DNA from: Sulfolobus acidocaldarius SUSAZ
GTDB taxonomy: Archaea > Thermoproteota > Thermoprotei_A > Sulfolobales > Sulfolobaceae
Length of the DNA stretch: 64,000 nucleotides
Reading direction: 5' to 3'
Assembly (NCBI GenBank): GCA_000508305.1
Contig: CP006977.1
Location: forward strand, 1,582,621 to 1,646,620
Part shown: piece after piece, positions 1 to 64,000 of the stretch
Numbering within the stretch: position 1 is the stretch's first letter
Layout of the letters: each line of letters begins with the position of its first letter
Position numbers and translations under genes: made by a program
Notes under the pieces: generated by a model
What the model was told of the DNA's origin: nothing
What the model saw: only the letters and a program-made list of their open reading frames with translations
Database searches by the model: none

Positions 1-1
1 C

Positions 2-121
2 TGCCTAGAAGTACTTAAGTACGTGGAGAAGGGAGGGAGGGTCTACGAGGAGAGTGAGCTGAAGGAGTTAAGGGAAAAGTTAGGAGAGTCGAGCCTCATG
101 AGGTTAAAGAGGAATTTTTAG
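2..121 (+). CDS. C-terminal end of an unknown protein (partial)
   Basis: An open frame enters from the left edge and stops at TAG (119-121), giving 39 residues rich in Glu, Lys and Leu (CLEVLKYVEKGGRVYEESEL and onward) that look like a charged alpha-helical tail. The start lies outside the window. No motif identifies the family. The composition is ordinary for this genome, so it is probably the end of a real gene rather than a chance frame, but nothing more can be said. Confidence 0.5.
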   Translation, partial: CLEVLKYVEKGGRVYEESELKELREKLGESSLMRLKRNF

Positions 122-910
122 AAAGTCCAGGTATCCTAAACACTCAACCTCCTGAGTCCGATAACATAACACCTCATGTATATAAGACACATAGGCTCTA
201 AGCCGCAGCCCAAATCACTGAAAAAAGACGCTATAGATTCTCCCAACATAAAAATCACAGAGGTTTTCCCAGAGATTAGTAAATCTCTACGCCTCCCTCT
301 CGTCTATATATCCTCTTACTTACTGGAGAATGACCCTTGAAAGTACTAGACATATAGTGAAAGTGTATTAAAAGAGGAGGAGTACCAAAGATGTGTGAAG
401 TCTAAGCAGAGAATAATATTTTCCCATATTAAACATCCTTGATACTTGATGGAAGGTATACGAAACAATTTAGTTTTTACAAGTTAGAACCAGCATAATG
501 TCGTGGGTGAGCTAAGCTTTACTGAGAAATATCTGGATTTCTAAGCGTTTAACCAACGTTGATATTGCTTATGCCATTATACAATGTATTACTAAAAGGC
601 ACTCCTGTGTTTTAACTCTTCAGTGAAAACCCTCAATGTATAATTGGGCTTGTTAGATGTAAATAAGTGGAGGAAATTTCCCTTATATCACCACATTTAA
701 GAGATTAACCTAAAATTTATAAGGGCACTGCAAAACAACTCATTACTCACATGATTAAAAGGAGCTGTCTAAAGGTATGACTTAATTAGTTCACCTATTT
801 TGACCACTAGGAGTTCCAACATCGTTTATTACTATCTCAATGAGATCTCGCTTATTCTGCACAGAACACTTTGCTTTAGATTCTCATTATTAAAATTGTT
901 ACAAAATAAT
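122..910. other. Long stretch without a recognisable gene
   Basis: About 790 bp with stops in all frames and no coding frame I recognise. It is AT-rich with short homopolymer runs. Given the remnants that follow, it may be decayed coding sequence, but I could not identify any fragment. Confidence 0.6.
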
Positions 911-1000
911 GAAAGCCTTTCCCTTTAGAGCGGGGATGTAAAAGAATAAATATGGAATGATAAGAGGAATTCTCGTCATTTATGGCAGGGAGGAAGTCAG
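911..1000 (+). ncRNA. Solo omega-RNA-like element, 90 nt
   Basis: A 90-nt block starting GAAAGCC with a G/C-rich hairpin, then GGGGATGTAA, an internal hairpin around GAGGAATTCTC, TCATTTATGGC and the terminal GGAGGAAGTCAG. The same order of blocks occurs at the 3' ends of the two tnpB copies in this window (15132 and 36405), where the end overlaps the TnpB C-terminal codons. It is nearly identical to the minus-strand element at 16579-16668. No tnpB flanks it. By analogy with IS200/IS605 omega-RNA, the bases after GTCAG (GTATTTGTGGGTTAATAAGA) would be the guide. Transcription is not shown by the sequence. Confidence 0.55.
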
Positions 1001-1027
1001 GTATTTGTGGGTTAATAAGAGCTCTAC

Positions 1028-1106
1028 TCCTCACTCAGTTATTCCATTAAGGCTCCCAATACACATATTCCTTTAATCCTGATCCTCACTCAGTTATTCC
1101 ATTAAG
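1028..1106. repeat. Two copies of a 24-bp direct repeat, 31-bp spacer
   Basis: TCCTCACTCAGTTATTCCAT followed by TAAG occurs at 1028-1051 and again, identical, at 1083-1106. The 31-bp interval is unique. It has CRISPR-like geometry, but with only two copies and a sequence unlike the CRISPR-type repeat at 1733 it is more likely a local duplication. Confidence 0.7.
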
Positions 1107-1340
1107 CCCCTATTCAGCCACTCAGCTTCTAAATAATAGTCCATGAGTAAATTACATAAACTGAGTTTTAATAAATGAGAGAAACCATATAACCCCTAAC
1201 CAGCTATTGGAGACCCCCATGCGAAGTTGAACCGATGTAAGCGTTAACTATGAAATATTGTTGAGGTTTCTCTGTTCTCATTTCATGAACACTTCACTGG
1301 GTCACGTTAATATCAGAATTTCACTTGGTGTACCGTAAGG

Positions 1341-1715
1341 TTATAAAGTAGAAGGCATACGCTCCAATAAAACTCCCGCCCAGATGATAGCTCCGCCATA
1401 AGAAAAGCCCGAGATAACAAATAGGAATCCCCTTAAACAGGCACTGACTATTGCGCCAAGTGCAAAGATAGAGGTTAGAATTACTTTCCAGCTTCTGTAT
1501 CTCAAGGAGAGGCTCAAAGTGATAATGTTCAGGGCTAGTATAACGATGCCTTCGAGCATGCCATGTGAGGAATGGATCCGAGGCTGTAATCTACCTAATG
1601 AAAGCCGAGGGCTGTATAGGAGTAGAGGGTTGAACTGTAATGAACACATTAACATAATCTCCAGTCAAACCCAGGAGGAAAGAAAAGCCAGATCCATTAC
1701 TAAGAGTGCCCTAAT
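1341..1715 (-). pseudogene. Remnant of a small multi-pass membrane protein
   Basis: The minus strand encodes three hydrophobic helices in one frame: LEGIVILALNIITLSLSL, WKVILTSIFALGAIVSACL and SYGGAIIWAGVLL. A further hydrophobic stretch with LTGDYVNVFITVQ lies upstream in a different frame and is interrupted by stops near 1600. Joined across a frameshift these would make a four-helix membrane protein of about 125 residues. I do not recognise the family. The broken frame and the neighbouring truncated csx1 suggest decay. The 104-residue open frame alone (1341-1655) has a poor, non-membrane N-terminus, so it is unlikely to be the true start. Confidence 0.45.
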
Positions 1716-1732
1716 TGGCCTCCAAGGGTCGG

Positions 1733-1756
1733 CTTTTAGTTTCTTGTCGTTATTAC
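1733..1756 (-). repeat. Solitary CRISPR-type repeat
   Basis: The + strand reads C then TTTTAGTTTCTTGTCGTTAT then TAC. This is 23 of 24 bases of the repeat I remember for Sulfolobus acidocaldarius CRISPR arrays (first base G there). Only one copy is seen, with no array. It begins exactly where the csx1-like frame ends: the stop codon of that fragment is made by the repeat bases GTAATAACGAC on the minus strand. The identification rests on memory and should be checked against the genome's arrays. Confidence 0.6.
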
Positions 1757-1980
1757 GCCCTCTTTGTGGCTTCAACGTTTTCGTCTGGAGAGCCGCAATC
1801 CTCAGTCACTATGAGACTGTCGGGTGATAGGGCTATTACTTCTCTAGGGTTTAACGCTTGCCATAGGGCATGGGCGGAGAAGAAGGTACGGTATGAAGTA
1901 CCCTTGAACTTGTAGTCGACTACTGAGTAGTTAGTTACGTCTCCTGCTACATAAATTAAGCATGTCCGTTGAGAGCTCAT
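1753..1980 (-). pseudogene. csx1: N-terminal fragment of a Csx1-like CARF protein
   Basis: 75 codons starting MSSQRTCLIYVAGDVTNYSV and containing TFFSAHALWQALNP and EVIALSPDSLI. These match the N-terminal Rossmann (CARF, ring-nucleotide sensing) part of Csx1 proteins, which sense cyclic oligoadenylate in type III CRISPR systems and carry a C-terminal HEPN RNase. Here the frame diverges after PDSLI and ends in a CRISPR-type repeat, so most of CARF and all of HEPN (usually about 370 more residues) is missing. A TATA-like TTTTAAAT lies about 25-30 bp upstream, so the promoter may survive. No cas genes adjoin. A functional protein is unlikely. Confidence 0.7.
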
Positions 1981-2645
1981 ATTTAAGTCTCAGTAGAGAG
2001 ATTTAAAAGGTTTATCGTTCTCCATGAATCAGTAAGGCTATTCTCCAGGTTCACGTATTAGTTTATACACTTGAACTTATAGTTGTCCACGGTAAGGTGT
2101 TTAGCTACTGGTGTTATGAGGAAGAGCTGACTTTTTACCCGCCATAGATTGCGAGGCTTTAACTAATTTATTAACTCTTTACGCTCGATCATGGAAATTG
2201 AGGGAAGGGTCTCAGTTCCTACAGGAGTGAGACCTATTAACTTAACTGAGACTCATAGGAGTATACCCACTCGCCTTAGAGATAAAGTGGATGTATAATG
2301 ACAGATGGATAGAAAGAGCTATGAAAGGAACTATAACTTGTCCTGAGAGAGCGGTCACTATCTAGAGGTATGGGAGGAGTACAGAGGTCTAAAGGAATTT
2401 GTGGTCAGAGTGCTCAGCTACATCACCTATCAGGTCGCGACTCCGTCATCACCAATTAACTTTCAGATCGAACGAAAATAAATTATGAGTACTCTCTTCT
2501 TTCAACCTCATAACATATTATTCCTAAGCTTATGAAGGGTATGAACGTGAATTCTGGGATATTGTGTTTTAGTAGACTAAAGCACTTAACCGAGAAACTG
2601 TTTTTGTTTGGTAAAACACAATATCCTCATGGGTTACTTTATATT
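1981..2645. other. Gene-poor stretch with one near-palindrome
   Basis: No supported gene; the longest plus-strand frame (2191-2298, about 35 codons) is unrecognisable. A 27-bp near-perfect palindrome, GGTCTCAGTTCC...TGAGACC, lies at 2208-2234 with arms GGTCTCA/TGAGACC and a partly paired centre. It could form a hairpin or be an operator left from a lost gene. Confidence 0.5.
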
Positions 2646-2890
2646 ATGGACAGTGAGAAGTTGAAGAGCATAATAGTCGATCAGAGGGAAAGTATGGAAG
2701 ACCTATTGTAGAAGCAGAGAATAATAAAAAGAGACGTCCCTTTTGATGTATCCAACTATCTGAATCACCCAACTGTGTTAATTGTCTTGGGGGACAAACG
2801 GTTAGAAGATGCGGTAAGTCAATCTTTTCCTATACGCTCTTAAAGGACATCTTAGATAACTTTGCCTATATTAACTTTGATAAAAGAATT
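2646..2890 (+). pseudogene. N-terminal remnant of an AAA/DUF4143-type ATPase
   Basis: Frame 1 from ATG 2646 reads MDSEKLKSIIVDQRESMEDL, then an in-frame TAG at 2709-2711, then KQRIIKRDVPFDVSNYLNHP and a hydrophobic strand before the P-loop. After a frameshift near 2790 the reading continues CGKSIFSYTLLKDI and NFAYINFDKR. GKS followed by the YINFDD-like strand is the start of the AAA_14/DUF4143 ATPases common in Sulfolobales. The remnant ends abruptly at the omega-RNA-like element at 2891, so that element may mark the truncation point. A second remnant of the same family, carrying the later part, is at 36579-37340. Confidence 0.65.
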
Positions 2891-2925
2891 ACAAACCTCG
2901 CCCTTTAGGGCGGGGAGTGGGTCAG
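2891..2925 (+). ncRNA. Short omega-RNA-like element (35 nt)
   Basis: ACAAACCTCGCCCTTTAGGG then CGGGGAGTGGGTCAG. This is the G/C-rich hairpin of the 90-nt elements joined directly to a variant of the GAGGAAGTCAG end, as if the middle were deleted. The 39493-39527 copy has the same GAGTGGGTCAG variant. No tnpB is adjacent. Confidence 0.5.
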
Positions 2926-3168
2926 ATCCTTTCCTTTCTTGATCTCGAGTGTAACAGAGTGAAGGACAAATTCTCATTTTTCCTAGCATAACACAAAATA
3001 TTGAATGGAGTTTCAGCTCGCCTTATCAACCAGATCTACTTTATTCAAGGGTAACTAAAGCCTATCTAATCAAGAAAGTGAACTTCTTATACCTGTTCTC
3101 GAAACCCTGAGGAGAGTTCTCACCCATTATCCCATTAACTCACGTGTTAATGTTGTTTAAAACAGACC

Positions 3169-3936
3169 TTACTCTACCACCATTGACGAAATTATTGTAA
3201 CTCCCTCTTTCTCTAACTCTTCTTTAACCTTCTTGTCAACATAATTGGCCACAAGGAAAAGTTTAACTGGTTTATTGAAGAGCTGTGGGATCAACTTCTT
3301 TCTGACCACCATTTGCTCTAACGCACCCTCATCTGCGAAGTTCTTTATCTCGAAAACGTAAACATAGTCATTGGTTTCATAGAAGTCCACTTCAAATATC
3401 CTACCCTTATCTATTACACCTATCGTATCCACAATATTACCGTGTTTAACCTTTTCTGGGTCTATCCCGTGTAGCTCTAAAGCCTCTTTATACACCATCA
3501 TTATGGTCTTCTCTAGACCCTTACCAGCCCTGTTGGTAAAACTACCTATCTCTGTTGAGAGCTTTATGGTGAGCTTGCTGACCTCCTTTATGTCGTTGGA
3601 CAACTGTTTTACTGCTTCCTGTAGTCCTCTTATGGCTTCACTGTGTTGTTTTACTGTCTCTTGTAAATTTTTTATCGCTTCACTGTGCTCTCTTAGTATC
3701 TCTCCTTGTTGTTTTACTGTCTCTTGTAAACTTTTTATCGAGCCTCCTTGTTGTTTTATTGCTTCCTGTAATCCCATTATCCCCTGTTGCAAATTTCTGA
3801 TAGCTTCAGTATTTTCCTCTAACCTTTTTATCACGACTTCATCTTTAAGTCTATCATAAATTTTACTAACTAAGGTTGAAATAAACTTAGGATCTTCTAA
3901 TAGTTTTTTAACCATGTCGTCGCTTTCGCTAGCCAT
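3169..3936 (-). CDS. Coiled-coil protein with C-terminal PD-(D/E)XK-like nuclease domain
   Basis: 255 residues from ATG 3936; this start is preferred over the upstream TTG (3954) because a TATA-like AGTATAAAT centred near 3966 puts transcription start at the ATG. Residues about 40-140 are a long coiled coil made of near-repeats such as IKSLQETVKQQGEIL, ready to oligomerise. The C-terminal ~100 residues contain FEVDFYETNDYVYVFEIKNF, in which the D and the E-x-K fit a PD-(D/E)XK nuclease fold, as in DUF3782-type archaeal proteins. Role unknown; related proteins are numerous in Sulfolobales and are often in variable regions. It appears intact and monocistronic. Confidence 0.7.
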   Translation of the reverse strand: MASESDDMVKKLLEDPKFISTLVSKIYDRLKDEVVIKRLEENTEAIRNLQQGIMGLQEAIKQQGGSIKSLQETVKQQGEILREHSEAIKNLQETVKQHSEAIRGLQEAVKQLSNDIKEVSKLTIKLSTEIGSFTNRAGKGLEKTIMMVYKEALELHGIDPEKVKHGNIVDTIGVIDKGRIFEVDFYETNDYVYVFEIKNFADEGALEQMVVRKKLIPQLFNKPVKLFLVANYVDKKVKEELEKEGVTIISSMVVE

Positions 3937-4141
3937 ATGTTCATTACTCCACAAGAAAAGATTTATACTTTTCCCTGTTTACTGGATTTATGGCCAAGTT
4001 TGCAGAGTCGGTTCCTCGCCTCACACCAAACGCTCCTTAATGATAAAATCAAATTGTCATCACAGGAGGTAATCAATTAGGGCTATCGACCTCCCCCTCC
4101 CATTATTTTGTCAATGGACTTTTTACTCTTCTCTCTAAATT

Positions 4142-4324
4142 ATGCGAAAGTCCTTTAACGTCAAAGATAATAAAGTGTGGTCATGGTTAGAATCTTCGAT
4201 TAAAGAGGTTCAAAACTCTCAACTCCGCAAATTTAAACCTTGCTTTGGAAAGAGTCATATGTCCTGTGAGAAAGTCACTACATTGCTGGAATATCTTAAG
4301 ACTCTCAAGACACGCAAGAAGTAA
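4142..4324 (+). CDS. Small unrecognised ORF (60 aa)
   Basis: ATG to TAA, 60 basic residues (MRKSFNVKDNKVWSWLESSI onward) with two Cys-containing stretches (FKPCFGKSHMSCEK). No family recognised. It stands alone in a gene-poor stretch without a clear promoter, so it may be a remnant of a longer gene. Listed because the codon use is plausible and no better frame overlaps it. Confidence 0.25.
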   Translation: MRKSFNVKDNKVWSWLESSIKEVQNSQLRKFKPCFGKSHMSCEKVTTLLEYLKTLKTRKK

Positions 4325-4551
4325 ACTACAAGAGACAGGGTAACTTTCTAACTACACCTCCATAACACCCATTTCGTAAAAGGCTTAAAACTGTCGTATA
4401 TGAAAAATTCAGGACTCTGTAGGTGTAGTCTTACACTAAAGGACAAAGGACGACGTACCCCCGCCTAAACCTTACTTAAACTTCACTGACCAAACTTAAA
4501 CCTCCAAAGCAACCATTGAACCCCATTCGCTAAGGTAAGTAATATTTATAA

Positions 4552-4779
4552 AAAGTATTAACTAAACATTTTCACATTACTTCTAAAGACCTGGATCACC
4601 TAAGGCGTTGGCTAACCCTACTTGTAGTATTCTACACAGTGTTCGTAATTTCCAACATTGCCGTTGTGAAGTACTTTGAGCGTCTCTTTCTAAGAATGCT
4701 AGGTGTTCTTCTGACCAACCGTATACCCAAGAGCTACCCCAGGAAATCAGATATATTGAAAAATATAGTCTCCCTGTAG
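4552..4779 (+). pseudogene. Possible C-terminal remnant of a membrane protein
   Basis: An open frame of 75 codons without ATG, GTG or TTG near its beginning. It encodes DLDHLRRW, one clear membrane helix (LTLLVVFYTVFVISNIAVV) and a basic tail. The lack of a start and the surrounding non-coding sequence suggest the end of a decayed gene. Family unknown; a chance frame cannot be excluded. Confidence 0.3.
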
Positions 4780-4986
4780 ATGAACAGTAATGTATATGGA
4801 TAATGCCCGTAGCACCTCAATTAAGTCTATCATCATCTCCTTACCATTTTTTCAGGAAAGCTCATCCCCAGCGGTTGTGAGGGGCAGAGATGAGGTCTTT
4901 GTGAATAGAGAAGAGTCGTATATGTCAGCAGATTCATCAACCTTGCCTTTGTAACTACAATTTATACCTGTAGATTTACAGTTCAT

Positions 4987-5328
4987 TCAAATCTCCATGT
5001 GCTCCCTTTCATTCTCTATTATCCATTCAATCTCTTTGTCCCCAGAGAACCTCTCGAGGTAAAAATTGATAGCCCCTGCCTCTAATCTCCTTATAACTGC
5101 TTTAGTAACCTTCAGACCGAAGATTGAAACCAGTAGACCAAAGACGAGAAGTGCGTAATAGATAGGCTTCTCTAGGTAAGACGACCTGAACTTCTTAAAA
5201 TAAGTCCAGTGTGATAATTCCTGGTGGTAAGCCTTCTCTAACTCCTTGAGTTTAAACCTCATGTAAAATGCCTTTGCTAAACCCGTAGCGCCTGCCTCAC
5301 CGAGTAATGCTAGGTAATATTTGTCCAT
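4987..5328 (-). CDS. Ferritin-like di-iron protein (COQ7/rubrerythrin-like)
   Basis: 113 residues. GEAGATG, EKAYHQELSHW, RRLEAGAINFYL and ENEREHMEI place Glu and His at the positions expected for a four-helix ferritin-like di-iron site: E, E-x-x-H/E, E and a final E-x-x-H. The middle has a hydrophobic helix (YYALLVFGLLVSIFGLKV) resembling the membrane-associated part of COQ7-type hydroxylases. The protein is short for COQ7 (usually 170-220 aa), so this is a minimal version. A TATA-like TTATAAAT sits directly upstream. Substrate unknown; quinone hydroxylation or oxygen/peroxide handling would be inference. Confidence 0.55.
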   Translation of the reverse strand: MDKYYLALLGEAGATGLAKAFYMRFKLKELEKAYHQELSHWTYFKKFRSSYLEKPIYYALLVFGLLVSIFGLKVTKAVIRRLEAGAINFYLERFSGDKEIEWIIENEREHMEI

Positions 5329-6253
5329 ATTTATAACTTTAATGTAATCAAAATAAACCCGTGTAATAATAAACCAAATTAAACTAAATAAACCGAGGTT
5401 GAGATTGTAGTTGAGAGTATAAAGTATAAGACAGAGTGAGTCTGTTAAAGAAAACAGTTAAGGCTACTCAGTTCACATCTGACTTTTTCCGCCCTAGAGA
5501 CTGCTCTAGTATTATCTCGTGAAGGATAAAGGGTAGAGGAGGAGATGTGAAACCTATTGAAAAATTAATTTGAAAATCGACCTGCCTTAAGTGGTTATAT
5601 AGGTTTTATTACCTTATCATGTTTTTTCCTCTATGGAGGGTTTTCACTTATACCATTTAGACTACATCTAGCTTGTACTAATACCCCTTTTTAATAGAAG
5701 TGGGGAAATTTTCCTTCTCTTTATTATCATGAAAATATTAACTCACACGAAGAACTTAGTTACCCTGAGTTTTCAATGGGAAGTTAATTTGAGTGTATAT
5801 TCATTCAGAACAACACATATCTATATAATAAAAAAGGGGAGCAAACGTTGAACCATAAACTGGAAAATAATTCATGGTGTCTGGCTATAACGCTTAATGA
5901 TGACGAGAAGAGAGGGTATCAGAAGTTATATGAACCTTTTTTATGAACCCTATGAACTTTAGCAATTCATAACACATGAGGTAGAGACACTTGATGATTA
6001 GGTAACTAAATTGGTCAGCTCAGCGGTCTTAATCACCACTCATTCCGCGGCGCCATGATTTTAACTCATCATCTTTTCAACAGGGAATAATCGACTGAAA
6101 TTATTACTACTTCCCTTAAACATTATCTCATGCCCTGAGTAGTTATCAGGCTTTTCTGCCCTGTAATTATACGTAAAAAATTTTGAGGGTCAACAAGTGT
6201 GTAATCACCCGATCTAAAAAACACTTACTTAAAGTCCTATCTATATCGTCATC
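5329..6253. other. Long non-coding stretch
   Basis: About 925 bp with stops in all frames and AT-rich blocks. A short plus-strand run (CLAITLNDDEKRGYQKLYEP, near 5877-5945) reads like protein but is isolated and unrecognised. No RNA gene or repeat found. Confidence 0.5.
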
Positions 6254-7258
6254 CTATCCCTTAAGCCTTTCTGGTAACATTAATGACTCGGTGTAGGCTA
6301 TACTTCTCAACAACTTGGCTGAGTTACCCTCCACATAGTTATCACCAAAGTCACCAAAGAAGTTCTCCCCAACCCTCAGTATTGTAGCTAACCTCTTAGG
6401 TTTAAACTCAACCTCCTCTCCCATGGCATTCCTCATGGCTACCCTACCAGACATTACAGCTACATTAGCTGACATGGGGATGTCCTCGTTTTCGAATGTC
6501 GCACAGTCACCTGCACCATAAATGTCACTAAACTCAACTAACCTCAAGTACTTATCAACAATTAACCTGTGGTTCTTATTCCTGTGTTCGATTGTGTCTA
6601 TAATCTGTGGACCTTTAAGACCACCAGCAAAGATCGTCAACTCGGACTTCACAAAGCCGTCGGATGTAACAACACCTTCTTTAGTTATCTCCTCTGCACT
6701 CACTTTTAGCATCAAGTTCACACCGAGTTCTGTTAACAACTTTTCAGCCCTCTTCGACGACCCTGTGGTCATTGTCGGCAGTAGCCTGTCCCTCCTGTGG
6801 ATTAATGTAACGTTCTTTCCCCTGATGTTCCCAGCCAACTCCACGCCTGTAGCACCTCCTCCGACTATGACTACGTTCTTTACTTCCTCAAGCCTCTTCC
6901 TCAGTGCTACAGCGTCATCAAGTGTCTCTATCTTATGTGCGTACTCCCTTGCACCTTTTAATCTGGGCAAGTTTTGGTGATGACCTAGGCTAACTATAAG
7001 TTTGTCGTACCTTATCTCCCTCTCCCTATCCAGTATAACCCTCTTACCCTTATAATCTATTTTCCTTAACTCACCCAACACAACTCTCTTGTATTTTACT
7101 GTCACGTCTCCTAGCTCTTTAAGACCACATATGTAGTCTATGACCCAGGGGGTTAGGAGAAAAAAGTCCTTCTTGTCAATAATTACTGCATTACTGTTCT
7201 GATTGTAAGCTGAAACACCTGAAAACCCTCCTCCTACTATCACTATCAACCTAGTCAC
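6254..7258 (-). CDS. FAD-dependent pyridine nucleotide oxidoreductase (NDH-2/AIF-like)
   Basis: 334 residues from GTG 7258. It has an N-terminal FAD-binding GGGFSG motif, a second dinucleotide-binding loop VVIVGGGATGVELAG near residue 130 for NAD(P)H, and the late flavin motif IYGAGDCA near residue 245, the order found in type II NADH dehydrogenases and sulfide:quinone reductases. The Cys pair of sulfide:quinone reductases is not evident, so NADH:quinone or a similar electron transfer is more likely. Its GTG overlaps the last codons of the upstream pyruvate-oxidase-like gene by 8 nt (GTGACTAG), so the two are translationally coupled and may pass electrons from a shared pathway to the quinone pool. 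Confidence 0.75.
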   Translation of the reverse strand: MTRLIVIVGGGFSGVSAYNQNSNAVIIDKKDFFLLTPWVIDYICGLKELGDVTVKYKRVVLGELRKIDYKGKRVILDREREIRYDKLIVSLGHHQNLPRLKGAREYAHKIETLDDAVALRKRLEEVKNVVIVGGGATGVELAGNIRGKNVTLIHRRDRLLPTMTTGSSKRAEKLLTELGVNLMLKVSAEEITKEGVVTSDGFVKSELTIFAGGLKGPQIIDTIEHRNKNHRLIVDKYLRLVEFSDIYGAGDCATFENEDIPMSANVAVMSGRVAMRNAMGEEVEFKPKRLATILRVGENFFGDFGDNYVEGNSAKLLRSIAYTESLMLPERLKG

Positions 7259-8900
7259 CCTGTAGCTTCTCCCTGAATATCGAGAGGACGTACTCCCCTG
7301 CCTGTTTAAAAGTCAGTTTAGGTGGCATAGGTCTCTCGTTTGGATCCACTACTGCGTCAAGTACGGCCCCTCCCTCTGCATTAAGGAACTCCTCAATGAC
7401 ACTCTCAGCCTCACCGGGTTCCTCTAACTTGAACCCCTTAAAGCCCGTTGATTCAGCTAGTTTGGAGAAGTCTGGATTGAGCAGATCAACACCCCACTCT
7501 GGGTAACCCATGACCTCCTGTTCAAACTTTATCATCCCCAGCTTCGAGTTGTTGTAAATAATGACCTTTACAGGAAGTCCATACTTCTTTGCTGTTATTA
7601 ACTCCATCATGGTCATTGTGAATCCCCCATCACCTGCAAAGGCTATTACTTGTCTCTCCCTGTTTGTGGCTAACGATGCACCTACAGCTCCAGGGACTCC
7701 TATTCCCATTGACCCAAGCCATGAGGAGAAGACAAATGTCTGTTTTCCTGAGGCTCTAAAGTGCCTTGCAGTCCACATTGTCACATTACCTGTGTCTGTA
7801 ACTATCACAGCATCATCTTTACACTTCTGTGAGACTATGTAAGCTACCCTCTGAGGCTTCATGGGTTTGTCTGAACTGCTCTCCTGCTTACTGATCTTGT
7901 CGAGCCAGTCCTCCTTCTCCCCTTTTAACTTCTCATAGAACTTCTCCTCCTTCTCCTTAACCTCGATCTTGAGAAATTCCTCTGCAGGAATTGGTAGGGA
8001 TATGTCGACATTAATCCTCTTTCCTATGTTTGATGGGTTTAAGTCGACCTGAATTACTTTAGCGTCTCTGTTCAGAAAGTTCACGTATGGGAATGAAGTT
8101 CCCAATAGGATGAGCAGATCAGCCTTGTCCATTGCAGATATGGAGGGCTTTGTCCCTAATAGTCCTATTCCTCCCATTACCTTGGGGTCTAGGTCAGGTA
8201 ATATACCCTTCCCGTTAAGGGCGTAGATTACTGGAGACCCTATCTTCTCTGCAAACTTGTTTATATGTTCCCCGAGACCCCTTGCTCCACCACCTATCAT
8301 TAAGATTGGCTTTTTACTGTTATCTATAAGTTCTTTAACCTTTGAAAAGTCCACACTGTACTCCACCTTAGGGACAATCTCCTCTCTTTTACCCTTATAC
8401 TCTGAGGACTTCCTCAATATATCTGCAGGGAGGTTTATGTGCGCAACTCCCCTCTTGGTGACAGCCTCCCTGATAGCCCTTCTCACTGTGTACTCTGCGT
8501 TGTCAGGGTTAATGAGGATTTGGTTATAGACTGCAACGTCGTCAAATAACTTGACTAAGTTGACCTCCTGGAAGTAGTCGTGTCCTAGCATATCAGACTC
8601 CACTTGACCTGAAAATGCTATGACAGGTACGTGGTCCATCTTTGCGTCATATAAGCCATTCAATAGGTGTATTGAGCCTGGTCCAGAGGTACCCATACAT
8701 GCCACAGGTTTGCCTGTGATCTTAGCCTCAACTGATGCGGCAAATGCAGCCCCTTCTTCATGTCTAACTTGGATGTAGGATATTTTTGACCTCCTTACCG
8801 CGTCAACGAGTGGGTCTATTGAGTCTCCAGGGATACCGTAGATCCTCTGGACTCCGCTCTCCTCTAATACTTTTGTTATCACTTCGGCTACAGATTGCAT
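7251..8900 (-). CDS. TPP-dependent pyruvate oxidase / acetolactate synthase-like enzyme
   Basis: 549 residues from ATG 8900. A longer frame upstream to 8996 adds a poor N-terminus, and family members begin near MQSVAEVITKVLEESGVQ. The Pyr domain carries the catalytic Glu in RHEEGAAFAAS and GTSGPGSIHLLNG. A central nucleotide-type domain (ILMIGGGARGLGEHI) follows. The PP domain has GDGGFTMTMMEL plus NN for Mg-TPP binding. The arrangement matches pyruvate oxidase (PoxB)/acetolactate synthases. The coupled NDH-2-like flavoprotein argues for an oxidative rather than a biosynthetic role, but substrate cannot be fixed from sequence. TATA-like ATATATAATAAG lies right at the start, suggesting a leaderless mRNA or a TSS just upstream. 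Confidence 0.8.
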   Translation of the reverse strand: MQSVAEVITKVLEESGVQRIYGIPGDSIDPLVDAVRRSKISYIQVRHEEGAAFAASVEAKITGKPVACMGTSGPGSIHLLNGLYDAKMDHVPVIAFSGQVESDMLGHDYFQEVNLVKLFDDVAVYNQILINPDNAEYTVRRAIREAVTKRGVAHINLPADILRKSSEYKGKREEIVPKVEYSVDFSKVKELIDNSKKPILMIGGGARGLGEHINKFAEKIGSPVIYALNGKGILPDLDPKVMGGIGLLGTKPSISAMDKADLLILLGTSFPYVNFLNRDAKVIQVDLNPSNIGKRINVDISLPIPAEEFLKIEVKEKEEKFYEKLKGEKEDWLDKISKQESSSDKPMKPQRVAYIVSQKCKDDAVIVTDTGNVTMWTARHFRASGKQTFVFSSWLGSMGIGVPGAVGASLATNRERQVIAFAGDGGFTMTMMELITAKKYGLPVKVIIYNNSKLGMIKFEQEVMGYPEWGVDLLNPDFSKLAESTGFKGFKLEEPGEAESVIEEFLNAEGGAVLDAVVDPNERPMPPKLTFKQAGEYVLSIFREKLQGD

Positions 8901-8991
8901 ATATATAATAAGGTGTCTTTCTATAAAAATATTATGTAAAGAACTTACAGTTGTAGAGTCTATCTTGACAAATGAACATGGGCAAGATAAC

Positions 8992-9027
8992 GGCAAGCCC
9001 TTCCCTTAAGGACGGGGAGAAGAGATG
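8992..9027 (+). repeat. Degenerate omega-RNA-like hairpin
   Basis: GCAAGCCCTTCCCTTAAGGA then CGGGGAGAAGAGATGAG resembles the G/C-rich hairpin and the start of the GAGGAAGTCAG end, but the terminal motif is lost. It lies upstream of the pyruvate-oxidase-like gene. Weak case, included because of the clear family elsewhere. Confidence 0.3.
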
Positions 9028-9102
9028 AGATTGTAAAAAACCTAAAGGGGAATGTTGAGTAAAGACACCCACTCTCTAGTTTTCACCACAACTATGTCGT
9101 GA

Positions 9103-10542
9103 CTACCATCCCTCATATACAGTTTTTTCCCTCAAGTAAAACTCTAGAGCCTCCTCACCCATCTCCTTCCAGGTTGTTGCCCCCGAGTTCTTAAACCCAC
9201 CAAATGGTGCCTGTAGCTCTAGACCAACAGTTGGCTTATTCACCTTTATCACTCCAGCCTCAACTTCTCTCACAAACCTGTTTATGGCTTTTATGTCCAT
9301 TGAGACTATACCTGCAGTGTGACCATACTCCACGCTATTGACGAGGGAAATTGCCTCGTCCAAGTTCTCAGCCTCAGTTACAGTTAAGACAGGTCCAAAG
9401 ATCTCTTCCTTGAATAATCTCGATTCAGGTGTAACTCCGTCAAATATTGTGGGCTCTAAGAAGTAGCCATTACCTGGAATCACGTTTCCTCCATAGATCA
9501 GCTTATATCCTTCTCTTTTTCCGATTTCCACATACTCCAAATCCTTCTTGAACTGACCCTCGTCAACTACAGGTCCCATGTCAACTTCATCAGTACCCTT
9601 ACCTACCTTCCATTTCCTTACCCTCTCTAAGAGCTTTTGCTTGAAGTGGTTATATACTTCCTTATGAACTATAAGTCTACTAGTGGCTGTACAGGATTGG
9701 CCGGTCAATCCAAATGCTCCCCTTACAGCTAACTCTGATGCTAACTCCAGGTTAGCACTCCTGTCCACATAAAGGGCATTCTTTCCCCCCAACTCCAACT
9801 GGATCCTCGTCATCCTGTTCTTATCACCCACTAACCTGTAGATCCTCTTTCCCACTTCGGTAGAGCCTGTAAATGACACAGCTGATATGCTCTCATCAGA
9901 TATTATCATATCACCTAATTCCCCTCCTTTGCCTACAACTAGGTTGACAACTCCATCAGGTAGTCCAGCCCTGGAGAGTATTTCAACCAACTTAGCTACT
10001 AACAGAGGGGTCTTGGTGGCAGGCTTTAGGACCACTGTATTGCCTGTGGCTAGCGCTGGGGCTAGTTTCCACACCGGTATTGAAAGGGGGAAGTTCCATG
10101 GTGTGATGAGGGCAACTACGCCCAAGGGCTCCTTCAAGGTGTAGATCCTTGAATCAGGGTCAGCTGAGGGCAGTGTCTTTCCGCCTATTTTAAAGGCTAG
10201 GGCACCGTAGAACTTCAGGAGGTTGTAACTCCTAATCACTTCTGCCATGCTGTCCTTCAGTGTCTTCCCCTCCTCAAGTGTCATAAGTAGTGCTAGGTCT
10301 TTTGCCTCCTGTTCCATTAACTCTCCTGCCTTAAGGAGTATTTGACCTCTCTTTGGGGATGGGGTCCTTGACCACTCCTCGAACTTACTCAGAGCCCTGT
10401 TCAGGGACTCCTTTAAGTCGTCTTTTGTAAATAGTCTTATTTTAGCCAACACGTGTTCCTTGTCGGCAGGATTTATGTCCAAGTACTCCTCTCCACTACC
10501 TCTTATCCACTTATCTGCTAGTTCTTGATATGATTTTATCAT
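9103..10542 (-). CDS. Aldehyde dehydrogenase, likely 2-oxoglutarate semialdehyde dehydrogenase
   Basis: 479 residues with the full ALDH fold: LITPWNFPLSIPVWKLAPAL, the cofactor loop SFTGSTEVGKRIY, the catalytic Glu in LELGGKNA (about residue 250) and the catalytic Cys in GLTGQSCTATSR (about residue 284). Divergent from, and sharing a promoter region with, the FAH-family 2-keto-3-deoxyarabinonate dehydratase gene at 10632. In Sulfolobus this pair performs the last steps of pentose oxidation (2-oxoglutarate semialdehyde to 2-oxoglutarate). The ARA-box between them supports pentose induction. The assignment is by context and family; the same fold also oxidises other semialdehydes. I recall the S. 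acidocaldarius locus numbers as Saci_1938/1939, unverified. Confidence 0.8.
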   Translation of the reverse strand: MIKSYQELADKWIRGSGEEYLDINPADKEHVLAKIRLFTKDDLKESLNRALSKFEEWSRTPSPKRGQILLKAGELMEQEAKDLALLMTLEEGKTLKDSMAEVIRSYNLLKFYGALAFKIGGKTLPSADPDSRIYTLKEPLGVVALITPWNFPLSIPVWKLAPALATGNTVVLKPATKTPLLVAKLVEILSRAGLPDGVVNLVVGKGGELGDMIISDESISAVSFTGSTEVGKRIYRLVGDKNRMTRIQLELGGKNALYVDRSANLELASELAVRGAFGLTGQSCTATSRLIVHKEVYNHFKQKLLERVRKWKVGKGTDEVDMGPVVDEGQFKKDLEYVEIGKREGYKLIYGGNVIPGNGYFLEPTIFDGVTPESRLFKEEIFGPVLTVTEAENLDEAISLVNSVEYGHTAGIVSMDIKAINRFVREVEAGVIKVNKPTVGLELQAPFGGFKNSGATTWKEMGEEALEFYLREKTVYEGW

Positions 10543-10582
10543 ATGTATTATCTTATCATTCTAATTTTTATCATATAATGTT

Positions 10583-10590
10583 AACATGTT
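10583..10590. promoter_or_regulatory. ARA-box (AACATGTT) in divergent pentose promoter
   Basis: AACATGTT is the core of the arabinose-responsive element described upstream of pentose-induced genes in Sulfolobus. It lies between the divergent starts 10542 (-) and 10632 (+), just upstream of a TATA-like TTTAAATA near 10600-10607, the place where an archaeal activator acts. It is palindromic and could serve both genes. Confidence 0.75.
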
Positions 10591-10631
10591 TGCTATTACA
10601 TTTAAATACAGTCACGAGTAGAGGGTTATAA

Positions 10632-11510
10632 ATGAGAATATTTAGAGTAGTAAAGAAGGGCTCACATAACGTACATTACGCTATAGTAGGAAACGATGTA
10701 GTAAAGTTAGATGAAGACCCAGTTAAAGCGTTAATTAGGTATTCTGAAAGTAAAGAGATTTTAGGCGACAAGGTAGTAGGGTTCAACCTTGAGGAACTGC
10801 TCACAAAGTTTAAGAGTGGGGACACTAGGATAACTAAGCCCTTTGACCCCATAGAGGTGTGGGGGTCAGGTATAAGCTATGAGATGGCTAGGGAGAGGTA
10901 TTCAGAGGAGGATGTGGCTAGAATAACGGGGAAGACAATTTATGAGAAAGTGTATGACGCAGTGAGACCGGAGATATTCTTCAAGGCTACAGGAAACAGG
11001 TGTGTGGGACATGGGGAGGCGATAGTGGTGAGGAGTGACTCAGAGTGGACTCTGCCTGAACCTGAGCTGGCTGTTGTGATCGATTCTAGGGGGAAAATCC
11101 TGGGTTACACTATATTAGACGACGTGTCAGCTAGGGACTTGGAGGCTGACAACCCACTCTACTTACCTCAATCAAAGATATACTATGGTTGCTGTGCCTT
11201 TGGTCCGTTTATTGTAACACCAGATGAGGTGGGTAACCCCTACAGCCTTGACATAAGGCTAAAGATAATGAGGGAGGGTAAAGTGCTCTTCGAGGGTAGT
11301 GTGAACACGAACAAGATGAGGAGGAAGATCGAGGAGCAGATTCAGTACTTGTTGAGGGATAACCCAGTCCCTGACGGGACTATACTGACCACTGGTACTG
11401 CAATAATTCCTGGAAAAGACAAGGGGTTGAGACACGGAGACGTGGTGGAGATAAGCATTACCAAGTTGGGCACTCTGTTGACTCCTGTTGTGAAAGGTAC
11501 AAAATGGTAA
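10632..11510 (+). CDS. 2-keto-3-deoxy-D-arabinonate (xylonate) dehydratase, FAH family
   Basis: 292 residues. The C-terminal FAH domain shows the metal ligands in LPEPELAVVID (two Glu) and the Asp of LDDVSARDLEADN, and ends with the usual GTAIIPG and HGDVVEI strands. The N-terminal ~85 residues are the small domain typical of the crenarchaeal KdaD dehydratase (about 290 aa). It would convert 2-keto-3-deoxypentonate to 2-oxoglutarate semialdehyde, the substrate of the divergent ALDH. A TATA-like element near 10600 and the ARA-box just upstream give a very short leader to ATG 10632. Fumarylacetoacetate hydrolase activity is the alternative name for the fold but does not fit the context. Confidence 0.8.
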   Translation: MRIFRVVKKGSHNVHYAIVGNDVVKLDEDPVKALIRYSESKEILGDKVVGFNLEELLTKFKSGDTRITKPFDPIEVWGSGISYEMARERYSEEDVARITGKTIYEKVYDAVRPEIFFKATGNRCVGHGEAIVVRSDSEWTLPEPELAVVIDSRGKILGYTILDDVSARDLEADNPLYLPQSKIYYGCCAFGPFIVTPDEVGNPYSLDIRLKIMREGKVLFEGSVNTNKMRRKIEEQIQYLLRDNPVPDGTILTTGTAIIPGKDKGLRHGDVVEISITKLGTLLTPVVKGTKW

Positions 11511-11557
11511 AGGGATATTAAAGCTATCGATATGTCTTTTTCTTTAGACCTTTGTTG

Positions 11558-11591
11558 ACACGTCTACGTGTGTTTGTGCGTTTAGACGTGT
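11558..11591. terminator. Inverted repeat between convergent genes
   Basis: ACACGTCTA (11558-11566) and TAGACGTGT (11583-11591) are perfect 9-bp complementary arms separated by 16 nt. They lie between the convergent ends at 11510 (+) and 11617 (-), with T-rich runs (TGTCTTTTTCTTT) on the left. Possible bidirectional 3'-end structure. Confidence 0.45.
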
Positions 11592-11616
11592 ATAGCATAA
11601 ACCACTTTTTTTCCTT

Positions 11617-13100
<1,484 letters not shown>

Positions 13101-13664
13101 ATGACTGAGCAAAAAAGAGCGAATCCAGCTCCACTTGGTCTATCAGGTTTCGCCTTAACCACACTGGTTCTAAGTACCTTTAATGCAGGCCTGTTATCCT
13201 CTTCTGGAGTCGGAGTGGTCTTAGGGTTAGCTGCATTTTACGGTGGATTAGCCCAATTATTAGCTGGAATATTAGAGTGGAGAGCGGGAAATACATTCGG
13301 ATATACAGCCTTCTTCACTTATGGAGCATTCTGGGAGTGGTATTTCCTTACAAGCATTGGGGTATTCGGAAATGTAACTGCAGCTGGCGTTGGACTAGTG
13401 TTAATAGCATTCGGTATTTTCACACTAATAATGTGGTTCGGTACATTTAAGAGTAATTTGGGATTATTCTTAACATTCTTATTATTGTGGATAACCTTCT
13501 TCCTTTTAGGAGTAGGGGCTATGACTGGAAATGTAGGATTATCTCACGCAGGGGGTTATATGGGAATATTAACAGCTATAGCGGCATGGTATACTGGTTT
13601 AGCAATAGCAGTTTCAGAAAGTTTAGGAGCGAAAGCTCCATTAGGAAAAGCTCCAATGTCATAA
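13101..13664 (+). CDS. GPR1/FUN34/YaaH-family membrane protein (acetate/succinate channel-like)
   Basis: 187 residues with six hydrophobic helices and the family signature [20 protein letters not shown] at the N-terminus. Members move acetate, succinate or ammonia across the cytoplasmic membrane; the substrate here is not determined. TATAAATT about 45 bp upstream is a likely TATA box, and a second TATAAATA lies right before the ATG. The stop codon (13662-13664) lies inside the first unit of a 16-bp tandem repeat. Codon use here is more AT-rich than in the neighbouring metabolic genes. Confidence 0.8.
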
Positions 13665-13751
13665 AATATAAATGTCATAAAATATAAATGTCATAAAATA
13701 TAAATGTCATAAAATATAAATGTCATAAAATATAAATGTCATAAAATATAA
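13656..13751. repeat. Six perfect 16-bp tandem repeats
   Basis: The unit ATGTCATAAAATATAA is repeated six times without error from 13656 to 13751. The first unit contains the last codons and stop of the yaaH-like gene. The run is followed by a T-rich tract (AAGTTTTTTATATTTATTTA), a likely transcription stop. Perfect identity suggests recent expansion by slippage. Confidence 0.95.
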
Positions 13752-13842
13752 AGGTAAAAGTTTTTTATATTTATTTATTTTTCATATTTTAATACATGGT
13801 TGTCGTAATGATAAAAATTTATTGACTCTTTTACTAAATAAT

Positions 13843-13916
13843 GAAAGCCTCGCCCTTTAGGGCGGCGGGGATGTAAAAATATAGAATGATAAGAAAATTC
13901 TCGTCATTTATGGTGA
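13843..13916 (+). ncRNA. Partial omega-RNA-like element upstream of tnpB
   Basis: GAAAGCCTCGCCCTTTAGGG, then CGGCGGGGATGTAA, a hairpin around GAAAATTCTCGTCATTTATG and GGTGAG. It matches the 90-nt elements at 911 and 16579 but is shorter, and the GAGGAAGTCAG end is lost. It lies 43 bp before the ATG of the tnpB remnant. Confidence 0.5.
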
Positions 13917-13958
13917 GAATAATAAAATTTAAAATTTCTTTCCCTCTTTCTTAATTTT

Positions 13959-15132
<1,174 letters not shown>

Positions 15133-15320
15133 TAAAGATCGTAAAGTGATAGTTGTATAATTAAGCTGGGATCTAGGTGGGGCAATCATCTAGGGTGTAT
15201 ACTAACTCGGGATAGGTTTACAGTACCTGAATATCAAAGAATAGTTACAGAAAGGTTATTTCACATAAAAATAGTTTAATTCATTTTGGTGAGAAATGAA
15301 AGGTTTAAAAAATTAATGAT

Positions 15321-15413
15321 AGAAAGAAAGTTCCTAATATTATTGATGAAGAAGCTGTCCAAGTAGCAAATATTGCAATAAAGATAGAGAAGAGATATTC
15401 TCAAGGCAAGTAA
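15321..15413 (+). pseudogene. Possible fragment of a PEP-synthase-like gene
   Basis: The run KKVPNIIDEEAVQVANIAIK then IEKRY resembles the linker in phosphoenolpyruvate synthases (D-E-x-V-x-x-L-A-x-x-x-x-K-I-E-x-H-Y). Only 30 codons, ending in TAA, with no start. The rest of 15133-15504 holds nothing recognisable. Weak call from memory of the family. Confidence 0.3.
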
Positions 15414-15504
15414 ATATAAGAGGAAATAAGAGATGATTAAGATTTACATATTAGAGGTAACAAGAGAGATAAGAACAGACGTAGAAGAGTAAAAACAAAT
15501 TATC

Positions 15505-16391
15505 TCATACTATTCTGAATAATCCTTCAAAATTCTTATACATAAGGTAAATCGCTACAATTATTATTATTATTACGAATATCTTTCTAAGCGTGTCTTT
15601 AGGAATGGATACTGCCATTTTTGTACCTAAATATCCTCCAGCCACTCCTCCAATTAAGTATAAAACAGAGATTAAGAGACTTATTTCTCCAGCCATAGTG
15701 TATCTTATTGCACTTACTACTCCAAATGTTCCTACAGCAATTAATGACGTTCCTACTGCCCTTAGTATGCATAATCCTACACTAAATATTAAACCTGGAA
15801 CTATTAGAAAGCCTCCACCTATTCCAAATAATCCTGATAATAATCCAACGGCAAAACCAGTAGGCAAAATTCTCTCATATCTTATTTTGCAAGAAGATTT
15901 CGCTTTCTTCATTTCCGCATTCTCAGGTTCATCTGATCCTTCCTTTCTTCTCCACATCATTACTCCCACCACTATCATAAGTATACCAAATAAGAATAGT
16001 AATGAGGAACCATTAACTAACAATCCTATACTTGCGCCTATAAACGAACCAACAATTCCTGGAGCAGTGAATAATATCCCTTCCTTTACTTTTACATTTC
16101 CTTTTTTAAAGTGAATGAAAGAATTAATGTAAGCGTTAAGTCCAACTGCTAATGCTGTAGTTCCAATAACTATGTGATCTATCTCATTAGCTTCCGGAGT
16201 ACCTTTAGGATATAGATATCCTAACCCTACGAAATATAATAGAAGAGGTACTGCTAGAATTGATCCTCCACCGCCTATTAGACCTAAACTAAATCCTACA
16301 ATTAATCCTGCTATTACTGAAAATAGGTTAGTCCAGTGGTGTAATATCTATGGGAATCGTAGTACCGCCTAAATTAATTAAAAAAAGCATT
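15505..16391 (-). pseudogene. tauE: TauE/SafE-type sulfite/anion exporter with frameshifts
   Basis: The main open frame (16347 down to 15505) contains FSVIAGLIVGFSLGLIGGGG, GTTALAVGLNAYINSFIHFK, FAVGLLSGLFGIGGGF and GGVAGGYLGTKMAVSIP, the two-fold GGG repeats of TauE/SafE membrane proteins that export sulfite or organosulfur anions. It has no start codon in frame before 16023 (TTG). The expected N-terminus (GGTTIPIDITPLD) lies in another frame joined near 16331, and the upstream ATG at 16391 is separated from it by a T8 run that would need seven Ts. So two single-base shifts break the gene. Translation only from 16023 would lose the first third of the transporter. Confidence 0.75.
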
Positions 16392-16578
16392 TATAAATTT
16401 TTCCCCAATTAGGGAAAATTTGAAATTTTATATGAGAATTACAAACTATATCTTCATTACACACATTAATTACAACGACTTATAGTATTTTTTATCAAAA
16501 TATCCATAAATTACATGAATAACTATATAAAACTAGTTGAATATCGGCATGCTAAAAATAATTGAAGATATTTTTGTT

Positions 16579-16668
16579 CTGACTTCCTCTCCGCTATAAA
16601 TGATGAGAATTCCTCTTATCATTCCATATTTATTCTTTTACATCCCCGTCCTAAAGGGCGAGGCTTTC
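16579..16668 (-). ncRNA. Solo omega-RNA-like element, 90 nt (minus)
   Basis: Read on the minus strand: GAAAGCCTCGCCCTTTAGGA, CGGGGATGTAAAAGAATAAA, a hairpin around GAGGAATTCTC, ATCATTTATAGC and the terminal GAGAGGAAGTCAG at 16579. Same length as the element at 911-1000 and about 90% identical by eye. No tnpB adjoins; the nearest open frames are tauE and the MMPL gene. The putative guide after GTCAG is AACAAAAATATCTTCAATTA. Confidence 0.6.
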
Positions 16669-16809
16669 ATTATTTTGTAATCCCATGACTCTCTTCCCCT
16701 TTAGGCGCGTAGGTGAGTGAGAGCTAAGTTCCTACATTTAACCTTGGACTTCAATGAAACGATATGAATGACAGTGTAGGGATAAGGTTTATGGAAACAC
16801 ACGAAGGCT

Positions 16810-19056
16810 TCACTCCACCACCCTTCCCTTCTTTGTCTCACCCTTCCTCTTAACCTTGAGTATTGATAGCATTGCAGGGAAATAGATCGTTCTTATCACA
16901 AACGTGTCTATCACAAGTGATATTATGAACGCTATGCCCAACTGTTCAAGGAACCCGATGGGGATCAAGGCTAGCGCACCTAATGATGCAGCAAGTATTA
17001 GACCCAGTGAGGTAACTACTATTCCTGTCCTCGATATGGCGAGCTGAATCCCTCTTTTCTCTCCGTGTTCTTCTATGTCCTCAACTACCCTTGATATTAT
17101 GAACACGGTGTAATCATTTCCTAAACTCATCAGTATAACGAAGAGTATTACCGGTATAAGGTAGATAAGGGGTTGGTTCAAGACAAACCTAGAGATCAAG
17201 TAGAGGAGCCCTGTTGCCCAGGTTATACTTATCAACACACCTGAAATGGAGATCAAGGGGAACTTCCAGGACTTAAAGGATATGCCTATGATCAAAGCTA
17301 CAAACAGTGTTATTAGAACTTCTAACTCTGTGAAGTTTTGAGCAGTTTCGGTTTGCTGGTCAATTACTGACGAAGTTAGACCTCCAACTAGGAGATCGTG
17401 GTACTCTCTCAGTGCATTAACTGTATGTATTGCGTTAGAAGAGAATGGGTCATATTTCGTGTAGGCGGTGAACAACAAGTAACTACCATCTACGACAAAT
17501 GCTGAGATGTTTGTGTTGTTTGTGATCTCCTGCCCATTAACATATGGTCCATATACCTTTGTTATACCAGGGGTTGAGAGTATCTCCTTTGCTGTTACGA
17601 TGATCTGGTTCTTTAGTGCTGTGTTGTTGGAGTTTAAACTACTACTACTGTTAACTTTCATTAAGACTATGATCGGGTAAAGCTCATTGGCACCAAACTT
17701 GCCCTCAATGAAGCTCAAAGCCTTAACTGAGGGTAGACTTGATGGTAGTCCTGCGTTAAAGTTATAGGTAGTGGGAAGGTTTAGGAAGAACATGAAGGCT
17801 GGGACAGCTAAAGCTAAGATTACTATAGCTACAACGTATTTTCTCCTTACCGAGAGGTCACTCACCCTGTAGAACCAAGATTTCTCAAGGTTCTCTGTTG
17901 TCACTGTGTTTAACCCTCCTTTTGTGAAAACTCTCTTCCTGATAATAGAGAGTATTGAAGGTAACAGGGTTAAGATCAACGCAGTCGATACCACAACAGC
18001 TAAGAAAAGTACTAGCCCCCAGCTCAAGAAGTTGGGGACTAAGGAGAATGACAGTAAGCTGATTCCCACAGTCAGCCCACTTATGAGGACTGCCCTTCCA
18101 CCCTTACTGGAGGCTATCTCTAGAGCCACCCTGTCCTCCCTCCCCTCCCTTAACTCCTGTCTGAATCTAGCTAGGATGAAGACCACGTAGTCTGTAGTGA
18201 CTCCAACTAACACTGCAGTGAGGGTATAGTTAACCACGAAGTCCACGTTAGTGACGAGGGCACCGACTAGGAATATGGCAAAATAGCCTATAAGTGTGGT
18301 TATTGATATGAACAGGAGTGAGACCAATGAGCCCTTGTAAGACCTTAACGTTATCCCTACAGCAATGGCGAGTATTATGAACACTAAGCCAAATGCGAAT
18401 GCGTTCTTGGAGGTTATCTGTTGGGTCTCATAGGCTATAGCTCCCTCACCTGTAAGTGAGGCATTATCGCTGAAGTACCTTTGGGCAATGTCCTTGACCA
18501 CGGGGTAAGCCTGTTGAGAGGGAGTTTCACCGTTTTGTAATATGAAACCAGATGACTTGTTGAATGTCACAAATAGAAGGAATGTGGTGTTGTCAGGGCT
18601 AACGTATCTGGAGGTGATGAAACTGGGAGCCCCTTTTAGACCGTTCTGTTCAACGTACTTGACCGAATACTGGTGTGCAAGAGTAGTGTTGTGGTAAACA
18701 CCTGAAAGCACAGCCGTTAGGAAATTTATGTAGTCGTTGAACGGTGACTGAACACTTGACAAGTAGGGAATACCCTTAGATAGTGTTGAGTTCTGGAAGG
18801 AGAGTGACTGGTTTGCTGAGTAAGAGGTATATGGGTTTTCCTTGACAACTACTATTAGGGTGTCGTTGTTATATGAAGTCCCGTTCAAAATCTTGTTCAC
18901 TATCGCAGACTCGCTGTTAGATGGTAAGCTTTGCCCTGTAGAGTAGGATATGTACTTAGTATAGTTCATAACTGCTGGGGTAATGAGAATCAAAATAACT
19001 GCCCAGACGGCTATGATCAACCACTTCCTTTTCAGTATGAAATTGGTAACTGTCAT
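16810..19056 (-). CDS. MMPL/RND-family exporter
   Basis: 748 residues with two homologous halves: a helix at the N-terminus, a large extracytoplasmic domain (about 40-205), five to six helices including VTTDYVVFILARFRQELREG, then a second helix (VAIVILALAVPAFMFFL), a second outer domain and helices with LGNDYTVFIISRVVEDIEEH. The paired (T/N)DYxVF motifs in helices 4 and 10 are the proton-relay signature of MMPL/RND pumps. Members export lipids or small amphiphiles using the proton gradient. Outer domains carry many N-glycosylation sequons (NNT, NTS), as usual for extracellular archaeal loops. Monocistronic; substrate unknown. Confidence 0.85.
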   Translation of the reverse strand: MTVTNFILKRKWLIIAVWAVILILITPAVMNYTKYISYSTGQSLPSNSESAIVNKILNGTSYNNDTLIVVVKENPYTSYSANQSLSFQNSTLSKGIPYLSSVQSPFNDYINFLTAVLSGVYHNTTLAHQYSVKYVEQNGLKGAPSFITSRYVSPDNTTFLLFVTFNKSSGFILQNGETPSQQAYPVVKDIAQRYFSDNASLTGEGAIAYETQQITSKNAFAFGLVFIILAIAVGITLRSYKGSLVSLLFISITTLIGYFAIFLVGALVTNVDFVVNYTLTAVLVGVTTDYVVFILARFRQELREGREDRVALEIASSKGGRAVLISGLTVGISLLSFSLVPNFLSWGLVLFLAVVVSTALILTLLPSILSIIRKRVFTKGGLNTVTTENLEKSWFYRVSDLSVRRKYVVAIVILALAVPAFMFFLNLPTTYNFNAGLPSSLPSVKALSFIEGKFGANELYPIIVLMKVNSSSSLNSNNTALKNQIIVTAKEILSTPGITKVYGPYVNGQEITNNTNISAFVVDGSYLLFTAYTKYDPFSSNAIHTVNALREYHDLLVGGLTSSVIDQQTETAQNFTELEVLITLFVALIIGISFKSWKFPLISISGVLISITWATGLLYLISRFVLNQPLIYLIPVILFVILMSLGNDYTVFIISRVVEDIEEHGEKRGIQLAISRTGIVVTSLGLILAASLGALALIPIGFLEQLGIAFIISLVIDTFVIRTIYFPAMLSILKVKRKGETKKGRVVE

Positions 19057-19232
19057 GGTAGTGTATTGGGTGAGGGCGTATTAAACTCCGTCTTAGAGGT
19101 GAGCTAAGAAAGATTTATATAGGGAGGGGCTAAGAGTTGTCCTTCCTAGAAGAGTTGAGGATATAACGATATAACTAAATTACTAGCATACTAGTTTAGG
19201 GAGGGAGCACGTTTTTTCTCCTTCCCCAGAGA

Positions 19233-20573
19233 CTATTCACTCTCAGTCTCCATCATACTGTAGATCTCAGCCACTAAGAAACCTATGATTATCCATGACA
19301 TAAAAACATATACTACTATGGGTACTGAGCCTGCAATGGAGTATATTAACTCGTATACAGTGTAAAGGGCTGAGGCAACACCTATGATTAACTGTATTTT
19401 CCTCTTGAGTACTTTCTTTATGGATATCCTAATGAGTGAGAAGTTAGCAGACAAGTGTACGAACAGGTTGGCAAACAACGCTACAGAGGATATGAGTATG
19501 AAGGCAGTGAAGATACTCCTCAGGAAGTACAACCCCACGGAGATTATGGCAAAGTATATCAAAACAGATAGGAGGACTGCCCTTACAGGTCCCTTATAAC
19601 TTTCAAATTTTGCAAAAAATTTCGGTAAGAAGTTGGACGACGCCATTGCAAACACTGTTCGTGAAGTGGCTGTCAGAAATGCTAGGCTTCCCACAATTCC
19701 GTCGTTGATCGCTGCAAATAGTACAAACACTAATGTGAGTAAGCCCAGCCTGTCCCTGATTAATGTCAAGATGTCCACATTGTTCATGGATAGGTGAAAG
19801 TAAGAAACGTATGTACCTATAGCATATACGTCAAAGGCTGCTAAAAGTCCACCTACCAGGATCACTGTTATAATAGCCTTGCTTATCACATTCCTGGCGT
19901 TTTTGGTCTCACCCGATATTGGAGCAATTGACCCATAACCTGTTGGGATGCTGGAGCCAAACAGGATTGCTATGGCTAATTGGCTTAAATTCAGCTTTGA
20001 ACTGAAGGGGTTGTACAGGTGGAAGCCAGTTGATTGGATCAGGAGAACTGCCAGTGCTGTCATCATAATTATCTCAACCAGAGTTGCAAATATAGCGTAT
20101 TTTGTGCTTATCTTTATTCCGAGTATGCCGAGAAGTGCAGAGACTGACATTACACCCAGTGTTACGATCCAGGGGTTGATGTTCAACACGTGGTACAGGA
20201 CATAGGCAGTACCGAACACATAACCTGCACCATAAGTAGTTGAGTAAAGTATGTACATCCAACCTGTCTCAAATCCTAGCCTTTTGCTAAGTGAATAGAA
20301 GGCATAAGTGTAATACCCTCCCTCCTTTGTAAACCTCTTAGATAGTTCATAGACAGATATCCCGTTCACCAGCACAAGTAGTGTGCCCAGAATAATGGCT
20401 ATTGGACCAAACAGGCCTGCATATAGTAAGGCTACAACACCGTAAGTCAATATACTTAAAAAGGGTGACTGTCCACCTATGGAGAGGAAAACAATGTCTG
20501 TGAAACTTAAATGACGTTTGGGCTCCTCTGGTACTCCTTTTGCTTCATTCTTATCCATATAAGGGTTATACAC
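19233..20573 (-). CDS. Amino acid/polyamine permease (APC family)
   Basis: 446 residues with about twelve helices. The first helix region SFTDIVFLSIGGQSPFLSIL and helix 6 (AILFGSSIPTGYGSIAPISGETKNA) are typical of APC transporters, which co-transport amino acids or amines with protons or sodium. An acidic N-terminal cytoplasmic tail (MDKNEAKGVPEEPKRH) precedes it. The frame starts MYNPYMDKNE; the internal Met at residue 6 may be the real start. Next gene upstream is the VapBC pair on the same strand but 375 bp away, so it is probably transcribed alone. Confidence 0.8.
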   Translation of the reverse strand: MYNPYMDKNEAKGVPEEPKRHLSFTDIVFLSIGGQSPFLSILTYGVVALLYAGLFGPIAIILGTLLVLVNGISVYELSKRFTKEGGYYTYAFYSLSKRLGFETGWMYILYSTTYGAGYVFGTAYVLYHVLNINPWIVTLGVMSVSALLGILGIKISTKYAIFATLVEIIMMTALAVLLIQSTGFHLYNPFSSKLNLSQLAIAILFGSSIPTGYGSIAPISGETKNARNVISKAIITVILVGGLLAAFDVYAIGTYVSYFHLSMNNVDILTLIRDRLGLLTLVFVLFAAINDGIVGSLAFLTATSRTVFAMASSNFLPKFFAKFESYKGPVRAVLLSVLIYFAIISVGLYFLRSIFTAFILISSVALFANLFVHLSANFSLIRISIKKVLKRKIQLIIGVASALYTVYELIYSIAGSVPIVVYVFMSWIIIGFLVAEIYSMMETESE

Positions 20574-20948
20574 GTAACGTCCGTATTTAAATTCTACCTA
20601 ACAATTTATGGTAACCATATAGATTATATCTATTTTATGATATTAAATATTTTATTATTTAAGAGTAAAAAATTATTAGACTGTTGAAATTAATTAAAGA
20701 TAGCTAATAGCTCTCTCAGCACGTATGAGGGATTAATAAAACAGGACTAAATATACTAAATTAACCATGAATTCAATTTTACGGTTCGTTTCTGAGACGA
20801 CACTAGAGAGGTTAAAGGGTATGAGAGCATTATAGCGGTTCGAATTCAAGAGGTTCCAACATGTAATGGGACTCCTCTAAGGACAATTGAACTGTTACCC
20901 CTCTCCTAAAGGATTTAAACAAAGAAACAACATCCTATGTCGCTCTAC
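20574..20948. other. Intergenic region, nothing recognised
   Basis: 375 bp, AT-rich near the permease start (promoter), with no open frame or repeat that I recognise. Confidence 0.5.
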
Positions 20949-21317
20949 TTAATGCCTATTTATTTTACTTTTTAGCTTTTTATCGAACGTTAACACACTT
21001 AGCCCTAATCTCCTCGCGGTGGAAACTATCAGGAAGTCATTAAAGTCGTCGTATTTTCTTGGGTCACTTCTTGTTGCAAAGTACAAGTCCTCAAGTGTGT
21101 TCTCAACTACTTCCACTTTAGGGTCACTTAGTATACTCTCCATGACGCTCTTGACTTCAATACCGTTCTTCACCAGGAAGTAAGCAATTTCCACTAGGCT
21201 AATAAATGGTAAGTAGGCTTTCTCTAACTTTTTCCAGTCCTCTAATGCTTGTTCATGAAAGATGTGGTCCTGGAAAATTACAGCTATGACGAAATTGGTG
21301 TCAACCACTACCTCCAA
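20949..21317 (-). CDS. vapC: VapC-type PIN-domain toxin
   Basis: 122 residues. The PIN acidic residues are visible: VDTNFVIAV (first Asp), SLVEIAYFLVK (Glu), DFNDFLIVSTA (Asp) and LTFDKKL (Asp). VapC toxins are Mg-dependent RNases, usually cleaving tRNA or rRNA, held inactive by the partner VapB. The gene overlaps the upstream AbrB-type antitoxin by 17 nt, exactly the overlap seen in the second pair at 35784-36390. Confidence 0.85.
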   Translation of the reverse strand: MEVVVDTNFVIAVIFQDHIFHEQALEDWKKLEKAYLPFISLVEIAYFLVKNGIEVKSVMESILSDPKVEVVENTLEDLYFATRSDPRKYDDFNDFLIVSTARRLGLSVLTFDKKLKSKINRH

Positions 21318-21543
21318 CTTCCTCTCCTGCTTCCACTATTACTTTATTAACCTCTTCATCAGTAAACTTCCTACCTAACTTTAGGTTTAAGGACGCTAAG
21401 TCACCCTTCTTTTTAACCAGTATTATCTTATCACCCTCGGTATACAGTATGAGCTTATCGCCGACCCTGATGCCAAGTTTTTCCCTAATAGTAGCTGGTA
21501 TTGTTATTTGGTAATTCCTAGTCACTTTTGTCTCTTCAACCAT
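21301..21543 (-). CDS. vapB: VapB antitoxin, AbrB/SpoVT swapped-hairpin type
   Basis: 80 residues. EETKVTRNYQITIPATIREK followed by LGIRVGDKLILYTEGDKIIL is a canonical AbrB DNA-binding domain. The C-terminal ~30 residues (KFTDEEVNKVIVEAGEEV) would wrap the VapC toxin. First gene of the two-gene operon; such antitoxins usually repress their own promoter. TATA-like TATATAAAATTT sits just upstream (about 21560-21575). Confidence 0.85.
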   Translation of the reverse strand: MVEETKVTRNYQITIPATIREKLGIRVGDKLILYTEGDKIILVKKKGDLASLNLKLGRKFTDEEVNKVIVEAGEEVGGSG

Positions 21544-21995
21544 GTTTAGTAACTAATTCTAGTAATATATAAAATTTTTCTCTTCAGCTAGCTCGTGGTT
21601 AATAAGACAGATTAGACAGCTTCCTCAAAGTATTTCATGACGTTGATCATGTTTTCATACACACTTTAAACTTACACCACAACTGAATCGTTTTCACTTC
21701 CCTTTTTCGTTCCTCATTTTACCGTATAAAATCGCCATATCTAATTTAATACTTGATTAAATAAGGAAAAGACTACAAGAGAAGATAGGGAGGAACAAGT
21801 TATGTCGACGTTTCTCTATGAACAGTGGACCCTGAAGTCGTTTCATGAGGGATATTAGAAATTTACCTTCAAGGAGACGTTCCCTTCTTTACGGAGATTG
21901 GATAAGACCATCACTTCACTTAAGCTGTGGGAAATTTTGTGCTCAAAGGTGAAACTGTGCCTCCAATTAGTTATCACACAGGCTGACAGAATGAG
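21544..21995. other. Intergenic region, nothing recognised
   Basis: About 450 bp between vapB and the short omega-RNA-like element. No gene frame or notable repeat found. Confidence 0.5.
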
Positions 21996-22030
21996 AAAAA
22001 AGCCTAGCCCTCAAGGCGGGGAGGAGGCCA
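21996..22030 (+). ncRNA. Short omega-RNA-like element (35 nt)
   Basis: AAAAAGCCTAGCCCTCAAGG then CGGGGAGGAGGCCAG: the G/C hairpin with a slightly altered end (GAGGAGGCCAG for GAGGAAGTCAG). It lies directly beyond the 3' end of the DUF35 gene (stop at 22034 on the other strand), so it may now act as part of that gene's 3' end. No tnpB nearby. Confidence 0.45.
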
Positions 22031-22033
22031 GTC

Positions 22034-22387
22034 TTATATCTTCTCAAAAAACGGTACCTTTGACTCCTTCCCCAGGAACTTCACCCTTACCATATCCCCT
22101 ATCTCTACTGGTACAATGAAGTTTGCATACATCCTAAACCCCTCCTCCAGTTCCACTATACCGTAATAGATTTCTTTGTTGTCTCTATCTCTAAACTTTG
22201 TCATGGAGAACACTGATCCAACTCCCCTACTCTCCCTCACCTCAAGCTCCCTACTCCTACATTTTGGGCAATAATCTCTGGGATAATAGAAGGAGTGACC
22301 ACACCTAGTGCACTTTAGGTATGGTAATTTCTCATTTCCAAACATTTCTTGATATTTCTTCTTTATCTCTTCAAACATTTCCCTCAC
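22034..22387 (-). CDS. DUF35 OB-fold/zinc-ribbon acyl-CoA partner protein
   Basis: 117 residues. A zinc ribbon (CTRCGHSFYYPRDYCPKCRS) is followed by an OB-fold (GSVFSMTKF...FIVPVEIGDMVRVKFLG). Such DUF35 proteins bind CoA thioesters and pair with thiolase-like enzymes. The start overlaps the end of the thiolase-like gene by 17 nt, so the two are surely co-translated and likely form one complex, as in acetoacetyl-CoA thiolase/HMG-CoA synthase/DUF35 complexes and in the steroid aldolase Ltp2-ChsH2 pair. Last gene of the five-gene catabolic operon. Confidence 0.85.
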   Translation of the reverse strand: MREMFEEIKKKYQEMFGNEKLPYLKCTRCGHSFYYPRDYCPKCRSRELEVRESRGVGSVFSMTKFRDRDNKEIYYGIVELEEGFRMYANFIVPVEIGDMVRVKFLGKESKVPFFEKI

Positions 22388-23540
22388 CCAGAACCATGGT
22401 TACAGAGTGACCCCTATTCCACCCTCCTATGCCATTAATTAGTACCCTGTTGGCATCTTTCACTTGGTGGTTAGTAGCCATGTCATTCAGCTGAAGTATA
22501 GCCTCCTCTAAAATCACTCCACCGCTCATGAAAGCAGGCTGACCTACATTTAGAGACCCTCCACCGGTGTTTATAGGGACCTCACCCTGATAGGTGATGT
22601 CAGTCCTCTCCACAAACTCCCCTCCCTTCCCCTTCTCAGTTAAGCCTATGTCCTCCATCTGGAGCATCACAGTGATTGTAAATGAGTCATAGAGCTGGAA
22701 AGCGTCAATCCTCTCCAGGTTAACCCCATTACTGCTCTCCACTGCAGGGGTGTAAACTATATCAGGTAGTTCTGGGGGCATCTCAGACCAGTGGGACTCA
22801 CCATAAAACTCGACCTTCAAAGGTCTCAGATCAGACTTCCTCTGGTGCTTACTCACAACAAACACGTGGAAACCGTCAACGGGGTAGACTATTTCAAGGA
22901 GCCTCAGAGGGTCACTTACCACTCTGGACTCCAGGACATCCTTGACAGTTAATGGCGTCTTGTACATCGCCCTCTCATTACCTAGGGCATTTTTCCTCTG
23001 CATTACGGCAATTAGAGCTCTCTGTTCATCACTGGTTCCGAACAACTTTGAATGCCTTTTGGCTACTAGAGCGTAGTCACTTACAGGGTTAAGGTCTTGG
23101 TAAACTCTGAACAGGTCATCATAAGGGGTGAGTTGCACATTCCCCAGGAACCTGTCTACAGCATCGACTGTAACCTTGTTCTCCCTCAGGAAGGAAGCCT
23201 TTCCCCCAACTACACATAAGGCTGTGTTTATCTCTCCAACCTCAATTAACTTCTCTGCCCTGTAAACCATGGTCAGTGCTGAGGGTCCCCCATACTCCAC
23301 AAGCTCTATTACCTTTGGCTTTATCCCCAAGAAAGAGGGTATCTGAAATGAGGAGAAGTGTAACGACGCCTTTCCGTCAAAAACTCCCGGTAAGACAGTG
23401 TAAAATATACCGTCTATGTCTTTCAGGTCAATAGTAGCCATGTCTAGGGCTTTGCTCACAGTCTCGGCTAAAAGCTGAAACGTGGATCCTTCATACTTTT
23501 TGTGTATTGAACTTGAGAACCCGACTATCATTTCACTCAA
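22371..23540 (-). CDS. Thiolase-superfamily protein lacking the catalytic Cys and His
   Basis: 389 residues with the SCP-x/thiolase-like fold (IELVEYGGPSALTMVYRAEK, NTGGGSLNVGQPAFMSGGVI, VLINGIGGWNRGH). At the nucleophile position true thiolases have Cys; here the stretch is VEYGGPSAL with no Cys. The GHP His motif reads GQP, and the late CxG Cys is also absent (INGIGG). So thiolytic cleavage by the usual mechanism is unlikely. Cys-less, DUF35-paired homologues are known as retro-aldolases (Ltp2 type), so cleavage of a beta-hydroxyacyl-CoA is a reasonable inference. Overlaps its neighbours by 8 and 17 nt in the operon. Confidence 0.75.
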   Translation of the reverse strand: MSEMIVGFSSSIHKKYEGSTFQLLAETVSKALDMATIDLKDIDGIFYTVLPGVFDGKASLHFSSFQIPSFLGIKPKVIELVEYGGPSALTMVYRAEKLIEVGEINTALCVVGGKASFLRENKVTVDAVDRFLGNVQLTPYDDLFRVYQDLNPVSDYALVAKRHSKLFGTSDEQRALIAVMQRKNALGNERAMYKTPLTVKDVLESRVVSDPLRLLEIVYPVDGFHVFVVSKHQRKSDLRPLKVEFYGESHWSEMPPELPDIVYTPAVESSNGVNLERIDAFQLYDSFTITVMLQMEDIGLTEKGKGGEFVERTDITYQGEVPINTGGGSLNVGQPAFMSGGVILEEAILQLNDMATNHQVKDANRVLINGIGGWNRGHSVTMVLGEGNV

Positions 23541-24651
23541 CCCTATACTTCTCTATTACCTTCTCATTTAAGTTTACACCCAGACCAGGCTTATCTGGGG
23601 GTATGAACTCACCGTTCTCAAATCTTATAGCCTCTCCTGCTAAGCTCTCCCTCAGGGGGTTATACCTCAGGTGGTACTCGATCATTGGTGAATCTATTAC
23701 AAGCGCTGCATGTAAGCTAGCGACGAAGCTTATCCCCCCTGCAGAGTAATGGGGAACTACAGGTAGCCCAAACGCCCTAGCCAAGTTACCTATCCTAACC
23801 ATTTCGGTTATCCCTCCGTTCCACGACGCGTCGACCTGGACTATGTCAACTGAACGCTTAGTGATGAGATCTCTGTACTCGAAGAGGGTCGAAGCTGTTT
23901 CATATCCCGCTATTGGTATGTCTAACGCCCTAGTCAGCTCTCCGCTCAGGTCTGGAAAGTCAGTGGATATTGGCTCCTCGAAGAACATCACTCCTAGCTT
24001 CTCCAGTTCCCTTCCCACCTTTAGGGCTGTGTTGAAGTCATACACGTTATTAGCGTCTACAGCAATGTTCAGTGAGTTTCCAAAGTTCTCCCTTATGGAG
24101 GAAAGCCTCTTCAGGTCATCTTGGACACTTAACCCACCTATCTTGATCTTCACTGCACTAAACCCCTTTTCGACATACCCCTTAACCTCCTCCAATAACT
24201 TCTCCACATCCTTATCTTGCCTATAATATCCCCCAGTTATATATCCCCTTATTCTCCTCTTCTCTCCCCCAAGTAGCTTGTAAACCGGAGATCCCAGTTC
24301 CTTGCCTAACAAATCCCATAGAGCGATATCGACACCGCTGAGTGAGGATATAGTGACCCCTCTTCTCCCTAGCCTAAAGGTGGTCTTGTACATCTTGTTC
24401 CAAAGTGCCGTGATGTTTGAGGACTCCTCTCCAAGGAGTAATGGTCTGAAAATCTTTTCAACTGTAGTGGAGACAACATCTAATATCCCGTAAGCTATAG
24501 CCTCTCCATAACCTACTTCTCCGTTACTGGTTATAACGTTCACGACTGCAACGTCCATATAGTGCTCAGCTCCCCCCTTAACAGCTAATGCGTCCCTCTC
24601 ATAGAACTCCTTTGAGGAGAGCTTGGTCACTTTAACTTCACTTATTTTCAT
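23533..24651 (-). CDS. Enolase-superfamily enzyme, mandelate racemase subgroup
   Basis: 372 residues, the usual family length. Active-site pieces: KIKIGG (the K-x-K base), AVDANNVYD (metal Asp), FFEEPIS (metal Glu), AGYETAS (metal Glu), DIVQVDASWNGG (Asp) and VVPHYSAGG (His of the His-Asp dyad). The His-Asp dyad puts it with mandelate racemase/acid-sugar dehydratases rather than muconate cycloisomerase or o-succinylbenzoate synthase. It would abstract the alpha-proton of a hydroxy- or sugar-acid carboxylate, leading to racemisation or dehydration. In this operon it may act on the free acid before CoA activation. Substrate unknown. Confidence 0.8.
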   Translation of the reverse strand: MKISEVKVTKLSSKEFYERDALAVKGGAEHYMDVAVVNVITSNGEVGYGEAIAYGILDVVSTTVEKIFRPLLLGEESSNITALWNKMYKTTFRLGRRGVTISSLSGVDIALWDLLGKELGSPVYKLLGGEKRRIRGYITGGYYRQDKDVEKLLEEVKGYVEKGFSAVKIKIGGLSVQDDLKRLSSIRENFGNSLNIAVDANNVYDFNTALKVGRELEKLGVMFFEEPISTDFPDLSGELTRALDIPIAGYETASTLFEYRDLITKRSVDIVQVDASWNGGITEMVRIGNLARAFGLPVVPHYSAGGISFVASLHAALVIDSPMIEYHLRYNPLRESLAGEAIRFENGEFIPPDKPGLGVNLNEKVIEKYRVE

Positions 24652-26173
24652 TCCTGAACGCCCTCCTCATAATTTTGCCTGAAGGGGTTTTAGGTATTTC
24701 CTTTACAAAGTTAACCATTTTAGGTACTTTATATGGAGCTAAGTGTTGTCTGCAGAAGTCAATAATATCCTTCTTCAGTTCGTCATTCTCAACGAACTGT
24801 TCCCTGAGCTTTATGAAGGCTCCAACAGTCTCTCCCCTATAATCGTCAACTATTGAGACCACTGCCACCTCTTCCACTGCAGGGTGCATATACAAAACCT
24901 CTTCCACTTCCCTGGGCATGACCTTAAAGCCTGATGCGTTAATCACGTCTTTCTTCCTGTCAATAACATATATCCATCCATTCTCTATTTTCCCAATATC
25001 ACCTGTTGGCAACCAACCGTCTTTAAATTTCTCCATCCTCCAGTATCCTGAGACAACCTGAGGTCCCCTTACCAGGAGTTCCCCATCATGGCTGACCATT
25101 ACCTCAGTGTTATAGACCGGGATACCAGAACTGACTACGTTGTACTCACTATCAAGTGGTAAGTCCCCTTCATAAGGATATGGCCAAAGGGTTGCAGGTG
25201 ATGTGGTCTCTGTTAAACCCCAAGCCATGTATATCCACGAACCCAACTTTTCTCTCCACTTCACCTCTAATGAACGGGACATTGCCATACCCCCTGATGA
25301 CCACAACCTCATTGAGGATAGATCTTCCACACCCCTGTATGCATTGACCATGGATGTATAAGCGGTAGCAACTGCCATGGTGACTGTAGTCTTCTCCTCC
25401 TCAATAACTCTAAGGGTCAGGTCTGGGTTAAACCTGAAGAAAGTGGTTATCTCAGAACCAGAGAGGATAGAGGAGGTTATTCCGAAGATCTGACCTGTTA
25501 TGTGAAAGAAGGGGGCAATAGCTAGGTTCTTGTCCCTCTCACTAAACTTGAACCAGTGTTTGTATATAGTAGAGGAGGCAAAGATGTTTGAATGGGTTAT
25601 TGGTACACCTTTAGGTTTACCTGTAGTCCCAGAGGTGTAAACTAATAGTGCTATATCATCTGGTCTTACATCAGGTTCGTGTCCATTGCTTTGTCTATCA
25701 CCTGATTTAAACTCAAGATCCTCATTGCAGTCCTTCAACTTCCACGCCTCACGGTACTCACTTGAGATTGGACTAAAGGTCTCAGGATTTGTCCTGATCA
25801 CAGGAATCTTATCTGTGCCAATAGACTCACATGAGGCTATCATTAGCTTAGCCCCAGAGTCCTGAATAAGGTAATCCAACTCCCTCTCTGTGTAAGAGGG
25901 ATTTACTGGTAAGACTATCCCTCCCCTTTTCCATATGGCAAACTCAGCTATTATAAACTGTGGGATATTCTGCATGGACAGGAGTACAACGTCCCCCTTT
26001 TTCAGGTCTAGACTAGAAGACACCGAATTGACCATTGAGTTGAGCTGCCTGTAACTTATCTTCCTTCCAAAATAACTTACCGATACATTGTCTGAGGAAC
26101 TTCTCTCCTCTAATGCCTTAACTATTGAAAAAGGGTTATCTAACTCTTCTAACCTTTCCCCTCTAGCTATCAC
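24638..26173 (-). CDS. Acyl-CoA synthetase (AMP-forming)
   Basis: 511 residues of the ANL superfamily. LLVYTSGTTGKPKGVPITH is the P-loop-like AMP-binding motif, YMAWGLTETTSP the A5 motif, LPTGDIGKIENGWIYVIDRK the A7/A8 hinge with its catalytic Asp, and PKTPSGKIMRR carries the conserved Lys near the C-terminus. It makes acyl-CoA from a carboxylic acid, ATP and CoA through an acyl-adenylate. Overlaps the SDR gene by 4 nt and the racemase-like gene by 14 nt. Acid type not predictable; medium-length or aromatic acids are both possible. Confidence 0.85.
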   Translation of the reverse strand: MIARGERLEELDNPFSIVKALEERSSSDNVSVSYFGRKISYRQLNSMVNSVSSSLDLKKGDVVLLSMQNIPQFIIAEFAIWKRGGIVLPVNPSYTERELDYLIQDSGAKLMIASCESIGTDKIPVIRTNPETFSPISSEYREAWKLKDCNEDLEFKSGDRQSNGHEPDVRPDDIALLVYTSGTTGKPKGVPITHSNIFASSTIYKHWFKFSERDKNLAIAPFFHITGQIFGITSSILSGSEITTFFRFNPDLTLRVIEEEKTTVTMAVATAYTSMVNAYRGVEDLSSMRLWSSGGMAMSRSLEVKWREKLGSWIYMAWGLTETTSPATLWPYPYEGDLPLDSEYNVVSSGIPVYNTEVMVSHDGELLVRGPQVVSGYWRMEKFKDGWLPTGDIGKIENGWIYVIDRKKDVINASGFKVMPREVEEVLYMHPAVEEVAVVSIVDDYRGETVGAFIKLREQFVENDELKKDIIDFCRQHLAPYKVPKMVNFVKEIPKTPSGKIMRRAFRNENK

Positions 26174-26904
26174 TGTGAGAAGCCTCCGGTCACTTCAATC
26201 TCAGCCCCGCTTATGTATGACGCCTCATCAGAGACTAGGAAGGCTATGATATTGGATATTTCCTCTGGTCTGCCCATCCTACCTGCAGGGATCCTCTCCA
26301 GGAACATCTTCTTTATCTTGTCAGGTAATGGGGCAGTCATGGGTGTGTCAATAAACCCTGGGACGATGGCGTTGACTGTTATGTTGTACTTACCTAACTC
26401 CTTTGCCAATGTCTTTGTGAACCCTATTAACCCAGCCTTTGCAGCTGAGTAGTTTGCCTGTCCTACATTACCTTTCCAACTGATTGAGGACATGTTGATT
26501 ATTCTCCCCCACTGGTACTTTATCATCCCTTCAACTACCTGTTTAGTCATGTTGAATGCTCCGTACAAGTGGACTTTGATCACTTGGTCCCACTGTTCTC
26601 TGGTCATTTTAACAAAAAGGGCATCCCTAAGTACTCCGGCGTTGTTTATGAGTATGTCTACGTGGTCTATACCTAGATAACTGAGAGCTTGGTTGTAGAA
26701 TGCGTTACAACTTTCCCAGTCTGTTACGTCTAGGTGTAAGCCTATAACTTTCTCGTTTTTCGTAGCTTCCCTGACGCTTTTTGCTTTCTCCTCTATATTT
26801 TGGGCAATATCCCCCATTATTACACCATAACCCAACGAGGCTAACTTTATTGAGGTTGTATACCCTATGCCGCTCCCTCCTCCTGTAACGATTGCGTATC
26901 TCAT
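26170..26904 (-). CDS. Short-chain dehydrogenase/reductase (FabG-like)
   Basis: 244 residues. TGGGSGIGYTTSIK is the NAD(P)-binding glycine motif, NNAGVLRD the structural NNAG, and SISWKGNVGQANYSAAKAG carries the catalytic Ser...Tyr-x-x-x-Lys. It ends IEVTGGFSQ as FabG proteins do. In the operon it most likely oxidises a 3-hydroxyacyl-CoA, or reduces a 3-oxoacyl-CoA. First gene of the five-gene operon; TATA-like TTTAAATA lies about 25-30 bp upstream and an 18-bp palindrome just beyond it (26943-26960). Confidence 0.85.
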   Translation of the reverse strand: MRYAIVTGGGSGIGYTTSIKLASLGYGVIMGDIAQNIEEKAKSVREATKNEKVIGLHLDVTDWESCNAFYNQALSYLGIDHVDILINNAGVLRDALFVKMTREQWDQVIKVHLYGAFNMTKQVVEGMIKYQWGRIINMSSISWKGNVGQANYSAAKAGLIGFTKTLAKELGKYNITVNAIVPGFIDTPMTAPLPDKIKKMFLERIPAGRMGRPEEISNIIAFLVSDEASYISGAEIEVTGGFSQ

Positions 26905-26942
26905 AGAGAATTATTACGCAAATGGATATTTAAATTTCATTA

Positions 26943-26960
26943 TAGTTTAAATATAAACTA
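26943..26960. promoter_or_regulatory. 18-bp palindrome in divergent catabolic promoter
   Basis: TAGTTTAAATATAAACTA has 7-bp arms (TAGTTTA/TAAACTA) around AATA. It lies directly upstream of the TATA-like element of the SDR operon and within the divergent region shared with the MFS gene (start 27052). This is a position for an activator; the HTH regulator at 28476-29162 is the obvious candidate. Confidence 0.5.
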
Positions 26961-27051
26961 ATTATGGAGGAAGAAGTATTGTAGTCAAAAAAATTAATAT
27001 TTACATGTAAACATTTATTAATTTAACATAAGTTTATCATAAGTAAATAGC

Positions 27052-28464
27052 ATGAGTGACAAACACTCTCAACAGAAAATAGAAGATGGAATTAAAGAGA
27101 TCTACAATTTCGTTTTATCAAAGAAGAACATTTCCTCAAGGTATATTGCAGTTTTGGCATTAGCCTCCCTGTGGCTCGACGCTTTTGATTTCGCCTCCTT
27201 AACCTTTGCTGTGAAATCATTACAAAACACATTTATTGGTACTCCAACACTCCTGTTATCATTCTCATTGGGAGTAATACAACTTGGTGCACTAATAGGT
27301 GCTATCTTTGGAGGATGGCTGAATGATAAGATAGGGAGAAAGAACATGTTTACACTGAACATGATTCTCTTCGTCGGAATGGCTATACTAGCCGGGTTAT
27401 CGACTAACATATATGAGTTCATAGTCTTTAGGGCCCTACTGGGCTTCGCTTTAGGTGCAGATACAGCAACAGGTTTCGCATATATATTTGAGTACATGGA
27501 GAGAAAGCAAAGGCTGTTCTGGAGCAACCTATGGCAGTTACAATGGTATTTGATGTACCTGTTCACCATATTCCTGGTTTTATTCCCATATTATTTTGTG
27601 GTAGGATCACTCACTGATCCAGGTCTCTGGAGGTTATTGATGATTATTGGTGGACTATTCGCTCTAGTCATACTCATTTTCAGAAGTAAAATACCTGAGT
27701 CTGTTCTGTGGTTAGCCTATCAGGGTAAGTTGGCTACTGCAAAAGCCATAATAAGAAAGACTTACGGTGTGGAATTAAATAATATACCAGATGTTGATAT
27801 GGTCCTGAGACCAGTAGCAGGAGGAGTTCGAAGCGTATTTAAGATATACAGGAAAGAGAAGTGGAGGGAACTGGTATACGCTTTTAACGGTAATTTTGAA
27901 CAGGGGTTCATATTTTACACTTTCGGTTTCTATATCCCATACATTCTTTTAGCCCTAAAATTTGCTGGTCCTTTATCAACACTTTACGTATCAGCATTTC
28001 TCTATGCTGGAGGGGTAATAGGAGGAGTACTTACAGCCTGGTTGACACCTAGGATAGGGACAAAGTCCCAGTATATAATAGGTGCAATAGGAGAAGGTGT
28101 ATCAGTCGGCTTAATCGCACTAACTTACATCTACAACTTGCCGTTAATTTTCTTCGCAGTGTTCTCTTTCATGTTTTACTTCTTCCATGTAATAGGTCCA
28201 GCAAGCCAGGGAATGACATCAATAAGTGCGTTTTTTGGAGCCTCAGAACGTGGTACGGCAGCAGGGTGGGGCTATTCCTTCGTTAAGCTAGCTGCCACAA
28301 TTGGAGTTGTCATAGGTTTAGTAGGTGTTACACTGAATCCAGTTCTTACCACAATTGCCTTAGCAATTTACGGTGTATTGACCGGAATTATTGGCTTACT
28401 CATAGGCTATGACACTAGAACTTATAAGGTCGTAGACGTGGAGGAAGTGGAAAAAGCAACCTAA
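27052..28464 (+). CDS. MFS transporter (sugar/organic-acid:H+ symporter type)
   Basis: 470 residues, twelve helices. The loop-2 motif GGWLNDKIGRKNMF and the helix-4 region FRALLGFALGADTATG match the metabolite:H+ symporter and aromatic-acid/sugar branches of MFS. Divergent from the five-gene CoA operon with a 147-bp promoter region, it probably imports that operon's substrate. A cytoplasmic N-terminal extension of about 35 residues is charged. It starts at ATG 27052; TATA-like AT-rich sequence lies 25-40 bp upstream. Confidence 0.8.
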   Translation: MSDKHSQQKIEDGIKEIYNFVLSKKNISSRYIAVLALASLWLDAFDFASLTFAVKSLQNTFIGTPTLLLSFSLGVIQLGALIGAIFGGWLNDKIGRKNMFTLNMILFVGMAILAGLSTNIYEFIVFRALLGFALGADTATGFAYIFEYMERKQRLFWSNLWQLQWYLMYLFTIFLVLFPYYFVVGSLTDPGLWRLLMIIGGLFALVILIFRSKIPESVLWLAYQGKLATAKAIIRKTYGVELNNIPDVDMVLRPVAGGVRSVFKIYRKEKWRELVYAFNGNFEQGFIFYTFGFYIPYILLALKFAGPLSTLYVSAFLYAGGVIGGVLTAWLTPRIGTKSQYIIGAIGEGVSVGLIALTYIYNLPLIFFAVFSFMFYFFHVIGPASQGMTSISAFFGASERGTAAGWGYSFVKLAATIGVVIGLVGVTLNPVLTTIALAIYGVLTGIIGLLIGYDTRTYKVVDVEEVEKAT

Positions 28465-28475
28465 TTTTTTGAACC

Positions 28476-29162
28476 TCATAAAATATCTACAATTTTTTTA
28501 ACTATACTCCTTATTATCAGAGATGCCCTCATCTTACTGACCCCTAGTTCCTCAGCTACATCGTCTAATTCTGCACCACGAGGTATGTCGAAGTACCCCA
28601 TCTCCTTTGCCTTCGTTAGGGCAATTTTCTGTCTCTCAGTGAAAATGACATCACCTATTCCCCTATTGACTATTCTCAAGATATCCCTATAACTCAGGGG
28701 TTTAGTCTCAAAATTATTTACTGTCACATCTAGACCTCGGAGGTATGAGAGGATTTCCTCATTGTCTCTGTTCGAGATTACTAGTTCGTATTCCTCGATA
28801 CCATTGTTTATCCTAGAGAAGGAGAGTATCAAGTTCCGTTCCTCGTTCTCAAGTCTCTTAAACCTTGATACTATAGCGTGGTTCTCTTTCTGTATCATGT
28901 CCACAAAAATTATTTTATATTTTCTGTTTCTAGACAGGACATCGACACTGAAGTCTATAATTGTATGATCTTTCCTTAAAGTTTCATTGATCACTTTCTT
29001 TGGTTCAGGGTGCCTCGATATTATGATCCTTTTTGCCCTGAGAACTCCTAGGTTAGTCTGACTATCGATTAAAACATCAGAATAGTCAAACGAGGAGGTG
29101 AGCCTACTCCAGCAATCGTTGTGGGTCATGCTAATGAGGGCGTAATACCTGTTATTAATCAT
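28476..29162 (-). CDS. Bat-type transcription regulator (HTH_10)
   Basis: 228 residues. The C-terminal ~55 residues (LTERQKIALTKAKEMGYFDI-like, then GAELDDVAEELGVSKMRASL) form the HTH_10 domain of bacterio-opsin-activator-like regulators; here the exact text begins FTERQKIALTKAKEMGYFD. The N-terminal ~165 residues are a ligand-sensing region without a recognised fold. It converges on the MFS gene with only 11 bp between them. As a neighbour of the operon at 22-27 kb it is the best candidate for its regulator. An AT-rich promoter (ATTATAAAT) precedes the ATG. Confidence 0.8.
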   Translation of the reverse strand: MINNRYYALISMTHNDCWSRLTSSFDYSDVLIDSQTNLGVLRAKRIIISRHPEPKKVINETLRKDHTIIDFSVDVLSRNRKYKIIFVDMIQKENHAIVSRFKRLENEERNLILSFSRINNGIEEYELVISNRDNEEILSYLRGLDVTVNNFETKPLSYRDILRIVNRGIGDVIFTERQKIALTKAKEMGYFDIPRGAELDDVAEELGVSKMRASLIIRSIVKKIVDIL

Positions 29163-29291
29163 AATTATAAATAGCTTAGAGCGTTATATATTATTTCCCA
29201 TGACTTTACGATTAAGACTCTTTAGATATAGGCTTATGTAGGCTGAGGTATTAGGGTAAAGCTCTTCCTCGTGAAGGCTTATGAAAAGTGG

Positions 29292-29552
29292 TCAAGTACC
29301 TATGTACACCTTTCTCCCATTCTTCAGTGTTATCTCCAAACACTTGCCACCCTTTCTGAGGTTATAGTATGTGACTTTTCCATCTATTGTAGTTCCTACA
29401 AATATTACGCCCTTTGTCCTGAGCAAATTGCAAAGTTCATCAGGCGCTGTTGTCTCCTCTATCTTTGTTATATCGTTTCGCTTGATCATTATGTTGTAGG
29501 AGAGACCTGGAATCCTTATTGTTATTCCATTATCATTTATTTCGACACTCAT
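29292..29552 (-). CDS. Small PH-like beta protein, unknown function
   Basis: 86 residues from ATG 29552. A longer frame to 29606 exists, but the internal start follows GAGAGATAATT and begins a regular beta pattern (MSVEINDNGITIRIPGLSYN). Alternating hydrophobic strands, IMIKRNDITKIEE and GGKCLEITLKNGRKVYIG, look like a minimal bacterial-PH domain, which typically binds proteins or membranes. Lone gene between regulator and Rieske protein on the same strand. No residue suggests catalysis. Confidence 0.5.
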   Translation of the reverse strand: MSVEINDNGITIRIPGLSYNIMIKRNDITKIEETTAPDELCNLLRTKGVIFVGTTIDGKVTYYNLRKGGKCLEITLKNGRKVYIGT

Positions 29553-29676
29553 AATTATCTCTCTAATTTTATAATTATAAACCATATCTGAATGTGCAAG
29601 AGACATATTCTGTTAGAAATTATGAGATTTTAGTTAGAATTGAAAAAATACGAGTGGAACTTGTAATATTCTCGCT

Positions 29677-30051
29677 TCACACGTCCACCTCTATCCATCC
29701 ACTATTGTCCCTGATCTGGTATGTCTTAAGTCCAAGTTTCTCCTTGGGTGCATCGGGTGCTACGTATGGTGGTTCCAACATATTACCGGTGTTTAAATCA
29801 AACACTGCGTGATGGCAGAAGCATTTAACAGTTAATTTCTCCTCATCTAGTAAACCCAGTATGCATCTAGCGTGGCTACAGACTGCGTCCATGGCATACA
29901 GTTTACCTTTAATGTTAGCCATGAAAATTACCTTATCTTCAACTTTCACAGACGCATATTTTGCCTTTTCGAGTGCCTTAGCTGAAATAGTTCTCTTCCA
30001 AACCATAAGTTCTTTTCCTGAAGCAGAATATTTAAGTCTATGAGTTTCCAT
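29677..30051 (-). CDS. Rieske-type [2Fe-2S] protein
   Basis: 124 residues. CSHARCILGLLDEEKLTVKC then FCHHAVFD gives the C-x-H ... C-x-x-H cluster ligands of a Rieske domain, and FDLNTGNMLEPPYVAPD resembles the loop after the second ligand pair. No membrane anchor, so it is a soluble ferredoxin-type Rieske protein feeding electrons to an oxygenase or another acceptor. A decayed Rieske oxygenase remnant lies 5 kb away (34912-35175), but co-function cannot be shown. Starts METHRLKYSASGKE. Confidence 0.8.
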   Translation of the reverse strand: METHRLKYSASGKELMVWKRTISAKALEKAKYASVKVEDKVIFMANIKGKLYAMDAVCSHARCILGLLDEEKLTVKCFCHHAVFDLNTGNMLEPPYVAPDAPKEKLGLKTYQIRDNSGWIEVDV

Positions 30052-30280
30052 TAGGCTTGAGAAAATATATACTTTGACGAGTTATTCATCACTTTACGTG
30101 CTTCACGAGGATATGTTAATACGGGATCTAACTTCTGAGTTCCTTTATGACCAAAAGGTAACATGACTTTTCATCTTGTCGCCTCCCATCTCTCCTCAGA
30201 ATATTTGGTATAGTTTGCTCTGTGATAGGGCACTGATCTTAACTTCCCACATTAGTTAGAACGAGGAAGCCTGGAAAAAA

Positions 30281-30838
30281 TCAAAGATGTTCTACCTTAG
30301 GTAGTTCAATTCTGTCTACCAATAAAATGTTTAAGGCTAAGAGTAACACTGCAACAACTACTGATAACAGATTAGCCTGATCTGAGAGGAAGGGGAATAG
30401 GAAATTCACCTTTACACTTAGTCCTAGTGCACTGATGATGAAGTTAAAGATTAAAGCCATGATATCGTTCTTTAATGTAATACCAATTATGGTAGAGATT
30501 AAGACCAAAATGTAAACTTGGACAATGAATTTCGCTAATGTCATTAAAGACGAGGTCACCCACAACGTTACGCCTATAGGTAGAACAGAGGTGATAGAAA
30601 ACAGTAGTAGCCTGGTGAATATGATTTCCTTGGGAGTAATCCCCATCATATAGGTTAAGGTGAACATGACTCCATTAAACATGCTACTTAAAACTAGGTA
30701 AGTGAAGATAAATGACAAAAAGATAACTAACACGAGGTAGTTTAATATTATATAAGAGTTTAAAGTTATTTTGTATATTTTCTCAACTATAGGTAGTACT
30801 AAGAAGATCAGGGGACCTAAGTAACCCAAGTCGTTCAT
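30281..30838 (-). CDS. ABC-2-like membrane permease subunit
   Basis: 185 residues from ATG 30838. This start is chosen because it immediately follows the ATPase stop (30840); the frame itself extends to 30898 over the ATPase end. It has five to six hydrophobic helices with few charges (YIILNYLVLVIFLSFIFTYL, IMALIFNFIISALGLSV). It is the last gene of the exporter operon and the only membrane-channel candidate for its ATPase. Short for ABC-2 permeases (usually 220-300 aa). Substrate unknown. Confidence 0.65.
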   Translation of the reverse strand: MNDLGYLGPLIFLVLPIVEKIYKITLNSYIILNYLVLVIFLSFIFTYLVLSSMFNGVMFTLTYMMGITPKEIIFTRLLLFSITSVLPIGVTLWVTSSLMTLAKFIVQVYILVLISTIIGITLKNDIMALIFNFIISALGLSVKVNFLFPFLSDQANLLSVVVAVLLLALNILLVDRIELPKVEHL

Positions 30839-30839
30839 T

Positions 30840-31694
30840 TTAATTTCTTTTCCTATGCAGTTCTTCATCTTCCTCAACCATCCTCCTGTATAACACATTT
30901 AGATCCGCTACATCTATACCAAGTATCCATTCCATGTTTACCCCCTTACTCTTGAGCTCAGTCAATATTCCCTCTAAAGTCGACTCAGCCTCGATGATTA
31001 CAGAGTTTCCGAAATGTCTACCTCTACCTAAGAGCTTAATGATTTCCTGTGGTTTATTTGTCCTTATAATGACTAAGTTACCGAACTTCGTACTTAACTC
31101 TTTAAGGTTCCCATTAAACACTATCTTCCCTCTCCTAATAATGACCAAGTTTGATGCTATATTGTTGACCTCTGAAAGCTCGTGGCTAGATATGAATACG
31201 TTCTTCGCCTTGTGGAGTAACAGGTTATAAAACCTAACCCTCTTATCTGGGTCTAGATTGGCAGTGGGTTCATCTAAGACATATAGATCTACTTCTCTTC
31301 CTAAGGCTATGGACAGGCTCACCAGCTTGGCTTGCCCTGTCGATAACGAGTTAAAGTTCTTTTTCAGAATCTCCTCAGCACCTAGTTGGTAAACTATCTC
31401 CTCGTTAACGTCTGCAATTTTCAAGATGTTTTTTTACTTTGATGTCAGGGAACACAGGCGTATCAATACTGAAGGAAACTCTTTCATGAACCCGCTTACT
31501 GTCTCTACACTCAATTCCCAGGATATAACACTCACCCTCATACTTATAAACACCCGCGAGTACTCCTAGGAGAGTAGACTTTCCTGCGCCATTAGGACCC
31601 ACTAAAGCAGTATAGCCCTCCTTAACATCCAAAGATACGTCATCTAAAACTACTTTTTACCGAACCTCTTAACAACATGTCTGAGGGAAATCAT
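30840..31694 (-). pseudogene. ABC transporter ATPase with two frameshifts
   Basis: Starts at ATG 31694, overlapping the stop of the upstream gene (ATGA), and reads MISLRHVVKRFGKK before a shift in an A5 run near 31657. It then gives VVLDDVSLDVKEGYTALVGP with Walker A GPNGAGKST, a second shift in an A7 run near 31430, and then the signature LSTGQAKLVSLS, Walker B LYVLDEPTANLDP and the switch His in FISSHELSE. Every catalytic motif survives; adding one A in each run restores about 285 residues. Either the gene is recently inactivated, the sequence has homopolymer errors, or frameshifting is used. Confidence 0.75.
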
Positions 31695-32257
31695 TTACTC
31701 ATAACCTCCGTATTACTTATTATCCTAATTGACAAGAGGATTAAGACAGAATTATACACGACCAGGAATTGGTTACCAAGAACTTTCCCTACAAGAAACG
31801 GAAATCCTGGACCTTGAGAGATTTTATGCTGACCATAATTAAAGATCGTAATACCGTCAGACTTAGTTAAGTTTTCATATATTAACTGAATCTTGACGTT
31901 GTTCAACAAGCCAATCTTACACGTGTTGGGTTCGGTGAAGTTGACACCAAATAAGACAGGATAAGAGGATACATACGATATACTATTATAAGGATTTGAG
32001 TACGTGGTCATATAAGACCCGTTACTTAACCTTACCACACTTGCGTTCAAATTAAGACAGTCTTGTGGAAAGATTATGAACGCGGTGGAGTTGTGTTGAT
32101 CTAAAGGGAAAAGTATAAGGGAATAACTCAGTTTCTTCACAACGTTGCTGTTTAAACTATTTAGCGAAGCGTACTCATAAACGTAAAGAGCTATGAAGGA
32201 TGCGATAAACATGAGAATTAGCAGCAGAATTCCTCTCATCCACATTAATATATTCAC
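31691..32257 (-). CDS. Membrane-anchored extracellular protein of exporter operon
   Basis: 188 residues with a helix at each end (GILLLILMFIASFIALYVYE and LVVYNSVLILLSIRIIS). The ~130-residue middle is rich in Ser, Asn and aromatic residues with several N-glycosylation sequons (NST, NAS, NGS, NFT, NLT), so it faces outside. No family recognised. Its stop overlaps the ATPase start, and its own start overlaps the small upstream protein by 4 nt, tying it to the ABC operon. It could be an accessory or second membrane subunit of the transporter. Confidence 0.6.
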   Translation of the reverse strand: MNILMWMRGILLLILMFIASFIALYVYEYASLNSLNSNVVKKLSYSLILFPLDQHNSTAFIIFPQDCLNLNASVVRLSNGSYMTTYSNPYNSISYVSSYPVLFGVNFTEPNTCKIGLLNNVKIQLIYENLTKSDGITIFNYGQHKISQGPGFPFLVGKVLGNQFLVVYNSVLILLSIRIISNTEVMSK

Positions 32258-32442
32258 CTAACCTGAGTGTGAGTTATTGTATATATGACCTGATTGAAAA
32301 GGGTTCCGTCAACGTATACGTATTTACTATAGAGATTGCTACTCGCGTTACTAGTATGTATGAGCACCATTAAAGCAGTTGATAATAGAGTACACAGTAT
32401 AGCAAAGAGTATTGTCATATTTTTTATAAATTCTATGGTCAA
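32254..32442 (-). CDS. Small membrane/secreted protein (62 aa), first in exporter operon
   Basis: One hydrophobic helix (NMTILFAILCTLLSTALMVL) near the N-terminus, then about 35 polar residues predicted outside (HTSNASSNLYSKYVYVDGTL). It overlaps the next gene by 4 nt. A small signal-anchored peptide ahead of an ABC ATPase and permease resembles an exported peptide or a transporter subunit; no leader-cleavage motif is clear. No family recognised. Confidence 0.55.
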   Translation of the reverse strand: MTIEFIKNMTILFAILCTLLSTALMVLIHTSNASSNLYSKYVYVDGTLFNQVIYTITHTQVR

Positions 32443-32555
32443 AGTAATATTACTTCTCAGATATATTTGCTTAAAGACTGTATTAAAATTTTCCTTTTGT
32501 GATTTGGTTAGAATAAGTTTATAACTTAATAGTTCAGTATTGAACTAGATCCAAA

Positions 32556-34259
32556 ATGGTCCAATACAAGTGGATTGCACTTTCAAATACGACAATTGGA
32601 GTGTTAATGGCGTCAATAAACGGAACAATAATATTGATCTCTTTACCAGCAATATTCAGAGGGATAAATATTAATCCGTTGAATTCTTCCTCCTTCGAGT
32701 ACCTTCTCTGGATACTAATGGGATATAACGTAGTTACTGCAGCTCTGTTAGTAACCTTTGGTAGGCTATCAGACATCTTTGGTAGGGTAAGGCTTTACAA
32801 CTTGGGCTTTGCAGTCTTCACGGTCGGTTCAATATTACTCTTCATAACACCCAATCAAGGGACTGAAGGTGCACTAGAGCTAATTGTATTTAGAATTATA
32901 CAAGGGATTGGTGCAGCTTTCCTCTTTTCAAACAGTGCGGCAATAATAACAGACGCGTTCCCGCCAAATGAAAGAGGTAAGGCATTAGGTATAAACCAAA
33001 TAGCCGGTCTAGCTGGTTCGCTCATAGGTCTAGTCATGGGAGGTATACTTTCCACGTTGAACTGGAGGTATATATTTCTAGTGAGTGTACCTGTTGGACT
33101 ACTGGGCACAGTGTGGAGTTATTTGAAATTAAAGGAGACCGGAGTGATAAGAAGAGAAGACAAGATAGATATACTTGGTAACGTGACATTTGCTGCAGGG
33201 CTAATATCAATTCTTCTCGGTGTAACATATGGCTTAGAGCCCTATGGTAATAGTGCCATGGGATGGACGAATCCCTATGTGATAACAGCTTTAGCTGCTG
33301 GTGCTGGATTGTTAATAACATTCCCGTTCATAGAGAGGAAAGTGAAATATCCAATGTTCAGACTAGACCTCTTTAAGATAAGAGGATTTCTAATGGGTTC
33401 GTTATCTCAGATTCTCTTTTCTTTTGCATTCGGAGGAGTAATGATAATACTGATAATACTGCTCCAGGGTATCTGGTTGCCGTTACATGGTTATAAGTAT
33501 GAGGACACTCCGTTTTGGGCTGGAGTCTATACACTACCAATGATGCTGGGCTTTGTAATCATGGGGCCAATAAGTGGCGCATTATCTGACAAATACGGTG
33601 CAAGGTACATTTCCACAATAGGCCTAGTGATTATTGGAGCAGCTTTTTTGGCACTAAGTACTTTACCCTATGACTTCAGTTATCCTGAATTCGCAATCAC
33701 CATATTTGTGCTTGGTATAGGAAGCGGAATGTTTGGTGCTCCAAATATAGCTGCCATAATGAACAGTGTGCCAAGAAATACTAGAGGGGCTGCCTCTGGC
33801 ATGAGGACTACCTTACAAAACAGCGCTCAGACAGCAAGCTTAGCTTTGTTCTTCACTATAATCATAAGTGTCTTAATAAATAACCTGCCTACAGCACTGT
33901 CTAGCGCAGTAACCCAGGCAGGAGCTCCGCAATTAGCACCTTTATTATCTAAGATTCCAGCAACTAGTGCACTCTTTGCAGCTTTCTTAGGCTATAATCC
34001 TATTGGTACAATCCTCTCTCTATTACCTAGTCAGCTCTTAGCTACAATAAGTCCTAGTGCAATTGCAACACTTACCAGTACTTATTGGTTTCCTGAAACT
34101 ATAGCACCTCCATTTATGAACGCATTGAGAGTTTCATTCTACATTGGTGCGGTATTGGTCTTTATCGGCGCAGTCTTTTCGATAATGAGGGGTGAAAGAG
34201 TAATATACGAGGAAATAGAAGATCCTCCTAAGGCTGGTGGTGGAAGTGACACAGCTTGA
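32556..34259 (+). CDS. Drug efflux MFS transporter (DHA2/EmrB-QacA type)
   Basis: 567 residues, about fourteen helices. [16 protein letters not shown] is the loop-2 motif [21 protein letters not shown] and [19 protein letters not shown] are motifs of DHA2 drug:H+ antiporters. The long extracellular loop before the last helix is hydrophobic. A MarR-type regulator gene overlaps its 3' end, the usual arrangement for multidrug pumps. It is divergent from the ABC operon; the 113-bp gap holds promoters for both. Confidence 0.85.
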
Positions 34260-34689
34260 ATCAAAGGAAATTGAGATACTCAGGCTACTTTCAACTCTGT
34301 ATAAACAACTCCATAAGGAGGCAATACAAAAATTGGGTAATGAGATATTACCCTTAGATATAGGTATACTTAACGCCATATCGAAGGGTGTTAACTCTCC
34401 AGTGAAATTAGCCTACAGTTTTGGTGTATCAAAATCTGCTATAACATATGCTGTTGATAGACTTGAGAAAAAAGGATATGTTGTGAGAGTGAGGAGTGAG
34501 ATGGATAGGAGATCCATTACTCTCCAGATAACAGATCAGGGAAAACAACTTCTGAAAAGGACGCAGGCGATATATATGACGTTAGTAAGAAAGAAGTTGA
34601 GTGTGCTATCTGAGGAAGAGTTGAACATGTTGTTAAACATAGCTACAAAATTAGTTGAAAGAAATAAGTTAACGCCAATAGAAGATTAA
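34237..34689 (+). CDS. MarR-family transcription regulator
   Basis: 150 residues from GTG 34237, overlapping the efflux gene by 23 nt; no ATG fits the N-terminus. Winged-helix core: [20 protein letters not shown] is the recognition helix region and [20 protein letters not shown] the wing with the typical D-x-R-x-x. Flanking helices would dimerise. Likely senses a toxic compound and controls the efflux operon. Confidence 0.8.
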
Positions 34690-34911
34690 CATTTTCTGAA
34701 ATAATTTTAAACTATTACAATAAAGGAAAGGTAAACCTTGCCTTTTAAGGTGAAGGTTTTTAAACATGAAAATGACTTCCTTTTACTGCATCTCCTTCTG
34801 GTCAACATCCTAAAAATGGTGAGCAGGAGCCGATTACCTCCTAATCATAGTTTCAGACAATAATAGTAAGACTTTTCCACGTGGATACTAACAAATGTTC
34901 CTAGCTATTAT

Positions 34912-35175
34912 TTAGTCCTCCTTAACCATCACTTCATAGTTATTAACCTTGTTATACTTTGGATTAGCTAAGATTCCCTCATGCACAAAGGGAAAATGTG
35001 ATATATCTAAGAAGTTATCCATTACTCTAAAAGGATTAGCGTTAAAGGAGAATGGACCTATCGTTACTTTTCTTAAAGTTAGATCATAATATTCCGGGAA
35101 TTCCGGTATATCGTGTTGATTATTTAATGAAATCCAGACTATTCCAAACTTTTCTTTAACGTTATATCTTTTTAG
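34912..35175 (-). pseudogene. Remnant of a Rieske non-heme iron oxygenase
   Basis: The frame reads KEKFGIVWISLNN, FPEYYDLTLRKVTIGPFSFN, then VMDNFLDISHFPFVHEGIL and ends at TAA 34912. D-x-x-x-H-x-x-x-x-H with HFPFVHEG is the iron site of VanA/pheophorbide-oxygenase-type Rieske oxygenases. The Rieske domain (expected ~100 residues upstream) and the C-terminus are missing and there is no start. Clearly a decayed fragment of about 87 codons of a ~330-residue enzyme. Confidence 0.7.
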
Positions 35176-35210
35176 AATAACATTTTTATGAACTTAGTAA
35201 TTAGCCTTGA

Positions 35211-35399
35211 TTATAATTTTATCACGTTTCTTAAATTTTCATAAGCCTCAACTTCCCCCTTTGACGCATTCTTAAAGAGGATAATGTAGAAATCTACATT
35301 TATCTTGAGCTCCATAAAAGTAGTGTTGTCTCTAACCTCATTACGATAAATTACTGCTACTTTTCTCCTTAACAACTCATTCATCTTAGCCTTAAACAA
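35211..35399 (-). CDS. Unrecognised small ORF, possibly a remnant
   Basis: 62 residues from TTG 35399 ([20 protein letters not shown] onward). The same frame stays open upstream to about 35508, adding [20 protein letters not shown], which reads like real protein without a start codon. So the listed frame may be the end of a gene whose start is lost. No family recognised. It sits among other decayed genes. Confidence 0.3.
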
Positions 35400-35549
35400 T
35401 CTTAACCTTTCATAATTATCCTTGCCAAATTCCTCCAGATTTCGCAGTATGTGATGATTGCTTAATGGAAGTCCTAGACATGGATAACAGAAGATATCGT
35501 TATCCTTTTAACAGTTGTGCCTACTGTGGTCCTAGATTTTCGAAAAAAA

Positions 35550-35645
35550 TATAGGAATAATATTTTCAACCCTCTGATTTTCGGGTTCATTGGTAAGTGC
35601 ATATTTGCTAGTTTTAAGCTTCTGAACACTAATATCCTCTTATTT
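35550..35645 (-). mobile_element. Fragment of an IS6-family element
   Basis: The + strand GGTTCATTGGTAAGTGCATA, TTTGCTAGT and TTTAAGCTTCTGAACACTAA align by eye with the transposase 3' region of the IS6-type element at 61109-61857 (GTTCCATGGTAAGTCCATGC, TTGCTAGT, TTTAAGCTTCTGAAAACTAG). Two short deletions separate them. No ends are visible, so this is an old fragment. Confidence 0.6.
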
Positions 35646-35783
35646 ATGAACTCATTTAAAATAATTTTTCTAATAAAAAATTTAATTTATACGAAAACAA
35701 AATTATCCACACATGAAGAAAGCCACCAAAAATGTTCTGTTATAGTAGATAGGTTTATATATTAGTATGCTTCATAGTAATTC

Positions 35784-36011
35784 ATGGAAAGGGTAAAAGT
35801 AACTAGGAATTATCAAATAACAATTCCTTCTTCCATAAGGGAGGCTTTAGAGATAAAAGAGGGTGATATTCTAGAAATTTCACTAAAAGGGGATCATATA
35901 GTCGTGAGCAAGGTTGTCCCAAGGAGGCCAAGGGTTAAACTACAGAAGCCCCTTACAATCGATTATATCGAGAAAAGCATAGAGAGGGGCATTAATGAAA
36001 ATCTTAGTTGA
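35784..36011 (+). CDS. vapB: VapB antitoxin (second pair), AbrB type
   Basis: 75 residues. MERVKVTRNYQITIPSSIRE then ALEIKEGDILEISLKGDHIV is the AbrB fold, very like the first VapB (21301-21543). The tail KPLTIDYIEKSIERGINENL would contact the toxin. TATA-like TTTATATATTAG lies about 25-35 bp before ATG 35784, so the mRNA is probably leaderless or nearly so. Intact in the middle of decayed genes. Confidence 0.85.
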   Translation: MERVKVTRNYQITIPSSIREALEIKEGDILEISLKGDHIVVSKVVPRRPRVKLQKPLTIDYIEKSIERGINENLS

Positions 36012-36390
36012 TACTAACGTCATCATTTACGACCTAGTTGAGAACTCGCAGTTCCATAAGGAAGCTGAGAAAATTCTTGATAGCGCTGAGACGTGGGTTA
36101 TTCCAACAATTGTCATTCACGAGTTAGTATGGTTTTTGAGAGATAACAATTTGGAAAATCCAGACTACGTTTATGCCTATGTGAAAAATCCTAAAGCTGA
36201 AATTGTCTGCGACGACGCTGAGATTATAAGGAAGGCTATAGACATCACGAGGAAGGAGAAGCTTTCCTTTTCAAGATATAACGACCTGGTGATACTTTCC
36301 CATTCAATATCTAGGAAATTGCCTTTGGCTACTTTTGATAAAAGGCTGTCCAACTTAACTAAGAGGTACAACGTAGATATAGTTAAATAG
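35995..36390 (+). CDS. vapC: VapC PIN-domain toxin (second pair)
   Basis: 131 residues. Acidic PIN residues in LVDTNVIIYDL, TIVIHELVWFLRD, RYNDLVILSHS and LATFDKRLS. Overlaps the antitoxin by 17 nt, as in the first pair, so the two loci share an ancestor but have clearly diverged in sequence. The stop is only 14 bp from the end of a minus-strand tnpB/omega-RNA remnant. RNase toxin by family. Confidence 0.85.
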   Translation: MKILVDTNVIIYDLVENSQFHKEAEKILDSAETWVIPTIVIHELVWFLRDNNLENPDYVYAYVKNPKAEIVCDDAEIIRKAIDITRKEKLSFSRYNDLVILSHSISRKLPLATFDKRLSNLTKRYNVDIVK

Positions 36391-36404
36391 GACTCTACGT
36401 TTAC

Positions 36405-36560
36405 CTGACTTCCTCCAAGCCATAAATGACTAGGGTTCCCCTACCGGTTCGGGCTTACACCTTTGAGGTAAAGTCAAGAGGCAAAAACCCCCTCCCATAC
36501 ATATTCATTATTGCAATTACGTCCATATCATTCTCACAACCACAACTCTCACGGGAAAAA
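36405..36560 (-). mobile_element. tnpB 3' remnant with omega-RNA end
   Basis: On the minus strand the TnpB tail CGCENDMDVIAIMNMYGRGF then LPLDFTSKV and TAA is followed by GCCCGAACCGGTAGGGGAAC, CCTAGTCATTTATGGC and TTGGAGGAAGTCAG ending at 36405. This is the zinc-ribbon/RuvC-III end of TnpB and the whole presumed omega-RNA 3' end; the rest of the gene is gone. The would-be guide (GTAAACGTAGAGTCCTATTT) is antisense to the vapC stop region. Confidence 0.75.
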
Positions 36561-36578
36561 ACCTAGGTAAATCTTTCT

Positions 36579-37340
36579 AAATGAGGTTCAAAACATTGAG
36601 AAAATTATGGAAGTTGGTTCAGGAAAAGACTTAACTCTAGGGTTTACCTGTCAGGCTCTTCATCCCAACTAACACCTTTAAGAATAGCTGAAGAATTAAG
36701 GGGAAGAAGTGTAAATTATGAGGTTTATCCGCTATCCTTTAAGGAATTCTTGAGGTTTAAGGTGTTTGAATATAAAAGCTTATGGAATTCACTCCTCAAA
36801 GAGGAAAAATATTTTCACTTTTTAGAGAATATCTGTATTTCGGCTCAGATCCCGCTGTAGTTTTGGAGGAAGAAAATGAGAAACTAAGATTGTTAAAATC
36901 TTATATCGACTCAATACTGGTTAGGGACTTATCAATGAATAAACCCAATATTGACTCACTTTTTACCAACTGTCTTATATCAAATTACGCTAGGCTGATA
37001 ACTATTAACAATGTTTATGAGTACATGAGAAGTTTAGGAATAAAATTGGAAAAAAGACCTGATTGAACTTTTTGACAAGACAAGGGAAAGTTATTTCTCC
37101 TTTCTAGTGGAAGAGTTCAAGAAGAGAGAGAGGAAAAGTAAAGTTAATCCAAAAAAGTTGTACATCATTGATATAGGTTATCCTAAAGCGCTAGACCATG
37201 AGTTCTCGATGTCACAGACTATGGAGAAGATCGTGCTTGAATACTCTCACTTTCTTAAAACCATATTCTTTCAACTTGTTTATCAAATAGTTTACGTCCC
37301 TATTCTCTGGCCATTAGAAGATGCTGAATACTCTATTTGA
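36579..37340 (+). pseudogene. DUF4143-type ATPase, middle and C-terminal remnant
   Basis: Read across several frameshifts: EVQNIEK, VYLSGSSSQLTPLRIAEELR, VNYEVYPLSFKEFLRFK, YLYFGSDPAVVLEEENEKL, SYIDSILVRDLSM, ISNYARLITINNVYEYMRSL, DKTRESYFSFLVEEFKKRER and KLYIIDIGYPKALDHEFSMS. This is the order in AAA_14/DUF4143 ATPases (sensor GSSS, LSFREFL, D(I/V)xxR, then the C-terminal DUF4143 part). The P-loop is missing; at least three frameshifts occur. It begins right after the tnpB remnant, so that insertion may have removed the 5' half. The N-terminal counterpart at 2646-2890 is from a different gene copy. Confidence 0.75.
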
Positions 37341-37344
37341 ACTA

Positions 37345-38105
37345 CATCAAAGTTGCTTATAGAGTCATCACTTATTAACTTAAATTCTTCACCCTTTATG
37401 TCTATATCTGATATTGTAGGTTTATTTATATTGAACTCCTTTAGAATACTAAATAAGCTAAAACTTCTCTTTTTAGTTTTTGGTACGTTGTTTGTATAAA
37501 CTGATGATCCTCCTGAACAACTCGAAGCTGGGAGTTCAACCTCACCGTCAGAATCTTAAGCATAATCTTTTAATATGACCTTATTAGTTAAGTCAAGATT
37601 TAAGCTCAAACTCTTTAATGCTGTTCTATAACAGTCATTATTGGGTTCAAAGGCGTAAACTTTAGCCCCCTCTACTAGCATAGTATAATGCCATCTCTCC
37701 TATATATGCACCACCATGTACTACATTTTATCTTTTAAATCCTCACACACGTGATGAATGTTATAGAGGAAAGTTTCAGCAAATATTAACGGATCGAACC
37801 CTTCTAAAGTGAATTTTAGTAAATCTGGAGTTATAATTATTTTTTCTTGTTATCAAAGTACCAACTAAAAGGATCATCTTTGCTATTAAGACTTACACCA
37901 TACTTAGCACTAAATAAAGTAAGTGCGACAGGGTACATCTTTGATTTAGTTGAGTCATAGTAATGTATTTCATCCTTTTCAAGGTGAAAAGCTTACCAGG
38001 ATTTAACTTTATAGGAAAGTCCCTAATTAATATGATCGTATTACGTATACATCGTATACTGCACACGCCGGAACTACCATCCTTCAGCTTCACATAAATT
38101 CTTTC
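37345..38105 (-). pseudogene. Decayed FkbM-family methyltransferase
   Basis: Minus strand, in several frames: YVKLKDGSSGVCSIRCIRNT, then HGGAYIGEMALYYA and AKVYAFEPNNDCYRTALKSL, an in-frame TAA, EVELPASSCSGGSSVYTNN and finally ISDIDIKGEEFKLI. Motif I (here GAYIGEMALYYA), the acidic FEP motif and the DIDIKGEE block are those of FkbM SAM-dependent methyltransferases, which often modify glycans. A glycosyltransferase lies next door (38414), so both may have belonged to a glycan locus. Several frameshifts and stops make it non-functional. Confidence 0.7.
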
Positions 38106-38413
38106 GTTTCCTTACATGTTGAAGTACACTAAAACCAATTCCTATTAACTTGTTGATAAGCCCTAATAATCTTGAGGTAATGACATATTCGCCATAAACT
38201 TTTCATAGATGATTAATGTAAGATTATTTTAAAAAATTTTTGCTATTTTGAAGATCGAGAATGAACAGTACTGAATAAAATGAGCCTAAGAGACAATATG
38301 TTTCAATACTTTTTAAAGACTGAAGTTATAAAATAATTTCACTTATACGTAACACGACTGATTTCAGAAAATCTCAATAAGCTTATATATTGTCTCAATA
38401 ATCCCAAAAGAGA
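38106..38413. other. AT-rich intergenic region
   Basis: About 300 bp before the glycosyltransferase. Poly-A and poly-T runs near 38220-38240; TATA-like CTTATATATTG at 38382-38392 probably serves the next gene. Nothing else seen. Confidence 0.5.
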
Positions 38414-39412
38414 ATGACCGAAAGAAAAGATATCTCAGTCATAATTGCTGCATACAACAGAAAAAAGTACATAAAAGAGGCAATAACTTCAGTTCTGCGA
38501 CAAGACTTTAGGAGGGATAAGTATGAGGTAATTGTCGTAAAGAACTTCAAGGACGATAACATTGATAACTATATTGATGAAAATAATGTTAAGTCTATTT
38601 ATACAGAGGTTGAGGAATTAAGCGGTAAATTTAAAGTGGGAATTGAAGAGTCGGTTGGAGAGATTCTATGCTTCCTGGAGGATGATGATAAGTTTTATGA
38701 GAATAAACTCAGAAGAGTAAAGGAATCCTTCACCAAATACAAGGATTTAGCTTTCTATCGTAACAAGAGAACGCTGATTGATGAACATGGAAACATTATA
38801 CTTGAACCGAAGCATAGGGAAGATGAATACACTAGTGAATTTAATAGGTCTGTCTATGCGAGTCTGATTAAGAGAAGAGAATGGGTAAATAACAGTTCAA
38901 TTTGTGTTAGAAGAAACACGATAAATCTTGAGGAATTAAAAGATATAAAGATTTTAGTTGATGGTTATTTTTTCTTCAACACATTGATCAACAGGAGACC
39001 ATTACTTTTAGATCGTACTCCCCTTACATATTATAGATACCACGTTAACAATATATCTGTTATCGGTTTAAAAGACATTTATATTGATCAGAAGCTTCGG
39101 CAGAAGTTGTTATACGATTTAGAGAAAATTTATCAAATAAGTAAATGTAATGAGGAATTCAATGACGTATTCTATCATTATTACATTCACACTAGATGGA
39201 ATTACAATATCATCTTCGAAGACAAGAGATTAGATGCACTTAAGGACAGCTTAAGGATGTTAGGTAGTCCTTTTATCTCCATGACAAAAAAGCTCGAAAT
39301 TATTGGCGGTTCTCTCCTAAATATGGTCTTTCATAATCAATTCAAAAAATATCTAATTAAAAGACGTAATCAAATTCTCCAAAAATTACCCGAATCATTG
39401 ATTGATCATTGA
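38414..39412 (+). CDS. Family 2 glycosyltransferase
   Basis: 332 residues. ISVIIAAYNRKKYIKEAITS then VLRQDF is the GT2 start; GEILCFLEDDDKFYENKL contains the metal-binding acidic motif. The C-terminal half is helical and charged with no membrane helix. Transfers a sugar from a nucleotide donor, probably in N-glycan or exopolysaccharide synthesis. The upstream neighbour is a dead FkbM methyltransferase, suggesting a formerly larger glycan locus. Confidence 0.8.
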   Translation: MTERKDISVIIAAYNRKKYIKEAITSVLRQDFRRDKYEVIVVKNFKDDNIDNYIDENNVKSIYTEVEELSGKFKVGIEESVGEILCFLEDDDKFYENKLRRVKESFTKYKDLAFYRNKRTLIDEHGNIILEPKHREDEYTSEFNRSVYASLIKRREWVNNSSICVRRNTINLEELKDIKILVDGYFFFNTLINRRPLLLDRTPLTYYRYHVNNISVIGLKDIYIDQKLRQKLLYDLEKIYQISKCNEEFNDVFYHYYIHTRWNYNIIFEDKRLDALKDSLRMLGSPFISMTKKLEIIGGSLLNMVFHNQFKKYLIKRRNQILQKLPESLIDH

Positions 39413-39492
39413 AACTCAATCAACCTAACAAAATTAGGTATTTCCCCTTAAAAAACATCAGTTCCAGTAAGTAATGATAATTATATTAAATT

Positions 39493-39527
39493 CTGACCCA
39501 CTCCCCGCCCTAAAAGATGAGGCTTTC
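39493..39527 (-). ncRNA. Short omega-RNA-like element (35 nt, minus)
   Basis: Minus strand: GAAAGCCTCATCTTTTAGGG then CGGGGAGTGGGTCAG. Same variant end (GAGTGGGTCAG) as the 2891-2925 copy. Lies between the glycosyltransferase and the DoxD-like gene, with no tnpB. Confidence 0.5.
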
Positions 39528-39577
39528 ATAAATTTTAACTTATTTGAAAGGCGCCTACTCATCTGCTGAATCTTCCC

Positions 39578-40114
39578 TCATAAACCATATATTAAAAGCG
39601 ACAGTATCACACCTAAGTATATTATTGACCCTGTGGCGACCCAAATCTTGGTATTAGACATCACGTCCTGTGATAATAAGTTATCTAGGCTATATCTTCC
39701 TGGATTATTAAGCAGGAAGTAAAGGTTCAATATCATCATCAACAGGTTTAGCCCATATTCCTCTGCCCCTGTCCAGCTTGCAGATAAAAAATAGATTAAG
39801 TTTGTGTAGAAACCTGTGACTGCACTGAGCTTTACCCCTAATCCCAGTAGCATGGTCAGACCAAATATCATCTCCCCTACCATTACTATAATACCTGTAA
39901 TAATGGGATGAGGAAAGGCGACTGCGTACAGGAAGTTCCTTATGATTGACCCCTGAGATAGGTACTGAATCGTAAGCCCTACAAACTCGTCTGAATTAGG
40001 GTCAAGAAACCCTGGGTTAAGCAGTTTCCCAAACACACTGGCATATAACCATATTGACGCTAAGGATATCCTGACCACGGTAGACCATATTTCGTCTCTA
40101 AACACACTACCCAT
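39578..40114 (-). CDS. DoxD-like membrane protein (DoxX/TQO small-subunit family)
   Basis: 178 residues with four to five helices. [20 protein letters not shown] and [20 protein letters not shown] are characteristic of the DoxD domain of thiosulfate:quinone oxidoreductase and DoxX proteins. The stretch [20 protein letters not shown] is also typical. Last gene of a three-gene operon, overlapping its neighbour by 8 nt. Sulfur oxidation is a reasonable role given the TusA/DsrE/YeeE genes nearby, but no DoxA partner is visible. Confidence 0.75.
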
Positions 40115-41039
40115 CTACGGTTACCTCGTTTAACCTCTTTGATATTTGGTAAATGTAGTAAAAGGACATAGTGGACAGGACAACTCCCAGAATTACAGGT
40201 GAGGCTAACATAAAGGCTTGCAGGATCCCCCCAGTCCAGACACCCATCAGGAAAGTCCCGTACTTCCACGTCAAGCCTTTTGTCAAAGGTAGAGTAGCTG
40301 AAGAGAGATATAGGAGAGAGTTAATTGCGGTTGGTGTTAAGCAACATATACCTCCTATTGTACCTATTGATGGGACTGAGGCAGTCAGGAATCCCCCGAA
40401 AGTATTGAAGGTGTAAATTCTGAGGTTGTTTTTGCTTAAAACTGGGAAGTCGTACACGTTCACAGACACATAGATCAATGACACTACGTAATATGAGAGT
40501 ATTAATGAAAATGTCAGAAAGGCATCAACTAACACTCCGAAAATTAGGAGAACTGGATTAATTACTAAATAAATATTATCAAAGAGGTGAATAACGTTTA
40601 TCCCATTGCCCTCATATGAGATCACTGTGAGATCCGTGAAGTACCTGTCTACGTTTATCCCAGGTACTATTAAGAGACCAGAGGTTATCATGTACGACAC
40701 TAAATAAGAGAGTACATAAGTTAACACTATGGATATACCTAACCTATCTCTCAAAACAGCCCTTATCACACTCCTAACTCGCATAGGTCCCCTTATAAGG
40801 ATGAACCTATTGCTCTTTTTCTTATACAGTATAAAGCCTATTACAGCAGATAATGTAAAGGCTATGGTGCAGAACGTTATAAAGGGGTATGAGAAGGTGA
40901 CTTGCCCTGTGTCAGCTAAGGGAGAGTACCACAAGTCGAGTATCCTTATGCCGTTGATCAACACTGGAATGAGTACAGTAGCATAGAAGAATATAAAAAT
41001 GTAAAAAATCGGGTTAATCGCCTTCGTTTTACTCTTCAT
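40107..41039 (-). CDS. Multi-pass membrane protein of unknown function
   Basis: 310 residues, about seven to eight hydrophobic helices ([19 protein letters not shown] at the start, [17 protein letters not shown] at the end). [21 protein letters not shown] segment has a Cys pair in or near a helix that could bind metal or sulfur. No family recognised. Sits between the DoxD-like and beta-propeller genes in one operon, so likely part of the same membrane complex. Confidence 0.6.
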
Positions 41040-41048
41040 TCCCTCACC

Positions 41049-42260
41049 TCAACAGTGCAGTCCAGTGACTGGTGGTTCTAACACGTTATTCACGAGATAG
41101 TTTCCAGTGTTTACTTCTACTGGTAGCACTATTGCAGGGGCTGTCGTTAATGGGACTTCATAAGAGACACTTAACGACGACAAAGATATCAGTATAATTA
41201 TACCACCTGTCTGTACATTACCATGAATTAGCACATATGCATAGCCTCCGTTAGGAGCCAGCTCAATGTCTGCCAGACCAGGTGATGATGTTGAAGGTAA
41301 TGTTATGTTCTTGACTATGTTAAAGGAGGAAGTCGAGATCGCAATTACCTCATTGGCATTTGAAGGAGCCTCCAGATAGTAGTTATTATCAGGAGTGAAC
41401 ACACCACGCTGTGGAACCATGTTTCCCGGCATCTTAATTATCCCCTTGAACGTAAAGTCTGGCAAGGTATAGAAACCTACTGAGTTATTACCAACATATT
41501 CCACTGCAAGGAGGTTACCTTGAAGATTAGGACTTATCATGTAAGGTTGAGAACCTGGTGAGGCTGATAGAACTTTTATTATCTGACCATTAGTAGCGTT
41601 CATCTCTACAACACTGTTGTTGTACCTCATTGGGATTATCAAGACGTTTGGGTTTGCTGGATTCCACCTTATATCGCATGGGTAGTAAGTCCTCCCTGTT
41701 GGGGACACGAAAGTTTTGTTCCACACCACTTGCAAGTTATTTGAGTTAATCACCTCCACAACTCCAGATGGTCCATCAGCTATACCAACATACTTCATAT
41801 CAGGTGAGTAGGCTACACCAATGAATCCTATTGAGTTGCCCACAGCAAAGGTCTTAACTACCTTCATGGTGGACGTGTTAAAGACGTACACTGTACCGTT
41901 ATTCAAGGGGGCGAAAATGAGCTGATTCAAGGTCACCATGGAGTTATACGGTAATTCCTCCCACCAGTAGACCTGGGTCGGCACGCTGGTGGATATGTTA
42001 ATTATGTGTTGAAATCCTAAGAAGTTAGAGGAGGCAGAAAATGGGTTCACTATCATTCCTATTCCCTTTTGTGTTAGGACTAGGAAGTAGAAGTTGTTTG
42101 ACTGGGACGTAGACGAACCAGTTGTCGGAGATGAAGAAGTGACGGACGATGTTGTATTTGAAGTGGATGAGGGTGAGTATTTAAGCATTATGTAAGCTGC
42201 GCCAAAACCAATTGCTATGATCACCAAAAACCCTATTAATAAGAGTACTTTGTAGTTCAC
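41049..42260 (-). CDS. Secreted beta-propeller (YVTN-like) protein
   Basis: 403 residues. An N-terminal anchor ([20 protein letters not shown]) is followed by a Ser/Thr linker (about residues 28-55) that is a likely O-glycosylation stalk, then repeating blades such as [20 protein letters not shown] and [20 protein letters not shown], typical of YVTN/cytochrome-d1-like propellers. Faces the cell exterior. The C-terminus ends [10 protein letters not shown]. First gene of the operon with the membrane protein and the DoxD-like protein; it may be the substrate-capture part of a sulfur or metal oxidising assembly. Confidence 0.75.
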
Positions 42261-42331
42261 AATTTTATTTCATAAGTACCACATAAAAATCTAACCTTTT
42301 TATAAACCTATTTTTTCATTTCCATGAAAAA

Positions 42332-42664
42332 TTATATTGTAATAATAAAATCTGTCTCATCTATTACCTTTTTATAAAAGTCCGGAAAACAGCCTATCTT
42401 TGCCTCCTCAATAAGTTTATCAGCAAGATTCCTCATGTAAGTACACTGGTCACAGGCTTGTAAGTATATGCCCCTCTCCCTGCTCAGTCTTGCTAACCTC
42501 TCTGCAAGCGGATTTCCCTTCATAAGAAGATATACGTTGTTGTCTATAAAGAACATTCCCTTGACTTCCACATAGTGCCTGTTTTCCTCCATTTGAGGGA
42601 CTATCATTTGTCCCAATATGTAATTACCTAAGGGTGACTCAACTATGTACGATACCCTCTTCAA
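42332..42664 (-). CDS. DsrE-like sulfur-relay protein
   Basis: 110 residues. GMFFIDNNVYLLMKGNPLAE and GIYLQACDQCTYMRNLADK resemble the DsrE/peroxiredoxin-like fold with a Cys pair (C-D-Q-C) in the loop where DsrE carries its sulfur-binding Cys. Overlaps the upstream gene by 26 nt. Assignment is by motif likeness only. Probably part of the local sulfur-transfer network. Confidence 0.5.
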   Translation of the reverse strand: MKRVSYIVESPLGNYILGQMIVPQMEENRHYVEVKGMFFIDNNVYLLMKGNPLAERLARLSRERGIYLQACDQCTYMRNLADKLIEEAKIGCFPDFYKKVIDETDFIITI

Positions 42665-43025
42665 CTATCCTCACCACCTTCTCTGTTATCCTCTCAACTA
42701 AACTGTTAATTGTAAATCCTTTAACGCTTCTCAATGCTTTAATCGCTTTCTCGTAGTCAAGGTTAGTGTTCTTTGAAAACTCCTCACAGATTACCTCCAG
42801 GGTGATAATTGTCAAAGGGCACTCTGTGCTATCATACCAAAGTAGCTTATTTTTCTTGTCATAGTATAGTTGAATTTTCCTACCTTCTACTATAGCCTCT
42901 CCTATCTTATTGCCATTCCTACCTTTAAATACTCTCTTGGATAGAAAGTCTGACGCATACTTTCTATTCAAGATACATCCACATTCATCTCTAATCTCCA
43001 TGTATTTAGATACGCTCAATCTCAA
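42639..43025 (-). CDS. Unknown protein coupled to DsrE-like gene
   Basis: 128 residues. It has Cys residues in RDECGCILNRKY and DSTECPLTIITLEVICEEF; the second resembles the C-terminal Cys region of IscU/NifU-like scaffolds (C-x-x-x-x-x-x-x-A/E-x-x), and GNKIGEAIVEG precedes it. That would make a sulfur or Fe-S carrier, but the match is loose. First gene of a two-gene unit with the DsrE-like protein. Starts at MRLSVSKYMEIR; no clear TATA box seen. Confidence 0.45.
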   Translation of the reverse strand: MRLSVSKYMEIRDECGCILNRKYASDFLSKRVFKGRNGNKIGEAIVEGRKIQLYYDKKNKLLWYDSTECPLTIITLEVICEEFSKNTNLDYEKAIKALRSVKGFTINSLVERITEKVVRIVEEGIVHS

Positions 43026-43052
43026 TATAAATTTAGAAGCTTACATAGTGAG

Positions 43053-43086
43053 GAAATCTTCACCTTCAGGGCGGGGAGGAAGTCAG
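43053..43086 (+). ncRNA. Short omega-RNA-like element (34 nt)
   Basis: GAAATCTTCACCTTCAGGGC then GGGGAGGAAGTCAG: the G/C hairpin is degenerate but the full GAGGAAGTCAG end is intact. Lies in the divergent region between the gene starting at 43025 (-) and the TusA fusion (43257). The putative guide is TTATATCTATCATTAAATTT. Confidence 0.5.
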
Positions 43087-43256
43087 TTATATCTATCATT
43101 AAATTTAGGCATAGTTACGCGTGCTACAAAAATCCGTTGAGGGAGTATGATCAGTCAGATATCAAGTTCACCGTCTTTCTCTAAATCAATATTTTAAAAA
43201 CAAAAAACTCCTTATTTTACAATATTTATATACGATTATACATACTATACAAATGT

Positions 43257-44246
43257 ATGAAGATAAAATTAGATGTGAAAGACTGTTCACCGCTCCTTGA
43301 TATTCAGAGGTATGGCAGACTGTATTCGTTGAGTGGTGTGAAAAAGCTTGACTTTGGATATATCGGCAAAATCAGGATTCTGAGGAGGGTGTTTGAGGTA
43401 CTTGTTAATGTGAGGGGTAATTCGATTGATATAATAGAGAAGAACGGAAAATTTTGTATTTATGTAGTTTTCTACCCCGAGAGGAGAGAAGTAGAAGTGA
43501 GGACTATATCCTCCTCCGTATTACGACTACCCTTGTCTGCCTTGGAGTTCAGGATTGCCAAGAATATAGAAGAGTACGGTAAGTTCATTTGTAAGAATAT
43601 ACACTCCACAAATACAGCAGTAAGTAGTCAAATCCTAATGGACCTGTTTAGGACCAAACCTGCAATTACGTTGGATCTAAGGGGAAGTGTATGTCCGGTA
43701 CCTGAGATAAAGACCAAAAAGGCAATATTGAGTGCTAGACGTTATGAACCTATTGAGGTCTTAGTAGATCATCCTGGGGCTATATTCTACACTCTACCTG
43801 AGGTCGCTAGGATCTTTAATTGTAGGTATGAAGTAAGAAATATGGGTGACTATGCCTCATTTATCTTCGTGTGTGAGAAAATAGATAAGAGTCTGGAGAT
43901 CAGGCTAGAGGATGTAAAAAATATTATGAGAGACGAAAGAGAGTTAGCTAAGTTATACACTTATTTCGATAAGATCGTAAAGCAGATCAAAGTGGATAAG
44001 ATAACCGCTGACCTCTTAAACGTAAGCGACCTATTATTGATTGTTGCCTCCCCTGAGGGTAGGGGTTGGTTATTTACGGCTCTCTTTGACAGTAATAAGT
44101 TATTGGGAGCTAGGTTTGAGAGTGATGACATTAGGTTGTTTGACGAGCAGGCGTTGTATTCAGTGATGGGTGTAGAGGGAATTATAAACATTTATTACTT
44201 AACCCATGATCGTTCAGGAGATCATGCCCAGTCATCAAAAGACTAA
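43257..44246 (+). CDS. TusA domain embedded in a larger unknown protein
   Basis: 329 residues. Residues about 137-210 are a TusA/SirA sulfur carrier domain with ITLDLRGSVCPVPEIKTKKA (the C-P-x-P sulfur-binding Cys). It is flanked by a ~135-residue N-terminal part (SGVKKLDFGYIGKIRILRRV) and a ~115-residue C-terminal part (LLIVASPEGRGWLFTALFDS) that I do not recognise. Normal TusA proteins are about 80 residues. Divergent from the 42.3-43.0 kb genes and convergent, with a 12-nt overlap, on the dsrE end of the tusA operon. Likely a sulfur acceptor or a regulator that senses TusA-type sulfur loading. TATA-like ATTTATATAC is about 30 bp upstream. Confidence 0.75.
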   Translation: MKIKLDVKDCSPLLDIQRYGRLYSLSGVKKLDFGYIGKIRILRRVFEVLVNVRGNSIDIIEKNGKFCIYVVFYPERREVEVRTISSSVLRLPLSALEFRIAKNIEEYGKFICKNIHSTNTAVSSQILMDLFRTKPAITLDLRGSVCPVPEIKTKKAILSARRYEPIEVLVDHPGAIFYTLPEVARIFNCRYEVRNMGDYASFIFVCEKIDKSLEIRLEDVKNIMRDERELAKLYTYFDKIVKQIKVDKITADLLNVSDLLLIVASPEGRGWLFTALFDSNKLLGARFESDDIRLFDEQALYSVMGVEGIINIYYLTHDRSGDHAQSSKD

Positions 44247-44597
44247 TACAGCTTTGGACTCTGAGCTCTTTAACGCGAACTCTGATACCCCACTTATTTT
44301 GACGAAAGGCAATAAGTCCTCTTTTCTATACCCTTTAACCCTCATTCCAAATTCACAGGAAACGATTTCCACATCATTTTCCCCAAGTTCAATTAAGCTG
44401 TCTATGTAGAACTTAAGGGGTTTGGCATTTGGCAAAGCCATTTTCTCAGACTCCTTAGTTAACGCCTTCAGTGCGTCCATCGTAAAGAACATGTAAACTT
44501 TACTACCTGCGGAGGCATACCCAATAGCTGTTATAAACCCCATATATATTTTCTCTAACTCTCCTGATATCATGAAGAATGAATACAGGTCATCCAA
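44235..44597 (-). CDS. dsrE: DsrE-family sulfur-relay protein
   Basis: 120 residues. LEKIYMGFITAIGYASAGSK and VYMFFTMDALKALTKESEK give the DsrE2-type Rossmann-like start, and IVSCEFGMRVKGYRKEDLLP has the sulfur-binding Cys typical of DsrE/DrsEF proteins. It takes sulfane sulfur from TusA and passes it on in the cytoplasm. Last gene of the tusA-yeeE-membrane protein-dsrE operon; overlaps the preceding gene by 8 nt. Confidence 0.75.
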   Translation of the reverse strand: MDDLYSFFMISGELEKIYMGFITAIGYASAGSKVYMFFTMDALKALTKESEKMALPNAKPLKFYIDSLIELGENDVEIVSCEFGMRVKGYRKEDLLPFVKISGVSEFALKSSESKAVLVF

Positions 44598-45045
44598 GAA
44601 CCTTCACCCTCACATATTTTACTAGGGAGTACCAAAACCACATAAGACAGGCTATAACAGATGAGTAGCCTGCCATTCTAACTATCATGTTCTGCCCTAT
44701 TATGGAATTCCCCACCAGAAAGAGTAACATAATCTCCAGTGCAATCGCTATTGGCGACACCACGTCAATTAAGCCAAAGGTCACCTTAAAGTTTTCAGCC
44801 TCCTGTACCATTTTCACCAAATTATACCAGAACAGTGCTAGTCCCACGTAGACAAAGAAGTAACACACCCAGAGTGTTACAGTGAGATAGCCTTGAAATT
44901 GTGGCGGTGTTACATAGACTGAAAAGTCACCATTGTATTGTGCAATCACATTAGAGCTACTCAAGTAAATTTCACTGAACTCATACCAGCCTATCATGAA
45001 GAGGGAAAACACGATAGGAGCCAAAAGCTTTCTGATGTTCTTCAT
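44590..45045 (-). CDS. Four-helix membrane protein of sulfur operon
   Basis: 151 residues with about four helices (LLAPIVFSLFMIGWYEFSEI, SSVIACLMWFWYSLVKYVRV). Few conserved-looking polar residues and no Cys. Family unknown. Tightly placed between yeeE and dsrE (3-nt gap and 8-nt overlap), so probably a partner of the YeeE transporter. Confidence 0.6.
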   Translation of the reverse strand: MKNIRKLLAPIVFSLFMIGWYEFSEIYLSSSNVIAQYNGDFSVYVTPPQFQGYLTVTLWVCYFFVYVGLALFWYNLVKMVQEAENFKVTFGLIDVVSPIAIALEIMLLFLVGNSIIGQNMIVRMAGYSSVIACLMWFWYSLVKYVRVKVLG

Positions 45046-45048
45046 CCT

Positions 45049-46278
45049 TCATAACCTCTCCTGTACCTTTATGGCTAAATAAACACCTCCCAACATTCCA
45101 AAAAGAAACAGTATTCCATCATAGCCTAATTGAGCGAAATTCGTCCACATCAGCCCAACATTGCACCCTAAAGCCATTCTCACTCCAATCCCAACGAGTA
45201 CTCCTCCTAAAAAACCTATTAGCAGTCTCTTCTTCTCCCTGGGAACCCTTATCTTAAAGTCACCGCTTAAATAAGACGCTAGAAAAGCTCCTACACACAG
45301 CATAATGACCATTAGTACACTTGGGTCTATAATGGGTAGAGAATCATTAAACCATGGTGTGTTTAAGAAGAGATGGATATTAGCCAACATCAGTAAGTAC
45401 TCGAAGAACCTACCTCCGTCAGAGGAAGTAATCACTAAGTAGTTGAAAGTATAGCCCGCCCCCACAACGAAGACCAGCAACATGTCTAAAGCTAGAATCA
45501 CTGTTGACAGGTTCTCCCCATATGGTTTCCTCATCAGTATCATATCCCTTGCAGACTCACTAAGCTTGACCTTCTGTGAGGGAATAGATGGAGTTTGGAC
45601 ATTACTGAACAATTTCATTCCCGATAAACTTGTGGGAAACCTACTGTTAGCGTTGTTCCACTTGGATCTTGTGTATCTTTGAAGATATAACCCTATTCCT
45701 ATAAGTGGAACTGAAAACATGAGTGTGACAGCTAACACTGAGGTGTTTGAGATATTATGAAATAATAAGTAGGGAACGTATTCAACATATCCACCTGACG
45801 TAGTTGAAAGTATACCATTCTCCATGGTGTAGAGCTGAAATGGCCATATCCCTATAGCGAAAATGTAAGTGCCTATCATCATTCCAAACAGCTCTATCCA
45901 GTTCTGAACATATCCAGATGCTGCCCTGTAAAGCATAGACAGATTGCAACCACCAGCTAGGGCTGCACCAAATCCAAAGATTACTGAGCCAACTACCACA
46001 TACCAACCTGAAAAGTAGTTGAAATAGTACTGGTCACTTGCCGGAATCAACCCGAAGCTGACTAGGAGACCTGCCCCTAACGCTGACAGCCCGAAAAGTA
46101 TTAGTAACGCACCGAACCTTTCATAGCTTTTGACTGTGAATATTGACGTCATGGCGTTTACAAAACAGTAATTTCCCCTCTGTGCAGTCCAACCCAGAAT
46201 AAAACCTGATATCGCGAATACTGCGAAGACAGTTGACCAACCATAAGAAAAAACTGGTGTCAGTTCCATTGCTGGCAT
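45049..46278 (-). CDS. YeeE/YedE-family sulfur compound transporter
   Basis: 409 residues, about nine to ten helices in two related halves. GWTAQRGNYCFVNAMTSIFT and GAALAGGCNLSMLYRAASGY in the first, LGGVLVGIGVRMALGCNVGL in the second: the conserved Cys (NYCF, GGCN, GCNVG) of YeeE/YedE channels that take up thiosulfate or similar. The adjacent tusA follows the usual pairing of YeeE with a TusA sulfur acceptor (TsuA-TsuB). Gap to tusA only a few bp, same strand. Confidence 0.85.
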   Translation of the reverse strand: MPAMELTPVFSYGWSTVFAVFAISGFILGWTAQRGNYCFVNAMTSIFTVKSYERFGALLILFGLSALGAGLLVSFGLIPASDQYYFNYFSGWYVVVGSVIFGFGAALAGGCNLSMLYRAASGYVQNWIELFGMMIGTYIFAIGIWPFQLYTMENGILSTTSGGYVEYVPYLLFHNISNTSVLAVTLMFSVPLIGIGLYLQRYTRSKWNNANSRFPTSLSGMKLFSNVQTPSIPSQKVKLSESARDMILMRKPYGENLSTVILALDMLLVFVVGAGYTFNYLVITSSDGGRFFEYLLMLANIHLFLNTPWFNDSLPIIDPSVLMVIMLCVGAFLASYLSGDFKIRVPREKKRLLIGFLGGVLVGIGVRMALGCNVGLMWTNFAQLGYDGILFLFGMLGGVYLAIKVQERL

Positions 46279-46282
46279 GGAG

Positions 46283-46534
46283 TTAATCCACCTTCAATAT
46301 CCTGACCTTGTATATGTCACCTTCCTTTATTACAGTATAAGGATAGCCATGAGACTTGCATAATGAGGGTAGTGTCACATCTACAGCTGGCTGATGATCT
46401 GTCAAAACTTCAAGAATTTGCCCACGTTTCATCTTTTTCAATTTCTTACTTGCCATCATTTCCGGTACGGGGCATGACTCTCCCCTCACGTCTAGAGTCT
46501 CATCAGGTTGTCTGGACTTTAGTTCTTCACTCAT
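46283..46534 (-). CDS. tusA: TusA sulfur carrier protein
   Basis: 83 residues from ATG 46534, chosen over the GTG at 46543 because AGGTG lies 6 nt before this [23 protein letters not shown] holds the C-P-x-P motif; the rest ([20 protein letters not shown]) is the alpha/beta core. Accepts sulfur as a persulfide and passes it to DsrE. First gene of the tusA-yeeE-membrane-dsrE operon, whose promoter lies in the AT-rich stretch just upstream (TTAAGATTTAAGGATATATA). Confidence 0.85.
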
Positions 46535-46875
46535 TTGAAACACCTAAGTTATTTTAGTGGAATAGGCTAATTTAAGATTTAAGGATATATATACCATTAA
46601 TTAACATTTTTGCAATTTATGTAATTTTAGGGAAAAACAACTAAATACTAACTCTGTAATTCAGACATGTTAAAGGTGAAATGGTAAGACAAGAGTGTAT
46701 TGAGAGCTGAGGAAAACCTCATTAGCCGAGCCCTCGCGTTCCAACTGGATTATATCTTTTTCCCTCTCTGCAAGTTACATCATTAAAGTTAATCAGCCCG
46801 GGGAAGGTGTCTAATCACTGAAACGACAAATTACCTTCTGCGCTTTACTTCTACAATTAAACATAAAAATATATA

Positions 46876-46892
46876 ATGGATAGGCTATCCAT
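46876..46892. promoter_or_regulatory. 17-bp palindrome at nickel-permease start (candidate operator)
   Basis: ATGGATAGGCTATCCAT: perfect 8-bp arms (ATGGATAG/CTATCCAT) around one G. It sits between the TATA-like AAAAATATATAAT (46864-46876) and ATG 46898, where a bound repressor would block transcription start. Nickel- or cobalt-responsive control is the natural guess. Confidence 0.6.
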
Positions 46893-46897
46893 ACCTC

Positions 46898-47965
46898 ATG
46901 CAAAACAAAAACACCCCCTTCCCGAAACTGGTTCTCTTCTTCATTTCAGAACTCACCATAACTGCTGTACTCTTCATATGGCTTGAGACACTATCCTCGT
47001 TTTTTAACAGTAGCGTAGTCTTCAGAGGTTCCTCGACCACCTTATTTGCCCTAGGGTTCTTAGCTTACGTGTTTGGTCTAAGACACGCAGTTGATGCAGA
47101 CCACTTGGCAGCTATTGACAACGCAACAAGGAAACTAGTGCAAGAGAACAAACCCTCTACCTTTACAGGTCTATTCTTCTCGTTGGGACACTCAACGATA
47201 GTTATTGTCTTGTCCCTCGTGATCATGCTGTCTAGTAGGCTGTTGGACAACATAAGCTCTATTCAAGGCGTTAGCTCCACCCTTGGCACCTTGATAAGCG
47301 GATTTTTCCTGTACATCATAGGTTTTCTTAACTTTCTGGTTCTCCTAGAGATTTACGGTATCTTTAAACAGGTAAAAAGCGGTAGATTAGATGAGGGAAA
47401 ATTGAACGAGGTCTTACTTAGAAGAGGGTTCATGAACAGATTTTTCGGCAAACTATTTAGGATTGTGGACAGCCAATACCACCTCTATGTGATAGGTTTC
47501 CTATTCGGTTTAGGCTTTGACACAGCCACAGAGACAGCTCTACTGGCGATAAGTGCCAGCTCTGCAGTACTTTTCTCTAAGGTACCTCTGTGGTACCTCT
47601 TAGTTTATCCCCTCCTCTTCACTGCTGGAATGACACTTGTGGACACTACAGATGGGCTCTTCATGAACGGTGCTTATAAGTGGGCTTTCCTAGGAAACCC
47701 CCTACGGAAGGTGTGGTATAACCTGAGTATGACCCTTATCTCTATCATTGTAGCCTTTCTGGTGGGTACACTGGAGATACTTGGACTACTACAGTCAGAA
47801 TTTAACTTCAGCGGACCTTTCTGGAGTCTAATAGGCACAATCAATTCCGACGTCTGGTGGGAAAATGTGGGAATAATAATAATTGGGTCATTCGCACTAG
47901 CCTGGATATTCTCATACGTTCTCTTTAAAGTTAAGATACAGAGATATGAGTATAGATCAGGTTAG
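46898..47965 (+). CDS. NiCoT-family nickel/cobalt permease
   Basis: 355 residues, eight helices. GLRHAVDADHLAAIDNATRK is the H-x4-D-H metal signature of NiCoT transporters in helix 2; FSLGHSTIVIVLSLVIM and LGFDTATETALLA are the other conserved motifs, and AGMTLVDTTDGLFMNGAYKWAF is split by them as usual. Takes up Ni2+ (or Co2+) with high affinity. A palindrome overlaps its promoter. No nickel enzyme gene lies next to it in this window. Confidence 0.85.
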   Translation: MQNKNTPFPKLVLFFISELTITAVLFIWLETLSSFFNSSVVFRGSSTTLFALGFLAYVFGLRHAVDADHLAAIDNATRKLVQENKPSTFTGLFFSLGHSTIVIVLSLVIMLSSRLLDNISSIQGVSSTLGTLISGFFLYIIGFLNFLVLLEIYGIFKQVKSGRLDEGKLNEVLLRRGFMNRFFGKLFRIVDSQYHLYVIGFLFGLGFDTATETALLAISASSAVLFSKVPLWYLLVYPLLFTAGMTLVDTTDGLFMNGAYKWAFLGNPLRKVWYNLSMTLISIIVAFLVGTLEILGLLQSEFNFSGPFWSLIGTINSDVWWENVGIIIIGSFALAWIFSYVLFKVKIQRYEYRSG

Positions 47966-48018
47966 TAGTACTACACTCGATGCAGTGAATTATTGGGAGA
48001 TACCCTTTTAAGTGACTA

Positions 48019-48960
48019 TTAGTGTTTTTCACTCTCCTCCTTCAATCTCAAGTAGATACTCCTCAGCTCCTCCCTGAAACTGTGGGGGTCCATATGGTGG
48101 AGTATCCCCTTTAGAGCCAAATCTAAACCAGTTTTAGCCTCTCCCTGAACCCTCCTGGAGAAATCCTCCAGTAGTCTACTATCTATTTTTAAGAAGAAGT
48201 TTACAGCATACGGAAAGGTGTGTTTCTCCACTGCCAGATATTTGGTCGACCACCCCTGGTTTGTTCTGGAGAGTGACTCTTCACCGGTGTGAACTACTTT
48301 ACCCTTATTGAAGATCGCTGAATGGTATCCCCTCTTTATCCCCTCGATAGCAATTAGACTCTCGTTATAGCTTCCCCTAATGCTGTATTCAGGTACACTC
48401 AGGTTACTATACACTTCCTTTTTGATGCTCATGTTGACCCCTGCTATGGCTAAGGTCTTCTCTAGGTTTTTCGAGTCATGGGGTCTCCTATCAACCGAGA
48501 GACCTGTCTTGGTTAAGTACCCCACATAGTCCTTAAACCTGTGGTCATATTCCTCCATGTAGATCGTGTCCTTGAACAGTTGAAACGTGAAGTTGGGGTA
48601 GTTTATCCACTTTTTACCCTCCACTACTCCTGAGGCTACACCTATTTTCTCATTCCTCTCATGAAATGAGACGTGGTCTTGGATCCACGTGTCGGAGGGT
48701 ATAGCGTCGTCATCAGTTATGAGAAGGATTGAGGAGTGGGACTCCCTGAATATGATGTTTATTGCCTCCTCATAGTACCCCTCCTTTTGCTCTATCGCCC
48801 TGTTATAGTCCTTTGTCTTCACCTCTCCCTTGTACACTAACAGCACCTCCACGTCCTTCCATGATCTCAATTTTCTCAACAAGGGGTAAAGGGAGTCTCT
48901 CCCTAAAGTCGGAATACCTACAGTAACGTCCAATAAAAATCGTTTTAATTTGTGGCTCAC
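48019..48960 (-). CDS. Family 2 glycosyltransferase
   Basis: 313 residues. DVTVGIPTLGRDSLYPLLRK at the start and SSILLITDDDAIPSDTWIQD with the acidic metal motif identify GT-A family 2. The region GVNMSIKKEVYSN and GYHSAIFNKGKVVHTGEESL matches the acceptor half with a late His. No membrane helix. Probably acts on S-layer or exopolysaccharide glycans. TATA-like TATTTTTATATTTAAAT lies right upstream. Monocistronic. Confidence 0.75.
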   Translation of the reverse strand: MSHKLKRFLLDVTVGIPTLGRDSLYPLLRKLRSWKDVEVLLVYKGEVKTKDYNRAIEQKEGYYEEAINIIFRESHSSILLITDDDAIPSDTWIQDHVSFHERNEKIGVASGVVEGKKWINYPNFTFQLFKDTIYMEEYDHRFKDYVGYLTKTGLSVDRRPHDSKNLEKTLAIAGVNMSIKKEVYSNLSVPEYSIRGSYNESLIAIEGIKRGYHSAIFNKGKVVHTGEESLSRTNQGWSTKYLAVEKHTFPYAVNFFLKIDSRLLEDFSRRVQGEAKTGLDLALKGILHHMDPHSFREELRSIYLRLKEESEKH

Positions 48961-49359
48961 TATTTTTATATTTAAATATAAATATGAGTAGAAGAGTTTT
49001 CATGTGTTAAATTTAAAAATTATTATTCAAACTATGAACCTTTGATAAAAACTGGGGAGTAGAAGGACTTTTATCTGACCTCATCCCCGCCCTGAAGAGG
49101 AGGCTTTCCTCATTTTCCAAACGGGTGTGTAATTCTCTGCATAAGTAATTATCAAACTTACCTGATTAAGTTTTACTAACACCTTTCCCATCTTATTTCT
49201 AACCCTTTAACCGATTAAAGTAATATATAATTATTTACAATTTATATCATATTTATGTAGAAAATTATTATTAACTCATGAAACTCACTTGCGAGAACCC
49301 TCAGAGTGAAAAGCATGATAAGAGAGTTTTACACCACTACGTTCTGCACTGGCACTATA
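48961..49359. other. Intergenic region with omega-RNA-like element
   Basis: About 400 bp, AT-rich, with promoter-like sequence at both ends. Apart from the element at 49075-49108 nothing is recognised. Confidence 0.5.
49075..49108 (-). ncRNA. Short omega-RNA-like element (34 nt, minus)
   Basis: Minus strand: GAAAGCCTCCTCTTCAGGGC then GGGGATGAGGTCAG. It combines the G/C hairpin with a variant end (GATGAGGTCAG). No tnpB adjacent. Confidence 0.5.
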
Positions 49360-50565
49360 TCACTTCCTCTTTCCCCTCATTTTACGTAGAGCCTCTAGCG
49401 TCTTCTCTACCTCATCTCTGGATATCTTATACTGTGGGTTATCTGGGTTGAGCTTAATTGCTTCATCCAATTCCACAATAGCCTCCTCGTATTTACCTAG
49501 TGTCTTTAACACTACACCCTTCTGGTAATGGGGAAGGGGATCATTGGGGTTAAGTGCTATTGCCTTGTCGTACTCCTTTATTGCTTTGTCGTATTTCCAC
49601 AGAGCCTTTAATGCGTTACCCTTGTAGTAGTAATATAGGGGGTTTTGTGGGTCAAGCTTTACAGCCTTATCAAACTCCTCCACAGCGTCCTCATACATCA
49701 TAACATGGAAAAGAGCTAGTCCTAACTGGTAATGGTACTCAGGGTTATTCGGGTTTAGTTTGACGCTCTCCTCTAATTCCATTACAGCCTTCTCGTATTT
49801 TCCCAACTCGTAATAGAGGACTCCCTTCCTGAAGTGGTACTCAGGGTTATTCGGGGTGAGCTTTATCGCATTATCATAGTTCTTGACTACGTCGTCATAC
49901 CTCTTCAGATCCTTTAATATTAACCCCTTCTGATAATAATATTCAGCCACCTGGGGGTTGAGGGATATAGCCCTGTCCAACTGGTCAAGGGCTTCTTTCA
50001 ATTTGCCCTGGGATTTCAGGAGAAGAGCTTTCCTAAAATAGTAGGTGGAATTCTTGGGGTTTAACCTAATGGCAGTCTCCACTTCAGCTATTGCGTCAAT
50101 ATACTTCTCCTGGTCCTGAAGAATAATCGCTCTCCTGTAATAGAACTCAGGGTTGTTGGGGTTTAACCTAATTGCGTCTTGATACTCCAGCAAAGCCTCG
50201 TACTGTCTACCCAAGACCTCTAGCGCTAAGCCTTTCTGATAGTGGTACTCAGGGTTCTTAGGGTCTATTTTTATTGCCTCATCAAATTCCTTTATTGCCC
50301 TCTCATATAACTCCGAAATCCCTGCGTTGAAGTTAACATTCCCAGTCCGTTGCAGAGCTATTAGACACAGGGCTTTGTAGTAATGACTGTCTGCGTGGAA
50401 GGCGTTCAGCCTGATAGCCTCATCAAACTCCCTTATAGCTTCACCGAAATTGTTCAGGTTGAAGTAAGCGAGACCTCTGTTAAAGTGATAAATGTAACTC
50501 TGCTCTCGGGAAGGATTCTGTTCACCCATCTCGTCATAATTTTTGGAAGTTTCGTCAGTATTCAT
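49360..50565 (-). CDS. TPR-repeat protein, about ten repeats
   Basis: 401 residues from ATG 50565; the frame opens 38 codons earlier but that part is not TPR-like. After an acidic N-terminus (MNTDETSKNYDEMGEQNPSR) come about ten 34-residue repeats with the consensus NPEYHYQKGLALEVLGRYEE A. Successive repeats are very alike (NPNNPEYHYQLG, NPNDPLPHYQKG, NPQNPLYYYYKG), suggesting repeated internal duplication. Such superhelices bind partner proteins. No enzymatic domain or membrane segment. Monocistronic. Confidence 0.85.
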   Translation of the reverse strand: MNTDETSKNYDEMGEQNPSREQSYIYHFNRGLAYFNLNNFGEAIREFDEAIRLNAFHADSHYYKALCLIALQRTGNVNFNAGISELYERAIKEFDEAIKIDPKNPEYHYQKGLALEVLGRQYEALLEYQDAIRLNPNNPEFYYRRAIILQDQEKYIDAIAEVETAIRLNPKNSTYYFRKALLLKSQGKLKEALDQLDRAISLNPQVAEYYYQKGLILKDLKRYDDVVKNYDNAIKLTPNNPEYHFRKGVLYYELGKYEKAVMELEESVKLNPNNPEYHYQLGLALFHVMMYEDAVEEFDKAVKLDPQNPLYYYYKGNALKALWKYDKAIKEYDKAIALNPNDPLPHYQKGVVLKTLGKYEEAIVELDEAIKLNPDNPQYKISRDEVEKTLEALRKMRGKRK

Positions 50566-50852
50566 TTCTCTGATATAATAGTGTTCAAGAATTAAAAATG
50601 TTCTTGAGAGGACTAGTGGTCTAGTTAAGGGGTTTGACAGAACTGTAATATCGAGTAAAGCTGATACTAATCGGAACAAATGGCCTATGGTACGCTATTT
50701 TGTTGAAATACCAACGTGAAGATTAGCATTAAATTTATTTTTACCATGTTTTTTTGGAGTTAGTCTCTTCAAGTTGGGTAAGATATAGTAGTTTGTCCAA
50801 ATTTGACGAGAGAATATGTTAGGTTATCACATCAAGAGCTTACGTCTGTCAC

Positions 50853-51935
50853 TCAAGACCTAAATACTCTCCCTATAAGTTTTTCAGAAGGACAATATTC
50901 ATTTTTCTCCTCGTCCTTTATTATCCACCATGAGTCCATCAGGTTGTTAAGATAGTTGTAGATCTCTGAGTCGCTTATCTCTCTGCCCTCATAGATCTCC
51001 ACAGCGGTCTTTATCTCACTCCATCTACTACAACCACTTGCTATTCTCTTCATTATTACCCTATACCTCTCCTTAGCTATTATCCTCTTAGAGAGGAAAT
51101 TGTTGAACTCCTCTATTATTAACTCTTTAGCCCTCGTAAGCGTTCTCTCCATACTTTCCTCTAAGTTCCTTGTCTGGACGAAGTAGTAGCCAAAATACGT
51201 TAACCACCCTGGAATTCCTCCCAGCTCTTCATACACCCTTTCATAGTCCCTAAACTCCACATTGACCTCCTCAAAACCTCTCCTTAAGAACTCAATGCTC
51301 TCCTCGTGGTCAAATGGTCTCAGCTCTACCTCGTTCATTGCCCTCCCAAAGAGCGGTGATTTTGGATTTTCGATTCCCAAAAACCTGTAGAGCAACCTCA
51401 TCTCGCTTCCGCTCATGATTATCCTCACCTTTTGTAGGTTATCAAATGCATAAGCTAATGAGTAGAGTAGGTTCACTCCTCTGAGGTTTATCAGGTCCTG
51501 GGCTTCGTCAAAGGCTATTATGACCCTGTCCTTTGCCCAGTCATTTAGTGTCTCCAACAATTCACTGAAGTTTAACCTATTTTTTACCCCCCAGTTAAAC
51601 CTTATCTCGTTTCCAGCAATGTTGACACCTTTGACCCCCTTTAAGAAGTCCACCAGGGAAGGGAACTTCCTTGTGAGTTTCCTCACTTCTCTCTCCAACT
51701 GAAGTAAGAGGTCTTTATAGGAGATATATGCCATGACCTCAAACTTCCTCAGGTCTATGTATATACTTGGTGAGTCTAACTCGTTAAGTGCTATCTTTAT
51801 GATAGAGGATTTACCTGTTCTCCTGAGTCCTAGAACTAATGTAATGGGTGAGGAGAGGGATTTAACCCTGTCTATTTCCTTGTCTCTGTCGAAGAAGTCT
51901 TCCCTGTTGTCCTTCGGTGTTGGGTCGAACAGCAA
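50853..51935 (-). CDS. Archaeal ATPase (AAA, COG1672-like) with C-terminal winged helix
   Basis: 360 residues. LVLGLRRTGKSSIIKIALNE is Walker A, DRVIIAFDEAQDLINLRGVN Walker B with its DEAQ motif, IIMSGSEMRLL sensor 1, and the C-terminal ~90 residues (GCSRWSEIKTAVEIYEGREI) are a winged-helix part. Such ATPases are abundant in Sulfolobales; their function is unclear. The frame starts at TTG 51935 (no ATG fits), which lies inside the first of two tandem 19-bp palindromic repeats, so it is probably autoregulated and leaderless. Confidence 0.8.
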   Translation of the reverse strand: MLFDPTPKDNREDFFDRDKEIDRVKSLSSPITLVLGLRRTGKSSIIKIALNELDSPSIYIDLRKFEVMAYISYKDLLLQLEREVRKLTRKFPSLVDFLKGVKGVNIAGNEIRFNWGVKNRLNFSELLETLNDWAKDRVIIAFDEAQDLINLRGVNLLYSLAYAFDNLQKVRIIMSGSEMRLLYRFLGIENPKSPLFGRAMNEVELRPFDHEESIEFLRRGFEEVNVEFRDYERVYEELGGIPGWLTYFGYYFVQTRNLEESMERTLTRAKELIIEEFNNFLSKRIIAKERYRVIMKRIASGCSRWSEIKTAVEIYEGREISDSEIYNYLNNLMDSWWIIKDEEKNEYCPSEKLIGRVFRS

Positions 51936-51971
51936 CTTCTACCCCTAGAAGTAACTTCTACCCCTAGAAGT
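51934..51971. promoter_or_regulatory. Tandem duplicated palindrome at ATPase start
   Basis: AACTTCTACCCCTAGAAGT occurs twice head to tail (51934-51952 and 51953-51971). Each copy has 7-bp arms ACTTCTA/TAGAAGT around CCCC. The pair fills the space between a TATA-like AATTTATTA (51971-51979) and the TTG start at 51935, so it is a likely operator, possibly bound by the ATPase's own winged helix. Confidence 0.7.
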
Positions 51972-53030
51972 TAATAAATTTTGGTGGGAATTTTAAACAT
52001 TGACAGCAAAAACCCCTGTGAGAGGAAAGGGTAGTAGCCCCACACCTACGACACTACTAATCCCTACGAAGATCCTAAGCAAACCAGTCCAGTCACTTCT
52101 CAGTGATAGAGGCAAATTATTCTTCCTCACTTTTAGAGGAGGTCAAAGAGAAATTTTATTGTCCTATATTTTCCTTTAACAGTAAGAAAATTAGACAATT
52201 TAGTTCTAGTGAGATAAAACCCACACCTCTCATAAATAATCACAGAAAAGGCTGTTTAACCCACTATTTTACTCTATTAAATGAATTCTCAAAGATATAA
52301 TAAGCATCTATTATGAGCTAGTAGACCTCCTCACTTATGGAGATAATTGAGGTAGACTTAAATAAATAATACCGTATTAAATGTATGTGGAGAGGAAACA
52401 TACAGGAACGAGGTCATTGAAAGAGTGAGAAAACATCACTGATTTCCTCCCTAATTAACCCTTTGTTAGGAGTATTTATAGTTAAATGCGATTTTCTCTG
52501 TATAGGAGACTACATAAACAAGGTATTTGTTGGCGTAATTGATATCGGATGGGTGGGATATATAGAGGATTTGTTTATTTTTATAATCGAATACATATTT
52601 AATAATTAAATTATTTTCATTTTTTGTAATCAATTTTATTTTATAATCTTTAAAAAAATTTAACCTATAATATATATTTTTGAATTTATATATAGTACAC
52701 AGATCCTGGTGGTAATAATATGCAGAAATGAATTACTTAAAAAATTATCTTTGCCTGTAAAAGGATACTGGAAAACCTTTGTTTTGTGTTAATAAATTAT
52801 GTAATGCATAATATTTACAATTAGACTACCCTCTAATCCAACAAAAAGAATATACATTAATGCTAACAAAATTAAATGTGGTCACTTTTTTTATTATTAT
52901 ATATATTTCTTTAATAAATAGTGTTATAAATAGAGCATATAATAAATAAAAATTTCCATAAATAATTTTAAGATTGTTATAGAGCTTTTAAAAATAGCAA
53001 TTAGAAATAATTATATATTAGAAACTCATA
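51972..53030. other. Long AT-rich non-coding stretch
   Basis: About 1.06 kb. From 52570 on it is extremely AT-rich with long T and A runs. A 65-codon plus frame at 52103-52300 is not convincing. No RNA gene or repeat recognised. Could be decayed coding sequence or a structural/regulatory AT-rich region. Confidence 0.5.
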
Positions 53031-53060
53031 CATATTGTTAGGAGGCATATTGTTAGGAGG
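53031..53060 (+). promoter_or_regulatory. Duplicated Shine-Dalgarno sequence
   Basis: CATATTGTTAGGAGG is present twice in tandem (53031-53045, 53046-53060), so two GGAGG ribosome-binding motifs precede ATG 53068; the second is at the ideal 7-nt spacing. Most first genes here look leaderless, so a duplicated SD is unusual. Confidence 0.85.
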
Positions 53061-53067
53061 GATATAA

Positions 53068-53829
53068 ATGACTAAATATTGTCCAAATTGTGGTACACTA
53101 AATGATGATTCTGCAACGTTTTGCATAAAATGCGGCTATCAGTTCCCTCAAACACAACAACAGGTCGCACAACAACCCCGCACAACAACATCAACAAGCC
53201 ACCCCATGATTCCAAAGGGTTTCACTTTAATAAAGGGAGAACGCCCTTACTGGTACGGTAGGATTAGTTGGAAGTCCACTTGGCCTTACATGTTTATGGG
53301 AGCTCTAGTTTTGCTTTTTGGCCTTGGAGTTATAAATCTCTTTGGGCTGGCTGGTTGGGTAGAAGGATTAATCTTTATCCTTATAGGACTATACATAATA
53401 TTCGGAGTTCCATACTTGGTCGTCAAATCTTCGGATTACTTAGTGACAAGCCATAGGATATATGTTAAGTATGGTATTGGCTCGAGACATTCTTACGAAA
53501 TAAGAAACGAGTGGATAACAGACGCATCGGTTAATCAAGGTATTTTGGGGAGACTATTAAACTATGGAAGTATAACGTTCAGCACTCCAGGGCATGGTGG
53601 GAATGTCATGATCCCCCAGGCTAGGGAAGGGACCCTTGCCATATGGAACATCTCCGACCCATTTAGAGTTAAAGCCATTATAGATGATGCCATAAGAAAA
53701 TACATAGACATAGAGAAGATCCAGGAGGCTCTAAGAGATCTCGAAAAAGAATATAATTATGGAAGGATCACTAAAGAGAAATATGAAGAACTAAAGAGAA
53801 AATACGAAAATGAACTTGAAAAACTATAG
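53068..53829 (+). CDS. Zinc-ribbon / membrane PH-domain protein with SHOCT-like tail
   Basis: 253 residues. An N-terminal zinc ribbon (YCPNCGTLNDDSATFCIKCG) is followed by a Gln/Thr-rich linker, two helices (WPYMFMGALVLLFGLGVINL and LIFILIGLYIIFGVPYLVV), then a PH-like beta domain (SSDYLVTSHRIYVKYGIGSR) and a charged C-terminal helix-turn-helix (IQEALRDLEKEYNYGRITKE KY) of the SHOCT type. The order ribbon-TM-PH-SHOCT is common in archaeal and bacterial membrane-stress proteins of unknown role. Monocistronic with a strong duplicated SD. Confidence 0.8.
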   Translation: MTKYCPNCGTLNDDSATFCIKCGYQFPQTQQQVAQQPRTTTSTSHPMIPKGFTLIKGERPYWYGRISWKSTWPYMFMGALVLLFGLGVINLFGLAGWVEGLIFILIGLYIIFGVPYLVVKSSDYLVTSHRIYVKYGIGSRHSYEIRNEWITDASVNQGILGRLLNYGSITFSTPGHGGNVMIPQAREGTLAIWNISDPFRVKAIIDDAIRKYIDIEKIQEALRDLEKEYNYGRITKEKYEELKRKYENELEKL

Positions 53830-54419
53830 CATTACATAGCACAACTATATCCATGATTGGAAATCATGGCTCCATTGAAAACCAAATTAATAACCAATTT
53901 ACAACCATGGTTTTTTAGCCTTAAATTTGCTTTCCATCCTCCATTTTATCGTGGTTTTTGAGACCTCACCTTAAAATTAAGTATTTTTACCTTATTTTGG
54001 ATGAAAACTTAATTTTCAAACGATTTAAACGATCCAAATTTAATTTTTAGCCTTTTTTTAAAGCTCTCTGATGCCTTCTTACTATGAAAAATTGGAACTC
54101 ATGTTAAATTTCAAAGATGCCTAAAACGATTTTCATAAGCATGACGAATAAAAATAATTAACTTTTCATTTCATTAATTACGCCAAAATACGTTGTTTAC
54201 ATAAGTGTACCACTGGTTCATAGTTGGTTCAGATTTTGGTTCAAAAATAAGAGTATAGTAAAAATAAGTATAGTAAATATTGATTAAAATAATTAATAAT
54301 TATAAATAATAATATGAACTAAGTGAACCATAAATTTTCAAATTATTTCTTAAAAGTTTGGTAAAAAGGCAAAATATTTATATAAGTCTAAGTGTATATT
54401 ATAAAATACGAATAAAAAT
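53830..54419. other. AT-rich intergenic region
   Basis: About 590 bp. It starts with a terminator-like hairpin (53851-53869) and ends with the promoter of the next gene (TATA-like ATTTATATAAG near 54375). Several CCATGGTTTT/AACCATGG-like bits repeat near 53890-53920. No gene found. Confidence 0.5.
53851..53869. terminator. Short perfect hairpin after PH-domain gene
   Basis: CCATGATTGGAAATCATGG: 8-bp arms (CCATGATT/AATCATGG) with a 3-nt loop, 22 bp past the stop of the PH-domain gene. May stabilise the 3' end; no long T tract follows directly. Confidence 0.5.
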
Positions 54420-54770
54420 ATGAATAATGAAAACTTTCAAGAAACAATGATCGGAGATTTAATAAATGAGCCGTTCACAGAAGAAAATATTGATCAGAAA
54501 TTTGGGCGTGCTCTTATATTTTTAACTTTTGGAATCTATGAAATTTTATATGAGGATGATTTGGATAAGGTAATGGTAAAAGCTAAAGCGCTGGATGATT
54601 TGAATAAGGCAATTGATCAAGTAAGAAAAATGACCGCAGAGGAAATTATTGATGATTTGGTAACCGAACCTTTTACTGAAGAAAATATTTCACTAAAAAT
54701 GGTTGAGGTATTTCTAATATTACAAAATGGAATTTTAGAGCTTATTTCAGATCTGAAAAAGAATTCATAG
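54420..54770 (+). CDS. Small acidic protein with two internal repeats
   Basis: 116 residues. Two halves are clearly duplicated: IGDLINEPFTEENIDQKFGR and IIDDLVTEPFTEENISLKMV, each followed by a hydrophobic helix (ALIFLTFGIYEIL, FLILQNGILELI). Mostly alpha-helical. No family known to me. TATA-like ATTTATATAAG is about 45 bp upstream, giving a leader of about 20 nt without an SD. Could be a small helical-bundle protein that dimerises within itself. Confidence 0.65.
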   Translation: MNNENFQETMIGDLINEPFTEENIDQKFGRALIFLTFGIYEILYEDDLDKVMVKAKALDDLNKAIDQVRKMTAEEIIDDLVTEPFTEENISLKMVEVFLILQNGILELISDLKKNS

Positions 54771-54884
54771 CCAAAAAAGCCAGCAAATAAGTAAATTCAA
54801 GAGTATGCATATAGGAAAGCTTACAAAGGGCTTAGCAATGTAGAAGGACTAATTTATAGATCTCTAAGATATTATGTTAGACTA

Positions 54885-55096
54885 ATGTTAAGGACGACTT
54901 ACCTAATTCCCTATGCCGTGTTTATTTTCATAATTCTAATGTTTACACTGCTTACTTTCATCCATATCCTAGGAGTGTCTGAGACACACTCTCCTATATT
55001 CTCGTTCTACCTATGATGGGTGTTGGAGTATTAGGTGGTTTTAAGATCCACAGGTATATTGAGAGTCTTGTGGATACACTTGGTGGAAGTGACTAG
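54885..55096 (+). pseudogene. Small two-helix membrane protein with a frameshift
   Basis: ATG 54885 opens MLRTTYLIPYAVFIFIILMF then TLLTFIHIL; it stops at TGA 55014. In another frame the sequence continues PMMGVGVLGGFKIHRYIESL then VDTLGGSD to TAG 55096. Joined across a frameshift near 55011 they make about 71 residues with two helices. Family unknown. It may instead be two unrelated short frames. Confidence 0.4.
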
Positions 55097-55229
55097 TCTC
55101 CATTGGAGCCTTTCCGAGCAGAGACCCTGAGAATTCCATTTATACCTTATAGTGGATATTGTAACATCTGACAGGACTTGGGATGGAAAAAGGTTGCTTC
55201 ACCTGAGAGGAAAATATGAGACTTTAAAC

Positions 55230-55589
55230 TTACACTCTAGAACTCATTACATACAATTTAAACCTGTCAATTGTCTGGGCTAAATCTCTTACCCCTATGA
55301 CGTCTCTTATGAGCAATTCCCCTTCTTTCCACACTATCTTTATGTCACCTGTTCCATCTTTAACGCTCATCACCTTCACATCTTCGATCTCTGAGAGCGG
55401 TACCCTAATCTCATTATACTTTAACCCCTTCTCGCTCACAATCACGTAACCACCACTATATCTAAATATAAATATCCATGGAATTAGCTCTGCCGCAATC
55501 ATGAGAGGTAAGAGGGATTTGAAGGTTATTATAAGATAATCCGTGACGAGAAAGGTCATCAGGTAGTTTATGAGATACAATGTCTGCAA
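55230..55589 (-). CDS. Membrane-anchored PH-like protein
   Basis: 119 residues. Two hydrophobic helices (INYLMTFLVTDYLIITF, LLPLMIAAELIPWIFIF) followed by a beta-rich PH-like domain (GYVIVSEKGLKYNEIRVPLS EIEDVKV with conserved Lys/Arg). Resembles the two-TM-plus-bPH proteins common in archaea, and shares that design with the 53068 gene though without the zinc ribbon. Function unknown. Monocistronic. Confidence 0.6.
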   Translation of the reverse strand: MQTLYLINYLMTFLVTDYLIITFKSLLPLMIAAELIPWIFIFRYSGGYVIVSEKGLKYNEIRVPLSEIEDVKVMSVKDGTGDIKIVWKEGELLIRDVIGVRDLAQTIDRFKLYVMSSRV

Positions 55590-55977
55590 TTTCTTACCTT
55601 TTCTCGTAAAGAATTTAGCCTTTAGTAACCAACAATCTATTAATTACATTTTACTCCTGTGGATTAAAATTTTCCCATTCAGCAGATGATCCCGTTCACT
55701 TGTGATGAGTTCTGTTTACCTCAAGGTAAAAGGACTTTGGGATTTAACTCCAGTGATACATGCTTAATACGTTGTGTATTAAATTCATAAGAGATGTGCA
55801 AGAATTAGCTTAACTGCTTCAAATTTTTCACACTACCGTCCTCTACACCGGAGTGATCAAAACTATCCTAATTTACATGGGGACAAACGGTATCCCAAAA
55901 CGCAAAACTAAGATGACTCAGTACAATCTCAGAGCAATTTTTCACTTTTAACCTCATTAGCCACTCCATCCAATCTA
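55590..55977. other. Intergenic region, nothing recognised
   Basis: About 390 bp between the PH-like gene and the end of the CHAD gene. No gene frame, repeat or RNA seen. Confidence 0.5.
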
Positions 55978-56598
55978 TCACACCTTCAAGTGCTTAAAGT
56001 TAGTCAGTCTCAATTTCTCCACAATATCCTCTAAAGCTCTCTCCTTAAGCTCCTTCACCCTCTCCTCATCAAACCCACCATCTTTTCCTAAACATATCTT
56101 GTCGAACAGATAGCTGTCCCTCATACTTCCCAGTTCCTGCGATATGTCCTTCAGCACATCTGAGCTCAGGTCAAGGCTCTCCACTAGGAACCTCACTTCC
56201 CTCACTATCTTCCTAATAGAGTGAAACTCCACCTCCTCCCTTAACCTCCTGTAGTCGTTATAAATCCTCTCCACAACTAAAAGTCTGCTCCCGTAAAGTC
56301 TTGGGAGCAGGTACTTCCTCATGATTTGAAACATACTCACAGTCTCCCTAGCTAGTTCATCTCTGCTATTACTCCTGACACAGGCTAAGATGTCCATGTC
56401 CCTTATCTTCCCAAGCCTTTTCATCAACCTACTTGCCTTTAACACGCATTCAGGGTTGTTGTGTAACTTATATGTTGTTCTGGCTATTATCAAGTACTTT
56501 CTGAGCTCTACCCTAGCGTCGTGTATATCCTCCTGAGATATACCTGTTATAAGGAGGAACTTAATAAGGTGAGCGTTGGCATACCTTTCAGGTGTCAA
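55978..56598 (-). CDS. CHAD-domain protein (polyphosphate-binding)
   Basis: 206 residues. DIHDARVELRKYLIIARTTY and MKRLGKIRDMDILACVRS are the conserved His/Arg-rich blocks of the CHAD domain, whose basic helical bundle binds polyphosphate. Last gene of the five-gene operon; overlaps the upstream kinase-like gene by 11 nt. In other organisms CHAD proteins localise to polyP granules. Many basic residues line the helices, which fits polyP binding. Confidence 0.8.
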   Translation of the reverse strand: MTPERYANAHLIKFLLITGISQEDIHDARVELRKYLIIARTTYKLHNNPECVLKASRLMKRLGKIRDMDILACVRSNSRDELARETVSMFQIMRKYLLPRLYGSRLLVVERIYNDYRRLREEVEFHSIRKIVREVRFLVESLDLSSDVLKDISQELGSMRDSYLFDKICLGKDGGFDEERVKELKERALEDIVEKLRLTNFKHLKV

Positions 56599-57220
56599 TT
56601 TTTAGCTCCTCCCTCACTAACCTCTCTATCTCTCTATTCACTTCGTTCACGTTGTTTTTAGTAACTAGGACATTTGGGGAAATCGACTTCAAGCGACTCT
56701 GAAACTCCTTCACATACTTCCTGTACGCCAAAAAGGTGTCTTCTTTCACGTTCAGGTCAACGCTCTCACTCAGCGGGTCAAGAAACCCCTTCCTCTTTAT
56801 CATCCTCCTCATTATCTCTGTGGGGGGCGATATCAATGAAATTGAGAGGGATGCCTTAGGCAGTACTGAGAGTACTCCCTCGACCCACTCCCTCTCCAGT
56901 CTCCTGGTCAGAGCCCAAGCCTCCAGTGTCAGGACATAACCATCAGCTATAACAATAAAACCTGAGTCCAGTGAGGGCTTCACTAAATTCTCAGTCTGGT
57001 CTGCTAGGTCAGTTACATAGGCTAAGAACAGTGTCCTTCTCTGGAAGACAATGTCCCTCTTAACACTTGCAATAGCGTCTGCCATCAGCTTTGACGACTG
57101 TATACCTATGGTTGCCACCACATATCCCCTGTCCTCTAGGTAGTCCCTTAAGCTCTGGACGTGAGTGGTCTTACCTGAACTCATTATACCCTCTATGGCT
57201 ATAATCCTTCCCTTCTCCAT
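56588..57220 (-). CDS. Thymidylate-kinase-like P-loop protein (second copy)
   Basis: 210 residues. Walker [13 protein letters not shown], a [19 protein letters not shown] motif where thymidylate kinases have DRY, and a basic lid region ([17 protein letters not shown]). DGY in place of DRY and no TREPGGT motif argue against ordinary dTMP kinase. Overlaps the first kinase-like gene by 22 nt and CHAD by 11 nt. With Ppx and CHAD beside it, a polyphosphate or nucleotide-phosphate transfer role is likely; which one cannot be told here. Confidence 0.7.
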
Positions 57221-57840
57221 AACTCCATCACCTTCCCCCTAATCTCACTCTGTACTTGTCTCGGATCCTTTGTGCCGTCAACTACAACAAAGTTGTTCTC
57301 CTCAGCTATCCTGTCGTAGACCTCTATGATAGACGACTGGTACTTTATGAAACCCTCCTCAGGGGTGAGGTTAGGGAATACATCAGCCCCAGCCTCTGTT
57401 GGCTTGATCTGTCTCCTTGAGCTCTTCAACCTCTTCAGTGCTACCTCAGACGGAACCCTTATGTAAAAAGTGATGTCCGGCTTAACAGCAAAGGAGTAGA
57501 GCTTCTTAACCCACTCAATGTCAACCCCCCTCACACTGTCCCTTGCATAGGCAGTGTATATGTACCTGTCGGCTATTACAATGAACCCACACTTTAACAT
57601 GGGTAAAATGTACTTCTCATACCTGTCGGCAAAGTCAGTTGCGTGGATCAGGCTAAAGGTCAGTGGGGTCAATAGGTTCTTCTTCTTAGCCTCCTTTATG
57701 ATGTCGTGTATCCACTCAGATGAGTTCCACTCTGTTATGAAAGTGTACCTCCTCTTTGACAACCAGCTCTTGAGCAGAGAAGCCTGACTTGACTTACCCG
57801 AACCGTCTATCCCCTCAAAGGCTATGAGAATCCCCTTCAT
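57199..57840 (-). CDS. Thymidylate-kinase-like P-loop protein (first copy)
   Basis: 213 residues. Walker [18 protein letters not shown] motif [16 protein letters not shown], and lid [16 protein letters not shown] with several basic residues. The usual dTMP-binding TREPGGT is replaced by TEWNSSEW, so it may not use dTMP. It starts within an ATGA overlap with the ppx end (57837-57840). Two unlike TMK-type kinases between exopolyphosphatase and CHAD genes suggest a polyphosphate kinase; I recall crenarchaeal work proposing such a kinase here but cannot verify it. Confidence 0.7.
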
Positions 57841-59072
57841 AGCACACCAGCCACTGACGACTCTACTACCCTCCTTATCTCCTTCCCCTTCTTCAGGACT
57901 TCAGACTTGTTTGTGACACTCTTCAGTGAGCCTAAACTCTTTTTCTTCAACTCCCCAGTAGAGGCTTTACACAAGAGGGACACCATGACCATTTCACTTG
58001 CCGTAAACCCAGGTACCACAGCGTATTTGGTGAATTTGTGGCACATTTCATATGGATCTAAAAACCCTGTCATCCTCATTATACCTGATATATATGACGC
58101 CACCTTCATATACTGGTCAGAGAAGTAGTTGTATAACTCCCAGGGCGGATCCACATTAAACCAGTAAGCTATTGACTCTAACCACCTCTCCCTGGGGTTG
58201 TCAAAGACTCTCTCCATCAGGACACCTTCTCTCAGACCAAAGGATGAGATCATGATCGTTGGACTGTCTAACGCGTTCCCTAACTCCTCAATAACAACTG
58301 AGGCTGTGTGTACTGTGTATGACCTCTCTTTACTTATCCCAGGTAAGTTCTCCCTCTCCTCTGGGTCAAGGTTCATTAACACCTTAGAGTACTTACCTAT
58401 CTGTTTTGTCTTTATTACATAACCGTGGATTGACTTAAGTGGAAAGGCTGATACTCTGGCGTCCATTTTCGCTATTGCCCTTATATTCCCCCCTGAGCCG
58501 ACCAGTACTCCCTTTATGGGTTTTAACACTGAGAGCTCACTCCTTATCCTCTTTCTAAGCTCACTCTCGTCCTTCAGCTCTCTAGCTAATTTCAGTGCCC
58601 CAAGGTCAAAGTGGTAAACCTCCTTCACCTGCCTAGAGTCAAAGTAGACCACTTCAAGTGACCCTCCTCCAAGGTCAAACATTGCCCCTGAGTCCACAGG
58701 GAGAGTATTCAGCACACCTACGGCAGACATCTCCCCCTCTTCTTCCCCTGTGAGGACTCTCATCTTAACCCCAATAATCTCTGACAGTAGTTCAGCAACC
58801 TGGTTGCCGTTGGATGCATACCTGAAAGCACTTGTCCCAACTAGTTTCACGTCCCTTATACCCATCTTGTTAAGTATTGCCCTAAATGACTTGAAGACTT
58901 TCTCAGCTTCGTTTACCCTGTCAGGAGAAATGGGGGAGCCCTCCTTTACCCCCTCTCCCAGCCTCAAGAACAACTTCTGGGAGCCTAAAATCCTGAAAGT
59001 CTGGTTTGGGAAAAGGTCGTAAATACACAATCTTGTGGAGTTATAACCTGTGTCTATTACCGCATATCGCAT
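57837..59072 (-). CDS. ppx: Exopolyphosphatase (Ppx/GppA family)
   Basis: 411 residues. [33 protein letters not shown] with the catalytic Glu, and [15 protein letters not shown] (phosphate loop) are the ASKHA/Ppx motifs; [11 protein letters not shown] is the later glycine block. The C-terminal ~110 residues are a helical domain ([20 protein letters not shown]) in place of the long HD domain of bacterial Ppx. Splits Pi from the ends of polyphosphate. Starts one base after the sixA stop. Confidence 0.85.
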
Positions 59073-59549
59073 TCACATCAACTTCATTACCTTCTGGTTA
59101 AGTAGTAACTTCAACTGCCCTTTACCCTCCTTGGAGTCATACTCCACAACGGCAAGGGCACCCTTCTTCATCTCCACATTACCCCCACATAGGCTCTTTA
59201 TCAAGTGGGAGAGAAAAGGCTCATGCCCCACAATGAGGATACTTATGTTGTCCAGGTCTTTGAGTCTGTTTATGAACTCAATCGGGTCCCTGTCAGGGTT
59301 GAGCTCATTAAGGGTCTCTATCTTGCCCTGGTCCTCACCCAACTCGTCTAATATGACTTCAGCACTCTGATAAGCCCTCATTAACGTACTGGTCAGATAC
59401 CTGTCGATTGTGTAGTCCATCTGGTCAAGTAATGACGCGACTCTCTTCATCTGCTTTATACCTTTCTTTATGAGTTTCCTGTCCTTGTCATCAGTACCGT
59501 CCACCTGGGGCTCAGCCTCCCCGTGTCTAACTATGATTAAATTTATCAT
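59073..59549 (-). CDS. sixA: SixA-type histidine phosphatase
   Basis: 158 residues. LIIVRHGEAEPQVDGTDDKD is the RHG catalytic motif of the histidine phosphatase superfamily; STLMRAYQSAEVILDELG and IVGHEPFLSHLIKSLCGGNV hold the second Arg and the catalytic His. SixA removes phosphate from phosphohistidine. First gene of the operon leading to Ppx, two kinase-like proteins and CHAD, so it may act on a phosphorylated intermediate or on polyP-related modification. Promoter in the AT-rich sequence near 59560-59580. Confidence 0.8.
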   Translation of the reverse strand: MINLIIVRHGEAEPQVDGTDDKDRKLIKKGIKQMKRVASLLDQMDYTIDRYLTSTLMRAYQSAEVILDELGEDQGKIETLNELNPDRDPIEFINRLKDLDNISILIVGHEPFLSHLIKSLCGGNVEMKKGALAVVEYDSKEGKGQLKLLLNQKVMKLM

Positions 59550-59705
59550 AATGTATAATAGTTCTCTAAAGTAATAAGCTTTTTCAACTTATACTATAGA
59601 GGGCTATGTATTTGCCTAAACCTCTCTAATTCCCTGACTTTGTCCAACTTACACAGTAGAGGGGTGTCATGAAGAATTTAATATCCCCTCACACTAGAGT
59701 ATAGT

Positions 59706-60863
59706 GTGATCCTTACCTCAGACCACGCCACCTATCACTCCTTACCCTCCCTCCCCCTGAGGCTCATACCTGACTTCTTCCCCGGGAGTAAATACCCTCC
59801 TTATGGCTTGAGAAAAATAGAGAGTTTAGTCAACGGTGTTGTCGTCCCACCTCACAGGATAGAGAGATACTTGAGGACAGACAGAGTGTTGGGAATTTAC
59901 GTTAATGACCCCTTAAACCAGACTGAAGTCTCTGCAAAGCTCTCTGAGATATTTGGAGGAGACCCACCCTACGTGTTCCACACATTCCAGGAACTGTCGA
60001 GGAAAGTCTCCGAGTTAAAGGAGAAGTATGACTTCAAGGTAATAGTAGGTGGTCCTGGTTCATGGGAATTTTCACTTAACACTCCAGAGTGGGTTGATAC
60101 TGTGCTAATGGGGGAGGCGGAGGAGACACTACCTAAACTGCTTAAAGAGGGTAGTGGTCCTCTACCTAAAGTAGTGTATGGGGAGAGGGCAAAAAATTTC
60201 ATAGCCATCAGGAGACCCTCTTCGAATGCAGAAGTAGAGGTCAAGAGGAAGGACAGGAAGATACCCCTAGAGGTGGTTAAGGCAGAACTAGAGGTCCAGT
60301 CGAGGTATCACAACTACCTTAACCTGATATCGGATGACCTGCTCTCTTATGGCACAGAGGACGAAGTCTTAGGTCTCCTTAGGTTAGCCTCTAGTTACGG
60401 TAATAAAAAGGTTGTATTTTCTCAAATAAGCGCTGAGTCGTCATACCGCTTCCAACTGAACAAGATCAGGGAAGTCCTCAGGCTAAACCAGGATAACTGG
60501 AGGTCCCCTCTCTTGGTCAATCGACCAAACTCCTGTGTTTTAGGTGAGATAGACACTGGGGTGCTCAAGGAATTGAACAAGAACTTCATTTACCCCATGA
60601 TGTATGTACCTGAAGAGAGGGTTGGGGACTTCATGGACTATAAAGTCCTTTTAATCCCATTACCTCAGACCGAGAAGTTTTACGATGTTTTATATAAGTG
60701 CTGGGTTCACGATAAGGGGGTTTTGAGGATGAGGTTTAGCAGGGTTATCGACTACGTGTTGGACAAGAACAGGGAGACTAGGGGTGAGTACTTGAAGAGG
60801 TTGAAGATTAGAGGTGTCCATGTCTTCAACCTGGTCTTACTTCTCCTTAGGTCATATAAGTAA
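59706..60863 (+). CDS. B12-binding-domain protein without a radical-SAM cluster
   Basis: 385 residues. The first ~150 residues resemble the cobalamin-binding domain found before radical SAM domains (KVIVGGPGSWEFSLNTPEWV, DTVLMGEAEETLPKLLKEG). Where a radical SAM CxxxCxxC motif should follow there is IPLEVVKAELEVQSRYHNYL with no Cys; only two isolated Cys occur later (NSCVLGE, YKCWVHD). So it looks like a derivative that lost the 4Fe-4S cluster yet kept the rest of the barrel (DDLLSYGTEDEVLGLLRLAS). Function unknown. Divergent from the polyphosphate operon. Confidence 0.6.
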   Translation: MILTSDHATYHSLPSLPLRLIPDFFPGSKYPPYGLRKIESLVNGVVVPPHRIERYLRTDRVLGIYVNDPLNQTEVSAKLSEIFGGDPPYVFHTFQELSRKVSELKEKYDFKVIVGGPGSWEFSLNTPEWVDTVLMGEAEETLPKLLKEGSGPLPKVVYGERAKNFIAIRRPSSNAEVEVKRKDRKIPLEVVKAELEVQSRYHNYLNLISDDLLSYGTEDEVLGLLRLASSYGNKKVVFSQISAESSYRFQLNKIREVLRLNQDNWRSPLLVNRPNSCVLGEIDTGVLKELNKNFIYPMMYVPEERVGDFMDYKVLLIPLPQTEKFYDVLYKCWVHDKGVLRMRFSRVIDYVLDKNRETRGEYLKRLKIRGVHVFNLVLLLLRSYK

Positions 60864-61108
60864 TAATCATCTGGTAATAATCATCTTGTAAAATCGTACC
60901 CTCAAATCGCACCTAAAACTTGTTTTTAGAATATAAAACGTGAAAAAAGAACCATATATTCATAAAAAAGAAGTTTGTTTCAAGATAAATATCAATCAAT
61001 TCATATTTATATCATGTTAATTTTCCGCTTAATTCTGTCCAGTAGTACGAAAATTATACTTTTCAGAGACAGAATGCGAAATCAATAACTGAAATCTCAA
61101 ACTTTCCG

Positions 61109-61857
61109 GTGTGTGGACAACAATTTCATCCACTTCAATAAAATTCAATTTTATTCAAACTAACACTTATAGATTTCGAGTAAACTGTATTGTAAATTAT
61201 GAAGAATATTTTAAACTTGTTATTGTGTTCCTTGTTGAGTTCCATGGTAAGTCCATGCTTGCTAGTCTATGCTTTAAGCTTCTGAAAACTAGTTCTACCA
61301 AAATCCTCTTGCCAAACGTTTCAACCTCATGCTTTATATTAAACCAGTTGAACGCGTTGTACGCTGATGCTTTATCATGTACAAAGATAACCTTATCCCT
61401 CCAATTCTCCAGATTAATACCATTTAATATAACATAAACATGAAAACCACTCCTAAGACTAAACATGAAGAATACAGCAAGACTCATAATGCCTAACAAC
61501 CCACAAGTAATAATACTCACCATTAACCCTCAAAACCCTAGTCTCGTCAACAAGAAAATGATCCCCATCCCTAACGTTAATCTTAAGCTCATAATTAAAG
61601 CAAGCTTGTGGAGATGGTAGAGTAAGGTGGTATGAGGTAATAAAGTCCTCCAACTTGACAAGTAAGAGGTTAAGGCTAACGCAACCTCCTCCAAGGAGTG
61701 AAATCTTGGCTTAACCTTAGAAAGAGATAATTTGGTGAGGAAATCAAACCTATTCACGTTATAACCCATTAATAACTCGTCCTCACCCTAAAAATACTTT
61801 TCCACAAAAAAAGAAAATTCAATTTATATCAAAATAACAAAATTCTTGTCCACACTC
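61109..61857. mobile_element. IS6-family insertion sequence, 749 bp, with 8-bp target duplication
   Basis: Left end GTGTGTGGACAA (61109-61120), right end TTGTCCACACTC (61846-61857): inverted repeats matching at 11 of 12 bases, with similarity continuing inwards (AATTT/AAATT). Flanked by the perfect direct repeat ACTTTCCG (61101-61108 and 61858-61865), the 8-bp target duplication typical of IS6. One transposase pseudogene fills it. The insertion lies between the B12-domain gene and the UbiD-like gene and disrupts no frame. Confidence 0.85.
61197..61769 (-). pseudogene. Broken IS6-type transposase
   Basis: Minus strand: frame 1 MGYNVNRFDFLTKLSLSKVK and SLEEVALALTSYL, then a shift near 61650 to the frame with DHFLVDETRVLRVNGEYYYL then WVV (the DDE first Asp, DET), then another shift near 61510 to SLRSGFHVYVILNGINLENW, VIFVHDKASAYNAFNWFNI (second Asp) and VELVFRSLKHRLASM (Glu). 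This is the DDE order of the Sulfolobus IS6 transposases (about 230 aa). Two frameshifts break it, although the ends of the element are intact. Confidence 0.8.
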
Positions 61858-61884
61858 ACTTTCCGCAGAGCACAGTTTCTGACT

Positions 61885-63303
61885 TCATTGAAAAATTTCA
61901 CTCCAGTTCTCCTTTATCTTCTGCACTAGGTCTTCACTCACCTTAATCTCTAGAGGAAAACTTTTGTTGAAAGGTTTAGTTGCATATATTATTGCCCTGG
62001 AAGAGACGTACTCTTTTACATTCTCTTTTCTCTCAGCCATTGGGTCCAGAGGTGTACTTGGTACATTCCTTACAACCTCGATTGAGTTAGCGGGATCAGT
62101 TCTGGTGCACAGAGCCCAAACCACCTGATTTAAGTCTGAGGGGTCTATGTCTTCATCCACCACTATAACATACCTCCCCCCGTAGGAAGTTAGCGGACTC
62201 GTAGCTAGTATATGCCCTAACATGGTCTGATGACCAGCAAACGCCTGTTTTATTGCCACAACCACCAGAGCCCTGGAGAATCCCACCTCGTGTGCCCAAA
62301 CTCCCTTTATATCCCTAATCCCAATTCTCTCCAACATATCCCAGATCATTGCAGATCTCATCGGACATCTGAAGTAAGAGTAATCATAGGGTGGAATACC
62401 TGGAGTAGTACCCAGGAGTATTGGGTCGTTCCTGTAATAAACCCTCTTTACCTCAATGACTGGGTTCTTCATCCTTCCCCCAGCGTAGTATCCCATGAAC
62501 TCTCCAAAAGGTCCCTCATCAGTTAACTCTCCCGTAATGTACCCCTCTATTGCAATCTCGCTCTCTGCAGGGATAGGTAATCCTGTATCTTCTCCTCTCA
62601 AGATCTCAACCCTCTTTCCCGATACAGCACCTGAGAAATTATATTCAGACACACTCTGGGGCACTTCCATTCCCGAGAAGATGAAGAGGTCAAGGGGTGG
62701 AGAGAAAGAGATGACTATGGGACACTTCTTTCCCTGTTTAAGATATTTCTCCATGTGTATCCTACCATGGTGAGGAGAGTCAATGAAAATGGCTACTCTA
62801 TTCTTATCCACTAACATGACTCTATAAGCCCCAACATTTACCCACTCTGACTCAGGGTCCTTTGTTATAACAGCATCAGCTGTGCCTATGTATCTTCCAC
62901 CGTCATGCTCATGCCATTTAGGGGAAGGGAATTTAAATAGGTCAACCTTTTCGCCAACGTCAACGTTCTCCAACAAGGGGGAGTCGCTCATCTCTCTCGG
63001 AGAGTAGTTCATGTACTCCTTTGATGCATAAGCCAGCCTCTCCCTCAACTTCTTGACCAGGTCTATATCACTATTGGCTGAAAGATTCAGGGCTAAGCTC
63101 ACCCTCCTGTAGTCCAGTAATGCACCTGTGAGAACCCTGTAACCCTTAGGGTAGTCCTTAATTTCGTCAAAGAGTAGGGTGAATTTCCTCCTCTTAGCGT
63201 TTAAGTCAGTAATGGCTCCTATCTCTAAGTCCCAACTTGCACCTTTCACCTCTCTGAGGAGACCTAGTTCCCTCACTTTCTCAATAAAATCTCGTATATT
63301 CAT
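61885..63303 (-). CDS. UbiD-family decarboxylase
   Basis: 472 residues from ATG 63303; the frame extends to 63465, but members start near MNIRDFIEKVRELGLLREVK, and TATA-like TATATATAG lies just before this ATG. AVITKDPESEWVNVGAYRVM, FGEFMGYYAGGRMKNPVIEV, PAESEIAIEGYITGELTDEG and VVDEDIDPSDLNQVVWALCT are UbiD blocks; the E-x-x-R-E-type catalytic cluster lies around EGPFGEFMGYY. UbiD enzymes decarboxylate or carboxylate aromatic or alpha,beta-unsaturated acids using prenylated FMN. No UbiX is seen in the window. Substrate unknown. Confidence 0.8.
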   Translation of the reverse strand: MNIRDFIEKVRELGLLREVKGASWDLEIGAITDLNAKRRKFTLLFDEIKDYPKGYRVLTGALLDYRRVSLALNLSANSDIDLVKKLRERLAYASKEYMNYSPREMSDSPLLENVDVGEKVDLFKFPSPKWHEHDGGRYIGTADAVITKDPESEWVNVGAYRVMLVDKNRVAIFIDSPHHGRIHMEKYLKQGKKCPIVISFSPPLDLFIFSGMEVPQSVSEYNFSGAVSGKRVEILRGEDTGLPIPAESEIAIEGYITGELTDEGPFGEFMGYYAGGRMKNPVIEVKRVYYRNDPILLGTTPGIPPYDYSYFRCPMRSAMIWDMLERIGIRDIKGVWAHEVGFSRALVVVAIKQAFAGHQTMLGHILATSPLTSYGGRYVIVVDEDIDPSDLNQVVWALCTRTDPANSIEVVRNVPSTPLDPMAERKENVKEYVSSRAIIYATKPFNKSFPLEIKVSEDLVQKIKENWSEIFQ

Positions 63304-63663
63304 TGTGTATATATAGTGTGACTTTGAATTTTTAAACAATAGCGTGCCCTTAGTATGATCCATAGCTGAAATGGAGTGGGGAAGTTCTGGTAAAGCTTTA
63401 CGTTTAGTTACTCTTACGTGGACAAAATACCTTAAGACTACTGTAAGTACAATAGGCTTTAGCAAGGAACAAGGAGCCTTTTACTTTACCTTTTGAGGTA
63501 GTCTCTCACCAGCTTTATCTTAAGAGAGCGGTTATTGAAAGAAAGTAGGTGAGAGACATCCCTTATCCTGTTGTGCACGTCGAGATACATGTGGGAAATG
63601 ACGTTTAAATATCAGGTTTTTTAGTTAAATAATTTTTTAAATACTCTTTATACTTATTAAGTT
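63304..63663. promoter_or_regulatory. Intergenic region with a 10-bp inverted repeat
   Basis: GTCTCTCACC (63501-63510) and GGTGAGAGAC (63548-63557) are perfect complementary arms with a 37-nt loop. They lie about 110 bp upstream of the cyclase-family gene (ATG 63664) and 200 bp upstream of the UbiD-like start on the other strand. Could be a regulatory hairpin or part of an operator. TATA-like TTTAAATACTC precedes 63664 by about 25-30 bp. No other gene in this gap. Confidence 0.5.
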
Positions 63664-64000
63664 ATGATATATAACTTTGAAGAAGAGTTAAGGAGAGCTC
63701 CTAAGAACTGGGGAAGATGGGAGAAAGACGATGAGATCGGGACTCTCAATTTCGTCACAAGAGATCACATACTGAGATCATTGATGGCTGTGAGGACTGG
63801 GAAGACTTTCACTTTAGGCTTATGGATTAATAGAAAGGAGGGAGACCCAATCTGGATAGGTAGAAGACCCATAGTGCACTTGATGACAAAGGACGAAGGA
63901 ACCTATATTTCAGGAAAGGCTGAACCCAGACTAGGGGGAGGAAAGTCTGCATATGATATTGTCATTATGCACTTACAGGGTAGTACACAGGTTGACGCAT
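63664..64000 (+). CDS. Cyclase-family metal-dependent hydrolase (partial)
   Basis: Runs off the right edge after 112 codons. MIYNFEEELRRAPKNWGRWE, DDEIGTLNFVTRDHILRSLM and AVRTGKTFTLGLWINRK are the N-terminal pattern of the cyclase/kynurenine-formamidase-like family (WGxxDExGTLN). The metal-binding HxGTHxD motif would lie beyond the window. Members open lactams or formamides; the substrate cannot be inferred. The neighbouring UbiD-like decarboxylase hints at an aromatic-compound pathway, but that is speculative. Confidence 0.75.
   Translation, partial: MIYNFEEELRRAPKNWGRWEKDDEIGTLNFVTRDHILRSLMAVRTGKTFTLGLWINRKEGDPIWIGRRPIVHLMTKDEGTYISGKAEPRLGGGKSAYDIVIMHLQGSTQVDA

Follow-up and report, generated by a model that had tools for sequence, protein, structure and literature searches.

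Introduction

Lacking PPK1 and PPK2, Crenarchaea still accumulate polyphosphate, and the identity of their synthase was an open question until lately. Hofmann et al. are said to have described an archaeal family 3 polyphosphate kinase in Sulfolobus acidocaldarius (bioRxiv 2024, 10.1101/2024.08.28.610084; JBC 2026, 302:111283). Two later papers credit Hofmann et al. with a distinct PPK-type enzyme of Crenarchaeota, in S. acidocaldarius (PMC11677633, PMC13318637); going by these citing papers (Hofmann et al., 2024/2026), the recent crenarchaeal proposal that an earlier note on this DNA had mentioned was right in kind. In addition, a SixA-PPX-dTMP kinase-CHAD gene cluster of the Sulfolobales, conserved in biomining archaea, was published in 2024 (PMC10892726). 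The figure of that paper labels the kinase as a dTMP kinase, and its text says that the crenarchaeal synthase is still unidentified. The same genes make up the operon studied here, which lies in a 64,000-nucleotide stretch of the S. acidocaldarius SUSAZ genome (hereafter the window) and encodes two adjacent thymidylate-kinase-like proteins, T1 and T2. The core idea is largely already known: the gene cluster has been published and so, as described by the citing papers, has a polyphosphate kinase of S. acidocaldarius that belongs to a distinct family. What comes from the present analysis is the reading of the two kinases as paired paralogues, the systematic loss of residues in T2, and the pairs found in ammonia oxidizers and in one bacterium.

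The genome nearest to the window (2,225,959 bases), which we take to be that of S. acidocaldarius DSM 639, encodes T1, T2 and Ppx proteins that are 100%, 97% and 99% identical to those of the window. The enzyme of Hofmann et al., as presented in the citing papers, is from the same genus, and at these identities of T1 and T2 to the presumed S. acidocaldarius genome we infer that it is one of the two kinases of this operon, T1 being favoured. The ppx gene of S. acidocaldarius is Saci_2018 (PMC7831078), and T1 and T2, by their adjacency to it, are presumably Saci_2019 and Saci_2020. A search of the literature for Saci_2019, Saci_2020, ST1543 or STK_15430 returned nothing on the enzyme beyond one structural study (PMC4748334). 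Based on the comparisons that follow, we are rather confident in predicting that the operon makes and breaks polyphosphate, with T1 as a polyphosphate kinase of thymidylate kinase (TMK) fold and T2 as its catalytically altered partner.

Organization of the operon

The polyphosphate operon reads sixA-ppx-T1-T2-CHAD on the minus strand, from 59549 to 55978, and its ORF positions leave no gap. The first gene, sixA (59073..59549), encodes a protein of the histidine phosphatase superfamily (TIGR00249, 96.4 bits, cut-off 74.5) and has a positional orthologue in about 20 Sulfolobaceae genomes. It abuts ppx (57837..59072) with 0 nt in between. The ppx product matches the Ppx-GppA profile PF02541 at 143 bits (cut-off 27), and scores 224.7 bits against the NCBI exopolyphosphatase model, which is under that model's cut-off of 307. 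The three remaining junctions overlap: ppx and T1 (57199..57840) by 4 nt, T1 and T2 (56588..57220) by 22 nt, and T2 and the CHAD gene (55978..56598) by 11 nt. Because the genes abut or overlap, they are likely to share one transcript and to be coupled in translation.

T1 and T2 both match the TMK family. T1, with its Walker A motif (SGKS) and DRY intact and its dTMP site lost, scores about 100 bits against the Thymidylate_kin profile, and T2, a paralogue with DGY in place of DRY, scores 43 bits (cut-off 27); against the TIGR00041 dTMP kinase model, T1 reaches 105.7 bits, above the cut-off of 83.25, and T2 stays below it. The last protein of the operon, which would be expected to bind polyphosphate, is a weak match to PF05235 (21.1 bits, cut-off 25.6). 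Its probable identity as a CHAD protein is nevertheless supported by positional orthologues in about 20 related genomes and by an ammonia-oxidizing archaeon, in which the product of the gene in this place reaches 85 bits as CHAD. The five-gene operon proposed in the earlier note is thus present on the minus strand as it was described, and the profile searches agree with the family names it had given (SixA, Ppx, two thymidylate-kinase-like proteins and, under its cut-off, CHAD). Chance or gene misprediction as the source of the operon is ruled out by its conservation across genera.

Polyphosphate synthases and thymidylate kinases of the genome

The earlier note had found no PPK1 or PPK2 gene in the window, and this is true of the whole genome: in the complete sequence (2,061,920 bases; 2.06 Mb), neither the PPK1 profile (PP_kinase) nor the PPK2 profile has a match, and VTC is absent as well. 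The same genome has exactly three Thymidylate_kin genes, namely T1, T2 and an unlinked one at C1:667416-667946, which has the top score of the three (137.6 bits) and retains the EPF, ADR, DRY and AYQ motifs. Since this unlinked gene has the usual dTMP motifs, T1 and T2 would be unneeded for dTTP supply.

Residues and structure of T1

We aligned 31 T1, 31 T2 and 46 ordinary TMK homologues. The residues that recognize dTMP (the E-P motif, the Arg of ADR, and AYQ), which are present in 86-100% of the 46 TMKs, are gone from every T1 and T2. The Arg of ADR, a residue that contacts thymine in TMKs, is found in 100% of the 46 homologues; all 31 T1 have Phe at this place, and the T2 proteins have either Leu or Phe. 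In all 31 T1 sequences, E-P has become W-N/D and the Y-Q of AYQ has become R-D. The conserved Phe preceding ADR is replaced by His in T1. DRY is the only one of the four TMK motifs that T1 retains (31/31, one of them reading DRF), and the Walker A Lys and the DR pair are kept throughout. T1 has also gained basic residues that are invariant or nearly so (K52, K53, K54, R73, R100, R104, R128, which is R or K, K146 and R201), at positions where they are mostly missing in TMKs.

The AlphaFold models of both proteins are confident (pLDDT 96.7 for T1 and 91.4 for T2). In Foldseek, the top ranks for T1 are TMKs and not PPK2, and its best PDB matches are four entries of ST1543, the T1 orthologue of S. 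tokodaii (2plr, 4nzy, 4rzx and 5h70), all named dTMP kinase. The best structural match of T2 is likewise ST1543. In the Dali table of the Francisella PPK2 (FtPPK2), the nearest non-PPK2 structures are 4NZY and 2PLR (PMC4748334), both of which are ST1543. T1 has likenesses on two sides. With thymidylate kinase (EC 2.7.4.9) it has in common the fold and the P-loop, and it scores above the family cut-offs, but it differs by its lost dTMP contacts and new basic residues, in a genome that has an ordinary TMK elsewhere. With PPK2 it has in common the P-loop kinase fold, the difference being that the genome has no match to the PPK2 profile.

Three points speak against T1 as a polyphosphate kinase: its score above the dTMP kinase cut-off, the TMKs at the top of its Foldseek ranking, and the publication of crystallised ST1543 as a thymidylate kinase. 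They leave two other readings of T1 to be weighed. It is scarcely credible that T1 is the cell's dTMP kinase, or a backup for it, as the annotation of the four ST1543 entries would have it: the third gene holds the complete set of motifs from which T1 has kept DRY alone, and the only ligand in the titles of those four entries is ADP. Alternatively, T1 could be a nucleoside or nucleotide kinase whose specificity has shifted, for instance to another NMP, and whose place in a polyphosphate operon is a matter of chance. Family scores and best structural matches go along with such an enzyme; we nevertheless judge it very unlikely, given the linkage to ppx conserved in both Sulfolobaceae and ammonia oxidizers, the loss of the base-recognition Arg together with the gain of many basic residues, and the absence of the other known polyphosphate synthase genes from the genome. 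The name 'thymidylate kinase' of S. tokodaii ST1543 may be a misannotation and, if T1 is the crenarchaeal synthase, proteins called thymidylate kinases, one of them with four PDB entries, are misnamed.

T2 and the ancestry of the pair

In T2, a catalytic residue is changed in 31/31 sequences, by DGY, by replacement of the Walker A Lys with Arg, or by both. DGY is found in 20/20 Sulfolobaceae T2, 13 of which additionally have SGR for SGK (the window's T2 combines SGKT with DGY), and the remaining 11, from outside the Sulfolobaceae, have SGRS with DRY. The missing dTMP motif in both kinases and the DGY of one, which had been picked out in the earlier note, are therefore real and conserved across relatives. 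As the Walker A Lys is missing in some ordinary TMK homologues too, its change, and sequence alone, leave the inactivity of T2 unproven. Nevertheless, T1 always has the full catalytic set and T2 never does, which makes T1 the likely synthase.

A different division of labour would have T2, or only the T1-T2 complex, synthesise polyphosphate, with T1 by itself acting as a nucleotide kinase on a different acceptor, at the expense of polyphosphate or ATP. The two genes, which overlap in the window, were never found apart in any genome examined, and T2 carries its own set of invariant residues; however, the Walker A Lys or the DR is altered in each T2 and in no T1, and we consider this arrangement unlikely. 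Our preferred reading remains that T1 is likely the catalytic polyphosphate kinase, of PPK3 type, and T2 likely a non-catalytic or weakly catalytic partner, as their residue patterns suggest.

In a maximum-likelihood tree (quick mode, SH-aLRT support), T1 and T2 together are set apart from the TMKs with support of 100, and divide into a T1 clade (support 93) and a T2 clade (support 97). Each clade has members from Sulfolobaceae and from ammonia-oxidizing archaea, together with a single verrucomicrobial sequence, so the duplication predates the spread of the pair. By this phylogeny, the pair consists of ancient paralogues.

Distribution and natural loss

The gene order recurs in 20 of the 25 Sulfolobaceae genomes, with T1 adjoining T2 in the company of ppx, CHAD and sixA, and the presence of T1 and T2 in the family is nearly all-or-none. 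Three genomes (G007, G008 and G016) are without T1, T2, ppx and CHAD, and a fourth (G002) has a diverged ppx and neither kinase nor CHAD. A fifth (G014, locus L084, G014:C21:8000-11845) has lost about 2.06 kb internally in comparison with its sister G005. The deleted segment spans the terminal part of ppx, T1, T2 and the beginning of CHAD, and its breakpoints have about 24 nt in common. A Fisher test of the pair against CHAD presence gives p ~0.0004, a value that is descriptive, as the genomes are related and non-independent. The ppx frame is broken in G005, where it is divided between two frames, and in G003; this may be decay or sequencing error. The 'same order' genomes outside the family each have just one, weak TMK match and no orthologue of ppx or CHAD.

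The wider scans were samples and not a census. Among 300 Thermoproteota genomes, strong T1 matches were found in ten outside the Sulfolobaceae, with T2 adjoining each of them (L180-L189), and all ten genomes carry archaeal amoA. One of these ammonia oxidizers (L184, 5431-9743) has sixA-ppx-T1-T2-CHAD as in the window, next to pst and phoU-like genes of phosphate transport. Another (L180) retains ppx-T1-T2, and a third (L182) retains T1-T2, with sixA, ppx and CHAD nearby in another arrangement. If T1 is the crenarchaeal synthase, the paired partner and this occurrence in ammonia oxidizers would carry T1-T2 polyphosphate metabolism into marine and soil nitrogen-cycling organisms.

A tandem T1-T2 pair with a one-base overlap was also found on a Verrucomicrobiota contig (L095:4977-6454). 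Its T1 and T2 are 44% and 31% identical to those of the window, and its T2 has SGR as Walker A; ppx is absent from the 9 kb of contig sequence covered, and the same genome has Ppx elsewhere. Both verrucomicrobial genes group with those of ammonia oxidizers (53-57% identity for T1 and 51-53% for T2), a placement that is consistent with joint transfer of the two genes and speaks against contamination. A search of plasmids for the pair gave one weak tmk match only, and a search of phages gave none. Tentatively, and with the balance of our judgement leaning slightly against it, we propose that the synthase is an obligate T1-T2 pair of a two-subunit kind unlike PPK1 or PPK2, whose members stay together both in inheritance and in transfer in the Sulfolobaceae, the ammonia-oxidizing archaea and some bacteria.

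Proposed function

The suggestion of the earlier note that one or both kinases may make polyphosphate is supported by the want of another known synthase, the separate TMK, the loss of the dTMP site, the linkage to ppx and CHAD, and the distinct S. acidocaldarius enzyme family described in the citing papers. The full catalytic set, kept by T1 and never by T2, narrows it to T1 as the likely candidate. In the mechanism that we envisage, T1 would work on ATP/ADP with its P-loop and DRY site, and a basic groove, formed where the dTMP pocket used to be, would hold the end of the polyphosphate chain. The terminal phosphate would pass between ATP and polyphosphate at the P-loop, probably in both directions; such a phosphotransfer by T1 is likely, as predicted from the residue patterns and the cited literature. 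T2, which would be translated together with T1, probably stands in for the second subunit in a TMK-type dimer, where its role could be to keep hold of the chain or to control the enzyme. The CHAD protein would bind the polyphosphate product, Ppx would degrade it, and SixA would act as a hydrolase of the histidine phosphatase type.

Sequences flanking the operon

No RNA families near the operon and no tRNAs in the window were found in searches for them. A scan for sigma-70 promoters and terminators returned sites not above those of shuffled sequences, with a bacterial model that is ill-suited to an archaeon. Read directly, the intergenic region upstream of sixA (59550..59705, minus strand) separates it from a divergent gene at 59706, and an AT-rich, TATA-like stretch (aagcttattac) lies about 30 nt ahead of the sixA ATG, where it is a plausible leaderless archaeal promoter. 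The divergent neighbour (59706-60863) has a weak partial match to a B12-binding/radical SAM family. Elsewhere in the window, the gene at 54420-54770 encodes a 116-aa protein that has no Pfam match and looks like a short unit in duplicate (..EPFTEENI..).
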